From Candidatus Rifleibacteriota bacterium (GTDB taxonomy: Bacteria > Muiribacteriota > Ozemobacteria > Ozemobacterales > Ozemobacteraceae): a stretch of 64,000 nt of DNA. Position 1 is the first letter of the stretch; every line of letters begins with the position of its first letter. Under the pieces are notes generated by a model. That model ran no database searches, was not told where the DNA came from, and was given only the letters and a program-made list of their open reading frames with translations. The stretch is taken from assembly GCA_012517355.1 (NCBI GenBank), contig JAAYVD010000023.1, positions 62,001 to 126,000 of the forward strand, written 5' to 3'. The position numbers and the translations under genes are program-made. Below are positions 1-64,000 of this stretch, piece after piece.

Positions 1-334
1 GCTTCGCGCACAAGGCCCGGAAAGGCCCGTCGGCCACCCCGGCCATCGGGGCCAGGACGAGGCTGTTGGCCAGTTCCACCGGCCCGATGCGGAACCCTGC
101 CAGGCGGCCCGTCGCCGGCCGGCCGGCCGGAAGCCCCCACTCGGGCTCTGGAACCGGGTGGCCCGGCTGGGCGATTCCGGCCGCCGGCCGCGGGGCGGGC
201 AACGGCACGGGCGACGGCACGGGCGAGGACACGGGCAGCGGCACGGGCGACGGGGCGGAGGACGGAGCGGGGGTCAGTCCCCCCCCCTCCGCCTGCCCCT
301 GGCCCCGGATGGGCGGGGAAGAGGGGAGGCTCAT
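1..334 (-). CDS. tRNA-dihydrouridine synthase (Dus family), N-terminal part, truncated by window edge, with Pro/Val/Ser-rich N-terminal extension
   Basis: Minus-strand translation ends ...FRIGPVELANSLVLAPMAGVADGPFRALCAK, a typical Dus N-terminus. The ATG overlaps the TGA of the upstream cyclase gene (ATGA). Not in the ORF track because no stop lies in the window. Confidence 0.85.
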   Translation of the reverse strand, partial: MSLPSSPPIRGQGQAEGGGLTPAPSSAPSPVPLPVSSPVPSPVPLPAPRPAAGIAQPGHPVPEPEWGLPAGRPATGRLAGFRIGPVELANSLVLAPMAGVADGPFRALCAK

Positions 335-2130
335 TCGGTCATCGTGTCGTTGAAGACGGAGGAGCAGTTCCGGCCGATCTTCTTGCAGTTGTAGAGGGCG
401 ATGTCCGACTTCTTGATGAGCACCTGCTTGGTCGAGGCATGATCGGGGAAACAGGCGATGCCCAGCGAGATCGTCACGTGCAGGGGCTTGTCCTGACCGG
501 GGAAGCCGTGCGCCTCGATGTTGCGCCGCAACCGCTCGGCCACCAGCTGTCCACCCGCCGCGTCGGTCTCCGGCAGGATGATGGCGAACTCCTCGCCGCC
601 GTAGCGCGCAGGGATGTCGACTGTATCGCGCACGGTCTGCTTCAGGATCTTGGCCACCTCCATCAGCACGATGTCGCCCTGCTGGTGGCCGTAGGTGTCG
701 TTGAACTTCTTGAAATGGTCGATGTCGAACAGGATCAACGCCACCGTCGTGTGGTAGCGCTTGGCGCGCAGGATCTCCTCCTCGAGGCGGGCCTGGAAGT
801 AGCGGTGGATGAACAGGCGGGTCAGCCCGTCGGTGATGGCCAGTTCGTACAACCGCGCCTGCTCGACCGCCATGGCGGCCTGCTGGGCCAGGGCTTCCAT
901 CAGCCGCTGGTCGTCGGGGTTGAAGCCGCCCTCGATCTTGTTCACCACGTTGATCACGCCGGTCACCCGGTCACGCACCTTCAGAGGAACGGCGATGAGG
1001 TTCCGGATCTGCTGCTCGTAGTCCACCGTCGAATCGAAGCTCTTGAACAGGGTGCCGTGACACCCCTCGTTGTCGATGATCGAGGTCTGCTTCTCCAGCA
1101 CCGTGCCGGCGACCCCTTCCCCGCTCTTGATGCGGGTGGTGCTCTGCAGGGGCACCCCAGGGTCGATCCCTTCCACGCCCCAGACGATCTTGGTGACCAG
1201 CTCGTCGGTCTGGTCGACCCGCAGCATCATCGAGGCCCGCTCGGCCTTCAACGCCTTGGCGGCCATCTCCAGGATCTGCCGCACCAGCTTGTCGGTGTCG
1301 TTCTGGAAATTCATCGCCTGGCTGGCCTTGAACAGGGTCTCGATCTCGAAGATCTTGCGGTCGAGGGCGTTGCGGCTCTGCTCCAGGGTTCCGATCATGT
1401 CGTTGAAGCGGTTCGCCAGCATGCCGATCTCGTCCTCCGAGGGGATCGCCAACCGATAGGCCAGGTCGCCCGTCGATACCACCTGGGTGCCCTTCATCAA
1501 CTGGTCGAGCCCCGAGGTGATGAACTGGGCCAGCATCACCGACAGCAGGACGCCGGCCAGCATCGCCACCAGCGAGATCAGCAGGATCCGCCGCCGGCTG
1601 GTCGACTGGGCCTCCGACAGGCGGTTGAAGGTGAACTGCAGCACGATCGTGCCGAACCGGGAGGACCCGACCTTGATGGGGGCCACATATTCGACCAGTT
1701 CGGCGTCGTCCATGGCCAGGCGGGTCGGCCGATCAACCGCATCGAAGCGGTCCCGGGCGGCCTGCGCCAGCGTCTCGCCCAGCCGGGTGGCGGTGTCGCC
1801 CCGGACCCGGTGGGCGATGTACTTGCCGTCGAGGTCGAAGATCGAGATCTCGCGGATGTCCTCGCCGCCCAGGATGACCCGTTCGGTGTAGGGAATGAGC
1901 TCGTCGTAGGCTTCCCGGATCATCGGGTCCTGGCAGGCCAGGGCGAGGGTCCCGACCAGCAGCAGGCCGTTCTGGTCCATGCTCTGGGAAAGCAGCAGTT
2001 CCTCGCGGCGGGAGGTGTTGAACGAGGTCAGGGCGATGATCAGCCCGACCAGCAGGGCAATGCCGCAGATGAACTTGTACTTGAGCGAGAAACGGATCTT
2101 CGGAGGTGTGGTCACCGTCCGACCCTCCAT
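331..2130 (-). CDS. Membrane diguanylate cyclase: periplasmic sensor, HAMP, GAF, GGDEF
   Basis: Two TM segments, HAMP-like linker, GAF region, ARYGGEEFAIILPE active-site motif. Confidence 0.92.
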   Translation of the reverse strand: MEGRTVTTPPKIRFSLKYKFICGIALLVGLIIALTSFNTSRREELLLSQSMDQNGLLLVGTLALACQDPMIREAYDELIPYTERVILGGEDIREISIFDLDGKYIAHRVRGDTATRLGETLAQAARDRFDAVDRPTRLAMDDAELVEYVAPIKVGSSRFGTIVLQFTFNRLSEAQSTSRRRILLISLVAMLAGVLLSVMLAQFITSGLDQLMKGTQVVSTGDLAYRLAIPSEDEIGMLANRFNDMIGTLEQSRNALDRKIFEIETLFKASQAMNFQNDTDKLVRQILEMAAKALKAERASMMLRVDQTDELVTKIVWGVEGIDPGVPLQSTTRIKSGEGVAGTVLEKQTSIIDNEGCHGTLFKSFDSTVDYEQQIRNLIAVPLKVRDRVTGVINVVNKIEGGFNPDDQRLMEALAQQAAMAVEQARLYELAITDGLTRLFIHRYFQARLEEEILRAKRYHTTVALILFDIDHFKKFNDTYGHQQGDIVLMEVAKILKQTVRDTVDIPARYGGEEFAIILPETDAAGGQLVAERLRRNIEAHGFPGQDKPLHVTISLGIACFPDHASTKQVLIKKSDIALYNCKKIGRNCSSVFNDTMTE

Positions 2131-2146
2131 CCGGGCGCCATCGGGA

Positions 2147-3121
2147 TTACTGGCGGTTCTTCAACAGCTCGTACACCTCGCGGGTGTACTCGTACTCGTT
2201 GTCGGCGGCAGGCATGAACCCCTGCACGTCGGTACAATCCTCGAGGACCTTCTTGTACTGCGGGTCTTCGATCTTCAGCTTGAGGAAGGCCTTCTTGATC
2301 TTCTCGGCGAGGTCCGCGGGCAGGTCAGCCCGGCAGACGATCGGCTCGTTGCTGATGTCCTGGGTGGTGGCCAGGATGGTCAGTTCGTCGATCTTCTCCT
2401 TCTCCCGGAGGGTCTTGCGGGCATCGTCGTAGCAGGCGCCCGCGTCGTATTTACCCAGCAGGACGTTGAGCACGACCGAATCGTGCTTCTGCAGAAAGCT
2501 CGCCTCGGCGAAGTCCTTGTCGGGATCGACGCCGCCCTTGATCAGCAGCGCCTTGGGAAAGACATAACCGGAAGCCGAATCCTTCTCGACCCAGGCGAAC
2601 TTCTTCCCCTTCAGGTCGGCCAGCGTGCGGATGCCGCTGTCGCCACGGGCGATGATGATGCCCCGGTAGGAGGTGGTGCCGAACCGCACGGGCTTCACGA
2701 GCAGGCGCATCGGCACCTTCCCCATGACTTCGGCGTAGGACAGGGTGCCCAGCCAGGCGATATCGATCTCGCCCCGGGTCAGCTTGTTGACGATGCCGTT
2801 GTAGTCAGAGGCGAGGACCAGCCTGGTTTCCTTCACGCCCAGTTCGTCCTTGAGATACTTCATCAGCATCTCGTGCTTGACCACCATCTCGGAAGCGTTG
2901 GTGAAGGGAATGCGCCCGATCTTCAGGACGGTGTCACGGTAGGCGCCACTGCCTGCCACCGCCTCGGCTGGGCTGGTCGTCGTGCCCGGCGTGGTGGCGG
3001 TGCCGGACGCGGAGCCGCCGGAGGGCGCCCCGCCCGGGCCGCCGCATCCGCCGGCCCAGATGGTGATGGCCGCCAGCAGCAATGCCAGCGGGACAGACGT
3101 GACCTTCGGGAACATCCTCAT
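2147..3121 (-). CDS. PhnD-like phosphate/phosphonate ABC transporter substrate-binding lipoprotein (orphan)
   Basis: Signal peptide/lipobox-like WAGGC; type-2 periplasmic-binding fold features (KGKKFAWVEKDSASGYVFPKALL). Start taken at MRMFPKV. Confidence 0.85.
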   Translation of the reverse strand: MRMFPKVTSVPLALLLAAITIWAGGCGGPGGAPSGGSASGTATTPGTTTSPAEAVAGSGAYRDTVLKIGRIPFTNASEMVVKHEMLMKYLKDELGVKETRLVLASDYNGIVNKLTRGEIDIAWLGTLSYAEVMGKVPMRLLVKPVRFGTTSYRGIIIARGDSGIRTLADLKGKKFAWVEKDSASGYVFPKALLIKGGVDPDKDFAEASFLQKHDSVVLNVLLGKYDAGACYDDARKTLREKEKIDELTILATTQDISNEPIVCRADLPADLAEKIKKAFLKLKIEDPQYKKVLEDCTDVQGFMPAADNEYEYTREVYELLKNRQ

Positions 3122-3247
3122 GGGTTGTCTCAGCCTCCCGGTGGGGAATGGTGGTTCACAGGACAGGTACGACAAGAGAGGGATGTCTCCAGGTGGTATA
3201 CCACAAAACGCGGGCAGGGGGAACGATGGTTCGGCCCGCCCTTCTTC

Positions 3248-4672
3248 CTATTTCCTGGCCATGGGCAGGGAAATCGAGATGTCCACCTTGTCGGGAAGGA
3301 TCCGGGTGAGGAACTCCAGGTTGCCCAGTTCGCCCGCCACGTCGAGGTTGGGGACGGGGGGGATGTCTTTTCCCGTGAGCAGGGGCGACTGGAGGAACTG
3401 CTGCAACTGCTCGTTCAACCGGCTGAAGGCGATCCGCCAGTAGCGGTGCACCCCGGCGGGAACGGGGAAGGCGGCCAGGCGCCCCGTGTCGATCTCGTCC
3501 ATCCGCTTCACCAGCTCCACCATCAGGTCCCGGTGGGTGGCGAACAGCAGCAGTTCCCCCCGCATGGCCACGTGCACCCCGATCTGGGGGGCCATGAAAT
3601 AGCTGAGCCGGAAGGAGGGCGGGGCATCGAGGAAGGGGGCGACGAAGATGCCCAGCGACATGGCCAGTTGTTTGAGGTTGGGGGCGATGGTCAGCAGTTT
3701 GAGCGGGTCCTTCACCCGGGCGAACCCCTGCAGGTCGGGGATCCCGCCTTCCCCGCGCGGGGTCAGGTTGATCGAGACCACCGTCTCCTTGCCGGGATTG
3801 TCGAGGATGTCCTTTTCCAGGTCGAGACCGGCCGAGGCGAGGAAACACTCCACCGTCTTCGTCTGGGGGAACTCGCGCAGGCTCTGCATCAATCCGGCGG
3901 CCGTCTGTCCCATGTGCACCTGGGCGAAGGTCACCAGGCTGTCGGGGGATACGTATTTCACGGTCGTCAGAGGGGCGGGAGGGCCGCCGGTCTCCTGCAG
4001 GTTCTCCTTGTACATCGGCCCGCCGAGCATCTGCACGCGGAATTCCAGGCCCTCGTGACTCAGGATGCCCGCGAACACGATCAGGTCGGCCACCTGGAGC
4101 ACGGGAAGGACGCGGTTCCGCAGCTTGAACACCTGCGACTGGCGCAACCCCTCGGGGATCTTTCCCGATTCCAATGCCGAGGCCAGGGGCCCGACCAGGC
4201 CCTTGGGATCGAACACCCCGCGGAACGACAAACCCTCCTTGGCCGCCGGCAGCCCGCCGGCCAGCGTCGCCAGGACCGGCTCCGCCTGGGCCAGGAGCTG
4301 CTCCACCGCCTTCTTCTGGGGCCCGCTCCAGTCACGGGCGAACAGCCGGTCCTGGAACAGGTTCCCCAGCGCGAACGAGGAACCGTAGAAGCCGGCCATC
4401 CGCAACTGGTCATCCGCGAACAGGTTGGACTGACCCAGCACCACCCTTCCCACCCGCCGGAAGAATTCCGTGGGTTCTTTCTCGGGCTCTTGCAGGAACC
4501 CGCCCAGCCGGGCGATGGAAAGCACGTACATGGCGGTTTCCGGCTCGGCGGCCGGAGTGGCGGCCTGGGCCAGGGAAACGGCCGGCCAGAAGGGAATGGC
4601 CGCCAGGGCCAGGATCAGGGCAAGGGCCCAGGAACCGGTGGGCAACCTCTGGCTGCAGGAGTGGTGCTTCAT
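3248..4672 (-). CDS. Secreted hypothetical protein
   Basis: 474-aa ORF with clear signal peptide (ALALILALAAIPFWPAVSLAQA); no family recognised. Confidence 0.75.
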   Translation of the reverse strand: MKHHSCSQRLPTGSWALALILALAAIPFWPAVSLAQAATPAAEPETAMYVLSIARLGGFLQEPEKEPTEFFRRVGRVVLGQSNLFADDQLRMAGFYGSSFALGNLFQDRLFARDWSGPQKKAVEQLLAQAEPVLATLAGGLPAAKEGLSFRGVFDPKGLVGPLASALESGKIPEGLRQSQVFKLRNRVLPVLQVADLIVFAGILSHEGLEFRVQMLGGPMYKENLQETGGPPAPLTTVKYVSPDSLVTFAQVHMGQTAAGLMQSLREFPQTKTVECFLASAGLDLEKDILDNPGKETVVSINLTPRGEGGIPDLQGFARVKDPLKLLTIAPNLKQLAMSLGIFVAPFLDAPPSFRLSYFMAPQIGVHVAMRGELLLFATHRDLMVELVKRMDEIDTGRLAAFPVPAGVHRYWRIAFSRLNEQLQQFLQSPLLTGKDIPPVPNLDVAGELGNLEFLTRILPDKVDISISLPMARK

Positions 4673-4768
4673 GGGGAAGCCTCCTTCGGGGAATTATTCT
4701 GGAGTATAAGCCAGATGGTTCCCTCCGACAACCACAGGCCAAATACCATTCATCTGGTAGGAGTATGA

Positions 4769-4774
4769 TAGAAT
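4769..4774 (+). promoter_or_regulatory. -10-like TAGAAT directly upstream of the GTG at 4781
   Basis: TAGAAT followed 6 nt later by GTG; region also carries ACCATTC/GAATGGT and CCAGATG/CATCTGG inverted repeats. Confidence 0.4.
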
Positions 4775-4780
4775 GGTTCC

Positions 4781-7402
4781 GTGCGACAGCAGGAACCGCC
4801 CCCCACCTCAGGTGCCGGTGCCGGCCACGACCGACACGAGGTCGGCCATACCCCTTGGCCGCCACGGATGGCCCCACGAAACGCCCGTTTCGCGGCCCGC
4901 CAAGGGGCCCACCGACCGGGGCGCCCGTTTCCGCGCCGCACCGCCGGCTTCCTGCTGCTGGTCATCATCACCATCATCCTGGCGATGGCCATCCTCATCT
5001 TCGCCCTGTCGTCGCACAAGAGCGGCGCCATCGAGCAGCTCGCCCGCACCGTCGACCAGAACCGCCTCGCCATCCTCGCCCAGTCGGGCAACAACGAGAT
5101 GGTGGCCTTCATCAAGGACAACGCCAACAACCTCGGGTCGACCTACGTGTTCAACAAATTCCGGGAGGTCTTCACCGCGGCCACACCCCCGGCCCTGCCC
5201 AAGACCATCCGCCTCTACCCGCAGGGCACCTCGTCCGAATACTGCCCGCAGGAAACCCAGAAGATCGCCCAGGACGCGGGCTACAACATCCGGATCGTCA
5301 GCAAGGCAGACCTCGTCTTGTTCGGGGCTTCCGAGGTCGATGACATGCGCGCCTGGCAGGGCTATCTCGAGGTGGTCTCCCGGGCTTCCCATGCCGACCG
5401 GCCCGACAACATGGTCGAAATCAAGGAACGCCGCGACGTCAAGCTCGTCGACCTGCGCCACTTCTTCGACCAGTACGTCTTCTTCTGCAAGAACTACATG
5501 CCCGACTACAACCATCCCCGCAAGCGGCTCATCCTCAAGGGGGTCAAGACCCCGAGTTTCGCCAAGGGATGCTATTCCCGGGCGTATTTCGGCAACCGCT
5601 GTTATCCCGACAACAAGGAGTTCCCCGACGGCGAGGGCCGGCTCTGGTTCGACGCCTCCTACAACGAACAGAAAGATCTCCTGGGCCCCCTGGTCAAGGT
5701 GGGAAACCGCGTGTCCTTCCCCACCAGCCCCGAAGACTACCTCTACTGGGCGAACGTCGCCACCTTCAGCTTCATCAAGGGCCCGCTCGATACCCCCGAC
5801 TTCTACCGGGTCGAGGCGGCCAAGCACGTCTTCGAGACCATCGTCAACGCGGCGGCCGAACGGAAATGGCCGGTCACCAAGTTCGACCGCGGCAAGGCCC
5901 TTTGGGAAAAGGCCAGAACCTCGATGGGCAGTAACATCAACGACAAGTCCGCCGCCTACAAGATCTGCGAGGATTTCACGGGCAACGACATCGCCAACGC
6001 CACCGCCCGCAATTACGGGGCCTGCGCCGGCTTCCGCCAGGTGGTGAAGACCTGTTTCGAAAAATGGCGCGTCCAGTGGGGATACACCGACGCCGAATCG
6101 GTCTGGAAGGTCAAGGAGCGCGATCTGAGCGCCCTGCCCCAACCGAAGGAATGGGTCAAGAACCTCCAGTACGGTGGCCTGGCCTCGGAAACCTACGAAA
6201 TCGACGGCCAGAAGATGGGCGCCTATTTCTACGAATACCTGAAAGACGCCTCCGGCGATCTTCCCAACAAGGAACGCTGCCGCGTCGGCATCATGGCGCA
6301 GGTGTTCGGCACCCCCTCCGACCGCCGGCCCCTCCTGATCGAGGGCCGCGCCTACCTGCGATTCTTCAAGATTGCGTTCCTCGACGATTTCACGACTGAC
6401 TTCGAAACCCTGACCGACCTCAAAGCCCCGGAGTTCGCCGGCACCACCGTGGTCTTTCCCCCGGTCCCCGTCGATTTCCGCCGCCCCGAACCCGCCACCG
6501 CGGACAACAAGACCTTCCAGAACACCGACCTGGGCAACAACCTGTTGACCCACGCCAAGACCGAGACCCGAGAGCCGGCCGACCGCTCGTATCTCGCCCC
6601 CTACCTGGAAAAATACCTGATGAGCCGCGACATCTCCACCATCCCCCTCAACTGCCTGCTCGGCACCTCGATGCAGATCCCCGCCCCCGGCGGCGAGACC
6701 TCCTACGACCCCTGGAGCGGCGTCATCAACAACCCCTGCGCCGAATTCAACCCGAAAAGCGGCGACAAATACTACCGCTGCATCGACTGGACGATGCTCA
6801 GCCGCGACTACCAGACCGGCGCCGACTTCGTCGCCGACCGCGTCCAGGACGACGGCAGCAAAAAGGTCCTGTATCTCGACGGCGTCATGCTGATCCGCAA
6901 AGGCCCCCTCGACCTGTCGCAGGTCAGCCGGTTCGTCGGAAAAGGGCTGCTGTTCGTCGGCGAGGGCGATTGCTATCTGGGCACCCTCAAAAAAGCCGCC
7001 GCCGGCTCCTTCGGCGAGAACCATCTGCGCATCTACCTGCACGGGGGCGACTTCGAGATCCGCTCCTCCACCTCCGACGTCGAGATCGAGGCGTCCCTCA
7101 CCGCCCTCACCTACAAGGGGAAGAACCCGCCCAACCCGGGCGCGGCCGAGAACCAGGGCAACCTGTACTGCAACGGCAAGAATGTCACCATTTTCGGCAA
7201 CCTCATCCTCGACTACCTCCAGCTCGAATGGGGGTCCCGCGGCCTCCCCATCGACGGCACCCTGACCGTCGAGCACGACCCGCTCATCTTCAATCCCGAA
7301 TCGCCGACCACCAGCGGAGGCCCCAAGCAGGACCCCTACCGCGTCAGCATCGGCGAAGTCCGCACCCTCTACAGCATGAACGCCGGGGAAAGGAGCTTCT
7401 GA
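4781..7402 (+). CDS. Very large PilX-like type IV pilus minor subunit/assembly protein
   Basis: N-terminal RRTAGFLLLVIITIILAMAILIFALSSHKSGAIEQLARTVDQNR followed by a ~800-aa domain. Start is GTG 4781 or ATG 4868. Followed by prepilin-like genes. Confidence 0.7.
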   Translation: MRQQEPPPTSGAGAGHDRHEVGHTPWPPRMAPRNARFAARQGAHRPGRPFPRRTAGFLLLVIITIILAMAILIFALSSHKSGAIEQLARTVDQNRLAILAQSGNNEMVAFIKDNANNLGSTYVFNKFREVFTAATPPALPKTIRLYPQGTSSEYCPQETQKIAQDAGYNIRIVSKADLVLFGASEVDDMRAWQGYLEVVSRASHADRPDNMVEIKERRDVKLVDLRHFFDQYVFFCKNYMPDYNHPRKRLILKGVKTPSFAKGCYSRAYFGNRCYPDNKEFPDGEGRLWFDASYNEQKDLLGPLVKVGNRVSFPTSPEDYLYWANVATFSFIKGPLDTPDFYRVEAAKHVFETIVNAAAERKWPVTKFDRGKALWEKARTSMGSNINDKSAAYKICEDFTGNDIANATARNYGACAGFRQVVKTCFEKWRVQWGYTDAESVWKVKERDLSALPQPKEWVKNLQYGGLASETYEIDGQKMGAYFYEYLKDASGDLPNKERCRVGIMAQVFGTPSDRRPLLIEGRAYLRFFKIAFLDDFTTDFETLTDLKAPEFAGTTVVFPPVPVDFRRPEPATADNKTFQNTDLGNNLLTHAKTETREPADRSYLAPYLEKYLMSRDISTIPLNCLLGTSMQIPAPGGETSYDPWSGVINNPCAEFNPKSGDKYYRCIDWTMLSRDYQTGADFVADRVQDDGSKKVLYLDGVMLIRKGPLDLSQVSRFVGKGLLFVGEGDCYLGTLKKAAAGSFGENHLRIYLHGGDFEIRSSTSDVEIEASLTALTYKGKNPPNPGAAENQGNLYCNGKNVTIFGNLILDYLQLEWGSRGLPIDGTLTVEHDPLIFNPESPTTSGGPKQDPYRVSIGEVRTLYSMNAGERSF

Positions 7403-7403
7403 C

Positions 7404-7754
7404 ATGGACCAGACCCGGCTGTTCATCGTCTTCACCGTCGTCCTGTGCATGATCTTCACCCTGGGCATCCTCCACCACTACAGCCGCCAACCAGCTTCCC
7501 CACGGTCCCCGGCCGCCTCCGGGCCGGGCTGGTCGGCCGGCAACCCCGCCGGAACCGACTCCCCCACCCCCGTCCCTCCCCCGGAAAACCCCTTCACCAG
7601 CGATGCCAACCGGCCCAACGTGGTCGTCCTCCCCCCCCCCTCCTTCTGCTACGGCACCACCTCCCCCGACGAGACCGACCAGTCATTCCGGGACGGCGCC
7701 GAACGCATGAGCCCCGCGCCACCCCCAAAGGAAACCGGCCGTGCGACAGAATGA
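7404..7754 (+). CDS. Small single-TM hypothetical protein, Pro-rich
   Basis: 116 aa; N-terminal TM (LFIVFTVVLCMIFTLGIL); lies between pilin-like genes. Confidence 0.6.
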   Translation: MDQTRLFIVFTVVLCMIFTLGILHHYSRQPASPRSPAASGPGWSAGNPAGTDSPTPVPPPENPFTSDANRPNVVVLPPPSFCYGTTSPDETDQSFRDGAERMSPAPPPKETGRATE

Positions 7755-8301
7755 ACGAAGGGGCCTGAGCTTCCCCGAGATCATGGTGGCCGTGGTGGTC
7801 ATTTCCCTGTGCGTCGTCCCCCTGCTCTGGGTGCTGAATTCCTCCCGCACCGACACGTCGAAGGCCATCAACTACCTGCGGGCCGTCGAACTGGCCAACG
7901 AGGCCATCGAGTGGGCCAGCGTGGCCCCCCTCTACCGCAAAGGCTACACCAACGACACCGTCCGGCAGATCGGCGGTTCCCTCGTCACCGCCGTCGGCTC
8001 CGGGTTCTCCCCGGCCCCCATCGACGTCACCCCCAGCGCCAACGGGGACTGGCAGGCCGAGGGCCTGCTGGCCCCCTCCCTGACCTATTCCGAGCAATAC
8101 AACAGCGCCTTCTTCTTCCGGACCATCGACGTTCAGGACGTCACAGGAGGCATCCGGCAGGGCTTCCTGCGCCGCGTCACCGTGACCGTCGAGTGGGCCG
8201 AGGGGAAAAAGCCCCAGCACCTCGACCAGCCCGGCGGCGAGCGCAACAAGAAGATCGTCCTCACCACCCTCATCCTCGACGACAAGCAGCTGATCTACTG
8301 A
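7741..8301 (+). CDS. Type IV minor pilin/pseudopilin (PilV/GspI-like)
   Basis: Prepilin signature RRGLSFPEIMVAVVVISLCVVPLLWVLNSSR; GTG start. Confidence 0.8.
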   Translation: MRQNERRGLSFPEIMVAVVVISLCVVPLLWVLNSSRTDTSKAINYLRAVELANEAIEWASVAPLYRKGYTNDTVRQIGGSLVTAVGSGFSPAPIDVTPSANGDWQAEGLLAPSLTYSEQYNSAFFFRTIDVQDVTGGIRQGFLRRVTVTVEWAEGKKPQHLDQPGGERNKKIVLTTLILDDKQLIY

Positions 8302-8996
8302 TGAGCAAGCACAACCACCGCCGCCGACGCCCCGGGTTCACCATGGTCGAGATGATCGTCACCATGGCCATCGGCATCCTCGTGTTCATGATGGTCAGCC
8401 GGTTCCTGACCGGCACCCGGTTCCAGTTCATGCACGGCACCGTCAACCTCCAGAACCTGCAGGACGCCCGCCTGGCCATCAACCATCTCCGCCGCGACTT
8501 CTCCTCGGCGACCATCTTCTTCGGCAGCACCTACACCAAGACCACCTACAAGACCGTCCGCGCCCTCCAGGCGCGCACGTTCAGCCAGCCCACCGTCGAT
8601 CCCGCCAACCCGACCGAGAAGCTGATCTCCATCAAGGCCCCGCACCAGATCGCCTTCTACCGGTTCACCTTCGAGACCGCCGGCGAGAAACCCACCGTCG
8701 AGCGCGTCCAGTACCGCTTCGACCCCGCCGCGAAAACCTTGACGCGGACGTCCCCCAGCCGTAGCATTGAGTTCAAGGGCTTCGAGGACGTCGAGTTCCG
8801 CCTCTATTGCCATGGCCTCAACCCCGACGTCCCCCTTCTCTGGGCCCGGTTCCTGATCCACGAAGGAGAGGAGATCTACGGGAAGGCCGACATCGGCAAG
8901 GCCCTCGAACTCACCACCACCATTTCCAGCCCGTTTTTGACCAGCAGCCTGCAAAACCTGTCCTGGAACTTCGAAACCCACCAGGTGAAAAAATAG
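8301..8996 (+). CDS. Type IV minor pilin/pseudopilin (PilW/GspJ-like)
   Basis: MSKHNHRRRRPGFTMVEMIVTMAIGILVFMMVSRFL; start corrected from the track ORF 7809..8996. Confidence 0.85.
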   Translation: MSKHNHRRRRPGFTMVEMIVTMAIGILVFMMVSRFLTGTRFQFMHGTVNLQNLQDARLAINHLRRDFSSATIFFGSTYTKTTYKTVRALQARTFSQPTVDPANPTEKLISIKAPHQIAFYRFTFETAGEKPTVERVQYRFDPAAKTLTRTSPSRSIEFKGFEDVEFRLYCHGLNPDVPLLWARFLIHEGEEIYGKADIGKALELTTTISSPFLTSSLQNLSWNFETHQVKK

Positions 8997-9071
8997 TGTG
9001 AACCGTCCGGGCAACCGGATCGTCTGACGAGTGAAATCACCCGCAAGGGAAAATCTGGAGGAGGGAATCCC

Positions 9072-9953
9072 ATGAAAACCATCCGCAAATCGGTCGCCTG
9101 GATCCTGATGGGCCTGTTGATCATCAACCCCCTGGTTTTTGAAGCCGTTGCCTGGGCCGAGGATTCGGCCACCACCGCATCCGGCACCGAGGATGCCACC
9201 GCCAGCGCCGACAAGGGCGCCGCCGATACCGCCGCGGCCAGCGACAAGCTGAATTCCACCAAGAACGCCAAGACCAACTCCTTCATGAGCAGCGGCACCA
9301 AGAACAAGATCAAGGATGCCAACAAGCAGCTCAACACGGCGAAAGACCAGGTCAACGATGTCAAGGGCAGCGCCAAGGACACCGCCGACTCGGTCAAGGG
9401 CATTGCTGACGCCGCCTCCGGCAAGGATGACTCCACCTTCTCCAAGCTGACCAAGGTCCAGGCCGCCGTCCAGAAGGCCCTGATCAAGGTCGGACAGCTC
9501 CTCCAGAAGATCGGCCAGTTGCTCAAGACCGTCGGCCAGGCCCTCATGGCCATCGGCCAGGTCCTCTCCGGCATTCCCTGGACCGCCGCCATCGGCGCCG
9601 CCCTCATCAAGGTCGGCAAGGTCCTGGTCACCGTCGGCACCATGCTCGATACGGTCGGCAAGGCCATCGAGAAGGTCGGACAGGTGGCCGGCAAGGCAGA
9701 CATGAACTTCAAGGACGCCCTGAGCGGCATCGTCACCGCCGCCAAGGACGGCTGGAAGGAAGGCCAGACCAAGGCCGACGCCATGGAAAAGGAAACCAAG
9801 GAGAAATACGGCCAGGATTCCTCCTCCTCCACCGACACCAGCACCGCCGCCGATGATGCCACCTCCGACGACAGCGCGAACGACGCCGGCGACGAATCCG
9901 ACGACCGCCCCGCCCAGGATTCGGACGACGCGGACGCCACCGCCGACGAGTAA
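9072..9953 (+). CDS. Secreted protein with tandem Gly-containing heptads and acidic C-terminal tail
   Basis: Signal peptide, then ALIKVGQ LLQKIGQ LLKTVGQ ALMAIGQ ... ALIKVGK VLVTVGT MLDTVGK AIEKVGQ; D/S/A-rich tail. Confidence 0.8.
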   Translation: MKTIRKSVAWILMGLLIINPLVFEAVAWAEDSATTASGTEDATASADKGAADTAAASDKLNSTKNAKTNSFMSSGTKNKIKDANKQLNTAKDQVNDVKGSAKDTADSVKGIADAASGKDDSTFSKLTKVQAAVQKALIKVGQLLQKIGQLLKTVGQALMAIGQVLSGIPWTAAIGAALIKVGKVLVTVGTMLDTVGKAIEKVGQVAGKADMNFKDALSGIVTAAKDGWKEGQTKADAMEKETKEKYGQDSSSSTDTSTAADDATSDDSANDAGDESDDRPAQDSDDADATADE

Positions 9954-9971
9954 TCCCCGACCCGCAACGAT

Positions 9972-10010
9972 CGAAACCCCCGGGGGACCTCCCCGGGGGT
10001 TTCGCTTTTC
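9972..10010 (+). terminator. Rho-independent terminator
   Basis: cgaaacccccggggg-acct-ccccgggggtttcg followed by cttttc. Confidence 0.85.
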
Positions 10011-10264
10011 CCGTCTGAACGGGGTTTCGGCCAGGAACCGCGACGGTTCCGGAAATACCCGTCAGCCACCTTCCGGCAGGTCCCTGGTCACGGATGAGTT
10101 TTCCGGGGGGTGGCAGACATTCCCGCTTGGCGCCGGCACCTGGAACAGGGGTCCTTGCCGCTGATGATCGTTGATGGCGCTGATACCGTGCCGCCCTCAT
10201 TTCGCGAACAGCCGGCTCCATCCGCCGCGGCCCGTTTTCCACCCGGTGCTGCCAAAATCAACAA

Positions 10265-10425
10265 TGATCCGCATGAAGGCTTTCCGAAGGGGCTTTGCCC
10301 CTTCACCCCACCAGGGCCGATGGCCCTGGACCCTTTCTGCTGGCGGGGGGAACGCTGACGCGTTCACCTCGCGGAAGCTCCGCTTCGCGGTTCGTTAGCC
10401 CTGGACCGGACGGTAGAAAATCAAA
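10265..10425. repeat. Multi-hairpin interspersed repeat A, copy 1
   Basis: ~91% identical by hand count, without indels, to 16521..16681; contains GAAGGGGC-TTT-GCCCCTTC and CCAGGGCC-GAT-GGCCCTGG hairpins. Confidence 0.9.
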
Positions 10426-10473
10426 GCGGCCAGCGGACGCGACAGATACGTTGGGCCCGCCCCAAAGACGGAG

Positions 10474-10556
10474 AGAAGGCTTCCCCCCTTCCACCTCGGA
10501 TGGCGGTGCGAAACCTCCGTTTTGCGCAACGCAAGGGGGCCAACCCTTCCCGTGGC
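10474..10556 (-). repeat. 84-bp repeat family B, dispersed copy (inverted relative to the 33.1-kb array)
   Basis: gaaggcttcccccct-tccacctcggatggcggtgcgaaacctccgttttgcgcaacgcaagggggccaacc matches the reverse complement of the 33.1-kb unit. Confidence 0.65.
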
Positions 10557-10619
10557 ACAGGGTTGCTGGAAGTCAGCCCTTGGCGCAATCCTCCCGGCGT
10601 CGTCGCGAATGCGTGGGAA

Positions 10620-11285
10620 TCAGGCGGCGGAGGAGGTGGCAGGGCCAGCCACGGAGAGCAGTGGCTCGAGCAGGTCGCGCAGCTCGGCGCGGGCCTTGAA
10701 CAACCGTGACTTGGCGGTCCCTTCCGGGATGTTGAGCAGTTCCGCCACCTCGTGCAAGGGAAGATCGAGCAGATACCGCATCACCAGGATCTCCCGATGC
10801 ATCTCGGGCAACCGGGCGAGGCAGGCGTGCACCTGGGTGGCGTCCTCCCGCAGCAGGACCTCCCGTTCGGGAGCCGGGCTGACGTCCCGGATCGCTCCCG
10901 CCAGCACCGCGGGGTCGAGGGGCCGCGGCACGCTCTTGCGGCGATGTGACACGGCCAGGTTCCGGGCGATGGTCATCAGCCAGGCCCGGAACGACAGGGC
11001 GGGGTTGTGCAGAGCGGCCTTGCGATGGACGAGCAGGAAGGTCTCCTGCGTGATGTCCTCGGCGTCGGTGGCGTTGCCCAGGTAATGGAACAGGAAGCGG
11101 TACACCATTCCCTGGTGGCGCCGAACCAGCGCTTCGAAGGCGTCGAGATCCCCCCCCAGGATGCCCTGGAGGAGGACCTGATCGGAAGCGTCGGGGGTGG
11201 GCTTCACGGGGAGCCGCGGGGGGGAAGGATCAATCCTGGGGAACCTCCGGGCGGTCGGAATCCGGGACGACGGTCGAACTGGCAT
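10620..11285 (-). CDS. ECF-type RNA polymerase sigma factor
   Basis: MVYRFLFHYLGNATDAEDITQETFLLVHRKAAL (sigma2) and LPEMHREILVMRYLLDLPLHEVAELLNIPEGTAKSRLFKARAEL (sigma4). Start uncertain (GTG near 11207 possible). Confidence 0.9.
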   Translation of the reverse strand: MPVRPSSRIPTARRFPRIDPSPPRLPVKPTPDASDQVLLQGILGGDLDAFEALVRRHQGMVYRFLFHYLGNATDAEDITQETFLLVHRKAALHNPALSFRAWLMTIARNLAVSHRRKSVPRPLDPAVLAGAIRDVSPAPEREVLLREDATQVHACLARLPEMHREILVMRYLLDLPLHEVAELLNIPEGTAKSRLFKARAELRDLLEPLLSVAGPATSSAA

Positions 11286-12150
11286 CGCTGCCGGGAAGGG
11301 CTTCCCAGCCGGAGGGGCCCACCCGCAGTTCCTCGCCCGGGCCGAGCACCTTCCGCCCCGAACCCGCCTCGACCTGCACTCGCCCTGCGCTTACCTGCAC
11401 CAGCAGGCGCCGCTCGCTCAATTCCAGGGTGAACCCGGTTCCCATGACGGTGACCGTGGCCAGGGGGGTGAGCACCCGGAACGCGGGGGCCCCCTCGGAC
11501 ACCGGTCTGACCTGCACCTTCGCCCGTCCCCCGGACAGCCGGAACCCGTATTCCTGCAAGGTCAGGCGGGCCCCCTCGACCTCCACCTCGGCCTGCCCGG
11601 GCAAGCGGAACCGGGCCCGGGAGGCGGGGGGGAAGGCCAATTCCGCGCCGGCGGGGAAGGTGGTGCCCGCCTCGGGGGCGGCCGCCACCCCGCCGGGCCC
11701 CGTCACCGTGGGTTGTCCACCGTGCAGCATCGTCATCTGCCAGGCGTGCTTTCCGGCGGCGGCAGGCCCTTCGGTCCGGGGCGGCACCCGGGCCAAGACC
11801 GCCCACAACAGCACAAAGATGATGGAGCCCGCAGCCGCGTAGAACAGGCTCGATTTCAGCGGAGAGGTGGGAGCCAGGAACTGGACCCAGGCGATCAGCC
11901 GGTCGCCGAGCGACGGTCCGGCCGCGTCCACCGGCCCGGCCGCCGCGGCCGCCTGGCGGATCCGGGGGGCGAGATCGGGCACCCGGGCGCAACCGCGCAC
12001 CACCGCCAGACCTTCGAGCAGGCGGCGCGAGGCTTCCAGCTTGCGCCGACAGGCCATGCAGGTGCGGGCATGCGCCTGCTCCTCGGCAGAAGGGGTGTAG
12101 GGGTCGCGGGTATCGAGACCGTTCTGGAAATCCTGGCAGTTCATTTCCAT
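11230..12150 (-). CDS. Anti-sigma factor with zf-HC2-like N-terminus, TM and FecR domain
   Basis: HARTCMACRRKLEASRRLL Cys motif; TM SSLFYAAAGSIIFVLLWAVL; FecR-like FRVLTPLATVTVMGTGFTLELSERRLLVQVSAGRVQVEA. Confidence 0.8.
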   Translation of the reverse strand: MEMNCQDFQNGLDTRDPYTPSAEEQAHARTCMACRRKLEASRRLLEGLAVVRGCARVPDLAPRIRQAAAAAGPVDAAGPSLGDRLIAWVQFLAPTSPLKSSLFYAAAGSIIFVLLWAVLARVPPRTEGPAAAGKHAWQMTMLHGGQPTVTGPGGVAAAPEAGTTFPAGAELAFPPASRARFRLPGQAEVEVEGARLTLQEYGFRLSGGRAKVQVRPVSEGAPAFRVLTPLATVTVMGTGFTLELSERRLLVQVSAGRVQVEAGSGRKVLGPGEELRVGPSGWEALPGSDASSTVVPDSDRPEVPQD

Positions 12151-12538
12151 CCTCCACCCTGAGAGACGCCCCGTCTCCCCGATCGGTTCACGAGAAACGT
12201 GACCATCTTTTCCCCGGACATGGTAGACGAATTCCCCCCCGGGAACAACCGCCCCTTCCAGCCCAGGCGTGGCGACCGCCTGGAAGGTCGGATCCCAGGC
12301 GGGGTCCGATGGTCCGGTCAGGAACCGCCAGGGTGACCGGGGGCTGTTCCCCGGGACCGCGACCAGCAACTCGGCGCGGCGACAGGGGCGGCCCGGGGTC
12401 CGCCGCCGGCCGTCCCTCCTAACCTGCATCGCTGGCGGAACAGAACACCCGTATCGTGCACCGCCCGGGGGTCCAGTGAAGATCATGTGCCGAAGTGGCC
12501 CCCGGGATGGACCTGGGGTATACTTTCTGCAGACGACT

Positions 12539-14215
12539 ATGATCAAGAAGATCGCCTGTCCCGCCTGTGGCATCGAATTCGAGGCGGTCAGCTTTCCCCA
12601 GGCGCAGGGCATCTTCTGCCCCAACTGCGCCACCGAGGTCGATCCCAACCACGGGGTCGCCCTCGAGGAGCTGGGCGGGTACAAACTCGCCGGCCTCCTG
12701 GGGCAGGGCGGCATGGGGCAGGTCTACCGGGCCGCCTCCCCCACCGGGGCACCCGTGGCCGTCAAGGTGATGGCCCAGGAGATGAGCGAATCCCCCGAAC
12801 TCCAGGAGCGCTTCGACCGCGAGATGGAGATCATGGCCGGCCTCGACCATCCCAACATCGTCAAGGTGCTCGACCGCGGCAAGACCAGCCTGTTCAAGTT
12901 CTTCGTCATGGAACTCATCGAAGGGACCACCCTGCGGCACCTGATCCGTGACGGCAAGCTGAACGAGGCCGCCATCTTCGACATCGCCGTCCAGACCCTG
13001 CGGGCCCTCGGACACGCCCACGCCCACGGCATCATCCACCGGGACATCAAGCCCGAGAACATCCTGCTCGACCACTCCGGCGTGGTCAAGGTCACCGATT
13101 TCGGCCTGGCCCGCAAAGTCTCCTTCGAAGGCCCGGCCCTCACGGCCACCAACGCCTTCATGGGCACAGAAAACTACATGTCTCCCGAGCAGAAGATCAA
13201 CCCGAAGGCCGTGACCCATCGGTGCGACATCTATTCCTTCGGGGTCGTGCTCTACGAGATGCTGACGGGCGGCATGCTCCCGTTGGGCATCTTCCAGCCC
13301 CCCTCGTTCTACCGGCCCCTCCACGAGTTCTGGGATGCCCTCACCTTCCGGCTCCTCGACCTCAACCCCGACATGCGTCCCGGCAACTGCGACGACATCA
13401 TCCGGGAAATGGAGGGCTTCCTGAAGGAACCCGCCGCCGCCCGGCGCCCGCATCCCCCCAGCGACCGCCCGCCCGCCCCTCCTCCCGGCGAGCACCCCTC
13501 GAACGACGGGCTGATGAAAAAGGAAGAGGCGCGCATCCACCAGCATTTCCAGGACCTTTCCCAAAAAGCCTACGAACGGTTCCAGAGGGGCGAGTTCGAG
13601 ACCGCCGCCCGCCACTGGGAGGAAGCCCTGGCCTTCACCTCGGATCCCGACGAACGCGAGAACATCGTCAACTGGAAACGGGCCTGCCAGGAAAAGCTCG
13701 CCGAGCGGAAGGTCAAGAACGCCCTCGTCTTCCTCTGCCCACGGTGCCTCAAACCGTTCTCCCAGGACCCCGAGCAGCCGGTCCCCGGCCGCCTCGACTG
13801 CCCCACCTGCGGCGGCGCCATCTTCTACGATTCCCTCCGCAAGAAATGGCACGCCGGCGAAGGCCAGGCCGTTAACAAACCGGCGACCCCTGCCGAAAAA
13901 CCCTCCAGAAAGGAGAAACCCCAGACCGGGTCCCCCTCCGGCTCGATCCTGTGGCAACTCTTTCTGGCGGCGGTGGTGGCAGCCCTCCTGATCGACCTGT
14001 GGAGCCCCGACCAGCTCGACCAGATGCTCCAGCGGGTCCTGGCCCTGGTTCCCGCCTTCGGACTGTCGCAGGGAAGTGTCGGCCTCATCATCCGCTTCGT
14101 GATCTACCTGTTCGTCATCTACTGGGGATGCGGTCTGGCCTATTCCCTATATGATTCCAACCGAACCCCGCCGGATTCCCCACCCGACGATCTCACCACC
14201 TTCCGCCGGAAGTAG
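12539..14215 (+). CDS. Ser/Thr protein kinase flanked by two zinc ribbons, two C-terminal TM segments
   Basis: N-terminal CPACGIEF..CPNCATE; LLGQGGMGQVYRA, HRDIKPENILL, TDFGLA; C-terminal CPRCLKPF..CPTCGG; ATG 12539 used instead of track start 12269. Confidence 0.93.
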   Translation: MIKKIACPACGIEFEAVSFPQAQGIFCPNCATEVDPNHGVALEELGGYKLAGLLGQGGMGQVYRAASPTGAPVAVKVMAQEMSESPELQERFDREMEIMAGLDHPNIVKVLDRGKTSLFKFFVMELIEGTTLRHLIRDGKLNEAAIFDIAVQTLRALGHAHAHGIIHRDIKPENILLDHSGVVKVTDFGLARKVSFEGPALTATNAFMGTENYMSPEQKINPKAVTHRCDIYSFGVVLYEMLTGGMLPLGIFQPPSFYRPLHEFWDALTFRLLDLNPDMRPGNCDDIIREMEGFLKEPAAARRPHPPSDRPPAPPPGEHPSNDGLMKKEEARIHQHFQDLSQKAYERFQRGEFETAARHWEEALAFTSDPDERENIVNWKRACQEKLAERKVKNALVFLCPRCLKPFSQDPEQPVPGRLDCPTCGGAIFYDSLRKKWHAGEGQAVNKPATPAEKPSRKEKPQTGSPSGSILWQLFLAAVVAALLIDLWSPDQLDQMLQRVLALVPAFGLSQGSVGLIIRFVIYLFVIYWGCGLAYSLYDSNRTPPDSPPDDLTTFRRK

Positions 14216-14705
14216 GCTCCTGCGGCTGGTCATCGCCGGGGCCACCGCCCTCGCCCTGCTGGTCCCCCTGTTCCCTTCGAGCTTCGGCGGAGATCCCGGG
14301 CTCGTCGGCATCGAGGTGCGCGACCGCGAACGCTTCCTGCACCGGCTGAAGTTCCTCCGGATGAAACGCCCGCAGGACGCGGAAATCACCTACCAGATCG
14401 GGAACCTGTACTACAGTCTCAAAATGGAAGACGACGCCATCAAGGAATACCGGCGCTGCCTCAAGACCGACCCCGCCCATTACGAGGCGAAATGGTTCCT
14501 GAGCCATGTTCTGGCCAGCAAAGGCTACCTGGAGGAGTCCTTCCGCCTCGCCCGCGAACTCCTCGACACCCGCCCCGACGACGCCGAGACCTATTTCTGG
14601 GCCGGTGAGATCCTGCGCAAGATGGACCTTCCCGAGATCGCCCGCGACTACGAGCGGCGCTGGGAGGAAATCCTCTGGGAGAAAAAGGGAAAACCCCTCG
14701 GCTGA
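14151..14705 (+). CDS. TPR-repeat protein with N-terminal signal/TM
   Basis: AEITYQIGNLYYSLKMEDDAIKEYRRCLKTDPAHYEAKWFLSHVLASKGYLEES; overlaps kinase 3' end by 65 bp. Confidence 0.75.
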   Translation: MIPTEPRRIPHPTISPPSAGSRLLRLVIAGATALALLVPLFPSSFGGDPGLVGIEVRDRERFLHRLKFLRMKRPQDAEITYQIGNLYYSLKMEDDAIKEYRRCLKTDPAHYEAKWFLSHVLASKGYLEESFRLARELLDTRPDDAETYFWAGEILRKMDLPEIARDYERRWEEILWEKKGKPLG

Positions 14706-14714
14706 CGCAGGCCG

Positions 14715-15383
14715 TCAGGCGGTCCGCCGCACCTCTTCCTTGAGCTGGGCCAGCTCCGCGTCGACCTCCTCCTCCTGGCTCACCAGCTTGAGGGAATCGC
14801 CGAGCTGCAGCCGCTCCGAAGCCAGCGTGGCATCCGCCATCGCCTCGCGGTGGACCGAACCGTCCGGAAGGGCCAGCCGTTCGTCACAGGATTCCACGCT
14901 CCGGGTCGTCTCTTCCAGAATGCCCGACAGGGCCAGCTTGGTGTCCGCCCGCCGCTGCCGGCCGGCCGCCACCTCGGCCTGGATCCTGGCCTCGGCCAGC
15001 CTGCCTTCCAGCACCTGGAAACTGTCCTGCAGAAGGCGGACCGTCTTGCGCTGTTCCTCGAGTTCGGGCCGCAGGGTGGCGGCGTTCTGCAGGTGGGTCT
15101 TCTTCTGACGCAGGCAGGTGCGGGCGGCTTCTTCCTTCCCATCCCCCAGGAAAGTCATCGCCTCCTGGGTGCATTGCTCGGCCAGTTGCTCGAATTGGGC
15201 CAGCCGGACGGCCAGCGACCGCTCCTGCTGGATGGCCTTGGCCAGCTGCATCTTGACCCCGCGCTGGCCCTCCTCGAGACTCGCGATGTGCCTCTCGAGG
15301 TCCGAACCCGGGTTCCGGCCCCGGTTGGCCAGCCAGTTCCAGATGCCGCCCACGACCTTCCCCAGCATTTCACGCACGTTCAT
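14715..15383 (-). CDS. PspA/IM30-like coiled-coil protein
   Basis: MNVREMLGKVVGGIWNWLANRGRNPGSDLERHIASLEEGQRGVKMQLAKAIQQERSLAVRLAQ...; PspA-like pattern. Confidence 0.6.
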   Translation of the reverse strand: MNVREMLGKVVGGIWNWLANRGRNPGSDLERHIASLEEGQRGVKMQLAKAIQQERSLAVRLAQFEQLAEQCTQEAMTFLGDGKEEAARTCLRQKKTHLQNAATLRPELEEQRKTVRLLQDSFQVLEGRLAEARIQAEVAAGRQRRADTKLALSGILEETTRSVESCDERLALPDGSVHREAMADATLASERLQLGDSLKLVSQEEEVDAELAQLKEEVRRTA

Positions 15384-15660
15384 GCCCCGCTCCTCGTTTC
15401 CCAGGTTCTGCTGGAGAAATTCCCGCAACAAACGTACCTGTCAACCCTGAACTTCCATTCCCTCTCTGGGAGCCCATCTCCAGGGAAGGATGGAGATGGT
15501 CCCCACCCGGCTGTGTCATTCGTGTCCCAACTCCCTCGGTCAGGCCTGCCGCACCCGGAACCGTGGAGAGTCCGCAACCGAACCTCGGCGAAAGGGCCTG
15601 GCCGTGTCTGCTCCCCTCGTCAGGGTGCTCCCCTCGTCCTGGGCTTCCGGTCGCCCGGAT

Positions 15661-16248
15661 TCACCATTTCCCAGGCTCGATCCCTTCCTCGCGGTACCGT
15701 TGCCGGACCTGCGCCACGAAGTCCGGGCCCAGGGTTTTTTCGAGCGTGTCGGCAAAGGCCAGAAGGATGGGCGGGGCGTCGGGCAGACTGCGGCAGAATT
15801 CCGCCTCGTAGACATTGATCAGGCACCCGGTGGCGGTATCCCGCAGGACCAGGGGGTAGAACTGGCACCAGACGGGCTTCACGAGAAAGACCGGCAACCC
15901 CTCCTCCTCCGCCAGGTCATGCAGGCTGCACAGCAGCACCCCGTGGCCATCGATCAGTCCCAGCGGACAGGGGTGGTTGCGGGCCATCTCCCGGATGTGC
16001 AGACGGCCCCGATACGTCTCGGTCAACCCTTCGGCGGCCAGGAACTTCCGGTTCTTTTCGGGCAGCCGGGGCAGAAGGCGGGGAAGCATCCCCTCGAGCC
16101 GCGCCGCCTCTTCCGGCAGCAGGCTGGCTCCCAGGTCGCCGATCCGGCAGCAGGACCCTTTGCAGCCGGCCAGATCGCAGGCGAACCGCTTCGCCCAGAC
16201 CTCGTCGGAAACGATGATCTCCCCGATGGCATGCCGGAACACGTGCAT
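15661..16248 (-). CDS. DUF3109-like Cys-rich protein
   Basis: KRFACDLAGCKGSCCRIGDLGASLLPEE, CPLGLIDGHGVLLCSLHDLA, KPVWCQFYPLV Cys motifs; start set at MHVFRHAIGE. Confidence 0.75.
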   Translation of the reverse strand: MHVFRHAIGEIIVSDEVWAKRFACDLAGCKGSCCRIGDLGASLLPEEAARLEGMLPRLLPRLPEKNRKFLAAEGLTETYRGRLHIREMARNHPCPLGLIDGHGVLLCSLHDLAEEEGLPVFLVKPVWCQFYPLVLRDTATGCLINVYEAEFCRSLPDAPPILLAFADTLEKTLGPDFVAQVRQRYREEGIEPGKW

Positions 16249-16520
16249 TTCGTGCCCCCCGGGCCGAGAATTCCCGCCTCGCGGAAGGATGGCCCGGCCG
16301 AGATTGTAGCGCACCCTCCCCCCGGGGTCAAAACCGCGCGGGGTCCACGGACCAGAGGGGAAGGCGGCCGGCCGGCCCCGACACTCCTGGGATCGGCCGG
16401 GGGAACGCCCCTGACATCCCGGGGAGGCAGGCAGCCCCCGGGTTCGCCGGGGGTTGGGCTTCCCCGACCCCGCCCGGAACCCGCCACCTGGAGTGCGGTC
16501 CGGTGCGGAAAAAAAGACCA

Positions 16521-16681
16521 TGATCCGCACAAAGGCTTGCCGAAGGGGCGTTGCCCCTTCACCCCACCAGGGCCAATGGCCCTGGACCCTTTCTGCTGGC
16601 GAGATGAACGCTGACGCATTCACCTCGCGGGAGCTCCGCTTCGCGGTCCGTCAGCCCTGAAGCGGATGGAAGAAAAAATAA
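16521..16681. repeat. Multi-hairpin interspersed repeat A, copy 2
   Basis: Same length as copy 1; hairpins GAAGGGGC-GTT-GCCCCTTC and CCAGGGCC-AAT-GGCCCTGG; abuts rnpB 3' end. Confidence 0.9.
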
Positions 16682-17057
16682 GGCAGACCGGCCTGTAAGC
16701 CGGGTTCTGTGCCCCGTGAGGGGCGTCGGTCATCTATCTGGGATCACGGTTACCCGTGACCTCGAGCGACCAACCCGGGGGAATTGGAACGGGCCACTCC
16801 GTCCCCCTGTTAGGTCTTGCTCCAGACGGGGTTTTCCAGAACCTTCCGTCACCGGAAGGCCGGTGCGCTCTTACCGCACCATTTCACCCTTGCCTGTGTT
16901 CTTGCGAACCATCGGCGGTGTCTTTTCTGTTGCACTTTCCGTCCCCAGGGGATTCCTCCCCTGAAGCCTGGGCGTTACCCAGCGTCCTGCCCTGTGGAGC
17001 CCGGACTTTCCTCATCTTCCCCGAGGGGGGAAGACGCGACCGACCGGCCGGCCTGCC
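16682..17057 (-). ncRNA. rnpB: RNase P RNA, bacterial type
   Basis: Minus strand contains GAGGAAAGTCCGGGCTCCACAGGGCAGG and ACAGAACCCGGCTTA. 5' GGCAGGCCGG pairs with 3' CCGGTCTGCC as P1. Confidence 0.95.
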
Positions 17058-17063
17058 GGTGCT

Positions 17064-17093
17064 ATTGTATCTCAGCCGCCCTGGTCGTGTCTA
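17064..17093 (-). promoter_or_regulatory. Putative rnpB promoter
   Basis: Minus strand TAGACA-N18-TACAAT just upstream of the rnpB 5' end. Confidence 0.45.
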
Positions 17094-18001
17094 TCGTCGG
17101 CCGACAGGTCGCGGTCCACCCCCGGCGGATTGCCGATCCGGACGTTGCGCCGGGTGCCCAGCAGCCACATCTGGAAGCCTGCCCACCCCGAAGGATACAG
17201 GGGTTCCTTCTTGCGTCGCGAGAACCCGCATCGGTCACAGGAGAAGATCTTGCGGCGCAGGCCGAGAGTGTTGTTGCCGGGCTCCTTGAGCGTCTCGTGC
17301 GTGGTGCGCAGGGTGCCGTTGCACCGGGGGCACCGCTCGACGAAGAAGACGAAATAGCACAGGAACAGGCCGACCAGCATGGCCAGGAAGATCTCCTTGG
17401 AAGCCCACAGGAAGCTGAGCAGGTCGAACGGCCCGGCCGGGGTTCCCCGCCGCTGGTCCTCGCGCTTGAGTTCGTCGAGCAGCATCCGCTTGATGGTCAG
17501 GACCCCCTCGAGGAAGCCGCGTCCGTCGTTGTTCTCGGCATTGTTCGGCAGGATGACCCGATTGAGGATCTTCTCGCCCATCTCGCGGGTGATCAGGTAT
17601 TTGAGCCCGATCCCGACCCGGAGGTTGAACTTGCCGTGCAGGGAATCATGCGGCAGGGCCGCATACAGGAGGATTCCCTTCTTGTCGAGACCGATGGAGC
17701 GGATCCATTCCGAGAAGAAGGTCTCGACGCGATCCCCGTAGACGGTCATATCCTCGAGGATCTCGGTCTTGATGAGGATCCGGATACCCATCTTGGTCTC
17801 GATCTCGTGGCAGGCCGCCAGGATCTGCGCGGTGATGGGGTCCCGCACCAGCTTCGCCTCGTCGACCAGGTACCGCTCGGGGGCGAACTCGAACGAGGCG
17901 CTGGCGGTCTGCGCGGAAACCGCGGGCGCCCAGAGCGCGGCCAGCAGGAACAGGCCGGCCAGGACCGGCGGCAGGGCGTGGAGCAGGCGGCGGCAGGCCA
18001 T
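17072..18001 (-). CDS. TPM-domain (YgcG-like) membrane protein with zinc ribbon
   Basis: Signal peptide; YLVDEAKLVRDPITAQILAACHEIETKMGIRILIKTEI...; TM; CPRCNGTL..CDRCGF. Confidence 0.7.
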   Translation of the reverse strand: MACRRLLHALPPVLAGLFLLAALWAPAVSAQTASASFEFAPERYLVDEAKLVRDPITAQILAACHEIETKMGIRILIKTEILEDMTVYGDRVETFFSEWIRSIGLDKKGILLYAALPHDSLHGKFNLRVGIGLKYLITREMGEKILNRVILPNNAENNDGRGFLEGVLTIKRMLLDELKREDQRRGTPAGPFDLLSFLWASKEIFLAMLVGLFLCYFVFFVERCPRCNGTLRTTHETLKEPGNNTLGLRRKIFSCDRCGFSRRKKEPLYPSGWAGFQMWLLGTRRNVRIGNPPGVDRDLSADDRHDQGG

Positions 18002-18006
18002 GGTCG

Positions 18007-18729
18007 TTACTGCCGGATGGAGTCGAGCAGGCCGGTCCAACGGATCAGGACCTTGCAGTAGGGGCAATGGTCGGCGGATGGCCGCCCCACCAGCGCGGTC
18101 ACGAAGCTTGCGGGCAGGGACATCCCACAGGCGGGACACCCGCTCGTCTCGGTATCCCAGATGATGCGGCCCTTCTTGGTGTGACGCAGGTCCTCGTAGA
18201 TTTCGAGAGCCTGGCCCTGGATCTTCAGCGCGACCTGGTTGCGCTTCGTCCGCGCCAGATCCTTTTCCTGGGCCAGGGCGGCCAGTTCGCCGGCCTGACG
18301 GGCCTTGATCTCGTCCAGGTGGAGGCGCTGGCCGGCGAGGATTTTCTGGCCTTTGGCCAGATCTTTTTCGAGGGTTTCCTGCTTCTCCATGTCCTCGAGG
18401 ACTTTGGACTCGAGTGCCGAGATCTTTTCCTTGAGCCCGGCGATCTCCTTTTCCAGGGCCAGGTAGGTGGCCGGCGCCGAGGCATTGTGAAGCTTGGCCT
18501 CAAGGGATTTCAGCTGGTCGGAGTGACCGGCCAGTTCCGTCTCGGAACCCTTCTTGCGGACCTGGATCTTCTTGAGGAGGGCCGCTTTCTTGTCCAGCAG
18601 GTCCTGGTCTTTCTGGAGGTCGGCTGCCAGGCGGGCGGCCTTCTCCTGGATCTGGCGGGTCTTCTCCTCGAGCCGGTCGAGTTCGAGATCGTGTTCCTGC
18701 AGGACCAGAAGTTCCGTGCAATCGATCAC
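18007..18729 (-). CDS. Coiled-coil protein with C-terminal C4 zinc ribbon (DUF164-like)
   Basis: Long coiled coil then CPACGMSLPASFVTALVGRPSADHCPYC. Confidence 0.8.
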   Translation of the reverse strand: MIDCTELLVLQEHDLELDRLEEKTRQIQEKAARLAADLQKDQDLLDKKAALLKKIQVRKKGSETELAGHSDQLKSLEAKLHNASAPATYLALEKEIAGLKEKISALESKVLEDMEKQETLEKDLAKGQKILAGQRLHLDEIKARQAGELAALAQEKDLARTKRNQVALKIQGQALEIYEDLRHTKKGRIIWDTETSGCPACGMSLPASFVTALVGRPSADHCPYCKVLIRWTGLLDSIRQ

Positions 18730-18922
18730 CGGGGATTCCCCTCAGGCGGATTTTGGGAAAGGGTAGCAGATGACCCGGCGGGTGTCAATCCGCCAAAACC
18801 CTGTTCCCATCGTCGGCACGAGGGGGTTCTGGCCCGCGCCGGCCGAGCCAAAGTCGCATGCCATCAGGGTTCCATTGACTCGCCGGGCGGCGGGTGATAC
18901 AATCGGTTGTTTGGAGAAACCC

Positions 18923-20251
18923 ATGCCGAAGATTCCCACCATTGCCATCGTCGGCCGACCCAATGTCGGCAAGTCCTCCCTCCTCAACCGCATCGTCGGC
19001 CGTCGGCACGCCATCGTCGACCCGACTCCCGGCGTCACCCGCGACCGCAACTACGCCGACGCCCGCTGGAACGGCCGCCACTTCTACGTCATCGACACCG
19101 GCGGTCTGGATCCCGACGACACCCAGCCGATCCAGCAGGCCATCAAGGCCCAGGTCGAATTCGCCCTGCACGAGTCGGACGCCATCATCCTGGCCTGCGA
19201 CGCGCACCAGGGGCTGCTCCCCGACGACCGCGCCATCCTCAACCTTCTGCGGCGCGCCTGCGCCGACAAACCCGTCTACGTGACGGTCAACAAGCTCGAC
19301 AACCCCAACGATGACAGCGAGATGGTCGATTTCTACGGCCTCGGCGTCGATCGGCTGTTCCCCGTGTCAGCCGTCCACGGCCACGGGGTGGCCGACCTCC
19401 TCGACGCGGTCGTCGAACCCCTCCCCCGCGAGGCCGAGGTGGTCGAGGAACAAACCGACGAGCCGGGCCGGATCGCCATCGTGGGCCGCCCCAACGTCGG
19501 CAAGTCCTCCCTGTTCAACCGCCTGATCGGGCAGGAGCGCTCCATCGTCGACGACGCCCCCGGCACCACCCGCGACACCATCATCTACACCATCGAGCGC
19601 CACGGCCGCACCTACCGGTTCATCGACACCGCCGGCATGCGGCGTCCCGCCCGCCAGAAGGATTCCGTCGAGTTCTTCTCGGTCTACCGGACCCTCGACA
19701 CCATCCGCCGCTCCGACCTCGCCGTGCTCGTCCTCGACGCCTCCGCCGGCGAGATCTCCCAGCAGGACAAGCGCATCGCCAGCCGCATCATCGAGGTCGG
19801 CTCGGGCTGCCTCATCCTCTGGAACAAATGGGACATCGCCGACCACGACGACCAGGTCTGGCGGAAGATGCAACAGGCCACCCGGGAGGAATTCCCCCTG
19901 CTGGAATTCGCCCCCATCATGTCCTGTTCGGCCAAAACCGGCCTCCGGGTCAACAAGGTCTTCGACCAGCTCGACCAGGTGCAGCAGGCCGGAAATATGC
20001 GCATCCCCCCCGACCGCCTGAGGACGATCCTGTTCGATGCCCTCACCATGCAACCGCCCCCGCCGTTCGCCGGACGCCCCGTCCGCATTTCCTCCCTCCA
20101 ACAGGCGGACGGCCCCCCCATCGTCTTCCGCGTCGCCTGCAACGAGCCGGAAGGCCTGCACTTCTCCTACCAGCGCTACCTGCTGAACCGCCTCCGCGAG
20201 GATACCCCCTTCGAAGGATGGCCCGTCCGGCTGGTCGTGAAGAAGAAGTGA
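18923..20251 (+). CDS. der: Ribosome biogenesis GTPase Der (two G domains)
   Basis: Two GRPNVGKSSL P-loops and KH-like C-terminal domain; start MPKIPTIAIVG at 18923 rather than track 18770. Confidence 0.97.
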   Translation: MPKIPTIAIVGRPNVGKSSLLNRIVGRRHAIVDPTPGVTRDRNYADARWNGRHFYVIDTGGLDPDDTQPIQQAIKAQVEFALHESDAIILACDAHQGLLPDDRAILNLLRRACADKPVYVTVNKLDNPNDDSEMVDFYGLGVDRLFPVSAVHGHGVADLLDAVVEPLPREAEVVEEQTDEPGRIAIVGRPNVGKSSLFNRLIGQERSIVDDAPGTTRDTIIYTIERHGRTYRFIDTAGMRRPARQKDSVEFFSVYRTLDTIRRSDLAVLVLDASAGEISQQDKRIASRIIEVGSGCLILWNKWDIADHDDQVWRKMQQATREEFPLLEFAPIMSCSAKTGLRVNKVFDQLDQVQQAGNMRIPPDRLRTILFDALTMQPPPPFAGRPVRISSLQQADGPPIVFRVACNEPEGLHFSYQRYLLNRLREDTPFEGWPVRLVVKKK

Positions 20252-20267
20252 GGGGAAGGGAAGCGGC

Positions 20268-20915
20268 ATGCCCACCTCCTATCTGCTGGCCGCCCTGCTC
20301 GGCTACCTCTGCGGGTCCATCCCCACAGCCTACTGGCTGGGTCTGGCGGTCTATCGGGTCAACATCTTCGAACTCGGCAGCCGCAACATGGGGGCCACCA
20401 ACGTCCATCGGGTCCTCGGAAAGGTCCCCTTCGCCATCACCCTGGCCCTCGACATCCTCAAAGGCATGGTCCCGGTCCTGCTCGCCCCCCGGCTGGTGAC
20501 CGACCCCGCCAGCCTGATGCCCCATTGCCTGACCGCCGGCCTCGCCGCGGTCGCCGGGCACACCCTTTCCTTCTGGGTGAAGTTCCGCGGCGGCAAAGGA
20601 GTCGCCACCGGCCTGGGCGTCTTTCTGGCCCTCGCCCCCAAATCCTCCATCCTGGCCATGGGCATCTTCCTCGTCACCCTGATCGCCACGGGCTTCGTCT
20701 CCCTCGGCTCGATGGTGGCCGCCGTCGCCCTGCCCGTCATGATCTTCGCCTTCCAGGAAGGTGGCCCCGACTGGCATCGCCCTCTGGCCCTGGCCGCCGC
20801 CGCCATCGCCGCGTTCATCGTGTTCAAACACCGGGCCAACATCCGCCGCCTCCTCAATGGGGAAGAACTCGCCCTGGGAACCAAACCACCCCCTACCCTG
20901 GAAGAGGGGAAATGA
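20268..20915 (+). CDS. plsY: Glycerol-3-phosphate acyltransferase PlsY
   Basis: GYLCGSIPTAYWLGL, GSRNMGATNVHRVLGK, KFRGGKGVATGLGV. Confidence 0.95.
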   Translation: MPTSYLLAALLGYLCGSIPTAYWLGLAVYRVNIFELGSRNMGATNVHRVLGKVPFAITLALDILKGMVPVLLAPRLVTDPASLMPHCLTAGLAAVAGHTLSFWVKFRGGKGVATGLGVFLALAPKSSILAMGIFLVTLIATGFVSLGSMVAAVALPVMIFAFQEGGPDWHRPLALAAAAIAAFIVFKHRANIRRLLNGEELALGTKPPPTLEEGK

Positions 20916-21946
20916 ATCCTTCCCAGGAAAAACCTCTCAAGGTGGGGGTCGTGGGCGCCGGGTCGTGGGGCACCACCCTCGCCGACCTGCTCGCCCGCAA
21001 GGGGCACTGCGTCACCCTCTGGGCGCGCGAACCCGAGGTGGTCGACGGCATCCGTTCTACCCGCCACAACCCGTTCTTCGTCCCTGAGCACGAGGTGTCG
21101 CCCGCGCTCGCGGTCACCTCGGATATCCGCGAAGCGGTAGACGGCGTCGACCTCATCCTGCTCGCCGTCCCTTCCGCCCACCTCCGGCCTTCCATCCATC
21201 CGATCCGGGAATACCTGGCCACCGCCCCGATGATCGTGAACGTGGCCAAAGGCCTCGAATCGGGCTCCGGCTCGCGGCTTTCCCAGGTCATCCTCGAGGA
21301 GGTGGGCACGGGGAACCCTTCCCCCCCCGACCGCCTGGCCGTCCTGTCCGGGCCCAACCTGGCCACCGAGATCGCCGGGGGCAAGATCGGCGCCTGCGTC
21401 ATCGCCTGCCCCCGGGAAGACATCGGGGTGCACCTGCAGGAGGCCTTTTCCCTTCCGACCTTCCGCGCCTACCGGCACACCGACCGCACCGGCGTCGAAC
21501 TCGGGGGCACCTTGAAGAACATCTTCGCCATCGGGGCGGGCATCGTCGATGGCCTCGGCCTGGGTGACAACGCCAAGGCCGCCTACCTCACCCGCAGCCT
21601 GCACGAGATGGTCCGCCTGGGCACCCGTCTGGGTGGGCGCCCCACCACGTTCTACGGCCTCTCGGGTTTGGGCGACCTGATGGCCACCGCCGCTTCTCCC
21701 CTCTCCCGGAACCACCGGCTCGGCCAGGCCCTCGCCCGCGGGGAAAAAGCCTCCGACATCCTCTCCCACAGCCGGATGGTCGTCGAAGGGGTCGAAACCA
21801 CCCGCATGGCGGCGGAATGGGGAAAAAGACTAACCATTAGCCTCCCGATTACCGAAGAGATATCCAGGGTCCTTTTCGACGACCTGTCCCCCAGGGAGGC
21901 CGCCCGCAACCTCATGACCCGCTCCCTGAAGGACGAGGAAGAATAA
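20912..21946 (+). CDS. gpsA: Glycerol-3-phosphate dehydrogenase [NAD(P)+]
   Basis: VGVVGAGSWGTTLADLLARKGH, LSGPNLATEIA, ELGGTLKNIFAIGAGIVDGL; ATGA overlap with plsY. Confidence 0.96.
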   Translation: MNPSQEKPLKVGVVGAGSWGTTLADLLARKGHCVTLWAREPEVVDGIRSTRHNPFFVPEHEVSPALAVTSDIREAVDGVDLILLAVPSAHLRPSIHPIREYLATAPMIVNVAKGLESGSGSRLSQVILEEVGTGNPSPPDRLAVLSGPNLATEIAGGKIGACVIACPREDIGVHLQEAFSLPTFRAYRHTDRTGVELGGTLKNIFAIGAGIVDGLGLGDNAKAAYLTRSLHEMVRLGTRLGGRPTTFYGLSGLGDLMATAASPLSRNHRLGQALARGEKASDILSHSRMVVEGVETTRMAAEWGKRLTISLPITEEISRVLFDDLSPREAARNLMTRSLKDEEE

Positions 21947-21969
21947 ACCCGCTTCCGGAGTCACGTGGA

Positions 21970-23241
21970 ATGCGCAAGATTGCCTTTTCGATCCTGGGAA
22001 TCGTCTGCCTTTCAGGCTTTCTGATCTTCATCTTCTGGGGCATCACCCAGCTGCAACGGTGGTCCGGCGCGCCTGCCACGCCGGCCGGAACCCCCTCCCC
22101 GACCGGACCCACGGAGGCGCCCATGACCACGTCCACCAAACCGACCACGCCCGCCCCCACCCCCGTGGAAGTCGTCTTCCACCTGAACGACCAGGCCATC
22201 AGCGCCGGGAAGGTGCCCCTGCTGAAGCCTCCCGCCCCGGACGCCTCCACCGCCCCCCCCACCCTCGATGCCGAGGTCGCCCGCCAGCTCGTCTCCCAGC
22301 TGCCCGAACCGACCCCGGTCGCCCCCCCCAAAGCCGCCATGGTCGAGACCGACAAGAAGGGCAACCCCCGCAAGATCCTCCGGGGGTCGCCCGGAGAAAT
22401 CATCGACCGCGAGGGCACCCTGCACCGCCTCGCCGAAACCGTCAAGCGGGTTCCGCCTTCCCAGCCTCTCCGGATCACCGTCATGAAAAAGGAGAACAAC
22501 GCCCTCGAAACCCTGTCCTCCCTCCGCACCAAGCTGGGGTTCACCGAATGCCTGGCCGAGTTCGAGACGGTGCACGACAAGGACCACATCGACGACGAGG
22601 GCCGCAACGTCAACCTGCGGGTGGCCGCCGACAAGATCGATGGCATCATCATCCAGCCCGGCGAGGAATTCAGCTTCAACCGCGTCGTCGGGGCCCGCGG
22701 CCGCAAGGAAGGCTTCCAGCCCGCCGGGGTCATCTCCAACGGCAAGGTCATCAAAGGCCTCGGCGGCGGTGTCTGCCAGGTCAGCACCACCCTGTATCGC
22801 TGCGCCCTGATGAGCAACATGAAGATCACCGAGCGGTACAACCACTCGATCTACGACGGGATCGCCTACGCCCAGCGCGGCCTCGACGCCGCCGTCGTCT
22901 GGGGGTCGAAGGATTTCCGGTTCGTCAACACCCTCAAATCGCCCCTGCTGATCACCTGCCGGGCCGGCAAGGGAACGGTCAAGGTCGCCTTCTACGCCGA
23001 TCACCGCCCCTTCGAGAAGATCGAACTGGCGACCCGCAACGAGGTGAAACACCCCTTCGACGTCCAGGTCCGGAAGAACACCCGGCTGAAGTCCGGCGAG
23101 AAACGGGTCGTCCAGCCCGGCGTCACCGGCTACACCGTCGAAGCCTACCGCGTCGTCATCGTCAAGGGAGTGGCCCGCGAAGAGCGACTCAGCAAGGACC
23201 GCTACCAGACCTTCCCCCGGATCGAGGAGACCAGCAACTGA
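21970..23241 (+). CDS. VanW-family membrane-anchored protein
   Basis: IIIQPGEEFSFNRVVGARGRKEGFQPAGVISNGKVIKGLGGGVCQVSTTLYRCAL. Confidence 0.9.
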   Translation: MRKIAFSILGIVCLSGFLIFIFWGITQLQRWSGAPATPAGTPSPTGPTEAPMTTSTKPTTPAPTPVEVVFHLNDQAISAGKVPLLKPPAPDASTAPPTLDAEVARQLVSQLPEPTPVAPPKAAMVETDKKGNPRKILRGSPGEIIDREGTLHRLAETVKRVPPSQPLRITVMKKENNALETLSSLRTKLGFTECLAEFETVHDKDHIDDEGRNVNLRVAADKIDGIIIQPGEEFSFNRVVGARGRKEGFQPAGVISNGKVIKGLGGGVCQVSTTLYRCALMSNMKITERYNHSIYDGIAYAQRGLDAAVVWGSKDFRFVNTLKSPLLITCRAGKGTVKVAFYADHRPFEKIELATRNEVKHPFDVQVRKNTRLKSGEKRVVQPGVTGYTVEAYRVVIVKGVAREERLSKDRYQTFPRIEETSN

Positions 23242-23242
23242 C

Positions 23243-24724
23243 ATGACTACCTTCCGCACCCGCCTCCCGGCCTTCCTCCTGCTCCTCGTCCTGGGCCTCG
23301 CCGTATCACCCGTCGCCGCCCTCGACTTCTCCGAGTTCGTCACCAAGGGGTACGAAGGCAAGGGGGAACTCGAGTTCATCGCCCCCGAAGACCTGATTCT
23401 CGGCCCCGCGGGGGAAATCGTGGTGGCCGACCAGAAGAACAACCGCATCCAGGTCCTCCGCCCCGACGGGACGTTCGCCCGCTTCATCACCTCCCGCGTG
23501 GACGGGGTGACCCAGGCCCTCCTGCCGGAAGAGGTGGCCCGCCACCGCCGGCGCGGCACCCCTGCGCCCGCCCCGACCAAACCCGAGGTCAAGAAGAAGG
23601 ATCTCGTCCCTCCCCCGACCAAGGGCCTGGTCTGGTTCTCCGAAACCGCGACCGACACCACCGTCCTGCTGGCCAGACCGGTCGGCCTCGCTCTCGATGC
23701 GATGGGACGGTTGTGGGTCTCCTGCGCCGGGTCCCACCGGGTCTACATCCTGCGGTTTTCCGACGGCAAGCCGCTGGGCGAGATCGGCGGCCAGGGCCGT
23801 CAGCCCGGCCAGTTCGACAATCCCCAGGACATCGACGTCCGGGCCGACGGCTTTTTCGCCGTCGCCGACGGCAACAACAAGCGGGTCCAGATCTTCAACC
23901 CCGCCGGGGAGTGCATTCGCCAGATCCACTATAAGGAAGAGTTGAAGAAGGGCGGCCTGCGCGACATCCCGCCCCACGGCGTCCTGTGGGCCCGCGACGG
24001 TTCCCTGATCGTCACCTACCCGACCTATCACCAGGTCACCAGCTGGGATCTCAACGGCAACTTGCTGTGGCGGTATGGGGTCCTCGGCAACGGCAAGGGC
24101 GAATTGAACCAGCCCTCCAACCTGGTCCTGGTCAAGGACGGCCACCTGCTGGTGGCCGACAGCGGCAACCACCGCGTCGTCGAACTCGACGGCAAGGGCA
24201 TGCTCATCCGCAACTTCCCCTTCTCCCGCGGCACCGCCCCCGGCCGCTTGCTCTGGCCGCGAGGCCTCGCCCTGACCGCCAAGGAGAGCCTGATCATTTC
24301 CGACCAGGGCAACAACCGGGTGCATTTCTTCAACCCCGGCAAGGCCCAGTTGCTGCTGCGCGAGGCCCAGACCCTGGCCCGCACCGACCAGTGGGACCAG
24401 GCCTATGCCCGGCTCGAACAGATCCTGAACCTCACCCCGAACAACGAGGATGCCCGAGAACTGATGGTCGGCGCCCTCCACTTCTTCGGCGACCGGTCCC
24501 TCCAGAAGTGCGATTTCACCAAGGCCGAGGAGTCCTACCGGCGCATCCTCATCTACCGCCCCAACGACGAACTCGTCCCCCAGAAACTCGATGCCATCTT
24601 CTGGGCCGAGAATCGGGACTTGATCATCAAGCTGGTTTTTGGGATCATGGCGGTGATCGCCGCCCTGATCCTTTCGTGGATCGTGCGGATGACCTTCAAC
24701 AAGGTGGTGTTCGGTCACCCCTAG
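23243..24724 (+). CDS. NHL-repeat beta-propeller protein with TPR-like region and C-terminal TM
   Basis: Repeated DIDVRADGFFAVADGNNKRVQIFNPAGE, NLVLVKDGHLLVADSGNHRVVELDGKG, ISDQGNNRVHFFNPG; C-terminal TM. Confidence 0.85.
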   Translation: MTTFRTRLPAFLLLLVLGLAVSPVAALDFSEFVTKGYEGKGELEFIAPEDLILGPAGEIVVADQKNNRIQVLRPDGTFARFITSRVDGVTQALLPEEVARHRRRGTPAPAPTKPEVKKKDLVPPPTKGLVWFSETATDTTVLLARPVGLALDAMGRLWVSCAGSHRVYILRFSDGKPLGEIGGQGRQPGQFDNPQDIDVRADGFFAVADGNNKRVQIFNPAGECIRQIHYKEELKKGGLRDIPPHGVLWARDGSLIVTYPTYHQVTSWDLNGNLLWRYGVLGNGKGELNQPSNLVLVKDGHLLVADSGNHRVVELDGKGMLIRNFPFSRGTAPGRLLWPRGLALTAKESLIISDQGNNRVHFFNPGKAQLLLREAQTLARTDQWDQAYARLEQILNLTPNNEDARELMVGALHFFGDRSLQKCDFTKAEESYRRILIYRPNDELVPQKLDAIFWAENRDLIIKLVFGIMAVIAALILSWIVRMTFNKVVFGHP

Positions 24725-24733
24725 GAGCCCGCA

Positions 24734-26533
24734 TTGTCACAGGATTCCATTCGCAACTTCTGCATCATCGCCCACATCGACCACGGCAAATCGACCCTCG
24801 CCGACCGCCTCCTCGAATGCACCGAGACCGTCAGCAAGCGCGAGATGCGCGACCAGCTCCTCGATTCCATGGACCTCGAACGGGAGCGCGGCATCACGAT
24901 CAAGGCCCAGGCCGTCCGCATGATCTACCACGCGAAGGACGGCAAGGAATACACCTACAACCTCATCGATACCCCCGGCCACGTCGACTTTTCCTATGAG
25001 GTGTCCCGCTCCATCGCCGCCTGCGAGGGCGCCGTGCTGGTCGTCGACGCCACCCAGGGGGTCGAGGCCCAGACCATGGCCAACGTCACCATGGCCCTGG
25101 CCCAGAACCTCGAGATCATCCCCGTCATCAACAAGATCGACCTCCCTTCCGCCGACCCCGAGCGGGTGAAGAAGGAGATCGAGGCCCTCATCGGCCTCGA
25201 CTGTTCCGACGCCGTCCTGGTCTCGGCCAAGGAGGGAACCGGGGTCCCCGAACTGCTCGAGACCATCGCCCGCCGCGTGCCCCCGCCCACAGGCGACGAG
25301 AAGGCGCCGCTGCGCGCCCTCGTCTTCGACGCCCGCTACGACTCGTACAAGGGCGTCGTCGTCTACTGCCGGTTCTACGACGGCACCCTGAAGGTCGGCG
25401 ACCGCATCAGGTTCCATTCGACCCAGTCCGGCTTCGAGGTCATCGAAACCGGCGTGTTCACCCCCAAGCCCTTGATCCAGAAGACCCTCGCGGCCGGCGG
25501 GGTCGGCTACTTCTGCGCCACGATCAAGGAGATGGGCCACGTCCGCATCGGCGACACGCTCATCCACGAGGGAAAGACCCAGGTCGAACCCATTCCCGGC
25601 TTCAAGGAGGCCAAGCAGATGGTCTTCTGCGGCCTCTACCCGGTCGAGGCCAACGACTTCGACGAACTGCGCAACGCCCTCGAGAAACTGTCCCTGAACG
25701 ACTCGAGTTTCTCGTTCGTCCCCGAAAACTCCCTGGCCCTGGGTTTCGGCTTCCGGTGCGGGTTCCTCGGCCTCCTCCACATGGAGATCGTTCAGGAGCG
25801 CCTCGAGCGCGAGTTCGACCTCGACCTGGTGACCACCTCCCCGAACGTCGTCTACCAGATCATGAAAACCAGCGGCGAGGTGTTCGAGCTCGATTCCCCG
25901 GCCAAGATGCCGGCCCCGACGCTGATCCAGGAGATCCGTGAGCCGTTCGTCCATTCCTCGATGTTCATGCCGAAGGAGTTCATCGGCACCATCATGGACC
26001 TCTGCACCGAGCGGCGCGGCACCATGAAGCACATGGAGTTCATCTCCGAGAACCGGGTGTCGATCTCGTTCGATCTGCCCCTGTCGGAAATCATCGTCGA
26101 CTTCTACGACAAGCTCAAGAGCCGCACCCGCGGCTACGCCTCGATGGACTACGAGCACATCGGCTACCGCGCCGCCGAGATCGACAAGGTCGACATCCTG
26201 GTCAACAGCGAGCCGGTCGACGCCCTGTCCTTCCTCTGCCACCGTGACCGGGCTGTCCAGCGCGGCCGGTTCGTCATCGAGAAGCTTCGCAAGCTGATCC
26301 CGCGCCATCAGTTCCAGATCCCGCTGCAGGCGGCCATCGGCGCCAAGATCATCGCCCGCGAAAACATCTCGGGCTACCGCAAGGACGTGCTGGCCAAGTG
26401 CTACGGCGGCGACATCTCCCGCAAGCGCAAGCTCCTCGAGAAACAGAAGGAAGGCAAGAAGCGCATGAAGATGGTCGGCCGCGTCGAGATCCCCCAGGAA
26501 GCCTTCATGGCGGTGCTCAAACCGGAGGATTAG
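24734..26533 (+). CDS. lepA: Elongation factor 4 (LepA)
   Basis: [23 protein letters not shown]; full-length LepA with C-terminal [29 protein letters not shown] start. Confidence 0.97.
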
Positions 26534-26559
26534 ACGCCTCTAATTTCTGGGTGTATAAT
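26530..26559 (+). promoter_or_regulatory. Sigma70-type promoter upstream of permease
   Basis: TTAGAC-N18-TATAAT. Confidence 0.55.
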
Positions 26560-26636
26560 GGTCCGGCGGGGGTCTGTTCAGCTTCCTGCTCGCGACCATT
26601 CCTTCAGGCCCCTGACGACAACGGAGGCAATCTGGC

Positions 26637-27962
26637 ATGGCCGAAACCCCACCGGTCCCCCTTCCCGTCGCCTGTGACGACCCCCTTCCCGAACCCGCTC
26701 CCGACCAGGGAAAGGGCAAGAAGAAGAAACGGGAGGAACGCCGCGAGAAGGGCCCTGCCGAGAAGGCCGCCCTGACCATCGCCTGGCTCTTCCTGCTGGG
26801 CGCCTTGGCGGCCAGCTGGTTCTGGAAGCCACCCGAAGGGCAGCAGGCCACCTCGCTCCTGCTCCGGGGGGCGCTCGCCGGCTCGAAGGAACTGATCGCC
26901 TTCCTGTACGAACACCTCGTGTCGGCGATGATCCCGGCCTTCTTCCTGGCCGCCGCCATCTCGACGTTCTTCTCGAAGGAGACCATCATCAAGGCCATGG
27001 GCCGCCAGGCCAACCCGTTCGTCTCCTATCCCATCGCCTCGCTGGCCGGGGCCATCCTGACCGTCTGCTCCTGCGGCGTGCTTCCCATCTTCATGAGCAT
27101 CCTGCAGAGCGGGGCGGGCCTCGGCCCGGCCATCACCTTCCTCTATGCCTCGCCCGCCATCAACCTGATCTCCCTCATCTACACCTGGAAGATCCTGCCC
27201 GCCTCGATGCTCTGGGGCCGGGTCATCAGCGTGGCCGTCTCCTCGATCGCCATCGGCGTGATCATGTTCCTCCTGTTCCGCGACACTCCTTCAGAGACGG
27301 AAACCGAAGACACGCCGGGCAAACCCACCACCCGCACCGCCACCCAGGAGGGCGTGTTCTTCCTCCTCCTGGTACTGGTGATGCTCACCTCGACCGACGC
27401 CCTCGCCTTCGTGACCCGCCGGCTCGTCCCACCCGGGGTGTTCGCCTCGGCCGATCCGGAGTGGGCCATCCGCATGGCCGCCCTCGCCGGAAAACTGCTC
27501 GCCATCGGCATCGAGGTGGTCGTCGTCGTCCTCGTCCTGCGCGCCTGGTTCACCTGGGACGAAACCCGCAAATGGCTGAAGCGCACGGGACGGCAGGCTT
27601 CCGAGATCATTCCCATGGTCTTCCTGGGCATCTTCTACTCCGGCATGCTCGGCGGCGCCCCTTCGATGGTCGACTACCTCGGCCTCGTCCGGGAAAACAC
27701 CGTGGTCGCCAACCTCCTGGCCGCAGCCATCGGCGCCGTCATGTATTTCGGTTCCATCGTCGGCGTCAACGTCGTCGACCTGTTCATGCGGTGGGGCATG
27801 CACAAGGGCCCCGCCCTGGCCCTCCTCCTGGCCGGGCCAACCGTCAGCCTGCCCAGTGTCCTCGCGCTGCTTCCCATCATCGGCCGCACCAAGACCTTCG
27901 TCTTTCTCGCCCTCGTCGTCCTGTTCTCGGCGGCCGGGGGCCTCATCGCCGGCTGGTTCTGA
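26637..27962 (+). CDS. Predicted permease (DUF318/YraQ/ArsP-like)
   Basis: AILTVCSCGVLPIFMSILQSGAGLGPAITFLYASPAINLISLIYTWKIL; multiple TMs. Confidence 0.88.
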   Translation: MAETPPVPLPVACDDPLPEPAPDQGKGKKKKREERREKGPAEKAALTIAWLFLLGALAASWFWKPPEGQQATSLLLRGALAGSKELIAFLYEHLVSAMIPAFFLAAAISTFFSKETIIKAMGRQANPFVSYPIASLAGAILTVCSCGVLPIFMSILQSGAGLGPAITFLYASPAINLISLIYTWKILPASMLWGRVISVAVSSIAIGVIMFLLFRDTPSETETEDTPGKPTTRTATQEGVFFLLLVLVMLTSTDALAFVTRRLVPPGVFASADPEWAIRMAALAGKLLAIGIEVVVVVLVLRAWFTWDETRKWLKRTGRQASEIIPMVFLGIFYSGMLGGAPSMVDYLGLVRENTVVANLLAAAIGAVMYFGSIVGVNVVDLFMRWGMHKGPALALLLAGPTVSLPSVLALLPIIGRTKTFVFLALVVLFSAAGGLIAGWF

Positions 27963-27971
27963 GCCCACCCA

Positions 27972-28628
27972 ATGAACACCCAGGAACCATCCCGCCAGGA
28001 AGGGTTCGCGGATTCCTACATCCCGCAGAGCGAGCAGGCCCTACGCCCGATCTTCCCCTTCCTGGCCGATTTCGTCCGCCGCCGGATCCCCGTCGACCTG
28101 CACGGCCGGACCGTCCTCGACCTCGGCGGGGGAACCGGGCAATGGCTGCTGGCCCTGATGGAACGGGGCCTGGGCAGCGGCATCCTCCTCGACGAAGACG
28201 CGGCGATGGTCGCCCATGCCCGGCGCGCGGCCGCCGCCACCAGCCCCCCGGTGCCGCTTCTGATCCTGCTCGGCAGGGCGGAGCACATCCCCTTGCGGAA
28301 CGGCGTGGTCGATCTCGTCGTGAGCCGCAATTCCATGCACCTGTGGCACGACCTGGCACGAGCCTGGCACGAGATCGGGCGGATCCTCGCCCCGGGCGGC
28401 TGGGCCTTCCTCGGCCGGGGGTTCGGCCCCGACCTGCCCGAAGAGGTCCGGCTCCAGGTGAAACAAGCCCGCCAGGCGCTTCGCAATCCCCAGGAACCGC
28501 CCCCCCAGGAACCGCCATCCCCCGAACCCTCGACCGTGGACGCTCTGGCGCGTCAAGCCGGGGTGCAGCCGGTCGCCATCGTCCCCGACCATCATTCCTG
28601 GTGGTTTTTGGGGCAGCGATTGCCCTGA
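27972..28628 (+). CDS. Class I SAM-dependent methyltransferase
   Basis: TVLDLGGGTGQWLLALMERG motif I, NGVVDLVVSRNSMHLW, LAPGGWAFLGRGF. Confidence 0.85.
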   Translation: MNTQEPSRQEGFADSYIPQSEQALRPIFPFLADFVRRRIPVDLHGRTVLDLGGGTGQWLLALMERGLGSGILLDEDAAMVAHARRAAAATSPPVPLLILLGRAEHIPLRNGVVDLVVSRNSMHLWHDLARAWHEIGRILAPGGWAFLGRGFGPDLPEEVRLQVKQARQALRNPQEPPPQEPPSPEPSTVDALARQAGVQPVAIVPDHHSWWFLGQRLP

Positions 28629-28895
28629 CCGCCAAAGAAGACGGCCCTTTCCCGGTCCCGCCCAGCCATGGCCCCGGTTCGCCCCGGTTCGCCGGGTTCA
28701 GGCGGCCCCGGAGGATGGCCCCAACCCCGCACGGACAACCCGCCATCCCACCACGGAGATGGCCCCGGGGCCCACCACCGGCCACCGCCCGACAAGGAGG
28801 CCGGCCCTGCCCCTCCGTCACCATGGAGGCAGGCGCGCTACAGCCGTGTTTCGAATCGGGGTGGCTTTCCCTGGACCCTCACCTGGGGTCGGCGA

Positions 28896-29507
28896 TCAGC
28901 CCTCAAACGGCTCAAAATACCGGGACAAACCGGAACAGACATCGCATTGCCCGTGCTGGTCATCCCGCTGCAGGTACGACTCGTGGCAGGACGGGCAGAC
29001 CCTCGCCGGGAGCATGGCCGGCTTCCCGACCTGGAGGACCCTGACCCGCTGGGTTCCAAACAGGTCCCGATGGATCGAGGCGAATTCCACCATGATCAGC
29101 CGCCCCGAAGCCTCGCGAGCCTCGCCCCCCCGCTCCACCGCCTCACCACGCTCCCGCAGGAAAAACTTGTGGAGTTCGGGAGTTTTGACAGGATCGATTT
29201 TCCGAAAGTCGACGAAGACCCTCACCCCGATACCGGTATCCCGATCGAACATGGTCAGAGCATAACGGCCCAGATCCTTCAGGATCTTCAGATACCGGTT
29301 GCCGATGGTGCATCCGGTCATCACCTGGACCACGTCCGAGAGGCAGGCCTGGCTCTCGGCGATGACGTTCAACCGCCCTTTCACCGGCCCCAGGCGTTCA
29401 CGGGCCAGATCCACCATGGCCACGGCGATGGGGATGCCGGGAGCCCGCTTGGTGTGGAACCGGAAGATCTCCTCGGTGATCCGATCGAATTCCGTGTCAC
29501 TCAGCAT
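28896..29507 (-). CDS. FmdE-like (formylmethanofuran dehydrogenase subunit E family) protein with C-terminal zinc ribbon
   Basis: SQACLSDVVQVMTGCTIGNRYLKILKDLGRYALTMFDRDTGIGVRV and CPSCHESYLQRDDQHGQCDVC. Confidence 0.75.
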   Translation of the reverse strand: MLSDTEFDRITEEIFRFHTKRAPGIPIAVAMVDLARERLGPVKGRLNVIAESQACLSDVVQVMTGCTIGNRYLKILKDLGRYALTMFDRDTGIGVRVFVDFRKIDPVKTPELHKFFLRERGEAVERGGEAREASGRLIMVEFASIHRDLFGTQRVRVLQVGKPAMLPARVCPSCHESYLQRDDQHGQCDVCSGLSRYFEPFEG

Positions 29508-29580
29508 GGGTTCCTCCTGTTTCGCGAAAGGTGGGCATTCTGGGGGGACCCGGGGGCCCCGGCGGATCCGACGAGCCTGA

Positions 29581-30330
29581 TCACTTGCCTCCTGCCTGTT
29601 CCCGGGCCTTGGTGTTCATCTTTCCGAAGGCGTCCTCGGTGATCCCCACCAACATGTTCAGGGTGACGGACAGGGTTCCCGGCGCTTCGGCATACGTGCG
29701 CTGCAACTGATCTACCCGGTCGAGAAAGGCGAGGGCTTCCGCGCTCGTCGGACTGGCGAGGTTGGCCCGGAAGAGGAGGGCGCCGCTCGCCAGGTCGGCC
29801 AGACCGAGTTCGAAAGTCTTCACGTCGCGAGTCTGCACCGCCTCCGAAAGGGTCTGAAACCCCATCGAGAAGGAGATCAACGCTTCCTTGTCGGGGGTTT
29901 TGGGCATCTGGTCGAACAGCTTGACCAGCTTGCGGACGAAGGCCAGCACCTTGATGTGGGCAGGCGCCGTCTGGCCCGCCCGGAAATCCCGGTCGATCGC
30001 CCCGATGTCATCGGCAAGTTCCTTGAACTTGGGGGTCCACTGGCCGTCCGCGGCAGCCCACGAAGGAGGGGATTGGCTGAACCGGTTGTCAAAGGTGACC
30101 CAGGTCTTCATGAGGGTGGCCAGGGCCTCCGCCGCCCCCTTCTCCGGATCGTCGATGGAACTGCCAAATGCCTTGGCCTGGACGGCCAGGAGATTGACCG
30201 ACTGGAGAAAGACGTCGTTGGGACGTTCCCCCGTGAACAAGGCGACCAGGTCGGCATCGCACGCGGACACGGGCGGCCCAGCCAGCCCCAGGAGGACAAC
30301 AAAGACCAACGCCAGACGTGAACGCATCGA
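29581..30330 (-). CDS. Secreted hypothetical protein
   Basis: Signal peptide MRSRLALVFVVLLGLAGPPVSACDADL; no family recognised. Confidence 0.65.
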   Translation of the reverse strand, partial: SMRSRLALVFVVLLGLAGPPVSACDADLVALFTGERPNDVFLQSVNLLAVQAKAFGSSIDDPEKGAAEALATLMKTWVTFDNRFSQSPPSWAAADGQWTPKFKELADDIGAIDRDFRAGQTAPAHIKVLAFVRKLVKLFDQMPKTPDKEALISFSMGFQTLSEAVQTRDVKTFELGLADLASGALLFRANLASPTSAEALAFLDRVDQLQRTYAEAPGTLSVTLNMLVGITEDAFGKMNTKAREQAGGK

Positions 30331-30404
30331 ACGATTCTCCTTCGCCATGGGCTTTCCCATTTCTACCATGCTTCGGGCCCGGAGGAAACCCTCCCGGACG
30401 CGCC

Positions 30405-30680
30405 CCGGAAATTCTCACTCATCGTTCCGAAGCTTTTCTGATGAACAGGGATTTCCGCAGGCCTGTGCCCACTCAGCAAGTCAGACCAGAACAACCCGGA
30501 GAACCGCTTCAGCAGCCATGGTGAGAATTGCTGGACGCACCCCAGGAATTCCCACGCATCGATCCGAAGCTTTTCCGATGAACAGGGATTTTCGCAGGCC
30601 TTGTCCCCATCGATACGTCAAGGCGAAGCAGCCAGGAAATCCTCTGCAGAGATCCTGGCGCGAATGGCTGGGCGCGCCCA
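30405..30680. repeat. Diverged tandem repeat C, two copies offset by 137 bp
   Basis: tcgttccgaagcttttctgatgaacagggatttccgcaggcc (30422) versus tcgatccgaagcttttccgatgaacagggattttcgcaggcc (30559); downstream blocks keep the 137-bp offset. Confidence 0.8.
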
Positions 30681-30831
30681 CCCCTGGCGATTTCCTGGGC
30701 CTCGGCAAAGGATCGCCGGAGGGGCCGGCAACAGTCATCAGCACGGGACGGGCACGGAGGCAGAAGGACCGGTGGGCGGTCTTCCCGGACCGCACCTGAC
30801 CAGGGATCAGGAGGACGCCCTCCCGTCCCGG

Positions 30832-32961
30832 TCACGAGGCCGGGCCGCCGGCCGCCCGGTGCGCATCGTACGCCTGCAGGCCGGTCCGGGCCACCCGCTT
30901 GACGTCCGGGGAGGCGTCCTTGCCGGCCAGGTCCTCGAGGAACCGGACTGCCCGAAGATCCTGGAACGATCCAAGCATCCGGGCGAAGGCGTAGCGGACC
31001 TCCTCCGAGGGGTCGGCGAGACATTTCTCCAGGGCGGGAAGCACGTCGGGATCTCCCACCTTCCCCAGCGAGGCCAGGGCGGTGGCCCGGACATACTCGT
31101 GGTCGTCCTGGAGGGCGGTCAGCAGGAGCTGGTTCACGGCGGGGCCACGGAAATCCCCCAAGGCGTTGGCGGCACACCCGCGCACGTTGGGGCTGGCATG
31201 TTGCAAGGCCACCGACAGTTTCTCCAGCGCGGCCGCCTGTTCCTCGTTCTTCTTCAGGCCGATGGTCGAATACGCCTTGAACTGGGTGGTCTCGTCTCCT
31301 TCCGGAGCCAGGGCGGGGATGGGCGCCCCTGCCCCTTCGCCACCGAGCCATTCCATGAGTTCCTTGTCGAGACGGCGGGAAGCTTCGATCAAGTCGTCGA
31401 GGGTGTCCAGGTTCTTGTGTTCCATCAGGGCCAGCGAGGCCCGGTAGCTCAGGTCGGTATCGGGGTCGCGCAGCACCTTCCGCAGGATCTCGATCGCGTG
31501 ATCGTCCTTGATCTGACCAAGCACCTCGACCAGCGCCAGCCGCATGGTGCGATCCGCCCGGGCAAGACGGGCCTCCAGCTCCTGCAGGACCGGCTGGCCG
31601 GGAAACCGGCCCAGGGCCTCGGCCACCGAGAACCGGACCCCCTCGTGCTGGTCGTTGACCGCCCCGAACAGCGCCTCGAGCGCCCGGGAATCCCCGATCT
31701 TGCCCAACGCGAAGGCGACCTGGGAACGCACGAACTCGTTCTCGTCCCGCAGGGCCTCGACCAGCCCCTTCACCGCGGTTTCCCCTCCCAGATTGCTCAG
31801 GGCCGAAGCCGCCGAATACCGGACCGCCACGTTTTCGTCCCCGAGGGCGTCGAGCAGGGGCGCCGCGGCGGCCTCCGCCTCCATCTCGCCCAGGGCTTCC
31901 GCGGCCAGGTAGCGCACCGATTCGACCTCATACGGGTTCTTCAACGTGTCGATCAGGACAGGCACCAGGTCGGCATCACGCATCCCGATCGCCGCCTTCG
32001 CCGCCATTTTCCGGAGCTGCTGGTCGTTGTCCTTCAAACCCCGCTGGACCAACTCCTTGCGCGGAATGGGCGTGCCGTCGGCCTGGAAATACTCCTTGGG
32101 GAGGAGGTCGATCTTGAAAACCGTCAACTCCTTGTAGTTGAAGGGGTTCTGCTGCTTGGCCGCCTCCGGCGATTCCTCCTGTTCCCCCGAAACCGGCTCG
32201 GTGGGCGCTTCGGGCCTCCCCGGCCCCTGGGGTATGGCCGCCGTCAGCTTCAGGTCGTTCCGCCGGGTCACCTCGAGCAACGGCTCGATCGCCCGGGGGT
32301 CGCCGATCCTTCCCAGGCTTTCCGCCGCCGCCACCGAGACCGCCGGATCGGGTTCATACAGGATCTCGATGAGAGCGGGAACCGCCGCCACCACCTGGCG
32401 GTCCCCCGCCACCCGGATCGCCCGGAAACGCACGGCGTGCGGAGCCGCATAATTGCTGACCAGATCGATGATCTGCTGGTCGGACCACATCGACGGGTCC
32501 TCGGCCGGGACCTCTACCGGTTTTCCCGGTCCGCCCCCGGAGGCCTGGAGCGACGGCGAACCCCCGGCGGATCCCCTGACCTGGGAACCAGAGGAATCCT
32601 CCCGGGGTTTGGTCTCCGCCGACTCCCGCGGGCCCGCTGGCGTGGGCTCCCTGGCGACCTCTGGCGTGGGCAGGCCAGGGCCCTCCGGCGCAGGGCTTTC
32701 CCCGCCGCCTGGGATGCCGCCCGCGAACTCTTCCCGGAAAGGCCCACCGGGGGTTCCGGGGGTCCCCGCCGTTCCAGGCTTCTCCGGCGGGACCGCCGGG
32801 GGCGGTTGGCGGGAAACCATTCTGGCTCCTGATTCGCGGACCGGCAGGGAACCTTCCGGGGGCCCCGCCGCCGATCGCCGACGGATCCAGTAGATGCGCA
32901 ACCCGACGATCAGGAAAAGGATTCCGACCGTCAGAAACAGGATGCTATCTATGCTCGGCAT
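30832..32961 (-). CDS. Membrane-anchored HEAT-repeat protein
   Basis: N-terminal TM ILFLTVGILFLIVGLRIYWI; many HEAT-type units (VRYLAAEALGEMEAEAAAAPLLDALGDENVAVRYSAASALSNLG...). Confidence 0.93.
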   Translation of the reverse strand: MPSIDSILFLTVGILFLIVGLRIYWIRRRSAAGPPEGSLPVRESGARMVSRQPPPAVPPEKPGTAGTPGTPGGPFREEFAGGIPGGGESPAPEGPGLPTPEVAREPTPAGPRESAETKPREDSSGSQVRGSAGGSPSLQASGGGPGKPVEVPAEDPSMWSDQQIIDLVSNYAAPHAVRFRAIRVAGDRQVVAAVPALIEILYEPDPAVSVAAAESLGRIGDPRAIEPLLEVTRRNDLKLTAAIPQGPGRPEAPTEPVSGEQEESPEAAKQQNPFNYKELTVFKIDLLPKEYFQADGTPIPRKELVQRGLKDNDQQLRKMAAKAAIGMRDADLVPVLIDTLKNPYEVESVRYLAAEALGEMEAEAAAAPLLDALGDENVAVRYSAASALSNLGGETAVKGLVEALRDENEFVRSQVAFALGKIGDSRALEALFGAVNDQHEGVRFSVAEALGRFPGQPVLQELEARLARADRTMRLALVEVLGQIKDDHAIEILRKVLRDPDTDLSYRASLALMEHKNLDTLDDLIEASRRLDKELMEWLGGEGAGAPIPALAPEGDETTQFKAYSTIGLKKNEEQAAALEKLSVALQHASPNVRGCAANALGDFRGPAVNQLLLTALQDDHEYVRATALASLGKVGDPDVLPALEKCLADPSEEVRYAFARMLGSFQDLRAVRFLEDLAGKDASPDVKRVARTGLQAYDAHRAAGGPAS

Positions 32962-33109
32962 GGGAAATTCGGGTACGGCCCTCTATCTTAAGACGAAACG
33001 TCGCCGTTTGGCAATGCCCGCACCGGCTGGCAGCAGCGACGCGATCGTTGCAACAGGGGGAGGAATCGGGGGGATGCCGATCGATCCGCCGGGAAACCCC
33101 TTCGCTGAC

Positions 33110-33370
33110 CCGTTGGCGGTGCGCCAAGCGCGGATTTCATGCACCCACAGTGAGCCCTTCCCCTTCGTGTCGGTCGGCCCCTTTTCGATGCGCGAAACGG
33201 GCATCTCACGCCGCCATCCGTGGCGAAAAGGAGGAAGCCCTTCCAACGCCGTGCCGGTCGGCCACCTTGCGATGCGCGAAGCGGGCTTTTCGCGCCGCCC
33301 TCCGTGGAGAAAAGGGGAGAGCGTTTCCGACGTCGTGGCGGTCGGGTCTGCGCCAACCCAGCGTCCGGCC
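33110..33370. repeat. 84-bp repeat family B, tandem array (two full units 33173..33256 and 33257..33340 plus degenerate flanks)
   Basis: gtcgg unit starts at 33173, 33257 and 33341; aligned sequence ...gatgcgcgaa(a/g)cgggc...cgccgcc(a/c)tccgtgg.gaaaagg... Confidence 0.85.
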
Positions 33371-33507
33371 AGGAATTTCCCTGTCCACCGGGTGGCGGAA
33401 ACGGGCTGGCCGGGCTGAACGGGGTCGGCAGTTCCCCGTGTCGCCATGGTCGAGGCGGCGGGACATGCCCTTGTCGACCAGGCCAGAGGACCCTTCCTGC
33501 CCGCCCT

Positions 33508-34398
33508 TCAGGGACCACCACCCCCGGGGGCCCGCCTGGTTCCCCGGTCCGTTTCCCACGCCCGCACGAACATGCGCAGGGACAGCAGGAGCACGAACAT
33601 GGCCAGGGTCAGGGTCAGGCCCCCGGTTCTGGCCTGCCGGGGCGGTGTCCAATCCCCGAATTCCTCGTTCCCCCGCAGGAACATGAGGCGGGGCAGCAGG
33701 AAGGGGTCGTCTTCCCCCCTTTGCACGGCCCACGGCTCGACGGTGAAACCGAACCGCAGGCCGGAGGAGGCGACCAGGTCGCGCGTGGCCGTCGAGTAGA
33801 CTCCGTAGGGATACGCGAAGAACTCCACAAGGTTCCCGGTCAGGGTTTCGAGGGTGGCCTTGCCCACCCGCACCTCGGCCGCCAGGTCGCGGCCTTCCTG
33901 GAGGATTTTCGGGAACTCCTCGTGCGTCTTTCCGTGCAACCCGAACACGCACCCGGCATCGGAGGCCAGGCGCCGCAGATCCTCGGGGGTGGCGTATCCC
34001 GGGCGTCCCAGCAGATCGGTGACGATGAACCAGAGACAGCGGATACCCTGCTTCCGGGCCAATTTCGCGATCGCCTGCCCGGAACTGGTCAACCCGTCGT
34101 CGAACGTCACCAGAAACCGCCGGCCGGAAGGGAGGGAACCTTGCCACCAGGCCTGGAAATCGGCCGGAGCGATGGGCACGTAGCCGTGCCGCTGCAACCG
34201 TTGCAGGGTCTCGTCGAGCGTGGCGGGCGTGACCTCCCACGGCTGGGTGGGCTGTTCCACCACCCCGTGGAAAGTCAGGACCACCAGGACGTCTTCCGAA
34301 ATCTGCCGCCAACCCTGGTAGAACCCGCCCAGCGCCACCAGGAGCAAGGCGATCCCCATCACCCGGTACAGGACCGCGGGCCTGGTGGAACGGGCCAT
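33508..34398 (-). CDS. Polysaccharide deacetylase family protein, membrane anchored
   Basis: VLTFHGV, RRFLVTFDDGLTSSGQAIAKLARKQGIRCLWFIVTD, HGKTHEEFP. Confidence 0.9.
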   Translation of the reverse strand: MARSTRPAVLYRVMGIALLLVALGGFYQGWRQISEDVLVVLTFHGVVEQPTQPWEVTPATLDETLQRLQRHGYVPIAPADFQAWWQGSLPSGRRFLVTFDDGLTSSGQAIAKLARKQGIRCLWFIVTDLLGRPGYATPEDLRRLASDAGCVFGLHGKTHEEFPKILQEGRDLAAEVRVGKATLETLTGNLVEFFAYPYGVYSTATRDLVASSGLRFGFTVEPWAVQRGEDDPFLLPRLMFLRGNEEFGDWTPPRQARTGGLTLTLAMFVLLLSLRMFVRAWETDRGTRRAPGGGGP

Positions 34399-34401
34399 GG
34401 A

Positions 34402-34797
34402 TCAGGGCTCCCTGGTCGCCGGGGCGGCCACCCGCTCCGTCAGCCAATCCCGCAGCCAGCCGACGAACGCGCGATTCTCCCCGAGGGCGGGCCCAACCTC
34501 GACGTGGACGGCAGGGTGGGCCGCCCGGAAAGCCCTCACCAGGTCGGGGATCTCCTCGACCAGGTGCTGCCCCGGAAAGACGAACAGCGGCACGACGAGA
34601 AGCCGCCGGAATCCCTCGCGGGCCGCGGCTTCCATGGATTCGGGCAACTGGGGCTCGCTCATGCGCAGGAAACAGAGCCTGGCGGGCGCGGGCAGGCCGG
34701 CCGCCCCCAGTTCCGCCTCGAACCGGGAAGCCGACGACCTGGCGTCCGGATGCTTCGACCCGTGCACGACCAGGAGAATGCAGGTTCCTTTTTCCAT
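34402..34797 (-). CDS. CbiX/SirB-like sirohydrochlorin chelatase-type protein
   Basis: CILLVVHGSKHPDARSSASRFEAEL ... RRLLVVPLFVFPGQHLVEEIPDLV; start MEKGTC at 34797. Confidence 0.85.
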   Translation of the reverse strand: MEKGTCILLVVHGSKHPDARSSASRFEAELGAAGLPAPARLCFLRMSEPQLPESMEAAAREGFRRLLVVPLFVFPGQHLVEEIPDLVRAFRAAHPAVHVEVGPALGENRAFVGWLRDWLTERVAAPATREP

Positions 34798-34852
34798 GGG
34801 GCAATGATACCCTAGCCGCGGGGAACTGCAAAGCGCCTGTTTCCCGCTTCCC

Positions 34853-35785
34853 ATGATCGTCACCATCACGCCCAACCCGCTGTTGAACTACGTCCTCCAC
34901 CTGCCGTCCTTTCCCCCCGACGGCCCCCGGCGCCTTCCCACCCTTCCCTGGACGGTCGGCGGCAAAGGCATCAACGTGGCCCGCCTGCTCAAGACCCTGG
35001 GCCGGCCCGCCGTGGCCATCGGTTTCGGGGGCGGCCCGAACGGCGACAAGATCCGGCAGCGCCTGCAGGACAGCGGCATCACCGCCCGCCTGATCCCCAC
35101 ATCGGGGGAAACCCGGGTCGGCATCGACCTGGTCATCGATCACCCCCCTGCCCATCATTGGTGGATGGAGAACGGTTCCGACCTGACGCCGGGCGAGGTC
35201 CTCGCCCTGGTCGAGGAGGCGGAACGGTGGCGCGACCGGGCCGGATTCGTCGCCATGTCCGGCACCCTCCCGGGAAATGGCCAGACCGACCTGTATCGCC
35301 GGCTGCTCGAATGCCTCCATGGATCGCGGGCGGAGATCTATCTCGATGCCCGCGGGGCCCCTCTGCTGGAAGCCCTCGCCGTCGGCGGGTTCTTCGTCAA
35401 ACACAACCGGCAGGAATTCTCCGAGACCTTCCAGGCCGACCCGTTCGTCGATCCCGGGTCGAACCCCGCCTTCGGCCGGCTGGCCCGGAGCCGGGTGCCC
35501 GGGGCCCTCATCACCGACGGCGCGGGGCCGGCCCTCCTGTGGGATCCCCCCCATTTCCACGTCCTCGTCCCCCCATGCGTCCGGCAGGTCAGTTCGGTCG
35601 GCAGCGGAGACGCGGCCCTCGCCGGTTTCATCTACGCCCGCACCCTCGGCCACCCGCCTCTCGAGGCCGCCCGCTGGGCCATGGCCGCGGGGGCGGCCGA
35701 CGCCTGCCACGCCGGCCCCTGCGAGGCGACCTTCGACGAGGTGGCCACCCTGTTGCCCCAGGTCGCAACCAGGCGTCTGCCCTGA
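34853..35785 (+). CDS. PfkB-family kinase, 1-phosphofructokinase-like
   Basis: MIVTITPNPLLNYVLHL, GGKGINVARLLKTLGRPAVAIGF, SVGSGDAALAGFIYA. Confidence 0.88.
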   Translation: MIVTITPNPLLNYVLHLPSFPPDGPRRLPTLPWTVGGKGINVARLLKTLGRPAVAIGFGGGPNGDKIRQRLQDSGITARLIPTSGETRVGIDLVIDHPPAHHWWMENGSDLTPGEVLALVEEAERWRDRAGFVAMSGTLPGNGQTDLYRRLLECLHGSRAEIYLDARGAPLLEALAVGGFFVKHNRQEFSETFQADPFVDPGSNPAFGRLARSRVPGALITDGAGPALLWDPPHFHVLVPPCVRQVSSVGSGDAALAGFIYARTLGHPPLEAARWAMAAGAADACHAGPCEATFDEVATLLPQVATRRLP

Positions 35786-36105
35786 CGCCCTGCCTCCCGT
35801 CACCAACGCCGCGACCAGAGGCGGAAGGAATCCTGCTGGTGGCACTGCCAGATCTGGTCAGGTGACACCCATTCAGCCGCCCCGGAGCAATCAAGTGAGG
35901 CCTTTGCCAGCGATCCATTGGCGCAAGTTTTTTTTACTTCCAGGTGCCCCCAGGCCGGCAATTGCCGCAGGAACCCAGGAAATTCCCAGTTAAGATGTAA
36001 CAAAATACCACCTTCACCCGGTATGACATCATGGAATCTGTCCGAGATGGTAGTGGCCCCCCCGGATATCTGGTAAAATTGGGTACGACACGGAAAAGAG
36101 GACAC

Positions 36106-36744
36106 ATGCGAGCTTACCGACATCCGGCCCAAGGCGTGACCCTGGTGGAGATCCTGATCGCCGCAATGGTGATCAGCATGACCTTTTCCGCGGTCTATTT
36201 CGTCTACCGCGGGGTGACCAGGTCGTTCACCGCCACCAACTGGTCGCTCACCATGCAAACCCACGCCCGTAACGGGCTCAGCTTCCTCCGTGAAGAGATG
36301 CAGCGCGCTTCCTACAAGACCACCATCAAGATCAGCGAGGTCCAGATCGAGGAAGACAAACAGATGAAGGTGAAGGAAGGGACCACCCAGGCCAATGCCG
36401 TCCTGGCCGAATGGTTCATCGGAATCCCGTTCCGCACCGACGTCCCCAGCTCCGGAGCCTGTTTCAAGAGTTCCGTGGAACTTTCGGGGGGCAAGCTCCT
36501 GTACAAGAAAGCCCTCGAATCCGGCACCAACCCGGGGGAGCCGGTGTTCAACGGCCGGGTGCTGATGGAAAACGTCAGTTCCGCCAGCATCGCGGTCAGT
36601 GCCTTCGACATCGAGGCCGCCACCGGCAGCCAGCTGGTGACCATTGCCGTCGAACTCCACCACCCCGACCGCGACCATTTCCCCAACACCAAGGTGATCG
36701 AACAGACCGCCGCCAAAGTCGACGTGAAAGTGGGCCACCTGTGA
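36106..36744 (+). CDS. Type IV minor pilin/pseudopilin (PilW/GspJ-like)
   Basis: HPAQGVTLVEILIAAMVISMTFSAVYFVYRGVTRSF prepilin motif; start 36106. Confidence 0.88.
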   Translation: MRAYRHPAQGVTLVEILIAAMVISMTFSAVYFVYRGVTRSFTATNWSLTMQTHARNGLSFLREEMQRASYKTTIKISEVQIEEDKQMKVKEGTTQANAVLAEWFIGIPFRTDVPSSGACFKSSVELSGGKLLYKKALESGTNPGEPVFNGRVLMENVSSASIAVSAFDIEAATGSQLVTIAVELHHPDRDHFPNTKVIEQTAAKVDVKVGHL

Positions 36745-37277
36745 GACGAACCGGCACCACGCTGACCGAGGTCATGCTGGCCATCGCCATCCTGGCGGTG
36801 GCCATGATGCCCATCTTCCACATGATGAGCGCCTCCAACACCGCCTCCCGCATGCAGAAAGTCGAAGGGGTGGCGGCCAACCTCGCCAAGGAGGAGATGA
36901 ACCGCTGGATGTACGTGCTCGACCCCGGCAATTTTCCGGACGACGGCGACGAGCACCTGGTCAACGTCTTCAACATCGAGGGCAACGAGATCGAGATCAA
37001 GGTGCGGGTCTATCGCCACGGCAACACCTCGACCAACGTCAAGTATCCCGAGTTCGACTGGCACGATTTCCGCACCAGTTGCGGCGGCGGCCGGGAAGGC
37101 AACGACCTGACGGGCATGACCCACGACCGGTCCCGCCCCATCCAGGAGGTCACCCGCGACGAGGACCGCACCTTCCGGCTGGTCGACATCGTCATGATCG
37201 TGCGCTGGCGCACGCCCAACACCGCCTGGTCTGACGTCAACCGGTTCTACCTGCTGTCGCGAAGGGGGTACATGTGA
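36741..37277 (+). CDS. Type IV minor pilin/pseudopilin (PilV/GspI-like)
   Basis: RRTGTTLTEVMLAIAILAVAMMPIFHMMSASNTASRMQKVEG; GTG start overlapping the previous stop; track ORF starts too early. Confidence 0.8.
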   Translation: MRRTGTTLTEVMLAIAILAVAMMPIFHMMSASNTASRMQKVEGVAANLAKEEMNRWMYVLDPGNFPDDGDEHLVNVFNIEGNEIEIKVRVYRHGNTSTNVKYPEFDWHDFRTSCGGGREGNDLTGMTHDRSRPIQEVTRDEDRTFRLVDIVMIVRWRTPNTAWSDVNRFYLLSRRGYM

Positions 37278-37873
37278 GCGAAGACCGCATCACCGGCCAG
37301 CCAACCCGCCCCTCCCCGCGGCAAGGCATCGCCGTGGTCCTCGTCCTGACCTTCGTCGTCTGCACCCTTTCCCTGGCCATTGGCATGTTCTCCTTCCGGA
37401 AGGAGGTCAAGCAGGCCAACGTCTCCAACGTCAACTTCCTGCAGGCCAACTTCCTTGCCCAGGCCGGCGTTCAGCATGCCCTTTTGAAATGCCGCATCCT
37501 CCCCCAGGAGGCCTACGATTCCGGCATGGCCTTCCAGGGCTACTGCCCGCTGCAGGCGGTCCTCGCCGGAGGAAGTCCCACCCGTGGGACGAGCAGTGCC
37601 CGGGCCATGGAGATCTTCATCAGCGACTGCAACTCCACGGACGTCCCCTGGGACCCCCGCATCTCTTCAGACCTGGGGCTGAACCTGGCCGACTGGAAAT
37701 ACGAGGTGGCCAGCATGACCGTCATCGCCGCGTTCACCAACACCGACCAGAAGCTGTTCGTCCTGACCTCGCAGATCATCGCCAGCGGCACCGTCATCGA
37801 ACATCGGGGCGGCCGCGGGCCTCGCTGCGAGCGCATGGTGAAGACCATCGAACTGTCGCGAAAGATCAACTGA
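37274..37873 (+). CDS. PilX/GspK-like minor pilus subunit
   Basis: RQGIAVVLVLTFVVCTLSLAIGMFSFRKEVKQANVSNVNFLQANFLAQAGVQHALLKC. Confidence 0.75.
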   Translation: MSEDRITGQPTRPSPRQGIAVVLVLTFVVCTLSLAIGMFSFRKEVKQANVSNVNFLQANFLAQAGVQHALLKCRILPQEAYDSGMAFQGYCPLQAVLAGGSPTRGTSSARAMEIFISDCNSTDVPWDPRISSDLGLNLADWKYEVASMTVIAAFTNTDQKLFVLTSQIIASGTVIEHRGGRGPRCERMVKTIELSRKIN

Positions 37874-37882
37874 CACCAAGGG

Positions 37883-40558
37883 GTGAAGGAGGGGTATATG
37901 ACCAGATTCCGGGTGGCTGTGATGCTTTGGCTCGTTTTCCTCTGCGGAACGGCATTCGCCTGTAGCCTGCCGGCCGAACCGTCCGCCGCCGTCGTTCCTG
38001 ACACCAGCGATCCAGATTACGCCAAGATCAAGTATGTCGAGGAAGGAGGCAGCTTCTACTTCCTCCTGCCCGAAAACACCAACGTCAAGCTGCGCATCGT
38101 CTGGGACCCCTACGACCACAACGGCGGCAACCTCCAGGACAAATACGACTGGGTCGCGCGCTCGGACAAGGGGAATGTTCCGGGTGACCCCTACGCACCG
38201 GTCACCCTGGGCCGCAAGTATTTCCCCTTGAGCGCCATGGCCGCGTTCTTCCAGGTCAGCGGCAACCGCAACTCGATCGTCGAGGCGTTCAACCGCTCGG
38301 TCGGCTCCCCGCCCAACAACACCTTCCAGTCCGACAGCGGCATGGGGCCTTCATTCATGCTGAGGAATTCCTTCGTCAAACCCGGCCAGGGCGGCAAGAT
38401 CACCATCTTCAACGACCAGCGGGCCCCGGGATATCCCGATGCGTCGCTGCTGTGCTCCCCTTCAGGTGACGAAGTGGATGTCGACGAATTGGATTCCACC
38501 CTCCCCAATGACGGCAGCGCATTTACCTCGAAAACCTCGGCTGCGGTCGAATTCTCCAGAAACGGCAAAGACTACCAGAGAATGGTCGAGTATTCCATTG
38601 GGAAGGCCGGCCTGTATCTCAGCGAGTTGAGCATCGCGCTGACCACCCTTCACAACGAAGACTACAAAGCCTACATCGTGGCCGGGGAACCCAACGTCTG
38701 GCAGGAGGATACCATCCCCATCATCCCTGAGAACTCGGAGGGCGGCGTCGGCAACAGCACCGGCGAGATCGAGATGACCTTCCACACCCCGAACGTCGGG
38801 GCTGCCGCCCCCACGAAACTCAAGGTGAACTGCCCGGCCGCCGGGTTTGAGGTCACCAACCTCTTCTGGTGCTGGGAGGAAAAGGTCACCACGAAAGTCG
38901 CCAGTGACACCGACAACGACGGGGACACCGACAGTTTCGTTGACGATCCCGCTGATCCCGTCTGTACCAATGCACAGCCGATCAAATGTAGTGTCGGCCT
39001 GAAGATCGTCATCACCAAGCCTGCCGCCTCCAACGGCTACACCGCCTTCAAGGTCTACGCCACCCAACCCCCCATCGCTTCCAAACTCACTCTCACCGAA
39101 CCCGACAAGGTGTACAAGGTGGCCGAAAACGGGGTCACCGTTCCCTTCTCCATGGACGTCTACGGTTCCGACCCCTTCGCCGACAAACCGGTCAGCGGCA
39201 TGACCGGGAAGGACGGCACGGTCATCAAGCACAACGTTGACGAAATGAAGAGTTCGGTCAAGTTCTTCATGTCCTACCCGGTCTACGATTTCAAGTCCAC
39301 CGGCGGCTTGGGCGTGAGCGATTTCTACGACGTGGCCAAGGTCAACCTGGGCCTGATGGACTTCGACAGCCGCACCACCCCGACCTGGAAGGGATCCTAC
39401 TACGAACCCAAGTGGGTCTGGCGGAAGGCCGACTCGGTTTCGATCACCTCCGCCAACTTCCAGAAGTTGACCGCCGACGGGTCGACCCTCTGGGGCGGCG
39501 GCAAGTGGACCATTGCCGGCAACGCCGTGTTCAACGTCCCCGGGCCCCAGCACTTCTCCACCGAGGGTGGAGGCAAATCCCTCGGATACGAAGCGCACGG
39601 GGCGGAATACCCCGCCGCCGACAAGCCGGATGCCGAAAAACTCTGGAAGGTCTGCGCGGTGGCGGCCGACACCTCCGGCCACAACTGCATGTACTACAGC
39701 GACATGGTGAGCGGAGCTGACGGCACCACCGCCCGTCCGTCCGCCGGCATGGAACTGGAAGACGGGGTCGTCGTGCCGGCTGACCCCGGAACCGTCATGA
39801 AGATTGCCTATGACCAGGAGCCGCCACTCGCCACCAAGATCCCCTCCGACATCCCTCATTCCGGCAGTGAGTACACCTGGCAGAAATACCAGACCCTCAA
39901 ATGCAACGACGACAACACCCCGCCCGAGATCCAGGTGATCGTCTTCGACACCCGCAACAACCGGTACCACATCTTCGGCACCAAGGCCGGCGGCGACGAC
40001 AAGCTCTCTTCGCCCGACTATGCAGCCTATCAGGCAGCCAACCCCTACAGCACCACGGACAACGGTGCCATCACCGGCGGGCTGTCCTTCACCAACTACG
40101 ACCAGACCCTCTACGACAAGTTCCTCAATGATCCCGCCGGCGGCCTCAGCACGGTGGGCGGATCCTGTCCCGCGGGCAGCGGGTTCGTCTGCCAGGCCAA
40201 CACCCGCCTCATCTTCTACATCCGCGCCTGGGACAACATGAACACCTTCAACGGCGCCAAGACCTTCGGCGTCCAGGAAGTCACCTACTCGGTCGCCGAC
40301 TTCTTCGCCACCGGGGCGGACACCCCTCCCAGCGGCGGCGGCACCTACGATCCCGTCGACCTGATGCAGAACCCGCCGGTGTGGCAGTTCCGCGCCCCGA
40401 ACGTCAACGGCGGCAGCCCGGAATCAGGCAAGGATTGCAGCCTGACCGTCACCGCCAAGGACTTCAACGGCGCCACCCGCACGCTCACCCTGAAGGTCTT
40501 CGTCCTGGCCCACGACCTGACCATCCGCTCTCTCGAGGAAAAGCGCAACCGGAACTGA
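37883..40558 (+). CDS. Large secreted protein with Ca2+-binding-like DxDxDG loop; possible pilus-associated adhesin
   Basis: Signal peptide (VAVMLWLVFLCGTAFAC); ASDTDNDGDTDSFVDD; last gene of pseudopilin operon. Confidence 0.7.
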   Translation: MKEGYMTRFRVAVMLWLVFLCGTAFACSLPAEPSAAVVPDTSDPDYAKIKYVEEGGSFYFLLPENTNVKLRIVWDPYDHNGGNLQDKYDWVARSDKGNVPGDPYAPVTLGRKYFPLSAMAAFFQVSGNRNSIVEAFNRSVGSPPNNTFQSDSGMGPSFMLRNSFVKPGQGGKITIFNDQRAPGYPDASLLCSPSGDEVDVDELDSTLPNDGSAFTSKTSAAVEFSRNGKDYQRMVEYSIGKAGLYLSELSIALTTLHNEDYKAYIVAGEPNVWQEDTIPIIPENSEGGVGNSTGEIEMTFHTPNVGAAAPTKLKVNCPAAGFEVTNLFWCWEEKVTTKVASDTDNDGDTDSFVDDPADPVCTNAQPIKCSVGLKIVITKPAASNGYTAFKVYATQPPIASKLTLTEPDKVYKVAENGVTVPFSMDVYGSDPFADKPVSGMTGKDGTVIKHNVDEMKSSVKFFMSYPVYDFKSTGGLGVSDFYDVAKVNLGLMDFDSRTTPTWKGSYYEPKWVWRKADSVSITSANFQKLTADGSTLWGGGKWTIAGNAVFNVPGPQHFSTEGGGKSLGYEAHGAEYPAADKPDAEKLWKVCAVAADTSGHNCMYYSDMVSGADGTTARPSAGMELEDGVVVPADPGTVMKIAYDQEPPLATKIPSDIPHSGSEYTWQKYQTLKCNDDNTPPEIQVIVFDTRNNRYHIFGTKAGGDDKLSSPDYAAYQAANPYSTTDNGAITGGLSFTNYDQTLYDKFLNDPAGGLSTVGGSCPAGSGFVCQANTRLIFYIRAWDNMNTFNGAKTFGVQEVTYSVADFFATGADTPPSGGGTYDPVDLMQNPPVWQFRAPNVNGGSPESGKDCSLTVTAKDFNGATRTLTLKVFVLAHDLTIRSLEEKRNRN

Positions 40559-40585
40559 TTCCAGGTTCCCCCCGAAGGTTCTCCT

Positions 40586-40617
40586 GAACCCTCTCCCCTC
40601 GTGGGGAGAGGGTTCTT
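40586..40617 (+). terminator. Strong hairpin, probable terminator
   Basis: GAACCCTCTCCCC-TCGT-GGGGAGAGGGTTC; weak U tract. Confidence 0.6.
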
Positions 40618-40876
40618 CGTCTGGGCTGAATCCCTGGCGAGCGCAAGGGGTCGAAGCAAGCGTCCGGCCTTTTCCGACCTCGGAGGCCGCTTGCCCTGGA
40701 GGCCTGAAGGGATCGCCTTGGCCGAGAAGGCGCCCTTTTCTTCTGAATGAAGTGCCCCCCCCACGTGGCGGCCGCCCGTGGTGGACGCGATGGGCGGGCG
40801 CCTGGATACCGTGCGGTCAAGGATGGTTCCGGTGGCAGAGAGGAGCCAGAGGGAAGACCGAACATCCAGGGAGGGG

Positions 40877-40950
40877 TTCTTTCGGAGCACCAAATCGGCG
40901 TTGCGCGCCGTCATCCATGGGGGCAAAGGGGCCCTTCCGGCGTGAAGTCG
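40877..40950 (+). repeat. 84-bp repeat family B, degenerate dispersed copy
   Basis: gcaccaaatcggcgttgcgcgccgtcatccatgggggcaaaggggcccttccggcg aligns with the 33.1-kb unit. Confidence 0.5.
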
Positions 40951-40997
40951 TGTGTCCGCCGGCTGGTCGAAAGGGGCGCGGAAGGCGATCCGGTGGA

Positions 40998-42449
40998 TCA
41001 GCCTCCGGTGATGGCCGTGAGGATGTCCTGGATGGCCTTCTTCAGCGGGCCGTCGGCCCCGGACAGCGATTCCGTCAGGACCGGGACCGCATCTTTGCCG
41101 TATCGCATGAGGGCATCCCGGGCATTGTATTCGACCAGCTTGTTCTCGTCCTTCAGGCACTTCACGATGGCGGGAACGGCCACCGGGGCATTGGAGCGGA
41201 TCTTCCCGAGACACAGCAGGCTCTGGATCTTCATCCCCGGCAGCTCGCTCTCAGTAACCTCCAGGACTGCCGGCACGGCGTCGGCCGCGCCCGGTCCGAT
41301 TTTTCCGAGGGCCTCGAGAGCGGTGGTGACCAGGGTCCGGTCGTCGTTCTGCAGGGCCTTGGACAGCCCCTCGAGGGCTTCGGGGGTGGCCACCCGGAAG
41401 GTGCCCAGCCGGTAGGCGGCGGCCGCCGCCACCCGCGGATCGGTATCCTTCACCTGGGCGACCGCCTCTTTGTACCGCGGGGTCCTGGTCACCTCGTCGG
41501 AAGGGGCGAAGGCCCGGGCCGAGGAGAGAGCGATCTCCGCTTCTTCGGCGGGGGAAACGGCGGGGCCTGCCACCCGGCTCGCCCCCGGGGCGACCTGGCC
41601 GCCGGAGGCAGGAGGGGGTGCCCCCTTGTCGAGGACGGCCGGGGCAGCGGCCTTGGCCCGGGCTTTCTCCTCTTCGAGGCGCTTCTTCAGTTCTTCGGCG
41701 CGGGCGGCGGCGGTGAGGGTCTCTTCGGTGGTCTGCTGGTGCCGGACGGTCTTCAGCCACTTCTCGGCGACCGCAGCCAGCTCGGGGGCCGGTTTGCCGG
41801 CCAGGAAGGTGGTCAGGCCCCGCTCGGCGGTCTCGCGCTCGCCGCGGAAGAAGCGGTAGATGGCTTGCCAGAGGGGGGCCGAGGGATCCTTGGAGAACTT
41901 GACCTTGGCGTCGTAGTGGGTGATGGCGGCATCGATCATCCCCTCGTCGTTGCCCCCGAGGTAGGCGATGTCGAGGTCGACACACTCGGTGAACACCTCG
42001 AAGGCCTGGTCGAAGTTGCCGTTCCCTTTCTCCTTCAGGGCCTTCCGGAACAGGGCCCGCGCCTTGTTCTGCGCCGGGGTCAGGGCGGGGTCGTCGGGGA
42101 TGGCGTCAGGATCGGTGCCCAATGAGGCCTGCAGGTTCTTGATCCGGTTGGCCAGGCCGGGGAAGGTGGGCTTCAGGCGCAGAGCCTGTTTGAAGGCTTC
42201 CAGGGCTTTCTGGGGCTGTTTGTCGAGTTCGTGGGCATAGCCCAGGGCGTAGTGGAACTGGGCATTGAGCGGCTGCTTCTTCAGTTCGGCCTCGAGCAGG
42301 GCGACGGCCTGGCCGGCCTGTTTCGCCTGCAGCAGGTCCTTCACCTTGACGAGAACGGGGTTCTGGCCGCCGTCCAGGGGGTCGGCGCGACCCGACAGCG
42401 GGGCCAGGGCGAGGAACAGACACACACCGAACGTCACGGTTTTCCGCAT
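40998..42449 (-). CDS. TPR + HEAT-repeat secreted protein
   Basis: Signal peptide; NAQFHYALGYAHELDKQPQKALEAFKQALRLKPTFPGLANRI; C-terminal HEAT units (NDDRTLVTTALEALGKIGPGAADAVPAVLE). Confidence 0.88.
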   Translation of the reverse strand: MRKTVTFGVCLFLALAPLSGRADPLDGGQNPVLVKVKDLLQAKQAGQAVALLEAELKKQPLNAQFHYALGYAHELDKQPQKALEAFKQALRLKPTFPGLANRIKNLQASLGTDPDAIPDDPALTPAQNKARALFRKALKEKGNGNFDQAFEVFTECVDLDIAYLGGNDEGMIDAAITHYDAKVKFSKDPSAPLWQAIYRFFRGERETAERGLTTFLAGKPAPELAAVAEKWLKTVRHQQTTEETLTAAARAEELKKRLEEEKARAKAAAPAVLDKGAPPPASGGQVAPGASRVAGPAVSPAEEAEIALSSARAFAPSDEVTRTPRYKEAVAQVKDTDPRVAAAAAYRLGTFRVATPEALEGLSKALQNDDRTLVTTALEALGKIGPGAADAVPAVLEVTESELPGMKIQSLLCLGKIRSNAPVAVPAIVKCLKDENKLVEYNARDALMRYGKDAVPVLTESLSGADGPLKKAIQDILTAITGG

Positions 42450-42451
42450 GA

Positions 42452-43474
42452 TCAGAGACCCTTCTCTTTCATGTATTCTTCCATGGTCTTGCCTTCCTTC
42501 TTGAGCTTTTCGTTCAGCTTTTCCTGGCCGGGAAGCTCGCCGCGCTTCTGTTTCTCGATGATGCTCGCCTTGATCTCTTCGAGCACGGACTCGCGCTCCT
42601 CTTCGGACGAAGCGTTCTCGAGCTTGGACCGGGCCTCGGAGATCATGTCGTCAATCTTCTTGCGGTCTTCTTCGTTGACCTTCTCGGTTCCGCTGCCCAT
42701 CAGTTCCTCGAGGTCTTTCTGGGAGAACTCGCCCGCCTCGATGGTGTCGAGGAGCTTCTCCTTGTTGGACCGGTTGAGGTAGTCGAACTTGTGGGTGATG
42801 ACGAACTCCTCGTTCGGGTCTTCCACGTAGTCGAGGGCCCGCATGTAGACTTCCGCGGCCTTGTCCTTCTTGTTGGCGATCTCGTACAGGAAGGCCAGCT
42901 GCAACATCGGCTGTTTCTGCCATTCCTGGCCCTGGAAGCACTTCTGGAGGGCCTCCTCGTAGATGTCGGTGGCGGTTTTCAGCTCGTCGTAGTTCTTGTA
43001 CCGGAGGGGCGGATTGAGGCGGAACGCCTGGTAGAGGGTGACCGCCAATTGGATCTTCTTCTTGCTGTCCTGATTTTTCAGGTAGAGGTCGAACTTCTTC
43101 TGACCTTCGTCGTTGAAGGCGTCCTGCAGGGTCTTGATCTTCTTCTTGAAGTTCTTCAGCTTGTCGTTGTATTCGGCGCCCTTCTCCGTGTTGGGGCGCG
43201 AACGACCCACGATCTCGAAGTTCTCGCGGGCGCCCAGGAAATCGCCCTTTTCCATGAGGATCTTGCCGAGGATGTAGCGGAACACCGCATTGTCGGGTTC
43301 CTTCTTCAGGGCCTCCACCAGGACTCCGACGGCCTTGTCCAGCTCCTTGGCCTTGTAGGCCGCCTCCGCCTGCCCATAGAGGGCCGCCGCCTCGGGATTG
43401 AGGCCGGCCGCCCAGAGCGTTCCCGCCAGGGCCGAGACTGCCACCACCAGGAGGAAACACCGAAGTTTGCTCAT
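42452..43474 (-). CDS. TPR-repeat secreted protein
   Basis: MSKLRCFLLVVAVSALAGTLWAA signal; AAALYGQAEAAYKAKELDKAVGVLVEALKKEPDNAVFRYILGKI; start corrected to 43474. Confidence 0.85.
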   Translation of the reverse strand: MSKLRCFLLVVAVSALAGTLWAAGLNPEAAALYGQAEAAYKAKELDKAVGVLVEALKKEPDNAVFRYILGKILMEKGDFLGARENFEIVGRSRPNTEKGAEYNDKLKNFKKKIKTLQDAFNDEGQKKFDLYLKNQDSKKKIQLAVTLYQAFRLNPPLRYKNYDELKTATDIYEEALQKCFQGQEWQKQPMLQLAFLYEIANKKDKAAEVYMRALDYVEDPNEEFVITHKFDYLNRSNKEKLLDTIEAGEFSQKDLEELMGSGTEKVNEEDRKKIDDMISEARSKLENASSEEERESVLEEIKASIIEKQKRGELPGQEKLNEKLKKEGKTMEEYMKEKGL

Positions 43475-43662
43475 ACCATTCCTCACAGAGGGAATTTCGC
43501 TTCCGCATTCTACCACACGGAGACAGGACTTTTCCAAGTTCTCTCCCCACTGGTAACGGACGTCATCCACCCCGGATTTTCCCGGGTTCTCCCCGGTCCG
43601 CGCCCAGCCCGAGGTCTCCGGCGACCTCGAGGGGCACGGATGCGCCTGGGAACCGAACCTGC

Positions 43663-43668
43663 TATAAT
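43663..43668 (+). promoter_or_regulatory. Extended -10 (TGC-TATAAT) upstream of phosphatase gene
   Basis: cctgctataatcc. Confidence 0.4.
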
Positions 43669-43790
43669 CCTGCGCAACTCCCAGCTCCTGTGCCATTCTC
43701 CCGAAAGGCTTTCCGCATGCCCGCTCCCCCGCCCGGCGACGGAACCCTGCCGCCCCGTTTCCTGACCGAACGGGGAAATGCCGCCGTCCG

Positions 43791-46700
43791 ATGAATACCC
43801 CTCCGGCGACCGGCACCATCCGGGGTCTTCCCGGGTGCCTCGCGGCCGTGGTGTTTTTTGCGGGGCTCCCGATCGCCCTGCTGTTGCTGGGTTGGCAGTT
43901 CCTGGCCACCCAGGAGTTCCAGCGGGTGACCCGCCAGCACCTCGCCCGCCTCGAACGGAACCTCTTCCGCCTGCACCGGGAAGGCACGGAAGCCTCGTTC
44001 ATCCAGAAGGAACTGAATTTCTTCTACGGTTTGCTGGGCGAGGAACGCCTGACCCCCGCCACCGCCCAGAAAGCCTATCTCCGGCTGAAGAAGTCCCGTC
44101 TCCCCTTCCTCACGCTGTACCTGTTCGACGCGAATGGCGACTTCATTCCCTGCCCGGGCGAAAACCGGAAATACAAAGCCATGATCCAGAAACTGTTCCT
44201 GGCCCTGGCGGAACCGGAAATGAAGGGTCAGAGCAAACTGCTGGCACGCTACCGGTCCCTGTTCACCTCATTCCTCGGGGACATCGAACCGTCGGACATC
44301 GTCTATGACAAATCCGCCCTCCTCAGGGTCCACCTGAACGGGAAACCGGGCTTCTTCTATTGGAACACCCTCTACCTCAACGCCGGCGGCCCCGAAACCG
44401 CCGCGGGCGAGAACCGCCACGGGGAGGCCGGAGCCGCTTTCCAGGGCGGAATCGTCGCCTTCTTCGAGGAAAAAGAGATTCCACCGCAACTGGCCATCAA
44501 GACCATGATCCGCGATTTCAACGGGGCGGCCGGCCCGGCCGAGACCTATGCCCTGCTCGACCTGTCCCGACCGGCCGGATCCTACTTCCCGAAGGCCGCC
44601 CGCCAACGGTCGGGCGAGACCCTCGGGCAGCTCCTGCGCGAGACCCGCTGGATGAAGCGCCAGTTCGCCCGCGAACGGATCGACTCGGACCGGGTGCTGG
44701 CCATGTTCCCCTTCGAGACCGGGAAGGTGCTCGTCGGCCTGCAGCGGATGGCCCCGACCGGGAAGGGTCATGTCCGCTGGCTGGTCTGGGGGACGGCCCT
44801 CCTCGTCCTCCTCCTGGTGGGGTCCTGGAGCAACCGCCTGTTCCTGGCGGAAAACCCCGTCTACACTTCGATCAAGAAGAAGCTGGTCGTCCTTTTCCTG
44901 TATGCGACGGCCATTCCGGTCACCTCCTTCCTCCTGTTGGGCTCCCAGTATGCCATGGAAGAGCGCCAGGTCATGATCCAGGAACGGTTCGCCCAGCTCG
45001 GCTCCCTGATCGAGAACATCGACGAAAATTTCAACTCAGCCATGCAGTCCCTGCACGCTCTGTTCATGAGGTTCAGCCGCCTTCCTGCCGTCGCCCGCCT
45101 CGATCAGGACCGGCTGAAGAAGCTCGGCCTCCGGATGCGTGAGCAGAATCTCGTGTCGCAGGTCTTCCTGGTGGACCAGCGGGGCCGGTTCAAGTTCGAT
45201 CTGGGCCTGGAAAAGGGCCGCGACCTCATCGCCAAGTTCATCCCCACCATGGCCCGCAAGCTTTTCTCCAGCCGGTTCGGCAGTGCCACGGACGACCTGG
45301 GGGCCCGCATGTCCGACGTGATGATGGAATCCCTCACCGACAGCTTCGCCGAGCTCGTGACCCGTGATGGAGGCGGCAAATCGGCCTTCGCCCGGTTGTT
45401 CGAGCAGACCGACCAGCTCCACGAGTTCTGGTTCGGCCGCGGGTGCTACTTCATCTTCACTTCCTTCGTCCCCGAGGTGGGACAGAAGCACCCCAACGTC
45501 CTGATCCTGATGGAAAATGCCCAGGTCCTGGCCAGGAAGTATCTCAAAGCGGTCGTCCAGCAGAACCTGCGGGCGCGCGAGGAGGAGAAACCTGTGCGCC
45601 TGGCGATGATGTCGCGACGCCGCGACTACTCCCCCTACCCCGCCGGCTTTTCCAAGTATCCCTTCGGGAAGGAGCTCTACGACAAGGTTCTGACCACCGA
45701 GACCCAGCACACCAGCATCGAGGAGGTGGGAGGCGCCCCCTACCTGGTGGTGGCTTCGCCTCTCAAGAAGCTTCCCGACTTCCTGCTGTTCGCCATGTAT
45801 CCCAAGTCGAGGATCGACGAGGTCATCGACCGGCTGACCTGGCGGATCGCCCTCATTTCGGCGATCAGCGGCCTGTTCGCCTTCCTCATCGGGGTGCTCC
45901 TGGCCCAGAGCTTCCTGTGGCCGATCACCAGCCTGTCGCAAGGCATCGCCGCCATCGAGCGCCGCGATTTCGTCTACCGGATCCCGCCCCTGGCCGCCGA
46001 CGAGTTCGGCGATTTGGGGGCCACCTTCAACCGGGTGATCTCGAGCCTCGAGGAACTGGCCGTCGGCAAGGTGGTCCAGGAGACCCTGTTCCCATCCGGA
46101 CCCCTCCGTCTCGGGGAATTCGAGATCACGGGGTTTTCGCAGGCGGTGAGCGATCTCGGGGGGGACTACTTCGACTACTTCGCCGTCGACGACCGGTATG
46201 CCGTCGTCCTCATCGGCGACGTGACCGGCCACGGGGTGCCCGCCGCCCTGCTGATGGCCATGGCCAAGAGCGCGGTGAAGATCCGGCCCGGCAGCGAGGC
46301 CATCCGGCCGGTGGCCACCCTGGACGCGATCAATGCCCACCTGTTCGAGACGATCAAGCGCAAGCGGTTGATGACCATGGTCTACGGAGTCCTCGACACC
46401 CGGGAGGCACGGTTCGTCTTCGCCAACGCCGGCCACACCTTCCCTTACGCCTTCCAGGCCGGCCCGGGCACCGTGACCATGCTGGACTGCCCCGCGTTCC
46501 CTCTCGGGGCGCGAAAAAAGGGGAATTTCGAGGAAAGCCGGTTCGGGTTCGGCCCGGGCGACGCCATCGTCCTCTACACGGATGGCCTGGTGGAGACGCC
46601 GGCCACCGACGGGCGGCCGCTCGGGTATGAACGGTTCCAGCGCGTGTTGCAGGACGCCTGCCGGCGCGAGCCCACCGCGGGTGCGCTCATGGAGGCCATC

Positions 46701-46793
46701 CTGCGGGATTTCCGTGCCATCACGGGGGGAAGGCCGTGCGAAGACGACCTCACCCTGATCGTCCTGCAACGCGGAAAGTCGGCCAGCGCCTGA
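43791..46793 (+). CDS. Membrane sensor PP2C/SpoIIE-type phosphatase with HAMP
   Basis: TM segments, HAMP-like region, GDYFDYFAVDDRYAVVLIGDVTGHGVPAALLMAMAKSAVK ... YTDGLVE. Confidence 0.92.
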   Translation: MNTPPATGTIRGLPGCLAAVVFFAGLPIALLLLGWQFLATQEFQRVTRQHLARLERNLFRLHREGTEASFIQKELNFFYGLLGEERLTPATAQKAYLRLKKSRLPFLTLYLFDANGDFIPCPGENRKYKAMIQKLFLALAEPEMKGQSKLLARYRSLFTSFLGDIEPSDIVYDKSALLRVHLNGKPGFFYWNTLYLNAGGPETAAGENRHGEAGAAFQGGIVAFFEEKEIPPQLAIKTMIRDFNGAAGPAETYALLDLSRPAGSYFPKAARQRSGETLGQLLRETRWMKRQFARERIDSDRVLAMFPFETGKVLVGLQRMAPTGKGHVRWLVWGTALLVLLLVGSWSNRLFLAENPVYTSIKKKLVVLFLYATAIPVTSFLLLGSQYAMEERQVMIQERFAQLGSLIENIDENFNSAMQSLHALFMRFSRLPAVARLDQDRLKKLGLRMREQNLVSQVFLVDQRGRFKFDLGLEKGRDLIAKFIPTMARKLFSSRFGSATDDLGARMSDVMMESLTDSFAELVTRDGGGKSAFARLFEQTDQLHEFWFGRGCYFIFTSFVPEVGQKHPNVLILMENAQVLARKYLKAVVQQNLRAREEEKPVRLAMMSRRRDYSPYPAGFSKYPFGKELYDKVLTTETQHTSIEEVGGAPYLVVASPLKKLPDFLLFAMYPKSRIDEVIDRLTWRIALISAISGLFAFLIGVLLAQSFLWPITSLSQGIAAIERRDFVYRIPPLAADEFGDLGATFNRVISSLEELAVGKVVQETLFPSGPLRLGEFEITGFSQAVSDLGGDYFDYFAVDDRYAVVLIGDVTGHGVPAALLMAMAKSAVKIRPGSEAIRPVATLDAINAHLFETIKRKRLMTMVYGVLDTREARFVFANAGHTFPYAFQAGPGTVTMLDCPAFPLGARKKGNFEESRFGFGPGDAIVLYTDGLVETPATDGRPLGYERFQRVLQDACRREPTAGALMEAILRDFRAITGGRPCEDDLTLIVLQRGKSASA

Positions 46794-47032
46794 GCAATCC
46801 GGGCCGGGGCTTTCCCGTTTGGGAGAAGGGCTCCGGCCAGGTGATTCCAGCCGTTTTCGTCCCTTCCAGCGTGTTGGCCGGAGAAACGCCGGGAACGAAC
46901 GGTCCGGCAGTGACCAGGCCGTCGTTGTTGATCTGTGTTTATCGGTGGGTGCCTGTATGTTTCTGCGGTTCGATCGGCTTCTCGTCGGTCACCCTGCGGA
47001 AGTCCCGGTTTTCGCCGCCGGCCGAAACCTGT

Positions 47033-47061
47033 TTGACATTCGATCAATCATTTGGTACCAT
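47033..47061 (+). promoter_or_regulatory. Sigma70-type promoter for dnaG-rpoD
   Basis: TTGACA-N17-TACCAT. Confidence 0.75.
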
Positions 47062-47090
47062 CAAAAGTTCCAACCTGATCGGGGACGGGT

Positions 47091-48911
47091 GTGACATCTT
47101 TGATGCGACGAGGTATGACGGCTCTTTTGCCCACCATCTCCAGCGATATCAAGGCAGAGATCCGGGCCAGGACGGATATCTTCAAGCTGGTCGGCGAGTA
47201 TGTCCGGCTGGTACCTTCCGGGCGTACCTACAAGGGCCTGTGCCCGTTCCACCAGGAAAAAACCCCCAGCTTCTACGTCATCCCGCACAAGCAGATGTTC
47301 CATTGCTTCGGGTGCGGCAAGGGCGGTGACGCGTTCGCCTTCGTCATGGAGGCCGAGCGGCTGACCTTCCCCGAGGCGGTCCGGTTGCTGGCCCGCCGGA
47401 TCGGCATCGAGCTCCCCGAATACCAGGACCCCGAGGCTGCCGGCAAAGAGAAGTTCTTCGCCATCCTCGAGGCGGCGGCCAAGTTCTACGCCGCCCAACT
47501 CTACCAGGCGCAGACCGGGGCCCCGGCGCGCGACTACCTGAAGACCCGCGCCATCGCCTGGGAAACCGCCCGCCAGTTCCAGCTGGGGTTCGCCCCCCCG
47601 CAGGGCGACGCGCTGACCCGGCGCCTGGCGAAGGACCCCGACGCCACCGTCCTGCTCGAAAAGGTGGGCCTGATCAAACCCCAGCCGTCCGGCACCGGTC
47701 ACTACGACGCGTTCCGCAACCGTCTGATGATCCCCATCCTCGACACCCACGGGCGCGTGATCGGCTTCGGCGGCCGCGTCCTGACCAAAGGTGACGAACC
47801 CAAGTATCTCAACAGCCCCGAGTCCGAGATCTTCAACAAGCGGCGGGTGCTGTTCAACTTCAAGGAAGCCCTGCCCCAGATCCGGCGCCTGAACGCAGCC
47901 ATCGTGGTGGAAGGCTTCCTCGACGTCATCTCCCTCGTCCAGAGTGGCATCCACCATGTGGTGGCCACCCTCGGCACCTCGATCACCCCCGATCATCTCC
48001 AGTTGCTGTCCCGCAACGCCCAGACCCTCTACCTGTCCTACGACGCGGACGAAGCGGGCCAGCGGGCCACCCTGCGGGCGGTTTCGATGCAACGCGACAC
48101 CTCCCTCAACGCCCGCATCCTGTCCTTCCCCGATCCCAAGGATGATCCCGACAGCTTCGTCCGTCGGGAGGGTCCGCAGAAGTTTCTCGAGAGCCTGCAG
48201 GCCTCGCGGGACATCTACACCTTCCTCGTGGAAACGCGCACCCGCGGTCTGAACCGCCCGTTGGAGGTCCATGTCAAGGAAAGCCTGGTCCGTGAGTTCC
48301 GGGATTATATCAAGGCCATCGAGAGCCCGATAGCCCGCAGCGAAACCATCAGGACCCTGGCCCGCCTGCTCGACCTGGACGTCTCCCTGCTGGAGTCGCA
48401 GTTTTCCCAGGAAAAACCCAGATCCCCCGCCCCGCCTGCCGACAAGCCCGCCCCCTCCGCCCCTCCGGCGCCGCCCGCGCAACGAAAGCGCGAGGAGTGG
48501 GTTCTCAAGCACCTTCTCGACCATCCCGACGAGTTCCCCCGCACCCGCAGTCTCCTGTCCCCGGCCGACTTCACCGATCCCGACCTCCGCAAGATCTTCC
48601 ATCTCATCCGTGACACGATCGAACGTGGCGAGGGCCCTCTGCAACCCGCCGACCTCCTCGGCGCCCTGGAAGAACCCAGCCTGGCGTCCCGATTGAGCGG
48701 CCTGATCATTGCGCTCGAGGAAGCCCCCCCCGAACCGTTCATGGAATGCGTGAAAGGCATGGTGATGCACCGGTTGAAACAGGAATCCCAGGATCTCCAG
48801 GCGCAGATCCAGAAAGCCGAACGGGCCGGCAACGGCCTGGTCGTCGCCGACCTCCAACGCCAACAGTTCGATCTGCGCCGGAAGATCGACCTCCTCGGTA
48901 GAAATGTCTAA
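47091..48911 (+). CDS. dnaG: DNA primase
   Basis: [30 protein letters not shown] zinc finger; [21 protein letters not shown]; followed by rpoD. Exact start among several Met uncertain. Confidence 0.97.
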
Positions 48912-50064
48912 GAAAAAGGAACCACCCATGAGCAGCTCAGCCCAGGCTCAAGCCGTCGCCACGCAAGCCGGTCCTGCCCCCGCCAAATCCTTGGAAGAGA
49001 TCCGGCAGGAACTGATCAAGAAGGGAAAGGAGCAGGGGTACCTCAGCTATCAGGAGATCAACAAGGTCCTCCCCGACGGCCTCGACACGATGGCCTTCGA
49101 GGAGGTCATCGACCACCTCATGGAAGCCAACGTCGAACTGGTCGACGACGACGAAATCCAGCTCAAAGAAAAGCTCCGGATGCCGGAAGACAAGAAGGAG
49201 GAGAATTACACCGAAGCGCAGCAGGACTTCGACGACATCGATGATTCCGTGCGCGTCTACCTCCGCGAGATCGGCAAGATCCGGCTCCTGACCACCCAGG
49301 AAGAGATCACCCTCGCCAAGCGCATCGAGCACGGGGACCAGGAGGCCCAGCGCAAGCTCATCGAGGCCAACCTCCGGCTGGTCGTCTCGGTCGCCAAGAA
49401 GTACACCAAACGCGGCCTCCTCTTCCTCGATCTGATCCAGGAAGGCAACCAGGGCCTGATCCGCGCCGTCGAGAAGTTCAAATACCGCAAGGGGTACAAG
49501 TTCTCCACCTACGCCATCTGGTGGATCCGGCAGGCGATCACCCGCGCCATCGCCGACCAGGCGCGCACCATCCGCATTCCCGTCCACATGGTCGAAACGA
49601 TCAACAAGCTGCGCAAAGCCAGCCGGAAGATGATGCAGAAGCTCGGTCGCGAGCCGACGATCGAGGAACTGGCCTCGGAAGTGGGACTGCCGGTCGAGAA
49701 GGTCAAGAACATCATGAAGACCGCGATGGATCCCATCTCGCTGGAAACCCCCATCAACGGCGAGGAGGACTCCCACCTGGGCGACTTCGTCGAGGACAAG
49801 TCGGCCCTGCCCCCGGCCGAAACGGCCTTCAACCTCATCCTCAAGGAACAGATCAACCGCGTGCTGTCGACCCTGACCGAACGTGAGTCGCGGGTCATCA
49901 AGTACCGGTTCGGTCTCGAAGACGGCTGGCAACGCACCCTCGAGGAGGTCGGCCAGAAATTCGGGGTGACCCGCGAGCGGATCCGCCAGATCGAGGCGAA
50001 AGCCCTGCGCAAGCTCCGGCACCCCAGCCGGTCCAAGAAGCTGAAAGAGTTCTACATGGAATAA
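48904..50064 (+). CDS. rpoD: RNA polymerase primary sigma factor
   Basis: [80 protein letters not shown]. Confidence 0.98.
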
Positions 50065-50067
50065 TGC

Positions 50068-50096
50068 TTGCCCGGGGTTCCCGGGTATGCTAGAAT
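50068..50096 (+). promoter_or_regulatory. Promoter of the tRNA pair
   Basis: TTGCCC-N17-TAGAAT 13 nt before tRNA. Confidence 0.65.
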
Positions 50097-50108
50097 GTCA
50101 GAACTTCC

Positions 50109-50181
50109 GGGCCTATAGCTCAGTGGTTAGAGCTGCCGGCTCATAACCGGCTGGTCGCAGGTTCGATCCCTGCTGGGCCCA
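50109..50181 (+). tRNA. tRNA with CAT anticodon, probably tRNA-Ile2 (lysidine type), possibly elongator tRNA-Met
   Basis: Full cloverleaf: acceptor GGGCCTA/TGGGCCC, anticodon loop CTCATAA, GGTTCGATCC T-loop; no encoded CCA. Confidence 0.92.
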
Positions 50182-50201
50182 ACCCCGAACCAAGGCAACA
50201 T

Positions 50202-50274
50202 GCCCCCATCGTCTAGCGGCCTAGGACACAGCCCTTTCAAGGCTGCGGCATGGGTTCGAATCCCATTGGGGGCG
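50202..50274 (+). tRNA. tRNA-Glu (TTC)
   Basis: Acceptor GCCCCCA/TGGGGGC, anticodon loop CTTTCAA, GGTTCGAATCC. Confidence 0.95.
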
Positions 50275-50282
50275 GTTTACGA

Positions 50283-50313
50283 AACGAGGTGTCATCCGAC
50301 ACCTCGTTTTTTC
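50283..50313 (+). terminator. Rho-independent terminator of tRNA operon
   Basis: aacgaggtgtc-atcc-gacacctcgttttttc. Confidence 0.9.
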
Positions 50314-50339
50314 GTTCGCGATTTTTTCATGCCACGCCG

Positions 50340-50368
50340 TTGCGCCTCCGGGGTACGGGTGCTACAAT
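50340..50368 (+). promoter_or_regulatory. Sigma70-type promoter of metallopeptidase
   Basis: TTGCGC-N17-TACAAT. Confidence 0.6.
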
Positions 50369-50396
50369 GAAAATACTTTCGTAAGGAGTATAGAAG

Positions 50397-52037
50397 ATGA
50401 GAAGAATCCCGGTCATGGTTGTTGCCCTGGTCCTGGCGGCCTCTTGTTGTACGTTCGCCTTCGACGTCTCCCCGACCACCGTCCGCAGCAAACCCGTGGC
50501 GGCGCCCAGCGTCAAGGTCTCCAGCGACCTGTTGGATTCGCTCTTCGAAGACGAAACCCTCGCCAGCGGCATCGAACTGATGCAGGTGGCCCCCGACGGC
50601 AGCCGCATCCAGAGCATGCGGGGCGCCCTCTCCACCCCCCTTTCCGGCGACCTCGCCGCGGCGGCCCGGACCTTCATCACCGACCACGCCAAGGTCTTCA
50701 ACCTGCAAGACACCAAGGACGTCTACCTCCTCGCCAATGTCCGCAACGAGGAAATCGGCGGGGCTTCCCACGTGGCCTACCAGATGACCATCGACGGCGT
50801 GAAAGTGCATGACGCCGTCATCTCCGTGCACATCGGCAAGGACCGCCGGGTGAACCTGGTGTCAGGCTCCCTCCCCACCATCCGCGAGTTCGCCAACCAG
50901 ATCACCCTGGGCCGCATCCAGGCCATCGCCGCCGCCAAGCGCGCCGTCGGCGCCAAGGCGATCGTCGGCATTCCCAAGGCCGAACTGAACGTGCTGCCCG
51001 TCGCCGGCGAGCGCGGCCTGATGGTCTTCAACGTGAAGCTTTCCTCCCGCGAACCGCTGGGCGACTGGGAAGTGCTGATCGACGCCGAATCGGGCAAGGA
51101 AGTCTCCCGCCTCAACCAGATGGCCTTCGCCACCGGCCAGGGCTCGGTCTACCTGAACCACCCGCTGGCTGGTGAACCCACCACCGTCGAGCTGCCCCAC
51201 CTGACCGCCCACACCCTGAAGGGCTTGTACGCGGTCGCCGACAACGAGGATGTCCCCGAAGCCGTGGCGACCGATGACGTCCACATCTACGAACCGGCCA
51301 ACACCCACTTCGACGAGGTCAACATCTACCACTACATCACCCGGGTGCATGACTTCTTCAAGTCCATGGGCTTCAACAAACTCGACACCCCCATCACCGC
51401 CACCGTCCATTACGGCGACAAATACGACAACGCCTACTTCAGCCCCTGGTCGAATTCGATGGCCTTCGGCGACGGCAACCGCCTGAACGACCTGGCCAAG
51501 GAAGAGAGCGTCTGCTTCCACGAGTATTCCCACGCGATGATCAACCAGATCGTCCGCCTCAATTACAGCGCCGAATCCGGCGCCATGAACGAAGGCCAGG
51601 CCGACTACTTCGCCTGCACCCTGTCGAACGATGAGAAGCTCGGCGAGTACGCCGTGGCCAAGATGGGCAAGCCCTACCTGCGCATCATGACCAACACCCT
51701 GCATTACCCCGATAACATCGCCGGCGAAGTCCACGCCGACGGCCAGATCTGGGGCGCCGTCCTCTGGGACCTCCGCGCCGCCCTCGGCCCTGAGATCTCC
51801 GACAAGCTGATCTACAACAGCTTCTACTACCTGAAGGCCGGCAGCCCGAAGTTCCTCGACGGCGCCAACGCCATCTTCACCGCCGACAAGAACCTGTTCG
51901 ATGGCGCCAACCAGGCTGCCCTCGCCAAGGTCTTCAACGCCCGCGGCATCACCAGCAAGTCGGCCTACAACGGTTCCGTTCTCGACGCCAAGGACATCAA
52001 GCGGATCGGCCTGTTCCGCGTCGTCCACGGCGAATAA
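50397..52037 (+). CDS. Secreted zinc metallopeptidase with FTP-like propeptide (M4/M36-like)
   Basis: Signal peptide; propeptide VYLLANVRNEEIGGASHVAYQMTIDGVKVHDAVISVHIGKDRRV; HEYSHAMINQIV and GAMNEGQADYFACTL zinc motifs. Confidence 0.88.
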   Translation: MRRIPVMVVALVLAASCCTFAFDVSPTTVRSKPVAAPSVKVSSDLLDSLFEDETLASGIELMQVAPDGSRIQSMRGALSTPLSGDLAAAARTFITDHAKVFNLQDTKDVYLLANVRNEEIGGASHVAYQMTIDGVKVHDAVISVHIGKDRRVNLVSGSLPTIREFANQITLGRIQAIAAAKRAVGAKAIVGIPKAELNVLPVAGERGLMVFNVKLSSREPLGDWEVLIDAESGKEVSRLNQMAFATGQGSVYLNHPLAGEPTTVELPHLTAHTLKGLYAVADNEDVPEAVATDDVHIYEPANTHFDEVNIYHYITRVHDFFKSMGFNKLDTPITATVHYGDKYDNAYFSPWSNSMAFGDGNRLNDLAKEESVCFHEYSHAMINQIVRLNYSAESGAMNEGQADYFACTLSNDEKLGEYAVAKMGKPYLRIMTNTLHYPDNIAGEVHADGQIWGAVLWDLRAALGPEISDKLIYNSFYYLKAGSPKFLDGANAIFTADKNLFDGANQAALAKVFNARGITSKSAYNGSVLDAKDIKRIGLFRVVHGE

Positions 52038-52057
52038 TCCCGACGTTCAAGCAGGAG

Positions 52058-52090
52058 AAAGGCTGGGAGCGACCCTTCCAGCCTTTTTCC
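52058..52090 (+). terminator. Rho-independent terminator
   Basis: AAAGGCTGG...CCAGCCTTTTT. Confidence 0.85.
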
Positions 52091-52129
52091 TTCCCGGGAA
52101 ACTGAAAAATCCGTCTGGGGGAAACATCC

Positions 52130-53404
52130 ATGAGTTTCTGTGTGTTCTGCGGCAAGGACCTCCGCAAGGGGGGCGATTTCGTGCAGAGCCGCGACGGCCT
52201 GCTCCTGTGCAAGACCTGTGTCGATACGGCCGAAGACATCTTCCGCCGCAAGAACGCCCGCGACAAGACCTCCCTGGTCAAGGAAGGCGGGAAGGGAACG
52301 ATCGACCTGAAGAAGCTGGTCAAGGACTACTCCCCCAAGCGCATCTTCGATGCCCTGTCGGATTACGTGGTCGGCCAGGAGACCGCCAAGAAGGTCATCT
52401 CCCTGGCGGTGTACAATCACTACAAGATCCTGTCGCTGATCGACTCGACCGACGTGGAATTCGAAAAGTCGAACATCCTGCTGATCGGGCCGACGGGCAG
52501 CGGCAAGACCCTGCTGGCGCGTACCCTGTCCAAGATCCTGCGGGTTCCCTTCGCCATCGGTGACTGCACCAGCTACACCGAGGCGGGGTATGTCGGCGAC
52601 GACGTCGAGAACGTCCTGCTGTCGCTGCTGATCGATGCCAACTACGAGGTCGAGGACTGCCAGAAGGGCATCGTGTATCTCGACGAGATCGACAAAAAAG
52701 CCAAAACCAGCAACAACGTCTCCATCTCCCGCGACGTCTCGGGGGAAGGGGTCCAACAGTCCTTCCTGAAGCTGATCGAGGGCACCGTCGCCAACGTCCC
52801 CCTGACCGCCGGCCGCAAGAACCCCATGTCGCAGCAGGTCGTGAAGATCGATACCAGGCACGTTTTGTTCATCTGCGGCGGGGCGTTCGTCGGTCTCGAA
52901 AAGATCATCGAGCGCCGGCTCCGGAAGGACAGCGCCATCGGCTTCAATGCCGACCCCCTTCCCAAAGACCAGGCCGACTTCAGCCTCTTCCATCACGTCG
53001 ATACCGGTGATCTGCTGCAATTCGGCTTCATTCCCGAATTCATCGGCCGCCTGCCGATCAAGGTCGCCCTGGATGGCCTGAAACGGGCCGACTTCCTCCG
53101 CATCCTGCGCGAGCCGAAAAACTCGATCGTCCGGCAGTTCACCAAGCTCTGCGAAATGGACGGCTGCGAACTTTCTTTCACCGACGACGGCCTCGAGCGG
53201 GTGGTGGACGTGGCCATGGAGCGCAAGACGGGGGCGCGCGGCCTGCGCGACGTCTTCGAGCGGATCCTCCGCCACGACATGTTCCTCCTGCGCGAAGAGG
53301 GCACCAAAGGCCTGCGCGTGGACCGGGCCTACGTCGAACGGCAGCTCGATCTTCTCGAATCCCAGCGGGTGGCCGAGAAGAAAGACGAAATGAAGGCCGC
53401 CTGA
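52130..53404 (+). CDS. clpX: ATP-dependent Clp protease ATP-binding subunit ClpX
   Basis: CVFCGKDL..LCKTCV zinc finger; GPTGSGKTLLARTLS; DCTSYTEAGYVGDDVENVLLSLL; ERKTGARGLRDVFE. Confidence 0.93.
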   Translation: MSFCVFCGKDLRKGGDFVQSRDGLLLCKTCVDTAEDIFRRKNARDKTSLVKEGGKGTIDLKKLVKDYSPKRIFDALSDYVVGQETAKKVISLAVYNHYKILSLIDSTDVEFEKSNILLIGPTGSGKTLLARTLSKILRVPFAIGDCTSYTEAGYVGDDVENVLLSLLIDANYEVEDCQKGIVYLDEIDKKAKTSNNVSISRDVSGEGVQQSFLKLIEGTVANVPLTAGRKNPMSQQVVKIDTRHVLFICGGAFVGLEKIIERRLRKDSAIGFNADPLPKDQADFSLFHHVDTGDLLQFGFIPEFIGRLPIKVALDGLKRADFLRILREPKNSIVRQFTKLCEMDGCELSFTDDGLERVVDVAMERKTGARGLRDVFERILRHDMFLLREEGTKGLRVDRAYVERQLDLLESQRVAEKKDEMKAA

Positions 53405-53430
53405 AGGGGATCGTTGCCAGGCTGAGCGAA

Positions 53431-53464
53431 AACGCCCCGGGACCAAGATCGGTCCTGGGGCGTT
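53431..53464. terminator. Bidirectional hairpin between convergent clpX and pckA
   Basis: aacgccccgggacc-aagatc-ggtcctggggcgtt. Confidence 0.8.
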
Positions 53465-53482
53465 CCTGTTGGTGGAGGGACG

Positions 53483-55084
53483 TCAGCGTTTGGCGGAGGC
53501 GGCCTCCGGCGGCCGGGGACCGGCCTTGATGACTTCCGGGGCGACGCGGTCTTCGAACTCCTTGAAGTTCGCGACGAACTTGGCGGCCAGGTCCGCGGCG
53601 GCCCGGTCGAAGGCTGCCTTGTCCGCCCAGGTGTTCCGGGGTTGCAGGATCTCGGCGGGCACGCCGGGGCATTCTCTGGGGATCCCGACTCCGAAGACCG
53701 GATCAGGCACGAAGGCAACCTTGTCGAGGGCACCCGACAAGGCGGCCGTCAACAGGGCGCGGGTGTAGCCGATCTTCATCCGTTTGCCGATCCCGTAACC
53801 ACCCCCGCTCCATCCGGTGTTAACCAGCCAGAGACGGGTTCCGTGCTTTTTCATCTTCTCGCCCAACATCTGGGCGTAGGTGAAGGGGTGGTGCACCAGG
53901 AAGGGTGCACCGAAACAGGCCGAGAAGGTGGTGGTGGGCTCGACCACGCCAGCCTCGGTTCCCGCCAGTTTTGCCGTGTACCCTGACAGGAAATGGTACA
54001 TGGCCTGTTCCGGTGAAAGGAGGGAAATCGGCGGCAGAACGCCGAACGCATCGGCGGCCAGGAAGAAGACGTTCTTCGGATGCCCCCCTACCCCTTCGAG
54101 AACGCAATTGTCGATGTGTTGCACGGGGTAGGTGGCGCGCGTGTTTTCCGTCAGGGTCCCGTCGTCGAAATTGGGTCGGCGGCGTTCGTCGAGGACAACG
54201 TTTTCGAGCACGGAACCGAACCGGATGGCGTTGTAGATCTGGGGCTCGTTCTCCTTCGACAGCTTGATGCACTTGGCGTAGCACCCGCCTTCGAAGTTGA
54301 AGATCCCTTCGGGGGTCCAGCCGTGCTCGTCGTCACCGATCAGCCGGCGGTCGGGGTCGGCCGACAGGGTGGTCTTGCCGGTCCCTGAAAGGCCGAAGAA
54401 CAGGGCGGTATCCCCTTGTTTGCCGATGTTGGCAGAGCAGTGCATGGGGAAAATGCCCTTCTTGGGCAGAAGGTAGTTCATGACCGAAAAGATGCTCTTC
54501 TTGATCTCCCCGGCATAACTCGATCCCCCGATGAGGACCATCCGCTCGGCGAAGTTCACGACGATGAACACGCCGGAATTCAGACCGATCTCCTTGAAAT
54601 CGGGGGCCACCAGCCCGCACACGTTGAGGACGGTGAAGTCGGGGGGATCCTGGAGGGTGGCGTCCGGTGGGGGGACGATGAACAAGGTTCGCGAAAACAG
54701 GGCATGCCAAGCCCGTTCCGCGATGACCCGAACCTGGAGGCGGTGGTTGGCATCGGCCCCGGCATACCCGTTGAACACGAATACGTCGCGGTTCTGCAGG
54801 TAACTGCAGGCATTGGCCATCAGGCGGTCCCAGACTTCCTTGGTGATCGGGCGGTTGACCGAGCCCCACCAGACGTCGGCGCAATCGCCGGTCTTCACGA
54901 CATACTTGTCCTTGGGCGAGCGCCCCGAGGGGGCTCCCGTCTCCACGACGAGGGCCCCGTTCGCGGCCAGACGGCCTTCCTGGCGGCGCAGAGCTTCCTC
55001 GACAAGGACGGGAACCGGCTCGTTCCAGAAAACCTGGCGAACCTGCTTCAAACCAACCTTGGACAGACTCTTTTCGTGTTTCAC
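53483..55084 (-). CDS. pckA: Phosphoenolpyruvate carboxykinase (ATP)
   Basis: GAPSGRSPKDKYVV, MHCSANIGKQGDTALFFGLSGTGKTTLSADPDRRLIGDDEHGW, NTGWSGGGYGIGKRMKIGYTRALL; GTG start 55084. Confidence 0.97.
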   Translation of the reverse strand: MKHEKSLSKVGLKQVRQVFWNEPVPVLVEEALRRQEGRLAANGALVVETGAPSGRSPKDKYVVKTGDCADVWWGSVNRPITKEVWDRLMANACSYLQNRDVFVFNGYAGADANHRLQVRVIAERAWHALFSRTLFIVPPPDATLQDPPDFTVLNVCGLVAPDFKEIGLNSGVFIVVNFAERMVLIGGSSYAGEIKKSIFSVMNYLLPKKGIFPMHCSANIGKQGDTALFFGLSGTGKTTLSADPDRRLIGDDEHGWTPEGIFNFEGGCYAKCIKLSKENEPQIYNAIRFGSVLENVVLDERRRPNFDDGTLTENTRATYPVQHIDNCVLEGVGGHPKNVFFLAADAFGVLPPISLLSPEQAMYHFLSGYTAKLAGTEAGVVEPTTTFSACFGAPFLVHHPFTYAQMLGEKMKKHGTRLWLVNTGWSGGGYGIGKRMKIGYTRALLTAALSGALDKVAFVPDPVFGVGIPRECPGVPAEILQPRNTWADKAAFDRAAADLAAKFVANFKEFEDRVAPEVIKAGPRPPEAASAKR

Positions 55085-55280
55085 GACACGAACTCCTTTC
55101 CCGGTAGGCAGGCAAAAACCGGGCCTGCCTCTTTCTCGCGACAGTCTACCCCTCTCCTCCCCGCATGACAAGAAGGACCTTGGGACCACGACCGACAAAC
55201 CCCCACCGCCGCGGGGCAACATCAACAAACGAAGACGGACATCCCCCGGACCGAGGGGCCCGGGGGATGCGGGAAGGAGA

Positions 55281-58200
55281 TCAGACGGGTTTCGAAGGGA
55301 CGGCAGGGGAACCCGAAGTGGTCCCGGAGGAAGACGGGGAGGACGCCGTCGCGGGGGGCTCGGGAATCAACAGTATCCACAGGAGGAAGAACAGGGCGCC
55401 GGCCTGCAACCCGGAAATGTAGGCCTGCCTGGCCTGGGCGGGGATGCCCGAAAACGCCCCGAAGAACTCCTCGAGGAGGAAGACGGTCACCCCGAGCAGG
55501 ACGGTCATCAGGAATCCCGCGCTCAGACCCTTCCAGGAGTTGCGCCAGACGTCGGTCAGGGCCCAGGCCAGGAAACCGGCGACCACGAAGGACAGCAGCA
55601 ACAGGATTTCCGAGAAGACCCACTCACGGACATACAGCAGGCGCAGATGAGTCGGGCCCGAGGTCGAGACGAGCTTCTTGTTGACCACGATCTGGTTGCC
55701 GGTGGCGGGAATGGTGGGCACGACGGGCAGGACCCCGCCCATCGACCGTTCTCCCGCTCCGGCCTCCGCGGCCGTTTTCTTCATGACCGACTGGGTCATC
55801 GCGTTCGAGAGCATCTGGCGGCTCTGGCCTTCCCCGCGAACGAGGCCGGGCAGGGAGGTGATCCCGCCGGCCCCCAATTGGAAGTCGGGGCTGGCTTCCT
55901 GGATGGTGGTGCCGTCCGGCATGGAGACGATCCAGGTCAGTTCGCTGGCATCGAGGGACATGGCCGGCAGGAACAGCTCCACTTTTCCCCGTCGGGCCAT
56001 CAGGGGAACGCGACTTTCGAAGTAGATGACCACCCCGAACGGCTGCAGGACCTTGTTCACCTGCGGAGACCGGATCAGGGGTATGAACACCTCGCCCGCC
56101 TCGCCGAGGCCGGGTTTCACCGGTTCCCCGTTCAGGACCACGGAAAGCACCCTGGTCGTGGGGGGAAGCTTGTCGAGGATCAGGAACTGGTTGTTGTTGT
56201 TGCGGACGACCAGCTCGAGCTGGGTCAGGACCTTCCCGTCGCGGGAGACCAGAGACCGCGCGATCGCCCCGTCGATCTGGGCGGTGCTGACCGTCACCTC
56301 CTGGTGCTTGGTGAGACCGATGCGGGGGGTGACCCGGGCCAGGAATTTGAAGGCGAAGGCCAGGAATCCCTGGGCCTGGTCGCGGACCGCGCCCGGCAGT
56401 TCGCCCGGATCGACCATGGTTGCCGGTTGCTGGTCGAGGATGCGGGCTTCGATGCCCTCGCCCACCTCGACCCCGAAATACCCCTTCTGCCGCTCGAGCC
56501 GGGCGTGTGCCCCAGCCGACTGCATCCAGGGGATGTCCAGGGGGAACTCCCCGTTGATGGCCGGGGTGGCCCGCTCCATCTCGATGGCCAGAGAAACCTG
56601 GTCGCGCCGACGGGCATGCAGGGCCACCTTCAACTCCTGCCCCTTCGCCCCGGCAGACACGGCGCTCCAACTGGCCACATCGGGCCCGGCGACGTCCATC
56701 ACCTCGGCCCCTGGCGGAACGAGAAAGGCGAACTCGCCAACGGAATTCTGCTCGATCGTCAGGGTCACCAGATCGCGGATGGTGATGACCCCCTCGGTGA
56801 TCCCGAACAGGACGGCATGGTCGATGAACACCTTGGCTTCCTGGACGACCGGGGGTTGGGTGGCCACGACCGTCTCGGGCACCGCCGGAACGGAGGGGGC
56901 CTTGACCCGGTCGCGCCACTCGACGCGCAACAGGCTGGCGGGCTGCAGGACGGCCGCCACCCGGGTTCCGGTGGCCTGATCGAGGGTGGTCACCTGCGCG
57001 GCCGGTTCGATCTCGACGAACTGCCGGGGGCGGTCGAGAACCAGGTCGAGCTTCCCTGCCCCGAACGGGGGCAGGCCGAGAGTGAACCCCTCCTTGGCCC
57101 GGACAGCCTGTCCGCGACCCAGGAGGTCTTTCACCAGGTCGGCCTCGATGACGACACGCCCCTCCCGGTCCGTGATGATGGCGTGGCCGGGGGCCGCATC
57201 ATTCCAGGTGTTGGCCGGATCGTTGAGGGCCTGGGGGGCCATGTTCATCTGGGCGGTCTGGGCGATGTCCACCTGGCGCTGCTGCTGGGCCGCGCCCTGG
57301 GCCCATGGCCCGGCCGGAGCCCCGGCGAACGGTGGCAGGGGGGCCAGGACGGCCGGGCTGCCATCGAGGGTCAGGCTCTGGATGCCCACCTGGGAGGTCG
57401 GGAAGGGGATGGACTTGAACCCCTTCCCGAGGAGATCGGCTTCCATGCGAAGTCTCAGGATAACGACGTCGTCGTGCACCATCCCGGTCAGGGAGCAGGA
57501 GACATAGGTCACCCCCACAGGCGGCAGCCACAGGGTCGGGTCAGGCTCGGGCAGGCCGAGGTCGTGCAGGTAGCGGTAATCCTCGTATTTCAGGAAGACC
57601 AGCGGAGAATCGGTCGCCAAGCGTTCTCCCAACTGCGAGTAGGGAATGAACACATCGATGGTCTGTTCCACGCGGGGATCCTTCTCGCCCGGAGGGAGGC
57701 CCGTCGCGGCCGTCCCCGCCGCAGGAACCGCCAGCAGGAGCAGCACGGCGACGACCGTCTTCCCACCGCCGAGGACACGGAGATACGCCCACACACGCCA
57801 GAGAACGACCACCCCGAAGCAGGCGGCGATGGCCAGGAGGCCGGGATCCTGCAGGCCGGGGAACCGCTCCTCGAGGGCCAGGAGGGCGGCGGAATACCCC
57901 AGGGCCACGAGCCAGGTGAGGAATCCCCGACCACGCCGGGCCAGGGCGCGCACAACCAGGAAGACGAAGAATCCGGCGAGGGCCAAGGCCAGAGTCAGGG
58001 CGAAACGGACCGGTTCCCACAACACGAAGACCCGCAGGCTGGGGGTTTCGAGGGCGGCGATGTCGTTGCGGGTGACGAAGATCGAGTTCCCGGTGCGGGG
58101 GATGATCGGATCGACGGGGAGGGCGCCCCGGTCCCGGCCGGCCTTCATCCGTTGTTTCGGGGGTGGCGGAGCAGACGAGGAGGGGGCGGCCGCCCCGCCG

Positions 58201-60626
58201 GACGGGGACAGCGACTGGGCGGCGGGCATGTTCATGTCGTCCGCCTTCGATTTGAGCGACATGACGGACGATTCCCTCCGGACATCCTGTCGGATCCCGT
58301 CGGACAAGGCCTCCTCGTCCATCGCGATCTCCTGCTCCTGGGGTGGGGCATAGACCGAGGGCGTGGGGAGGGATGTGCCGACGGTTTCGAACATGCGGGC
58401 GGCGCGGTGGGTTCCCATCGAGGTCGTCATGGAGGCGATGAGCACGACCAGCACCCCCACCACGGCGAGGCTGCCCAGGGCACGGCCCCAGGCGAAGCCT
58501 GGCTGGTCCTGGCCGGGGGCAGGCTGGGTCACCCAGTTCCACAACCGTTTGGCCAGCCACAGAATCAGGATGAGGAGGAGCAGGAAGGGATGGGCCAGGG
58601 CCTCGCACAGTTCGGCCAGCACGGCGAACGGGTGGAAGACGGCCTTTTGGTAGACCCGCTCGACGCCGGATGGCAACAGCAGCAGCGCGTTCCATTCCGG
58701 CGCATAGACGGTCCACTCCAGGCGGCTGGTGCGGACATCCAGCTTGGGCAGAGGCACCTGCAGGTTCCGCTTCCAACCGAACTCGGGGATGGGAGCCCGG
58801 TAGGTAAGCCTGACCCGGAATGAACTGGCGGCGGACCGGCGGGCACTGCCGCCCCCCAGCGGGATCAGGTAGGAGGAATCCCCGCGGCTGGACGGCTTGA
58901 CGGGGGCGCCGTTCAACTCGGCCGAGAGGATCTCCGCACCGGAGGCCAGCCAGGTTTCGAGATACTGGCGGCCATTGTTCTTCACCTCGAGATCGAGGCT
59001 GGTCAACGCCTGCCGGTTCAACCCGAGGAAGGTGGTGGCCCGCAGGTGGTCGATCGCGGCGGTCAGGGTATCGACCTCGCTGTGCCGGATGACCTGGACG
59101 GTCACGGCCGGGTCGAAGGGAGGGGTGAAATAGCGGTAGGACAGCAGGATCGGCCGGATGGCGCGGCGGGTGAGGTCGGGCGGCAGGTCGGTCACGTCGA
59201 CCCCCGACACCTGAAGATCGGAGGAGGTTTCGGCACCCTTTCGGATCTCGATGGAGGTACGGGCCTCGACGCCGATGAAACCGGCGTCGCGCTCCACGCC
59301 TTCCAGGCGGTGGACGGGCAGGCCCACGGCCTGGCTGGTTTCGGCCATCTTGGTGTCGCAGACCATCGACAGTTCGCAGGACTGCCGGACCTGGGCAGAG
59401 AACACGCAGACGACGCGGGTGGCGGTGGCCAGGGCCTCGATCCGGTGACTTTCCAGGTTGGGCGACTGCAGGTCCAGCAGTTCGGTGCCCGACGGCAGGA
59501 GGAGGGAGATCCCGTCGATCCCGGAGCGGGCGATGCGCAGCCGGATCTGGGCCTCGGAGCGGATGAACCCTTCGCCGACCGAGAGCAGGGTGGCGCTGTC
59601 GGCGTAGACCCTGGGGGGTTCCGGGGGTGCGGCGGGGACGGCATCCGGCTCCGGAGGGGTACCGGTGGCGGAGTCGGGGGCGGTCTCTTCGGGCTGCCGG
59701 TCGGCGGGGGGCTCGATGACGCCGGCCCCGGACCGGGGCGCCCAGCGGACGGTGAACCGGTCGGTGGGACCGAGAACCCCTTCGACCACGGTATGCCCGT
59801 CGTCGTCGCGGCAGCGGGTTCCTTCGGACCGGTCGACCTCCCCGAACTGGCCAGGAGTATCGAGGGTTACGGCGAAGGTGTTCATGGGCATGCGGGGGAT
59901 GCGGAAGGTCAGTTCGTTGCGTTCGGGGTCATCGACCTGGGGGCAGACCAGGACGACCTTCACGGTGTGCCGGCCGACCCCGCGGACGGCGAGGAGGAAA
60001 TCGTTGGAGGCGCCGCGGCGGCCGGAGACCAGGGCGGAGCGGCGGACGGCCGCGGCAGGCGCTTTCCGCTTCTGCTGCAGGATCTCCACGTTGCCCTTGG
60101 GGGCCTCAGGGTCCTGGATTCCGGAGAATCGGTTCACGGTCACGCCGACCGGCCTGCCGTCGAGGGTCACCTGCTCGAGGCCGATGTCCCCGCCGGGCAG
60201 GGGGAACAGGGCCCACCGGTCGTTGGGCATTTCGAAGACGAACTCGGCCTCGAACCGGCCCACCTTTTCGGAGATGGTCCCGGTGAAGGTCGACCGGCCC
60301 TGGACAAAATCCGCATCGAGCCGGGGTTGCGGGCTGGCGGGGGTACGGGCCAGAAAGGCTTCCTTGTCCCGTTTGAGGCGTTCGAATTCGGCGCGTGGGA
60401 TGAGCATCCCCCGCGGGTTCGCCTGCCAGGTCTCCTCCAGGTCGGTGAACGGGATGTAGCGGACGTTGGCCGACAACCGCCCGCCGCTGACGGCCGGGGC
60501 GGCGAACGGTTCGGGGGCCGCCGGGTCGTTCTGGGCGACCAGGACGGGGCAAAACATTCCCACCAGACCCGCCACCAGGATGAGCATGCACCAGCCGGCA
60601 CGGCTGGACCATCGGATTCCCGACAT
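55281..60626 (-). CDS. Giant (~1,781 aa) multi-TM membrane protein made of two homologous modules
   Basis: N-terminal signal/TM; paired motifs such as ILSAELNGAPVKPSSRGDSSYLIPL / VLSVVLNGEPVKPGLGEAGEVFIPL; start 60626. Confidence 0.9.
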   Translation of the reverse strand: MSGIRWSSRAGWCMLILVAGLVGMFCPVLVAQNDPAAPEPFAAPAVSGGRLSANVRYIPFTDLEETWQANPRGMLIPRAEFERLKRDKEAFLARTPASPQPRLDADFVQGRSTFTGTISEKVGRFEAEFVFEMPNDRWALFPLPGGDIGLEQVTLDGRPVGVTVNRFSGIQDPEAPKGNVEILQQKRKAPAAAVRRSALVSGRRGASNDFLLAVRGVGRHTVKVVLVCPQVDDPERNELTFRIPRMPMNTFAVTLDTPGQFGEVDRSEGTRCRDDDGHTVVEGVLGPTDRFTVRWAPRSGAGVIEPPADRQPEETAPDSATGTPPEPDAVPAAPPEPPRVYADSATLLSVGEGFIRSEAQIRLRIARSGIDGISLLLPSGTELLDLQSPNLESHRIEALATATRVVCVFSAQVRQSCELSMVCDTKMAETSQAVGLPVHRLEGVERDAGFIGVEARTSIEIRKGAETSSDLQVSGVDVTDLPPDLTRRAIRPILLSYRYFTPPFDPAVTVQVIRHSEVDTLTAAIDHLRATTFLGLNRQALTSLDLEVKNNGRQYLETWLASGAEILSAELNGAPVKPSSRGDSSYLIPLGGGSARRSAASSFRVRLTYRAPIPEFGWKRNLQVPLPKLDVRTSRLEWTVYAPEWNALLLLPSGVERVYQKAVFHPFAVLAELCEALAHPFLLLLILILWLAKRLWNWVTQPAPGQDQPGFAWGRALGSLAVVGVLVVLIASMTTSMGTHRAARMFETVGTSLPTPSVYAPPQEQEIAMDEEALSDGIRQDVRRESSVMSLKSKADDMNMPAAQSLSPSGGAAAPSSSAPPPPKQRMKAGRDRGALPVDPIIPRTGNSIFVTRNDIAALETPSLRVFVLWEPVRFALTLALALAGFFVFLVVRALARRGRGFLTWLVALGYSAALLALEERFPGLQDPGLLAIAACFGVVVLWRVWAYLRVLGGGKTVVAVLLLLAVPAAGTAATGLPPGEKDPRVEQTIDVFIPYSQLGERLATDSPLVFLKYEDYRYLHDLGLPEPDPTLWLPPVGVTYVSCSLTGMVHDDVVILRLRMEADLLGKGFKSIPFPTSQVGIQSLTLDGSPAVLAPLPPFAGAPAGPWAQGAAQQQRQVDIAQTAQMNMAPQALNDPANTWNDAAPGHAIITDREGRVVIEADLVKDLLGRGQAVRAKEGFTLGLPPFGAGKLDLVLDRPRQFVEIEPAAQVTTLDQATGTRVAAVLQPASLLRVEWRDRVKAPSVPAVPETVVATQPPVVQEAKVFIDHAVLFGITEGVITIRDLVTLTIEQNSVGEFAFLVPPGAEVMDVAGPDVASWSAVSAGAKGQELKVALHARRRDQVSLAIEMERATPAINGEFPLDIPWMQSAGAHARLERQKGYFGVEVGEGIEARILDQQPATMVDPGELPGAVRDQAQGFLAFAFKFLARVTPRIGLTKHQEVTVSTAQIDGAIARSLVSRDGKVLTQLELVVRNNNNQFLILDKLPPTTRVLSVVLNGEPVKPGLGEAGEVFIPLIRSPQVNKVLQPFGVVIYFESRVPLMARRGKVELFLPAMSLDASELTWIVSMPDGTTIQEASPDFQLGAGGITSLPGLVRGEGQSRQMLSNAMTQSVMKKTAAEAGAGERSMGGVLPVVPTIPATGNQIVVNKKLVSTSGPTHLRLLYVREWVFSEILLLLSFVVAGFLAWALTDVWRNSWKGLSAGFLMTVLLGVTVFLLEEFFGAFSGIPAQARQAYISGLQAGALFFLLWILLIPEPPATASSPSSSGTTSGSPAVPSKPV

Positions 60627-60689
60627 TCTGGGCACCTCCCCCTCTCTTGTCTGGAGCCGATGTATCAGAACCCGGCTCTCTACCGGACG

Positions 60690-60719
60690 ATGGTAGGTTC
60701 CCCACGGGGGGTTTGTCAA
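60690..60719 (-). promoter_or_regulatory. Promoter of the giant duplicated gene
   Basis: Minus strand TTGACA-N18-TACCAT. Confidence 0.6.
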
Positions 60720-60779
60720 ACGCGGCGCGCCGGTTTCTACCCGGGGTCGTCCGCCCAGGCGGGGGGAATCCGCGGGGCC

Positions 60780-61826
60780 CTACCTTCCCTCGATCTTCAG
60801 CTCGGGAGGCACATCCGAGGATTTGACCTGGCCGGACTTCACCAGTTCCTGGATGGAGAGGTACATGGGAATGCAGCCGGACCGCCGACCCACCCGCAGG
60901 ATGGAGCTGATCTCGTGGATCTTTTTCTGGCGGATGAGGTTGCAGACCGAGGGGGGCATGGGCAGGACCTCGAAAGCCAGGGCGCGCCCCTTGCGGCTGG
61001 CCAGGGGGATCAGGGTTTGGGAGAGGATGACCTTCAGGCAGCTGGAGAGCATGAACCGGATGGTGTCGCGTTGGTGGGAGGGGAAGATATTGATGAGGCG
61101 CAGGATGCTCTGGGTGGCGTCGGCGGTGTGCAGGGTCCCCACCACCAGGTGGCCGGTCTCGGCGGCTTTCAGGCAGGTTTCGACGGTTTCCTGGTCACGC
61201 AGCTCGCCGATGAACAGGACGTCGGGGTCCTGACGCAAGGCAGCGGTGAGGCCACGGTGGAACGTGGTGGCGTCCTCCCCGACCTGCCTCTGGCTGACGA
61301 TCGAATGCTGGTAGGTCCCGAACAGGTACTCGACCGGGTCTTCGATGGTGATGATGTGGAGGGAATTTTCCTGGGCCAGGGTATCGATGAGGCTGGCCGC
61401 GGTGGTCGACTTTCCCGAGTTGGTCGCCCCGGTGATGAGGACCATTCCCCGGGTGGCCTTCTTCAGCAGGTCGATGGCCTCTTTCGAGAAGCCGAGCTGT
61501 CCGAGGGCCGGCGGCTTCCCTGGAATGAGGCGCAGCGAAAGGGCCAGACTGTTCCGCTGCAGGAAGATGTTGGCGCGGGCCCGGAACCCGTTGACCAGTT
61601 CAAAGGAGCAGTCGATCTGCCCGCGGGCCTTGAAGGACTGCAGGCGCCGTTCGTCGAGGACCTGGACCACCAGGCGCTCCAGATCCTTGGGGGAGGAGGG
61701 AGGGAACTCGAGACGCCGGATCTCGTCGGCGACCCGCACGATCGGGGGAAAGGCCGCCTTGAGGTGCACGTCGTGGGCGCCCAGTTCCAGGGCCTTGGTC
61801 ACGATCTGGTTGAGCGTGTCGATCAT
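60780..61826 (-). CDS. PilT/PilU-type twitching motility ATPase
   Basis: GMVLITGATNSGKSTTAASLIDTL; FHRGLTAALRQDPDVLFIGELRDQETVETCLKAAETGHLVVGTLHTADATQSILR. Confidence 0.95.
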   Translation of the reverse strand: MIDTLNQIVTKALELGAHDVHLKAAFPPIVRVADEIRRLEFPPSSPKDLERLVVQVLDERRLQSFKARGQIDCSFELVNGFRARANIFLQRNSLALSLRLIPGKPPALGQLGFSKEAIDLLKKATRGMVLITGATNSGKSTTAASLIDTLAQENSLHIITIEDPVEYLFGTYQHSIVSQRQVGEDATTFHRGLTAALRQDPDVLFIGELRDQETVETCLKAAETGHLVVGTLHTADATQSILRLINIFPSHQRDTIRFMLSSCLKVILSQTLIPLASRKGRALAFEVLPMPPSVCNLIRQKKIHEISSILRVGRRSGCIPMYLSIQELVKSGQVKSSDVPPELKIEGR

Positions 61827-62899
61827 AGGATCCCCTTCCGTTCGAACCGCGAGAGCAGGGCTTCAGGATCGGGGCTGTAGGGGAAGGCCTGATCCGAGTC
61901 GATGAGCCGGCCGACCACCATCTCCTCCAGGGTGGAATTCATCGAGACCATACCCGAATCGGTGGCATTCTCGAGGAACATGGGGATCTGCTCGTGCTTC
62001 TCGTTGCGGATCAGGCTCGAGATGCCGGAATTGTTGATCAGGATCTCGCGGGCGGCCAGCCGGACGGCGGGGTCCTTCCTGGCCGGGATCAGGGCCTGGG
62101 CGACGATGCCGATCAGGACCGCGGCCAGCTGGTCGCGGACGAACTCGCGCGCGTCGGCGGGGAACATGCCCAGGAGGCGGGCCACTGCCGAAGCCGTGCT
62201 GCTGGCGTGCAGGGCGGAGATGACCAGATGGCCGGTCTCGGCGGCGGTCATCGCCAGTTCGACGGTCTCGCTCTCCCGCATCTCGCCCACCATGATGATG
62301 TCCGGGTCCTGGCGCAGGGTCGCGCGCAGGGCTTCGGGAAAACTGGTGAAGTCGCGCCGCAGTTCCCGCTGGAGGAATTCGCCCTTCTCGTCGCGGAACA
62401 AGAATTCGATGGGGTCCTCCAGGGTGACGATGCGGACCTGGTGGCTGGCGTTGATGTGCTGCAGAAGGGCGGCAATCGTGGTGCTCTTGCCCGACCCGGT
62501 CGGGCCGCAGAGGAGGAACAGGCCGGCCGGCCGTTGGACGGCTTCGATGACGACCGTGGGGATCTTGACCGAGTCGATGGTGGGCAGGCTGAAGGGGATC
62601 TGCCGGAAGACGAAGGCCAGTCGCCCCTTTTGATGGAAGCAGTTGACCCGAAACCGGCTGACCCCCGGCAGGGAGACGGAATAGTCGACGTCCCTCTGGG
62701 TGTCGAGCAACTTGTGGGTGGCGGGGGGGGCGGTTTTTTCGAAAAACCGCTTCAGAACGTCGTTCTCCAAGGGAAGCCCCGAGGTGATCTGAATCTTCCC
62801 GGCAACCCGGTAGACCGGTGGGAGTCCGGCCCGCAGATGCACATCCGAAGCGCCCAGTTTCTTGCACTGGGACAGGATTTCCGCCAGTTGCTCGTCCAT
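61823..62899 (-). CDS. PilT-type twitching motility ATPase
   Basis: GLFLLCGPTGSGKSTTIAALLQHINA; LRATLRQDPDIIMVGEMRESETVELAMTAAETGHLVISALHASSTASAVAR; start MDEQLAEILSQCKKLG; 4-bp overlap with next pilT. Confidence 0.95.
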   Translation of the reverse strand: MDEQLAEILSQCKKLGASDVHLRAGLPPVYRVAGKIQITSGLPLENDVLKRFFEKTAPPATHKLLDTQRDVDYSVSLPGVSRFRVNCFHQKGRLAFVFRQIPFSLPTIDSVKIPTVVIEAVQRPAGLFLLCGPTGSGKSTTIAALLQHINASHQVRIVTLEDPIEFLFRDEKGEFLQRELRRDFTSFPEALRATLRQDPDIIMVGEMRESETVELAMTAAETGHLVISALHASSTASAVARLLGMFPADAREFVRDQLAAVLIGIVAQALIPARKDPAVRLAAREILINNSGISSLIRNEKHEQIPMFLENATDSGMVSMNSTLEEMVVGRLIDSDQAFPYSPDPEALLSRFERKGIL

Positions 62900-63119
62900 G
62901 CCTTCCCCTCTCTGGGCCGCCGGATGATCGCCGGGCCCATGCGAAACCGGCCGTTCTTTCTGGTATCGGTCGAATTGGTTGCCGGCCTGAGCCGGCGTCA
63001 CCCCTCCCATTCCGGCTCCTCCTGCTATGGTAGCATGCCCGGGAAAGTTTCACCCCCTCCCGGCCCCGAACCGTTTTGGCCCCCCATGCCCCCCCCGAAA
63101 ACCTGCATGATTCCAGGTG

Positions 63120-63148
63120 TTGCTGCACCCCCGTTTTCCTGATAGACT
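63120..63148 (+). promoter_or_regulatory. Promoter of HD-domain gene
   Basis: TTGCTG-N17-TAGACT. Confidence 0.5.
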
Positions 63149-63185
63149 GACCCGATCCGGAAAAAAGGGGTAGGGAGAGGACACC

Positions 63186-64000
63186 ATGTTCAACCCGATG
63201 GAACACATGATCGACGAGTTCATCAGCCAACTGCAGGCCGGATACCACCGCACGTTCGGGGGAATGAACCCGGACTACGCCGACATCATCGGCTGGGCCG
63301 GCAGCATGGCCCTGGAGAACATCGCCAACAGTGACGCGCTCTATCACAACGTCGAGCACACCGTCCTCGTCACCATGGTCGGGCAGGAGATCCTGCGGGG
63401 CAAACACCTCCGCGAGGGCGGAGTGACCGGCCAGGACTGGCTGAACTTCGTGGTTTCCCTGGTCTGCCACGACATCGGATACGTGAAAGGGGTCTGCCAG
63501 GCCGACGGTGACGGGCGCTACGCCACCGGCAAAGGGGGCCGGACCATCGCTCTGCCTCCCGGAGCGACCGACGCCGCCCTGACCCCCTACCACGTCGATC
63601 GCGCCAAGCTGTTCATCGACGAACGGTTCGCCGGCCACAAACTCATCAATGCCCGGCAGATCAAGCGCAACATCGAACTCACCCGGTTCCCCGTCCCCGA
63701 GGAGACCGACGAACAGGATACCGAGGATTTCGCCGGGTTCCTGCGGGCCTCCGACCTGATCGGCCAGTTGAGCGACCCCCGCTACCTCAAGAAGGTGGCC
63801 GCCCTGTTCCACGAGTTCGAGGAGACGGGGGTCAATGAAAAGCTCAACTACACGACCCCGGCCGACCTTCGCGAATGCTACCCGAAATTCTATTGGAACA
63901 GCGTCTACCCGTTCATCAAGGACATCATCCCCTTCCTGAGCCTCACCCAGAACGGCAAGCAGATCCTCGCCAGCCTGTACTCGAATGTTTTCGTGGTCGA
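63186..64000 (+). CDS. HD-domain metal-dependent phosphohydrolase-like protein, 3' end outside window
   Basis: MFNPMEHMIDEFISQLQAGYHRTFGG...LYHNVEHTVLVTMVGQEIL...FVVSLVCHDIGYVKGVC; open to window edge so absent from ORF track. Confidence 0.8.
   Translation, partial: MFNPMEHMIDEFISQLQAGYHRTFGGMNPDYADIIGWAGSMALENIANSDALYHNVEHTVLVTMVGQEILRGKHLREGGVTGQDWLNFVVSLVCHDIGYVKGVCQADGDGRYATGKGGRTIALPPGATDAALTPYHVDRAKLFIDERFAGHKLINARQIKRNIELTRFPVPEETDEQDTEDFAGFLRASDLIGQLSDPRYLKKVAALFHEFEETGVNEKLNYTTPADLRECYPKFYWNSVYPFIKDIIPFLSLTQNGKQILASLYSNVFVV

What the first reader, a model, noticed from the sequence alone, without database searches (positions are those of the whole stretch)
10265..10425. Interspersed multi-hairpin repeat with substitutions sitting in hairpin loops
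Seen directly: 10265..10425 and 16521..16681 align without indels over the 134-bp core, with about 12 differences by hand count. The element is a series of hairpins: GAAGGGGC-TTT/GTT-GCCCCTTC, CCAGGGCC-GAT/AAT-GGCCCTGG, GAACGC-TGAC-GCGTTC, and GCGGA/G-AGC-TCCGC. In the first two hairpins the only change is in the 3-nt loop. In the last one the change gives a G:U-compatible pair. The third stem is disrupted in copy 2. Overall this suggests selection on structure rather than on a protein. Both copies also have open reading frames, but identity is spread over more than one frame. Inference: a REP/BIME-like or structured-RNA element, possibly with many genomic copies.
Basis: partly seen in the sequence, partly recalled or inferred. 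Interest (0 to 1): 0.62.

Follow-up and report, generated by a model that had tools for sequence, protein, structure and literature searches.

The report
Jumping repeat with shared hairpin core
The two matching stretches are copies of a roughly 155-letter mobile DNA element present about 100 times in this uncultured bacterium (a relative of Candidatus Ozemobacter); its folded middle part also occurs, with compensating changes, in distant bacterial phyla and is not in the RNA family database searched.

Summary
The two window copies (10262-10416, 16518-16672) belong to a ~155-bp family with about 100 copies in the 7.1-Mb genome. Copies have sharp edges, imperfect inverted-repeat ends (C-R-A-Y-GATCCG) and 8-bp A/T-rich target-site duplications (18 of 90 perfect; shuffles average 0.6, maximum 4). 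They lie between genes in either orientation. So this is a MITE-like non-autonomous transposon, not a REP/BIME. The best-conserved part is the core (hairpin 1, unpaired ACCCCA, hairpin 2), not the ends. That core occurs, with hairpin 2 replaced but still complementary, in Ruminococcus, other Clostridia, Selenomonadaceae, Acetobacteraceae, Bradyrhizobiaceae and Ca. Ozemobacter. In Ruminococcus it again sits in elements with 8-bp A/T-rich duplications but different end sequences; elsewhere it often directly follows a stop codon. Nothing in Rfam matches it. No transposase partner was proven; an ISL3-family IS is a candidate. Most likely: a transposon carrying a widespread folded module that acts as single-stranded RNA or DNA. 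The module's function is inferred, not shown.

The parts
10262..10416 (+). Copy 1 of the mobile element (155 bp), CAATGATCCG...GGACGGTAG
   Evidence: Edges from ~94 aligned copies; family and identities
10254..10261 (.). Left 8-bp target-site duplication of copy 1 (AAAATCAA)
10417..10424 (.). Right 8-bp target-site duplication of copy 1 (AAAATCAA)
10286..10304 (+). Hairpin 1 GAAGGGGC-TTT-GCCCCTTC (core)
   Evidence: 2.5% stem divergence
10305..10310 (+). Conserved unpaired linker ACCCCA (core)
   Evidence: 1.8% divergence, as conserved as the stems
10311..10329 (+). Hairpin 2 CCAGGGCC-GAT-GGCCCTGG (core); stem replaced by other complementary stems in other taxa
10343..10372 (+). Hairpin 3 (13-bp stem, TGAC loop); carries most double changes within the genome; one broken pair in this copy
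10371..10383 (+). Hairpin 4 GCGGA-AGC-TCCGC
16518..16672 (+). Copy 2 of the mobile element (155 bp)
16510..16517 (.). Left target-site duplication of copy 2 (AAAAAAGA)
16673..16680 (.). Right target-site duplication of copy 2 (AAAAAATA, 7 of 8); its last base coincides with the 3' end of the RNase P RNA gene (16680-17055, - strand)
16542..16585 (+). Core of copy 2: hairpin 1 (loop GTT), linker ACCCCA, hairpin 2 (loop AAT)
16599..16639 (+). Hairpins 3 (broken pair) and 4 (A-to-G change giving G:U) of copy 2

Best explanation
The element is a MITE-like, non-autonomous DNA transposon of about 155 bp. An unidentified transposase acting in trans recognises its imperfect terminal inverted repeats (older copies: CGATGATCCG at the left, CGACGATCCG at the right) and inserts it into short A/T tracts between genes, duplicating 8 bp. 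Internally it carries a chain of hairpins. Hairpin 1, the unpaired linker ACCCCA and hairpin 2 form a module that exists well beyond this family and is conserved as a folded single strand. Shown: copy number, edges, 8-bp duplications, inverted ends, intergenic placement, preserved pairing, and a core more conserved than the ends. Inferred: mobilisation by a DDE transposase (an ISL3-family IS is the best candidate in this genome), and that the module works as RNA (a 3'-UTR, transcript-end or insulation element) or as single-stranded DNA.
For: About 100 copies. Conservation starts and stops abruptly at both edges. 8-bp duplications: mean identity 0.66 at 8 bp against 0.33 for shuffled pairs, 18 perfect 8-mers against at most 4 in 300 shuffles. 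Inverted ends: 47% identity in register against 13-30% out of register; older-copy consensus 9 of 10 identical. No copy of 85 lies fully inside a predicted gene; 14 forward and 17 reverse among co-directional neighbours. Covariation within the genome: 56 double-change cells against 18 in shuffles, 0 of 500; across phyla 77 against 19, 0 of 500. Core divergence 1.6-2.5% against 9-12% at the ends; right end lost but core kept in 50 sites, the reverse in 1. Same architecture in Ruminococcus: 99 end sites against 0 in the reversed control, 22 of 26 end-to-end elements carry the core, target duplications again 8 bp and A/T-rich.
Against: No autonomous element with these ends was found; the extra end-like sites examined read as coding sequence, and the IS4-type and ISL3-type transposase genes examined do not carry the same ends. 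The young right end (CTACCGTCCGG) is a poor partner of the left end. A core more conserved than the ends is unusual for a MITE. Most copies were fetched by the core, so the divergence contrast is biased in favour of the core (partly answered; about 4 of the 50 core-only hits are cut by contig ends, and older subfamilies have a different right-end consensus).
Confidence: 0.78

Rival explanations
1. The element is primarily a structured RNA (3'-UTR or transcript-end element) selected for host gene regulation; mobility is only how it spreads.
For: In other taxa the forward strand often starts right after a stop codon: 5 of 9 copies in genome G062 have hairpin 1 8-24 nt after the stop of a long open frame, and about 10 of 27 non-Ruminococcus loci lie within about 10 nt of one, against 1 in reverse. 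In G169 the element closes with a stem followed by Ts. Stems covary across phyla.
Against: In the window's genome there is no orientation bias (14 to 17), no terminator-like site around copy 1, and insertion sites are not enriched for a hairpin upstream of the T tract (26 of 50).
Confidence: 0.3
2. The core acts as single-stranded DNA during transposition or replication (hairpins recognised by a transposase or host factor), so structure is kept by selection on mobility alone.
For: The core is found inside transposon-like elements with different ends in two phyla; patchy distribution, often at high copy (13 of 287 genomes, 9 of 248 genera); no orientation bias in G000.
Against: 8-bp duplications point to a double-strand cut-and-paste type enzyme that reads the ends, not internal hairpins; chains after stop codons in other taxa showed no such ends in what was read.
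Confidence: 0.3
3. REP/BIME or REPIN element mobilised by a RAYT (Y1) transposase.
For: High copy, intergenic, palindromic; one Y1_Tnp gene exists in the genome; the right end finishes in GTAG.
Against: Length, inverted ends and 8-bp duplications; GTAG lies at the outer 3' edge, not beside a single palindrome; no copy next to the Y1_Tnp gene.
Confidence: 0.04
4. A small protein-coding repeat.
For: Open frames run through some copies, as expected at high G+C.
Against: No frame is open in more than 17 of 56 copies; changes keep pairing, and hairpin 2 is swapped whole between taxa.
Confidence: 0.02

Closest known systems
Bacterial MITEs (Correia/NEMIS, ERIC, RUP; reviewed in PMC2229807)
   Same: Short, non-coding, dispersed, terminal inverted repeats, target-site duplications, stable stem-loops in the transcript
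   Different: The review's table lists TA at the termini for these three families; here 8-bp A/T-rich duplications, a chain of independent hairpins, and a core shared across phyla and better conserved than the ends
CIR elements of Caulobacter and Brucella (PMC2229807)
   Same: Two hairpin arms joined by a linker
   Different: Other sequence; target duplication not established there; their GANTC motif is absent from the core here
REP/BIME/REPIN and GTAG- or CGTC-tagged repeats (PMC3733652, PMC3116915)
   Same: Many intergenic palindromes, plausibly transcribed
   Different: 20-40 bp, single tagged palindrome, single-strand RAYT mechanism for the GTAG class; not this anatomy
Intrastrand triplex motif TM/PIT (PMC4666352)
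   Same: G/C-rich hairpin plus G-rich flank, intergenic, in many bacteria, function unknown
   Different: The published E. coli consensus has no match in the window, and the flank here mirrors the stem at only 4 of 7 positions by direct reading
ISL3-family insertion sequences
   Same: 8-bp duplications (general knowledge of the family); an ISL3 end in this genome starts GGTTCATCCG, has A/T-rich flanks and shares T-N-ATCCG with the element's end
   Different: Ends start GG, not C; the similarity is too short to prove the link

Membership tests
MITE (non-autonomous DNA transposon) | Short, non-coding, many dispersed copies with sharp edges | tested here: met
MITE (non-autonomous DNA transposon) | Target-site duplication of fixed length | tested here: met
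   8 bp; same length in Ruminococcus elements
MITE (non-autonomous DNA transposon) | Terminal inverted repeats | tested here: met
   Imperfect
MITE (non-autonomous DNA transposon) | Autonomous partner with the same ends | tested here: inconclusive
   None found; draft assembly, one ISL3 candidate
REP/BIME | 20-40 nt palindrome tagged with GTAG or CGTC at one end | tested here: not met
   155 bp with TIRs and 8-bp duplications
REP/BIME | RAYT gene flanked by copies | tested here: not met
   One Y1_Tnp gene, no copy beside it
Known Rfam RNA family | Match at the gathering score | tested here: not met
   No match on the element in the window, nor on core-bearing loci of other taxa
TM/PIT triplex motif (PMC4666352) | CCCTCNCCC-N3-6-GGGNGAGGG-N3-GGGNGAGGG | tested here: not met
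   0 matches in the window
ISL3-derived MITE | Ends homologous to an ISL3-family IS of the same genome | tested here: inconclusive
   Short shared motif only; left end of the IS not recovered

The most novel reading that the evidence does not exclude
Hairpin 1 - ACCCCA - hairpin 2 is an undescribed, very widely distributed folded module with its own recognised function (at RNA or single-stranded DNA level), repeatedly captured by transposons with different ends in different phyla and also used directly downstream of stop codons in others.
Probability: 0.4. Interest if true: 0.78.

Novelty: new variant of a known kind. Interest (0 to 1): 0.55.

Why it matters
A transposon whose internal fold is better conserved than its ends, with the same fold turning up in Ozemobacter (Riflebacteria), Clostridia and Alphaproteobacteria, suggests a shared machine that reads it. 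The core gives a precise handle (a covariance model and a 25-base pattern) for finding copies in cultivable hosts, where both mobility and effects on transcripts can be tested.

Tried and rejected
REP/BIME: rejected on anatomy and transposase context. Protein-coding repeat: rejected. Insertion into terminator T tracts as the target rule: no support (26 of 50), although copy 2 abuts the RNase P RNA gene. Autonomous partner sought by right end, left-end 12-mer (the hits examined were coding chance), and IS4-type, IS1595-type and ISL3-type transposases: none proven. Autonomous Ruminococcus partner by paired ends at 0.6-3.2 kb: none convincing. Plasmids and phages (blastn) and viral contigs (exact core pattern): no match. 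Literature search by core sequence: nothing relevant in the 20 listed of 90 hits. Stop-codon adjacency within G000 by open frames alone was discarded as unreliable at this G+C. Target duplications in G169: T-rich on both sides, inconclusive.

Full report
Observation. The hairpins are present, and the strand folds about 4 standard deviations better than dinucleotide shuffles, as RNA or as DNA.

Copy number. A search of the window's own assembly (7.1 Mb, 184 contigs) found 40 copies at 92-100% identity before its scoring cap. A 20-base core pattern gave 115 sites against 5 for the reversed control. After fetching loci, about 97 distinct copies were compared.

Edges and target duplications. Conservation begins and ends abruptly. 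Taking the element as C...G, 155 bp, the flanking 8-mers match each other: mean identity 0.66 against 0.33 for shuffled pairs, with 18 perfect 8-mers against a shuffle maximum of 4; 7 and 9 bp do worse. Many duplications are complex, such as AAAATCAA (window copy 1), TCTTTGAT, AAATGAAT and AAATTCTT, so A/T richness alone does not explain them. The ends are imperfect inverted repeats, clearest in old copies: CGATGATCCG and CGACGATCCG.

Context. No copy of 85 lies fully inside a predicted gene. 32 are between convergent genes, 22 between divergent ones, and co-directional ones split 14 to 17 by orientation. Copy 2's right duplication touches the 3' end of the RNase P RNA gene.

Structure. On 85 sequences, 95.9% of cells in the four stems form standard pairs, against 37-51% for slid structures; there are 56 double-change cells against 18 in shuffles, never reached in 500. 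One subfamily difference swaps a U-A for a G-C pair in hairpin 3. The core (hairpin 1 stem, linker, hairpin 2 stem) diverges 1.6-2.5% from consensus, the ends 9-12%. Since most copies were fetched by the core, I also started from the right end: of 51 real right-end hits, 50 have an intact core, while only 50 of 100 core hits have an intact right end. Some of that asymmetry comes from contig ends and from older subfamilies with another right-end consensus.

Identity of the genome. A relative in the same genus, G001, has a contig of 262,746 bases carrying the core where QOQW01000004.1 of Candidatus Ozemobacter sibiricus, also 262,746 bases, has it. The window is therefore placed in that genus by inference; that the genus belongs to Riflebacteria is general knowledge.

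Other taxa. The core pattern hits Ruminococcus and other Clostridia, Selenomonadaceae, Acetobacteraceae, Rhodospirillales, Bradyrhizobiaceae and Devosia assemblies (nearly all metagenome bins, so single hits may be misbinned) and Ca. Ozemobacter. In an alignment of 35 sequences, six of them from the window's genus, hairpin 2 is replaced but stays complementary: 77 double-change cells against 19, covariation 0.372 against 0.088, 0 of 500. Hairpin 1 and the linker were fixed by the search pattern, so their constancy there is not evidence. A covariance model found the core in 13 of 287 genomes and 9 of 248 genera, patchily and often in many copies.

Ruminococcus. There the core sits in elements of about 150-240 bp (one 355) bounded by CYACCTGWGCGGTTG inverted repeats: 99 end sites in one genome against 0 in the control, 22 of 26 end-to-end elements contain the core, and the flanking 8-mers agree best (0.78) at one register. 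So the same anatomy recurs with different ends.

After stop codons. In G062, five of nine copies start 8-24 nt after the stop of a long open frame on the forward strand. Several Clostridia and Acetobacteraceae loci look alike. In G169 similarity extends over about 100 bases, beyond the core, and the element ends in a closing stem followed by Ts. This makes an RNA role plausible in those hosts but does not show it.

Mobiliser. No element with matching ends and a transposase was found. An ISL3-family IS, seen at four contig ends with identical 3' sequence, has A/T-rich flanks and in one case sits in the left target duplication of a copy; its end shares T-N-ATCCG with ours. This is a lead only.

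Known families. No Rfam match, no match in phages, plasmids or viral contigs, and no relevant paper found by sequence among the hits listed. Bacterial MITEs (PMC2229807) are the right class; REPs (PMC3733652) and triplex motifs (PMC4666352) are not.

Noticed in passing
window 4866-4883, 10498-10515, 33202-33219, 33286-33303, 40899-40916; also L154 and L365: A second dispersed repeat (GGATGGCGGCGCGAAACG...CGTTTCGC...AGGGGCC): 5 sites in the window with up to 3 mismatches against 0.2 expected
   Followed up: partly
L363, L365, L366, L368 (G000 contigs C77, C153, C6, C14): Identical 3' end (about 127-140 bp) of an ISL3-family insertion sequence at four contig ends, implying a multi-copy IS collapsed in assembly
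   Followed up: partly
window 9510-9696: 21-bp periodic repeats inside the open frame 9072-9953, likely a repetitive protein segment
   Followed up: no
window 30396-30669: Tandem pair of 137-bp units, 73% identical
   Followed up: no
L390-L400 (genome G169): About 120-bp elements with the core plus a closing stem CCCCGTG/CACGGGG followed by Ts; T-rich on both flanks
   Followed up: partly
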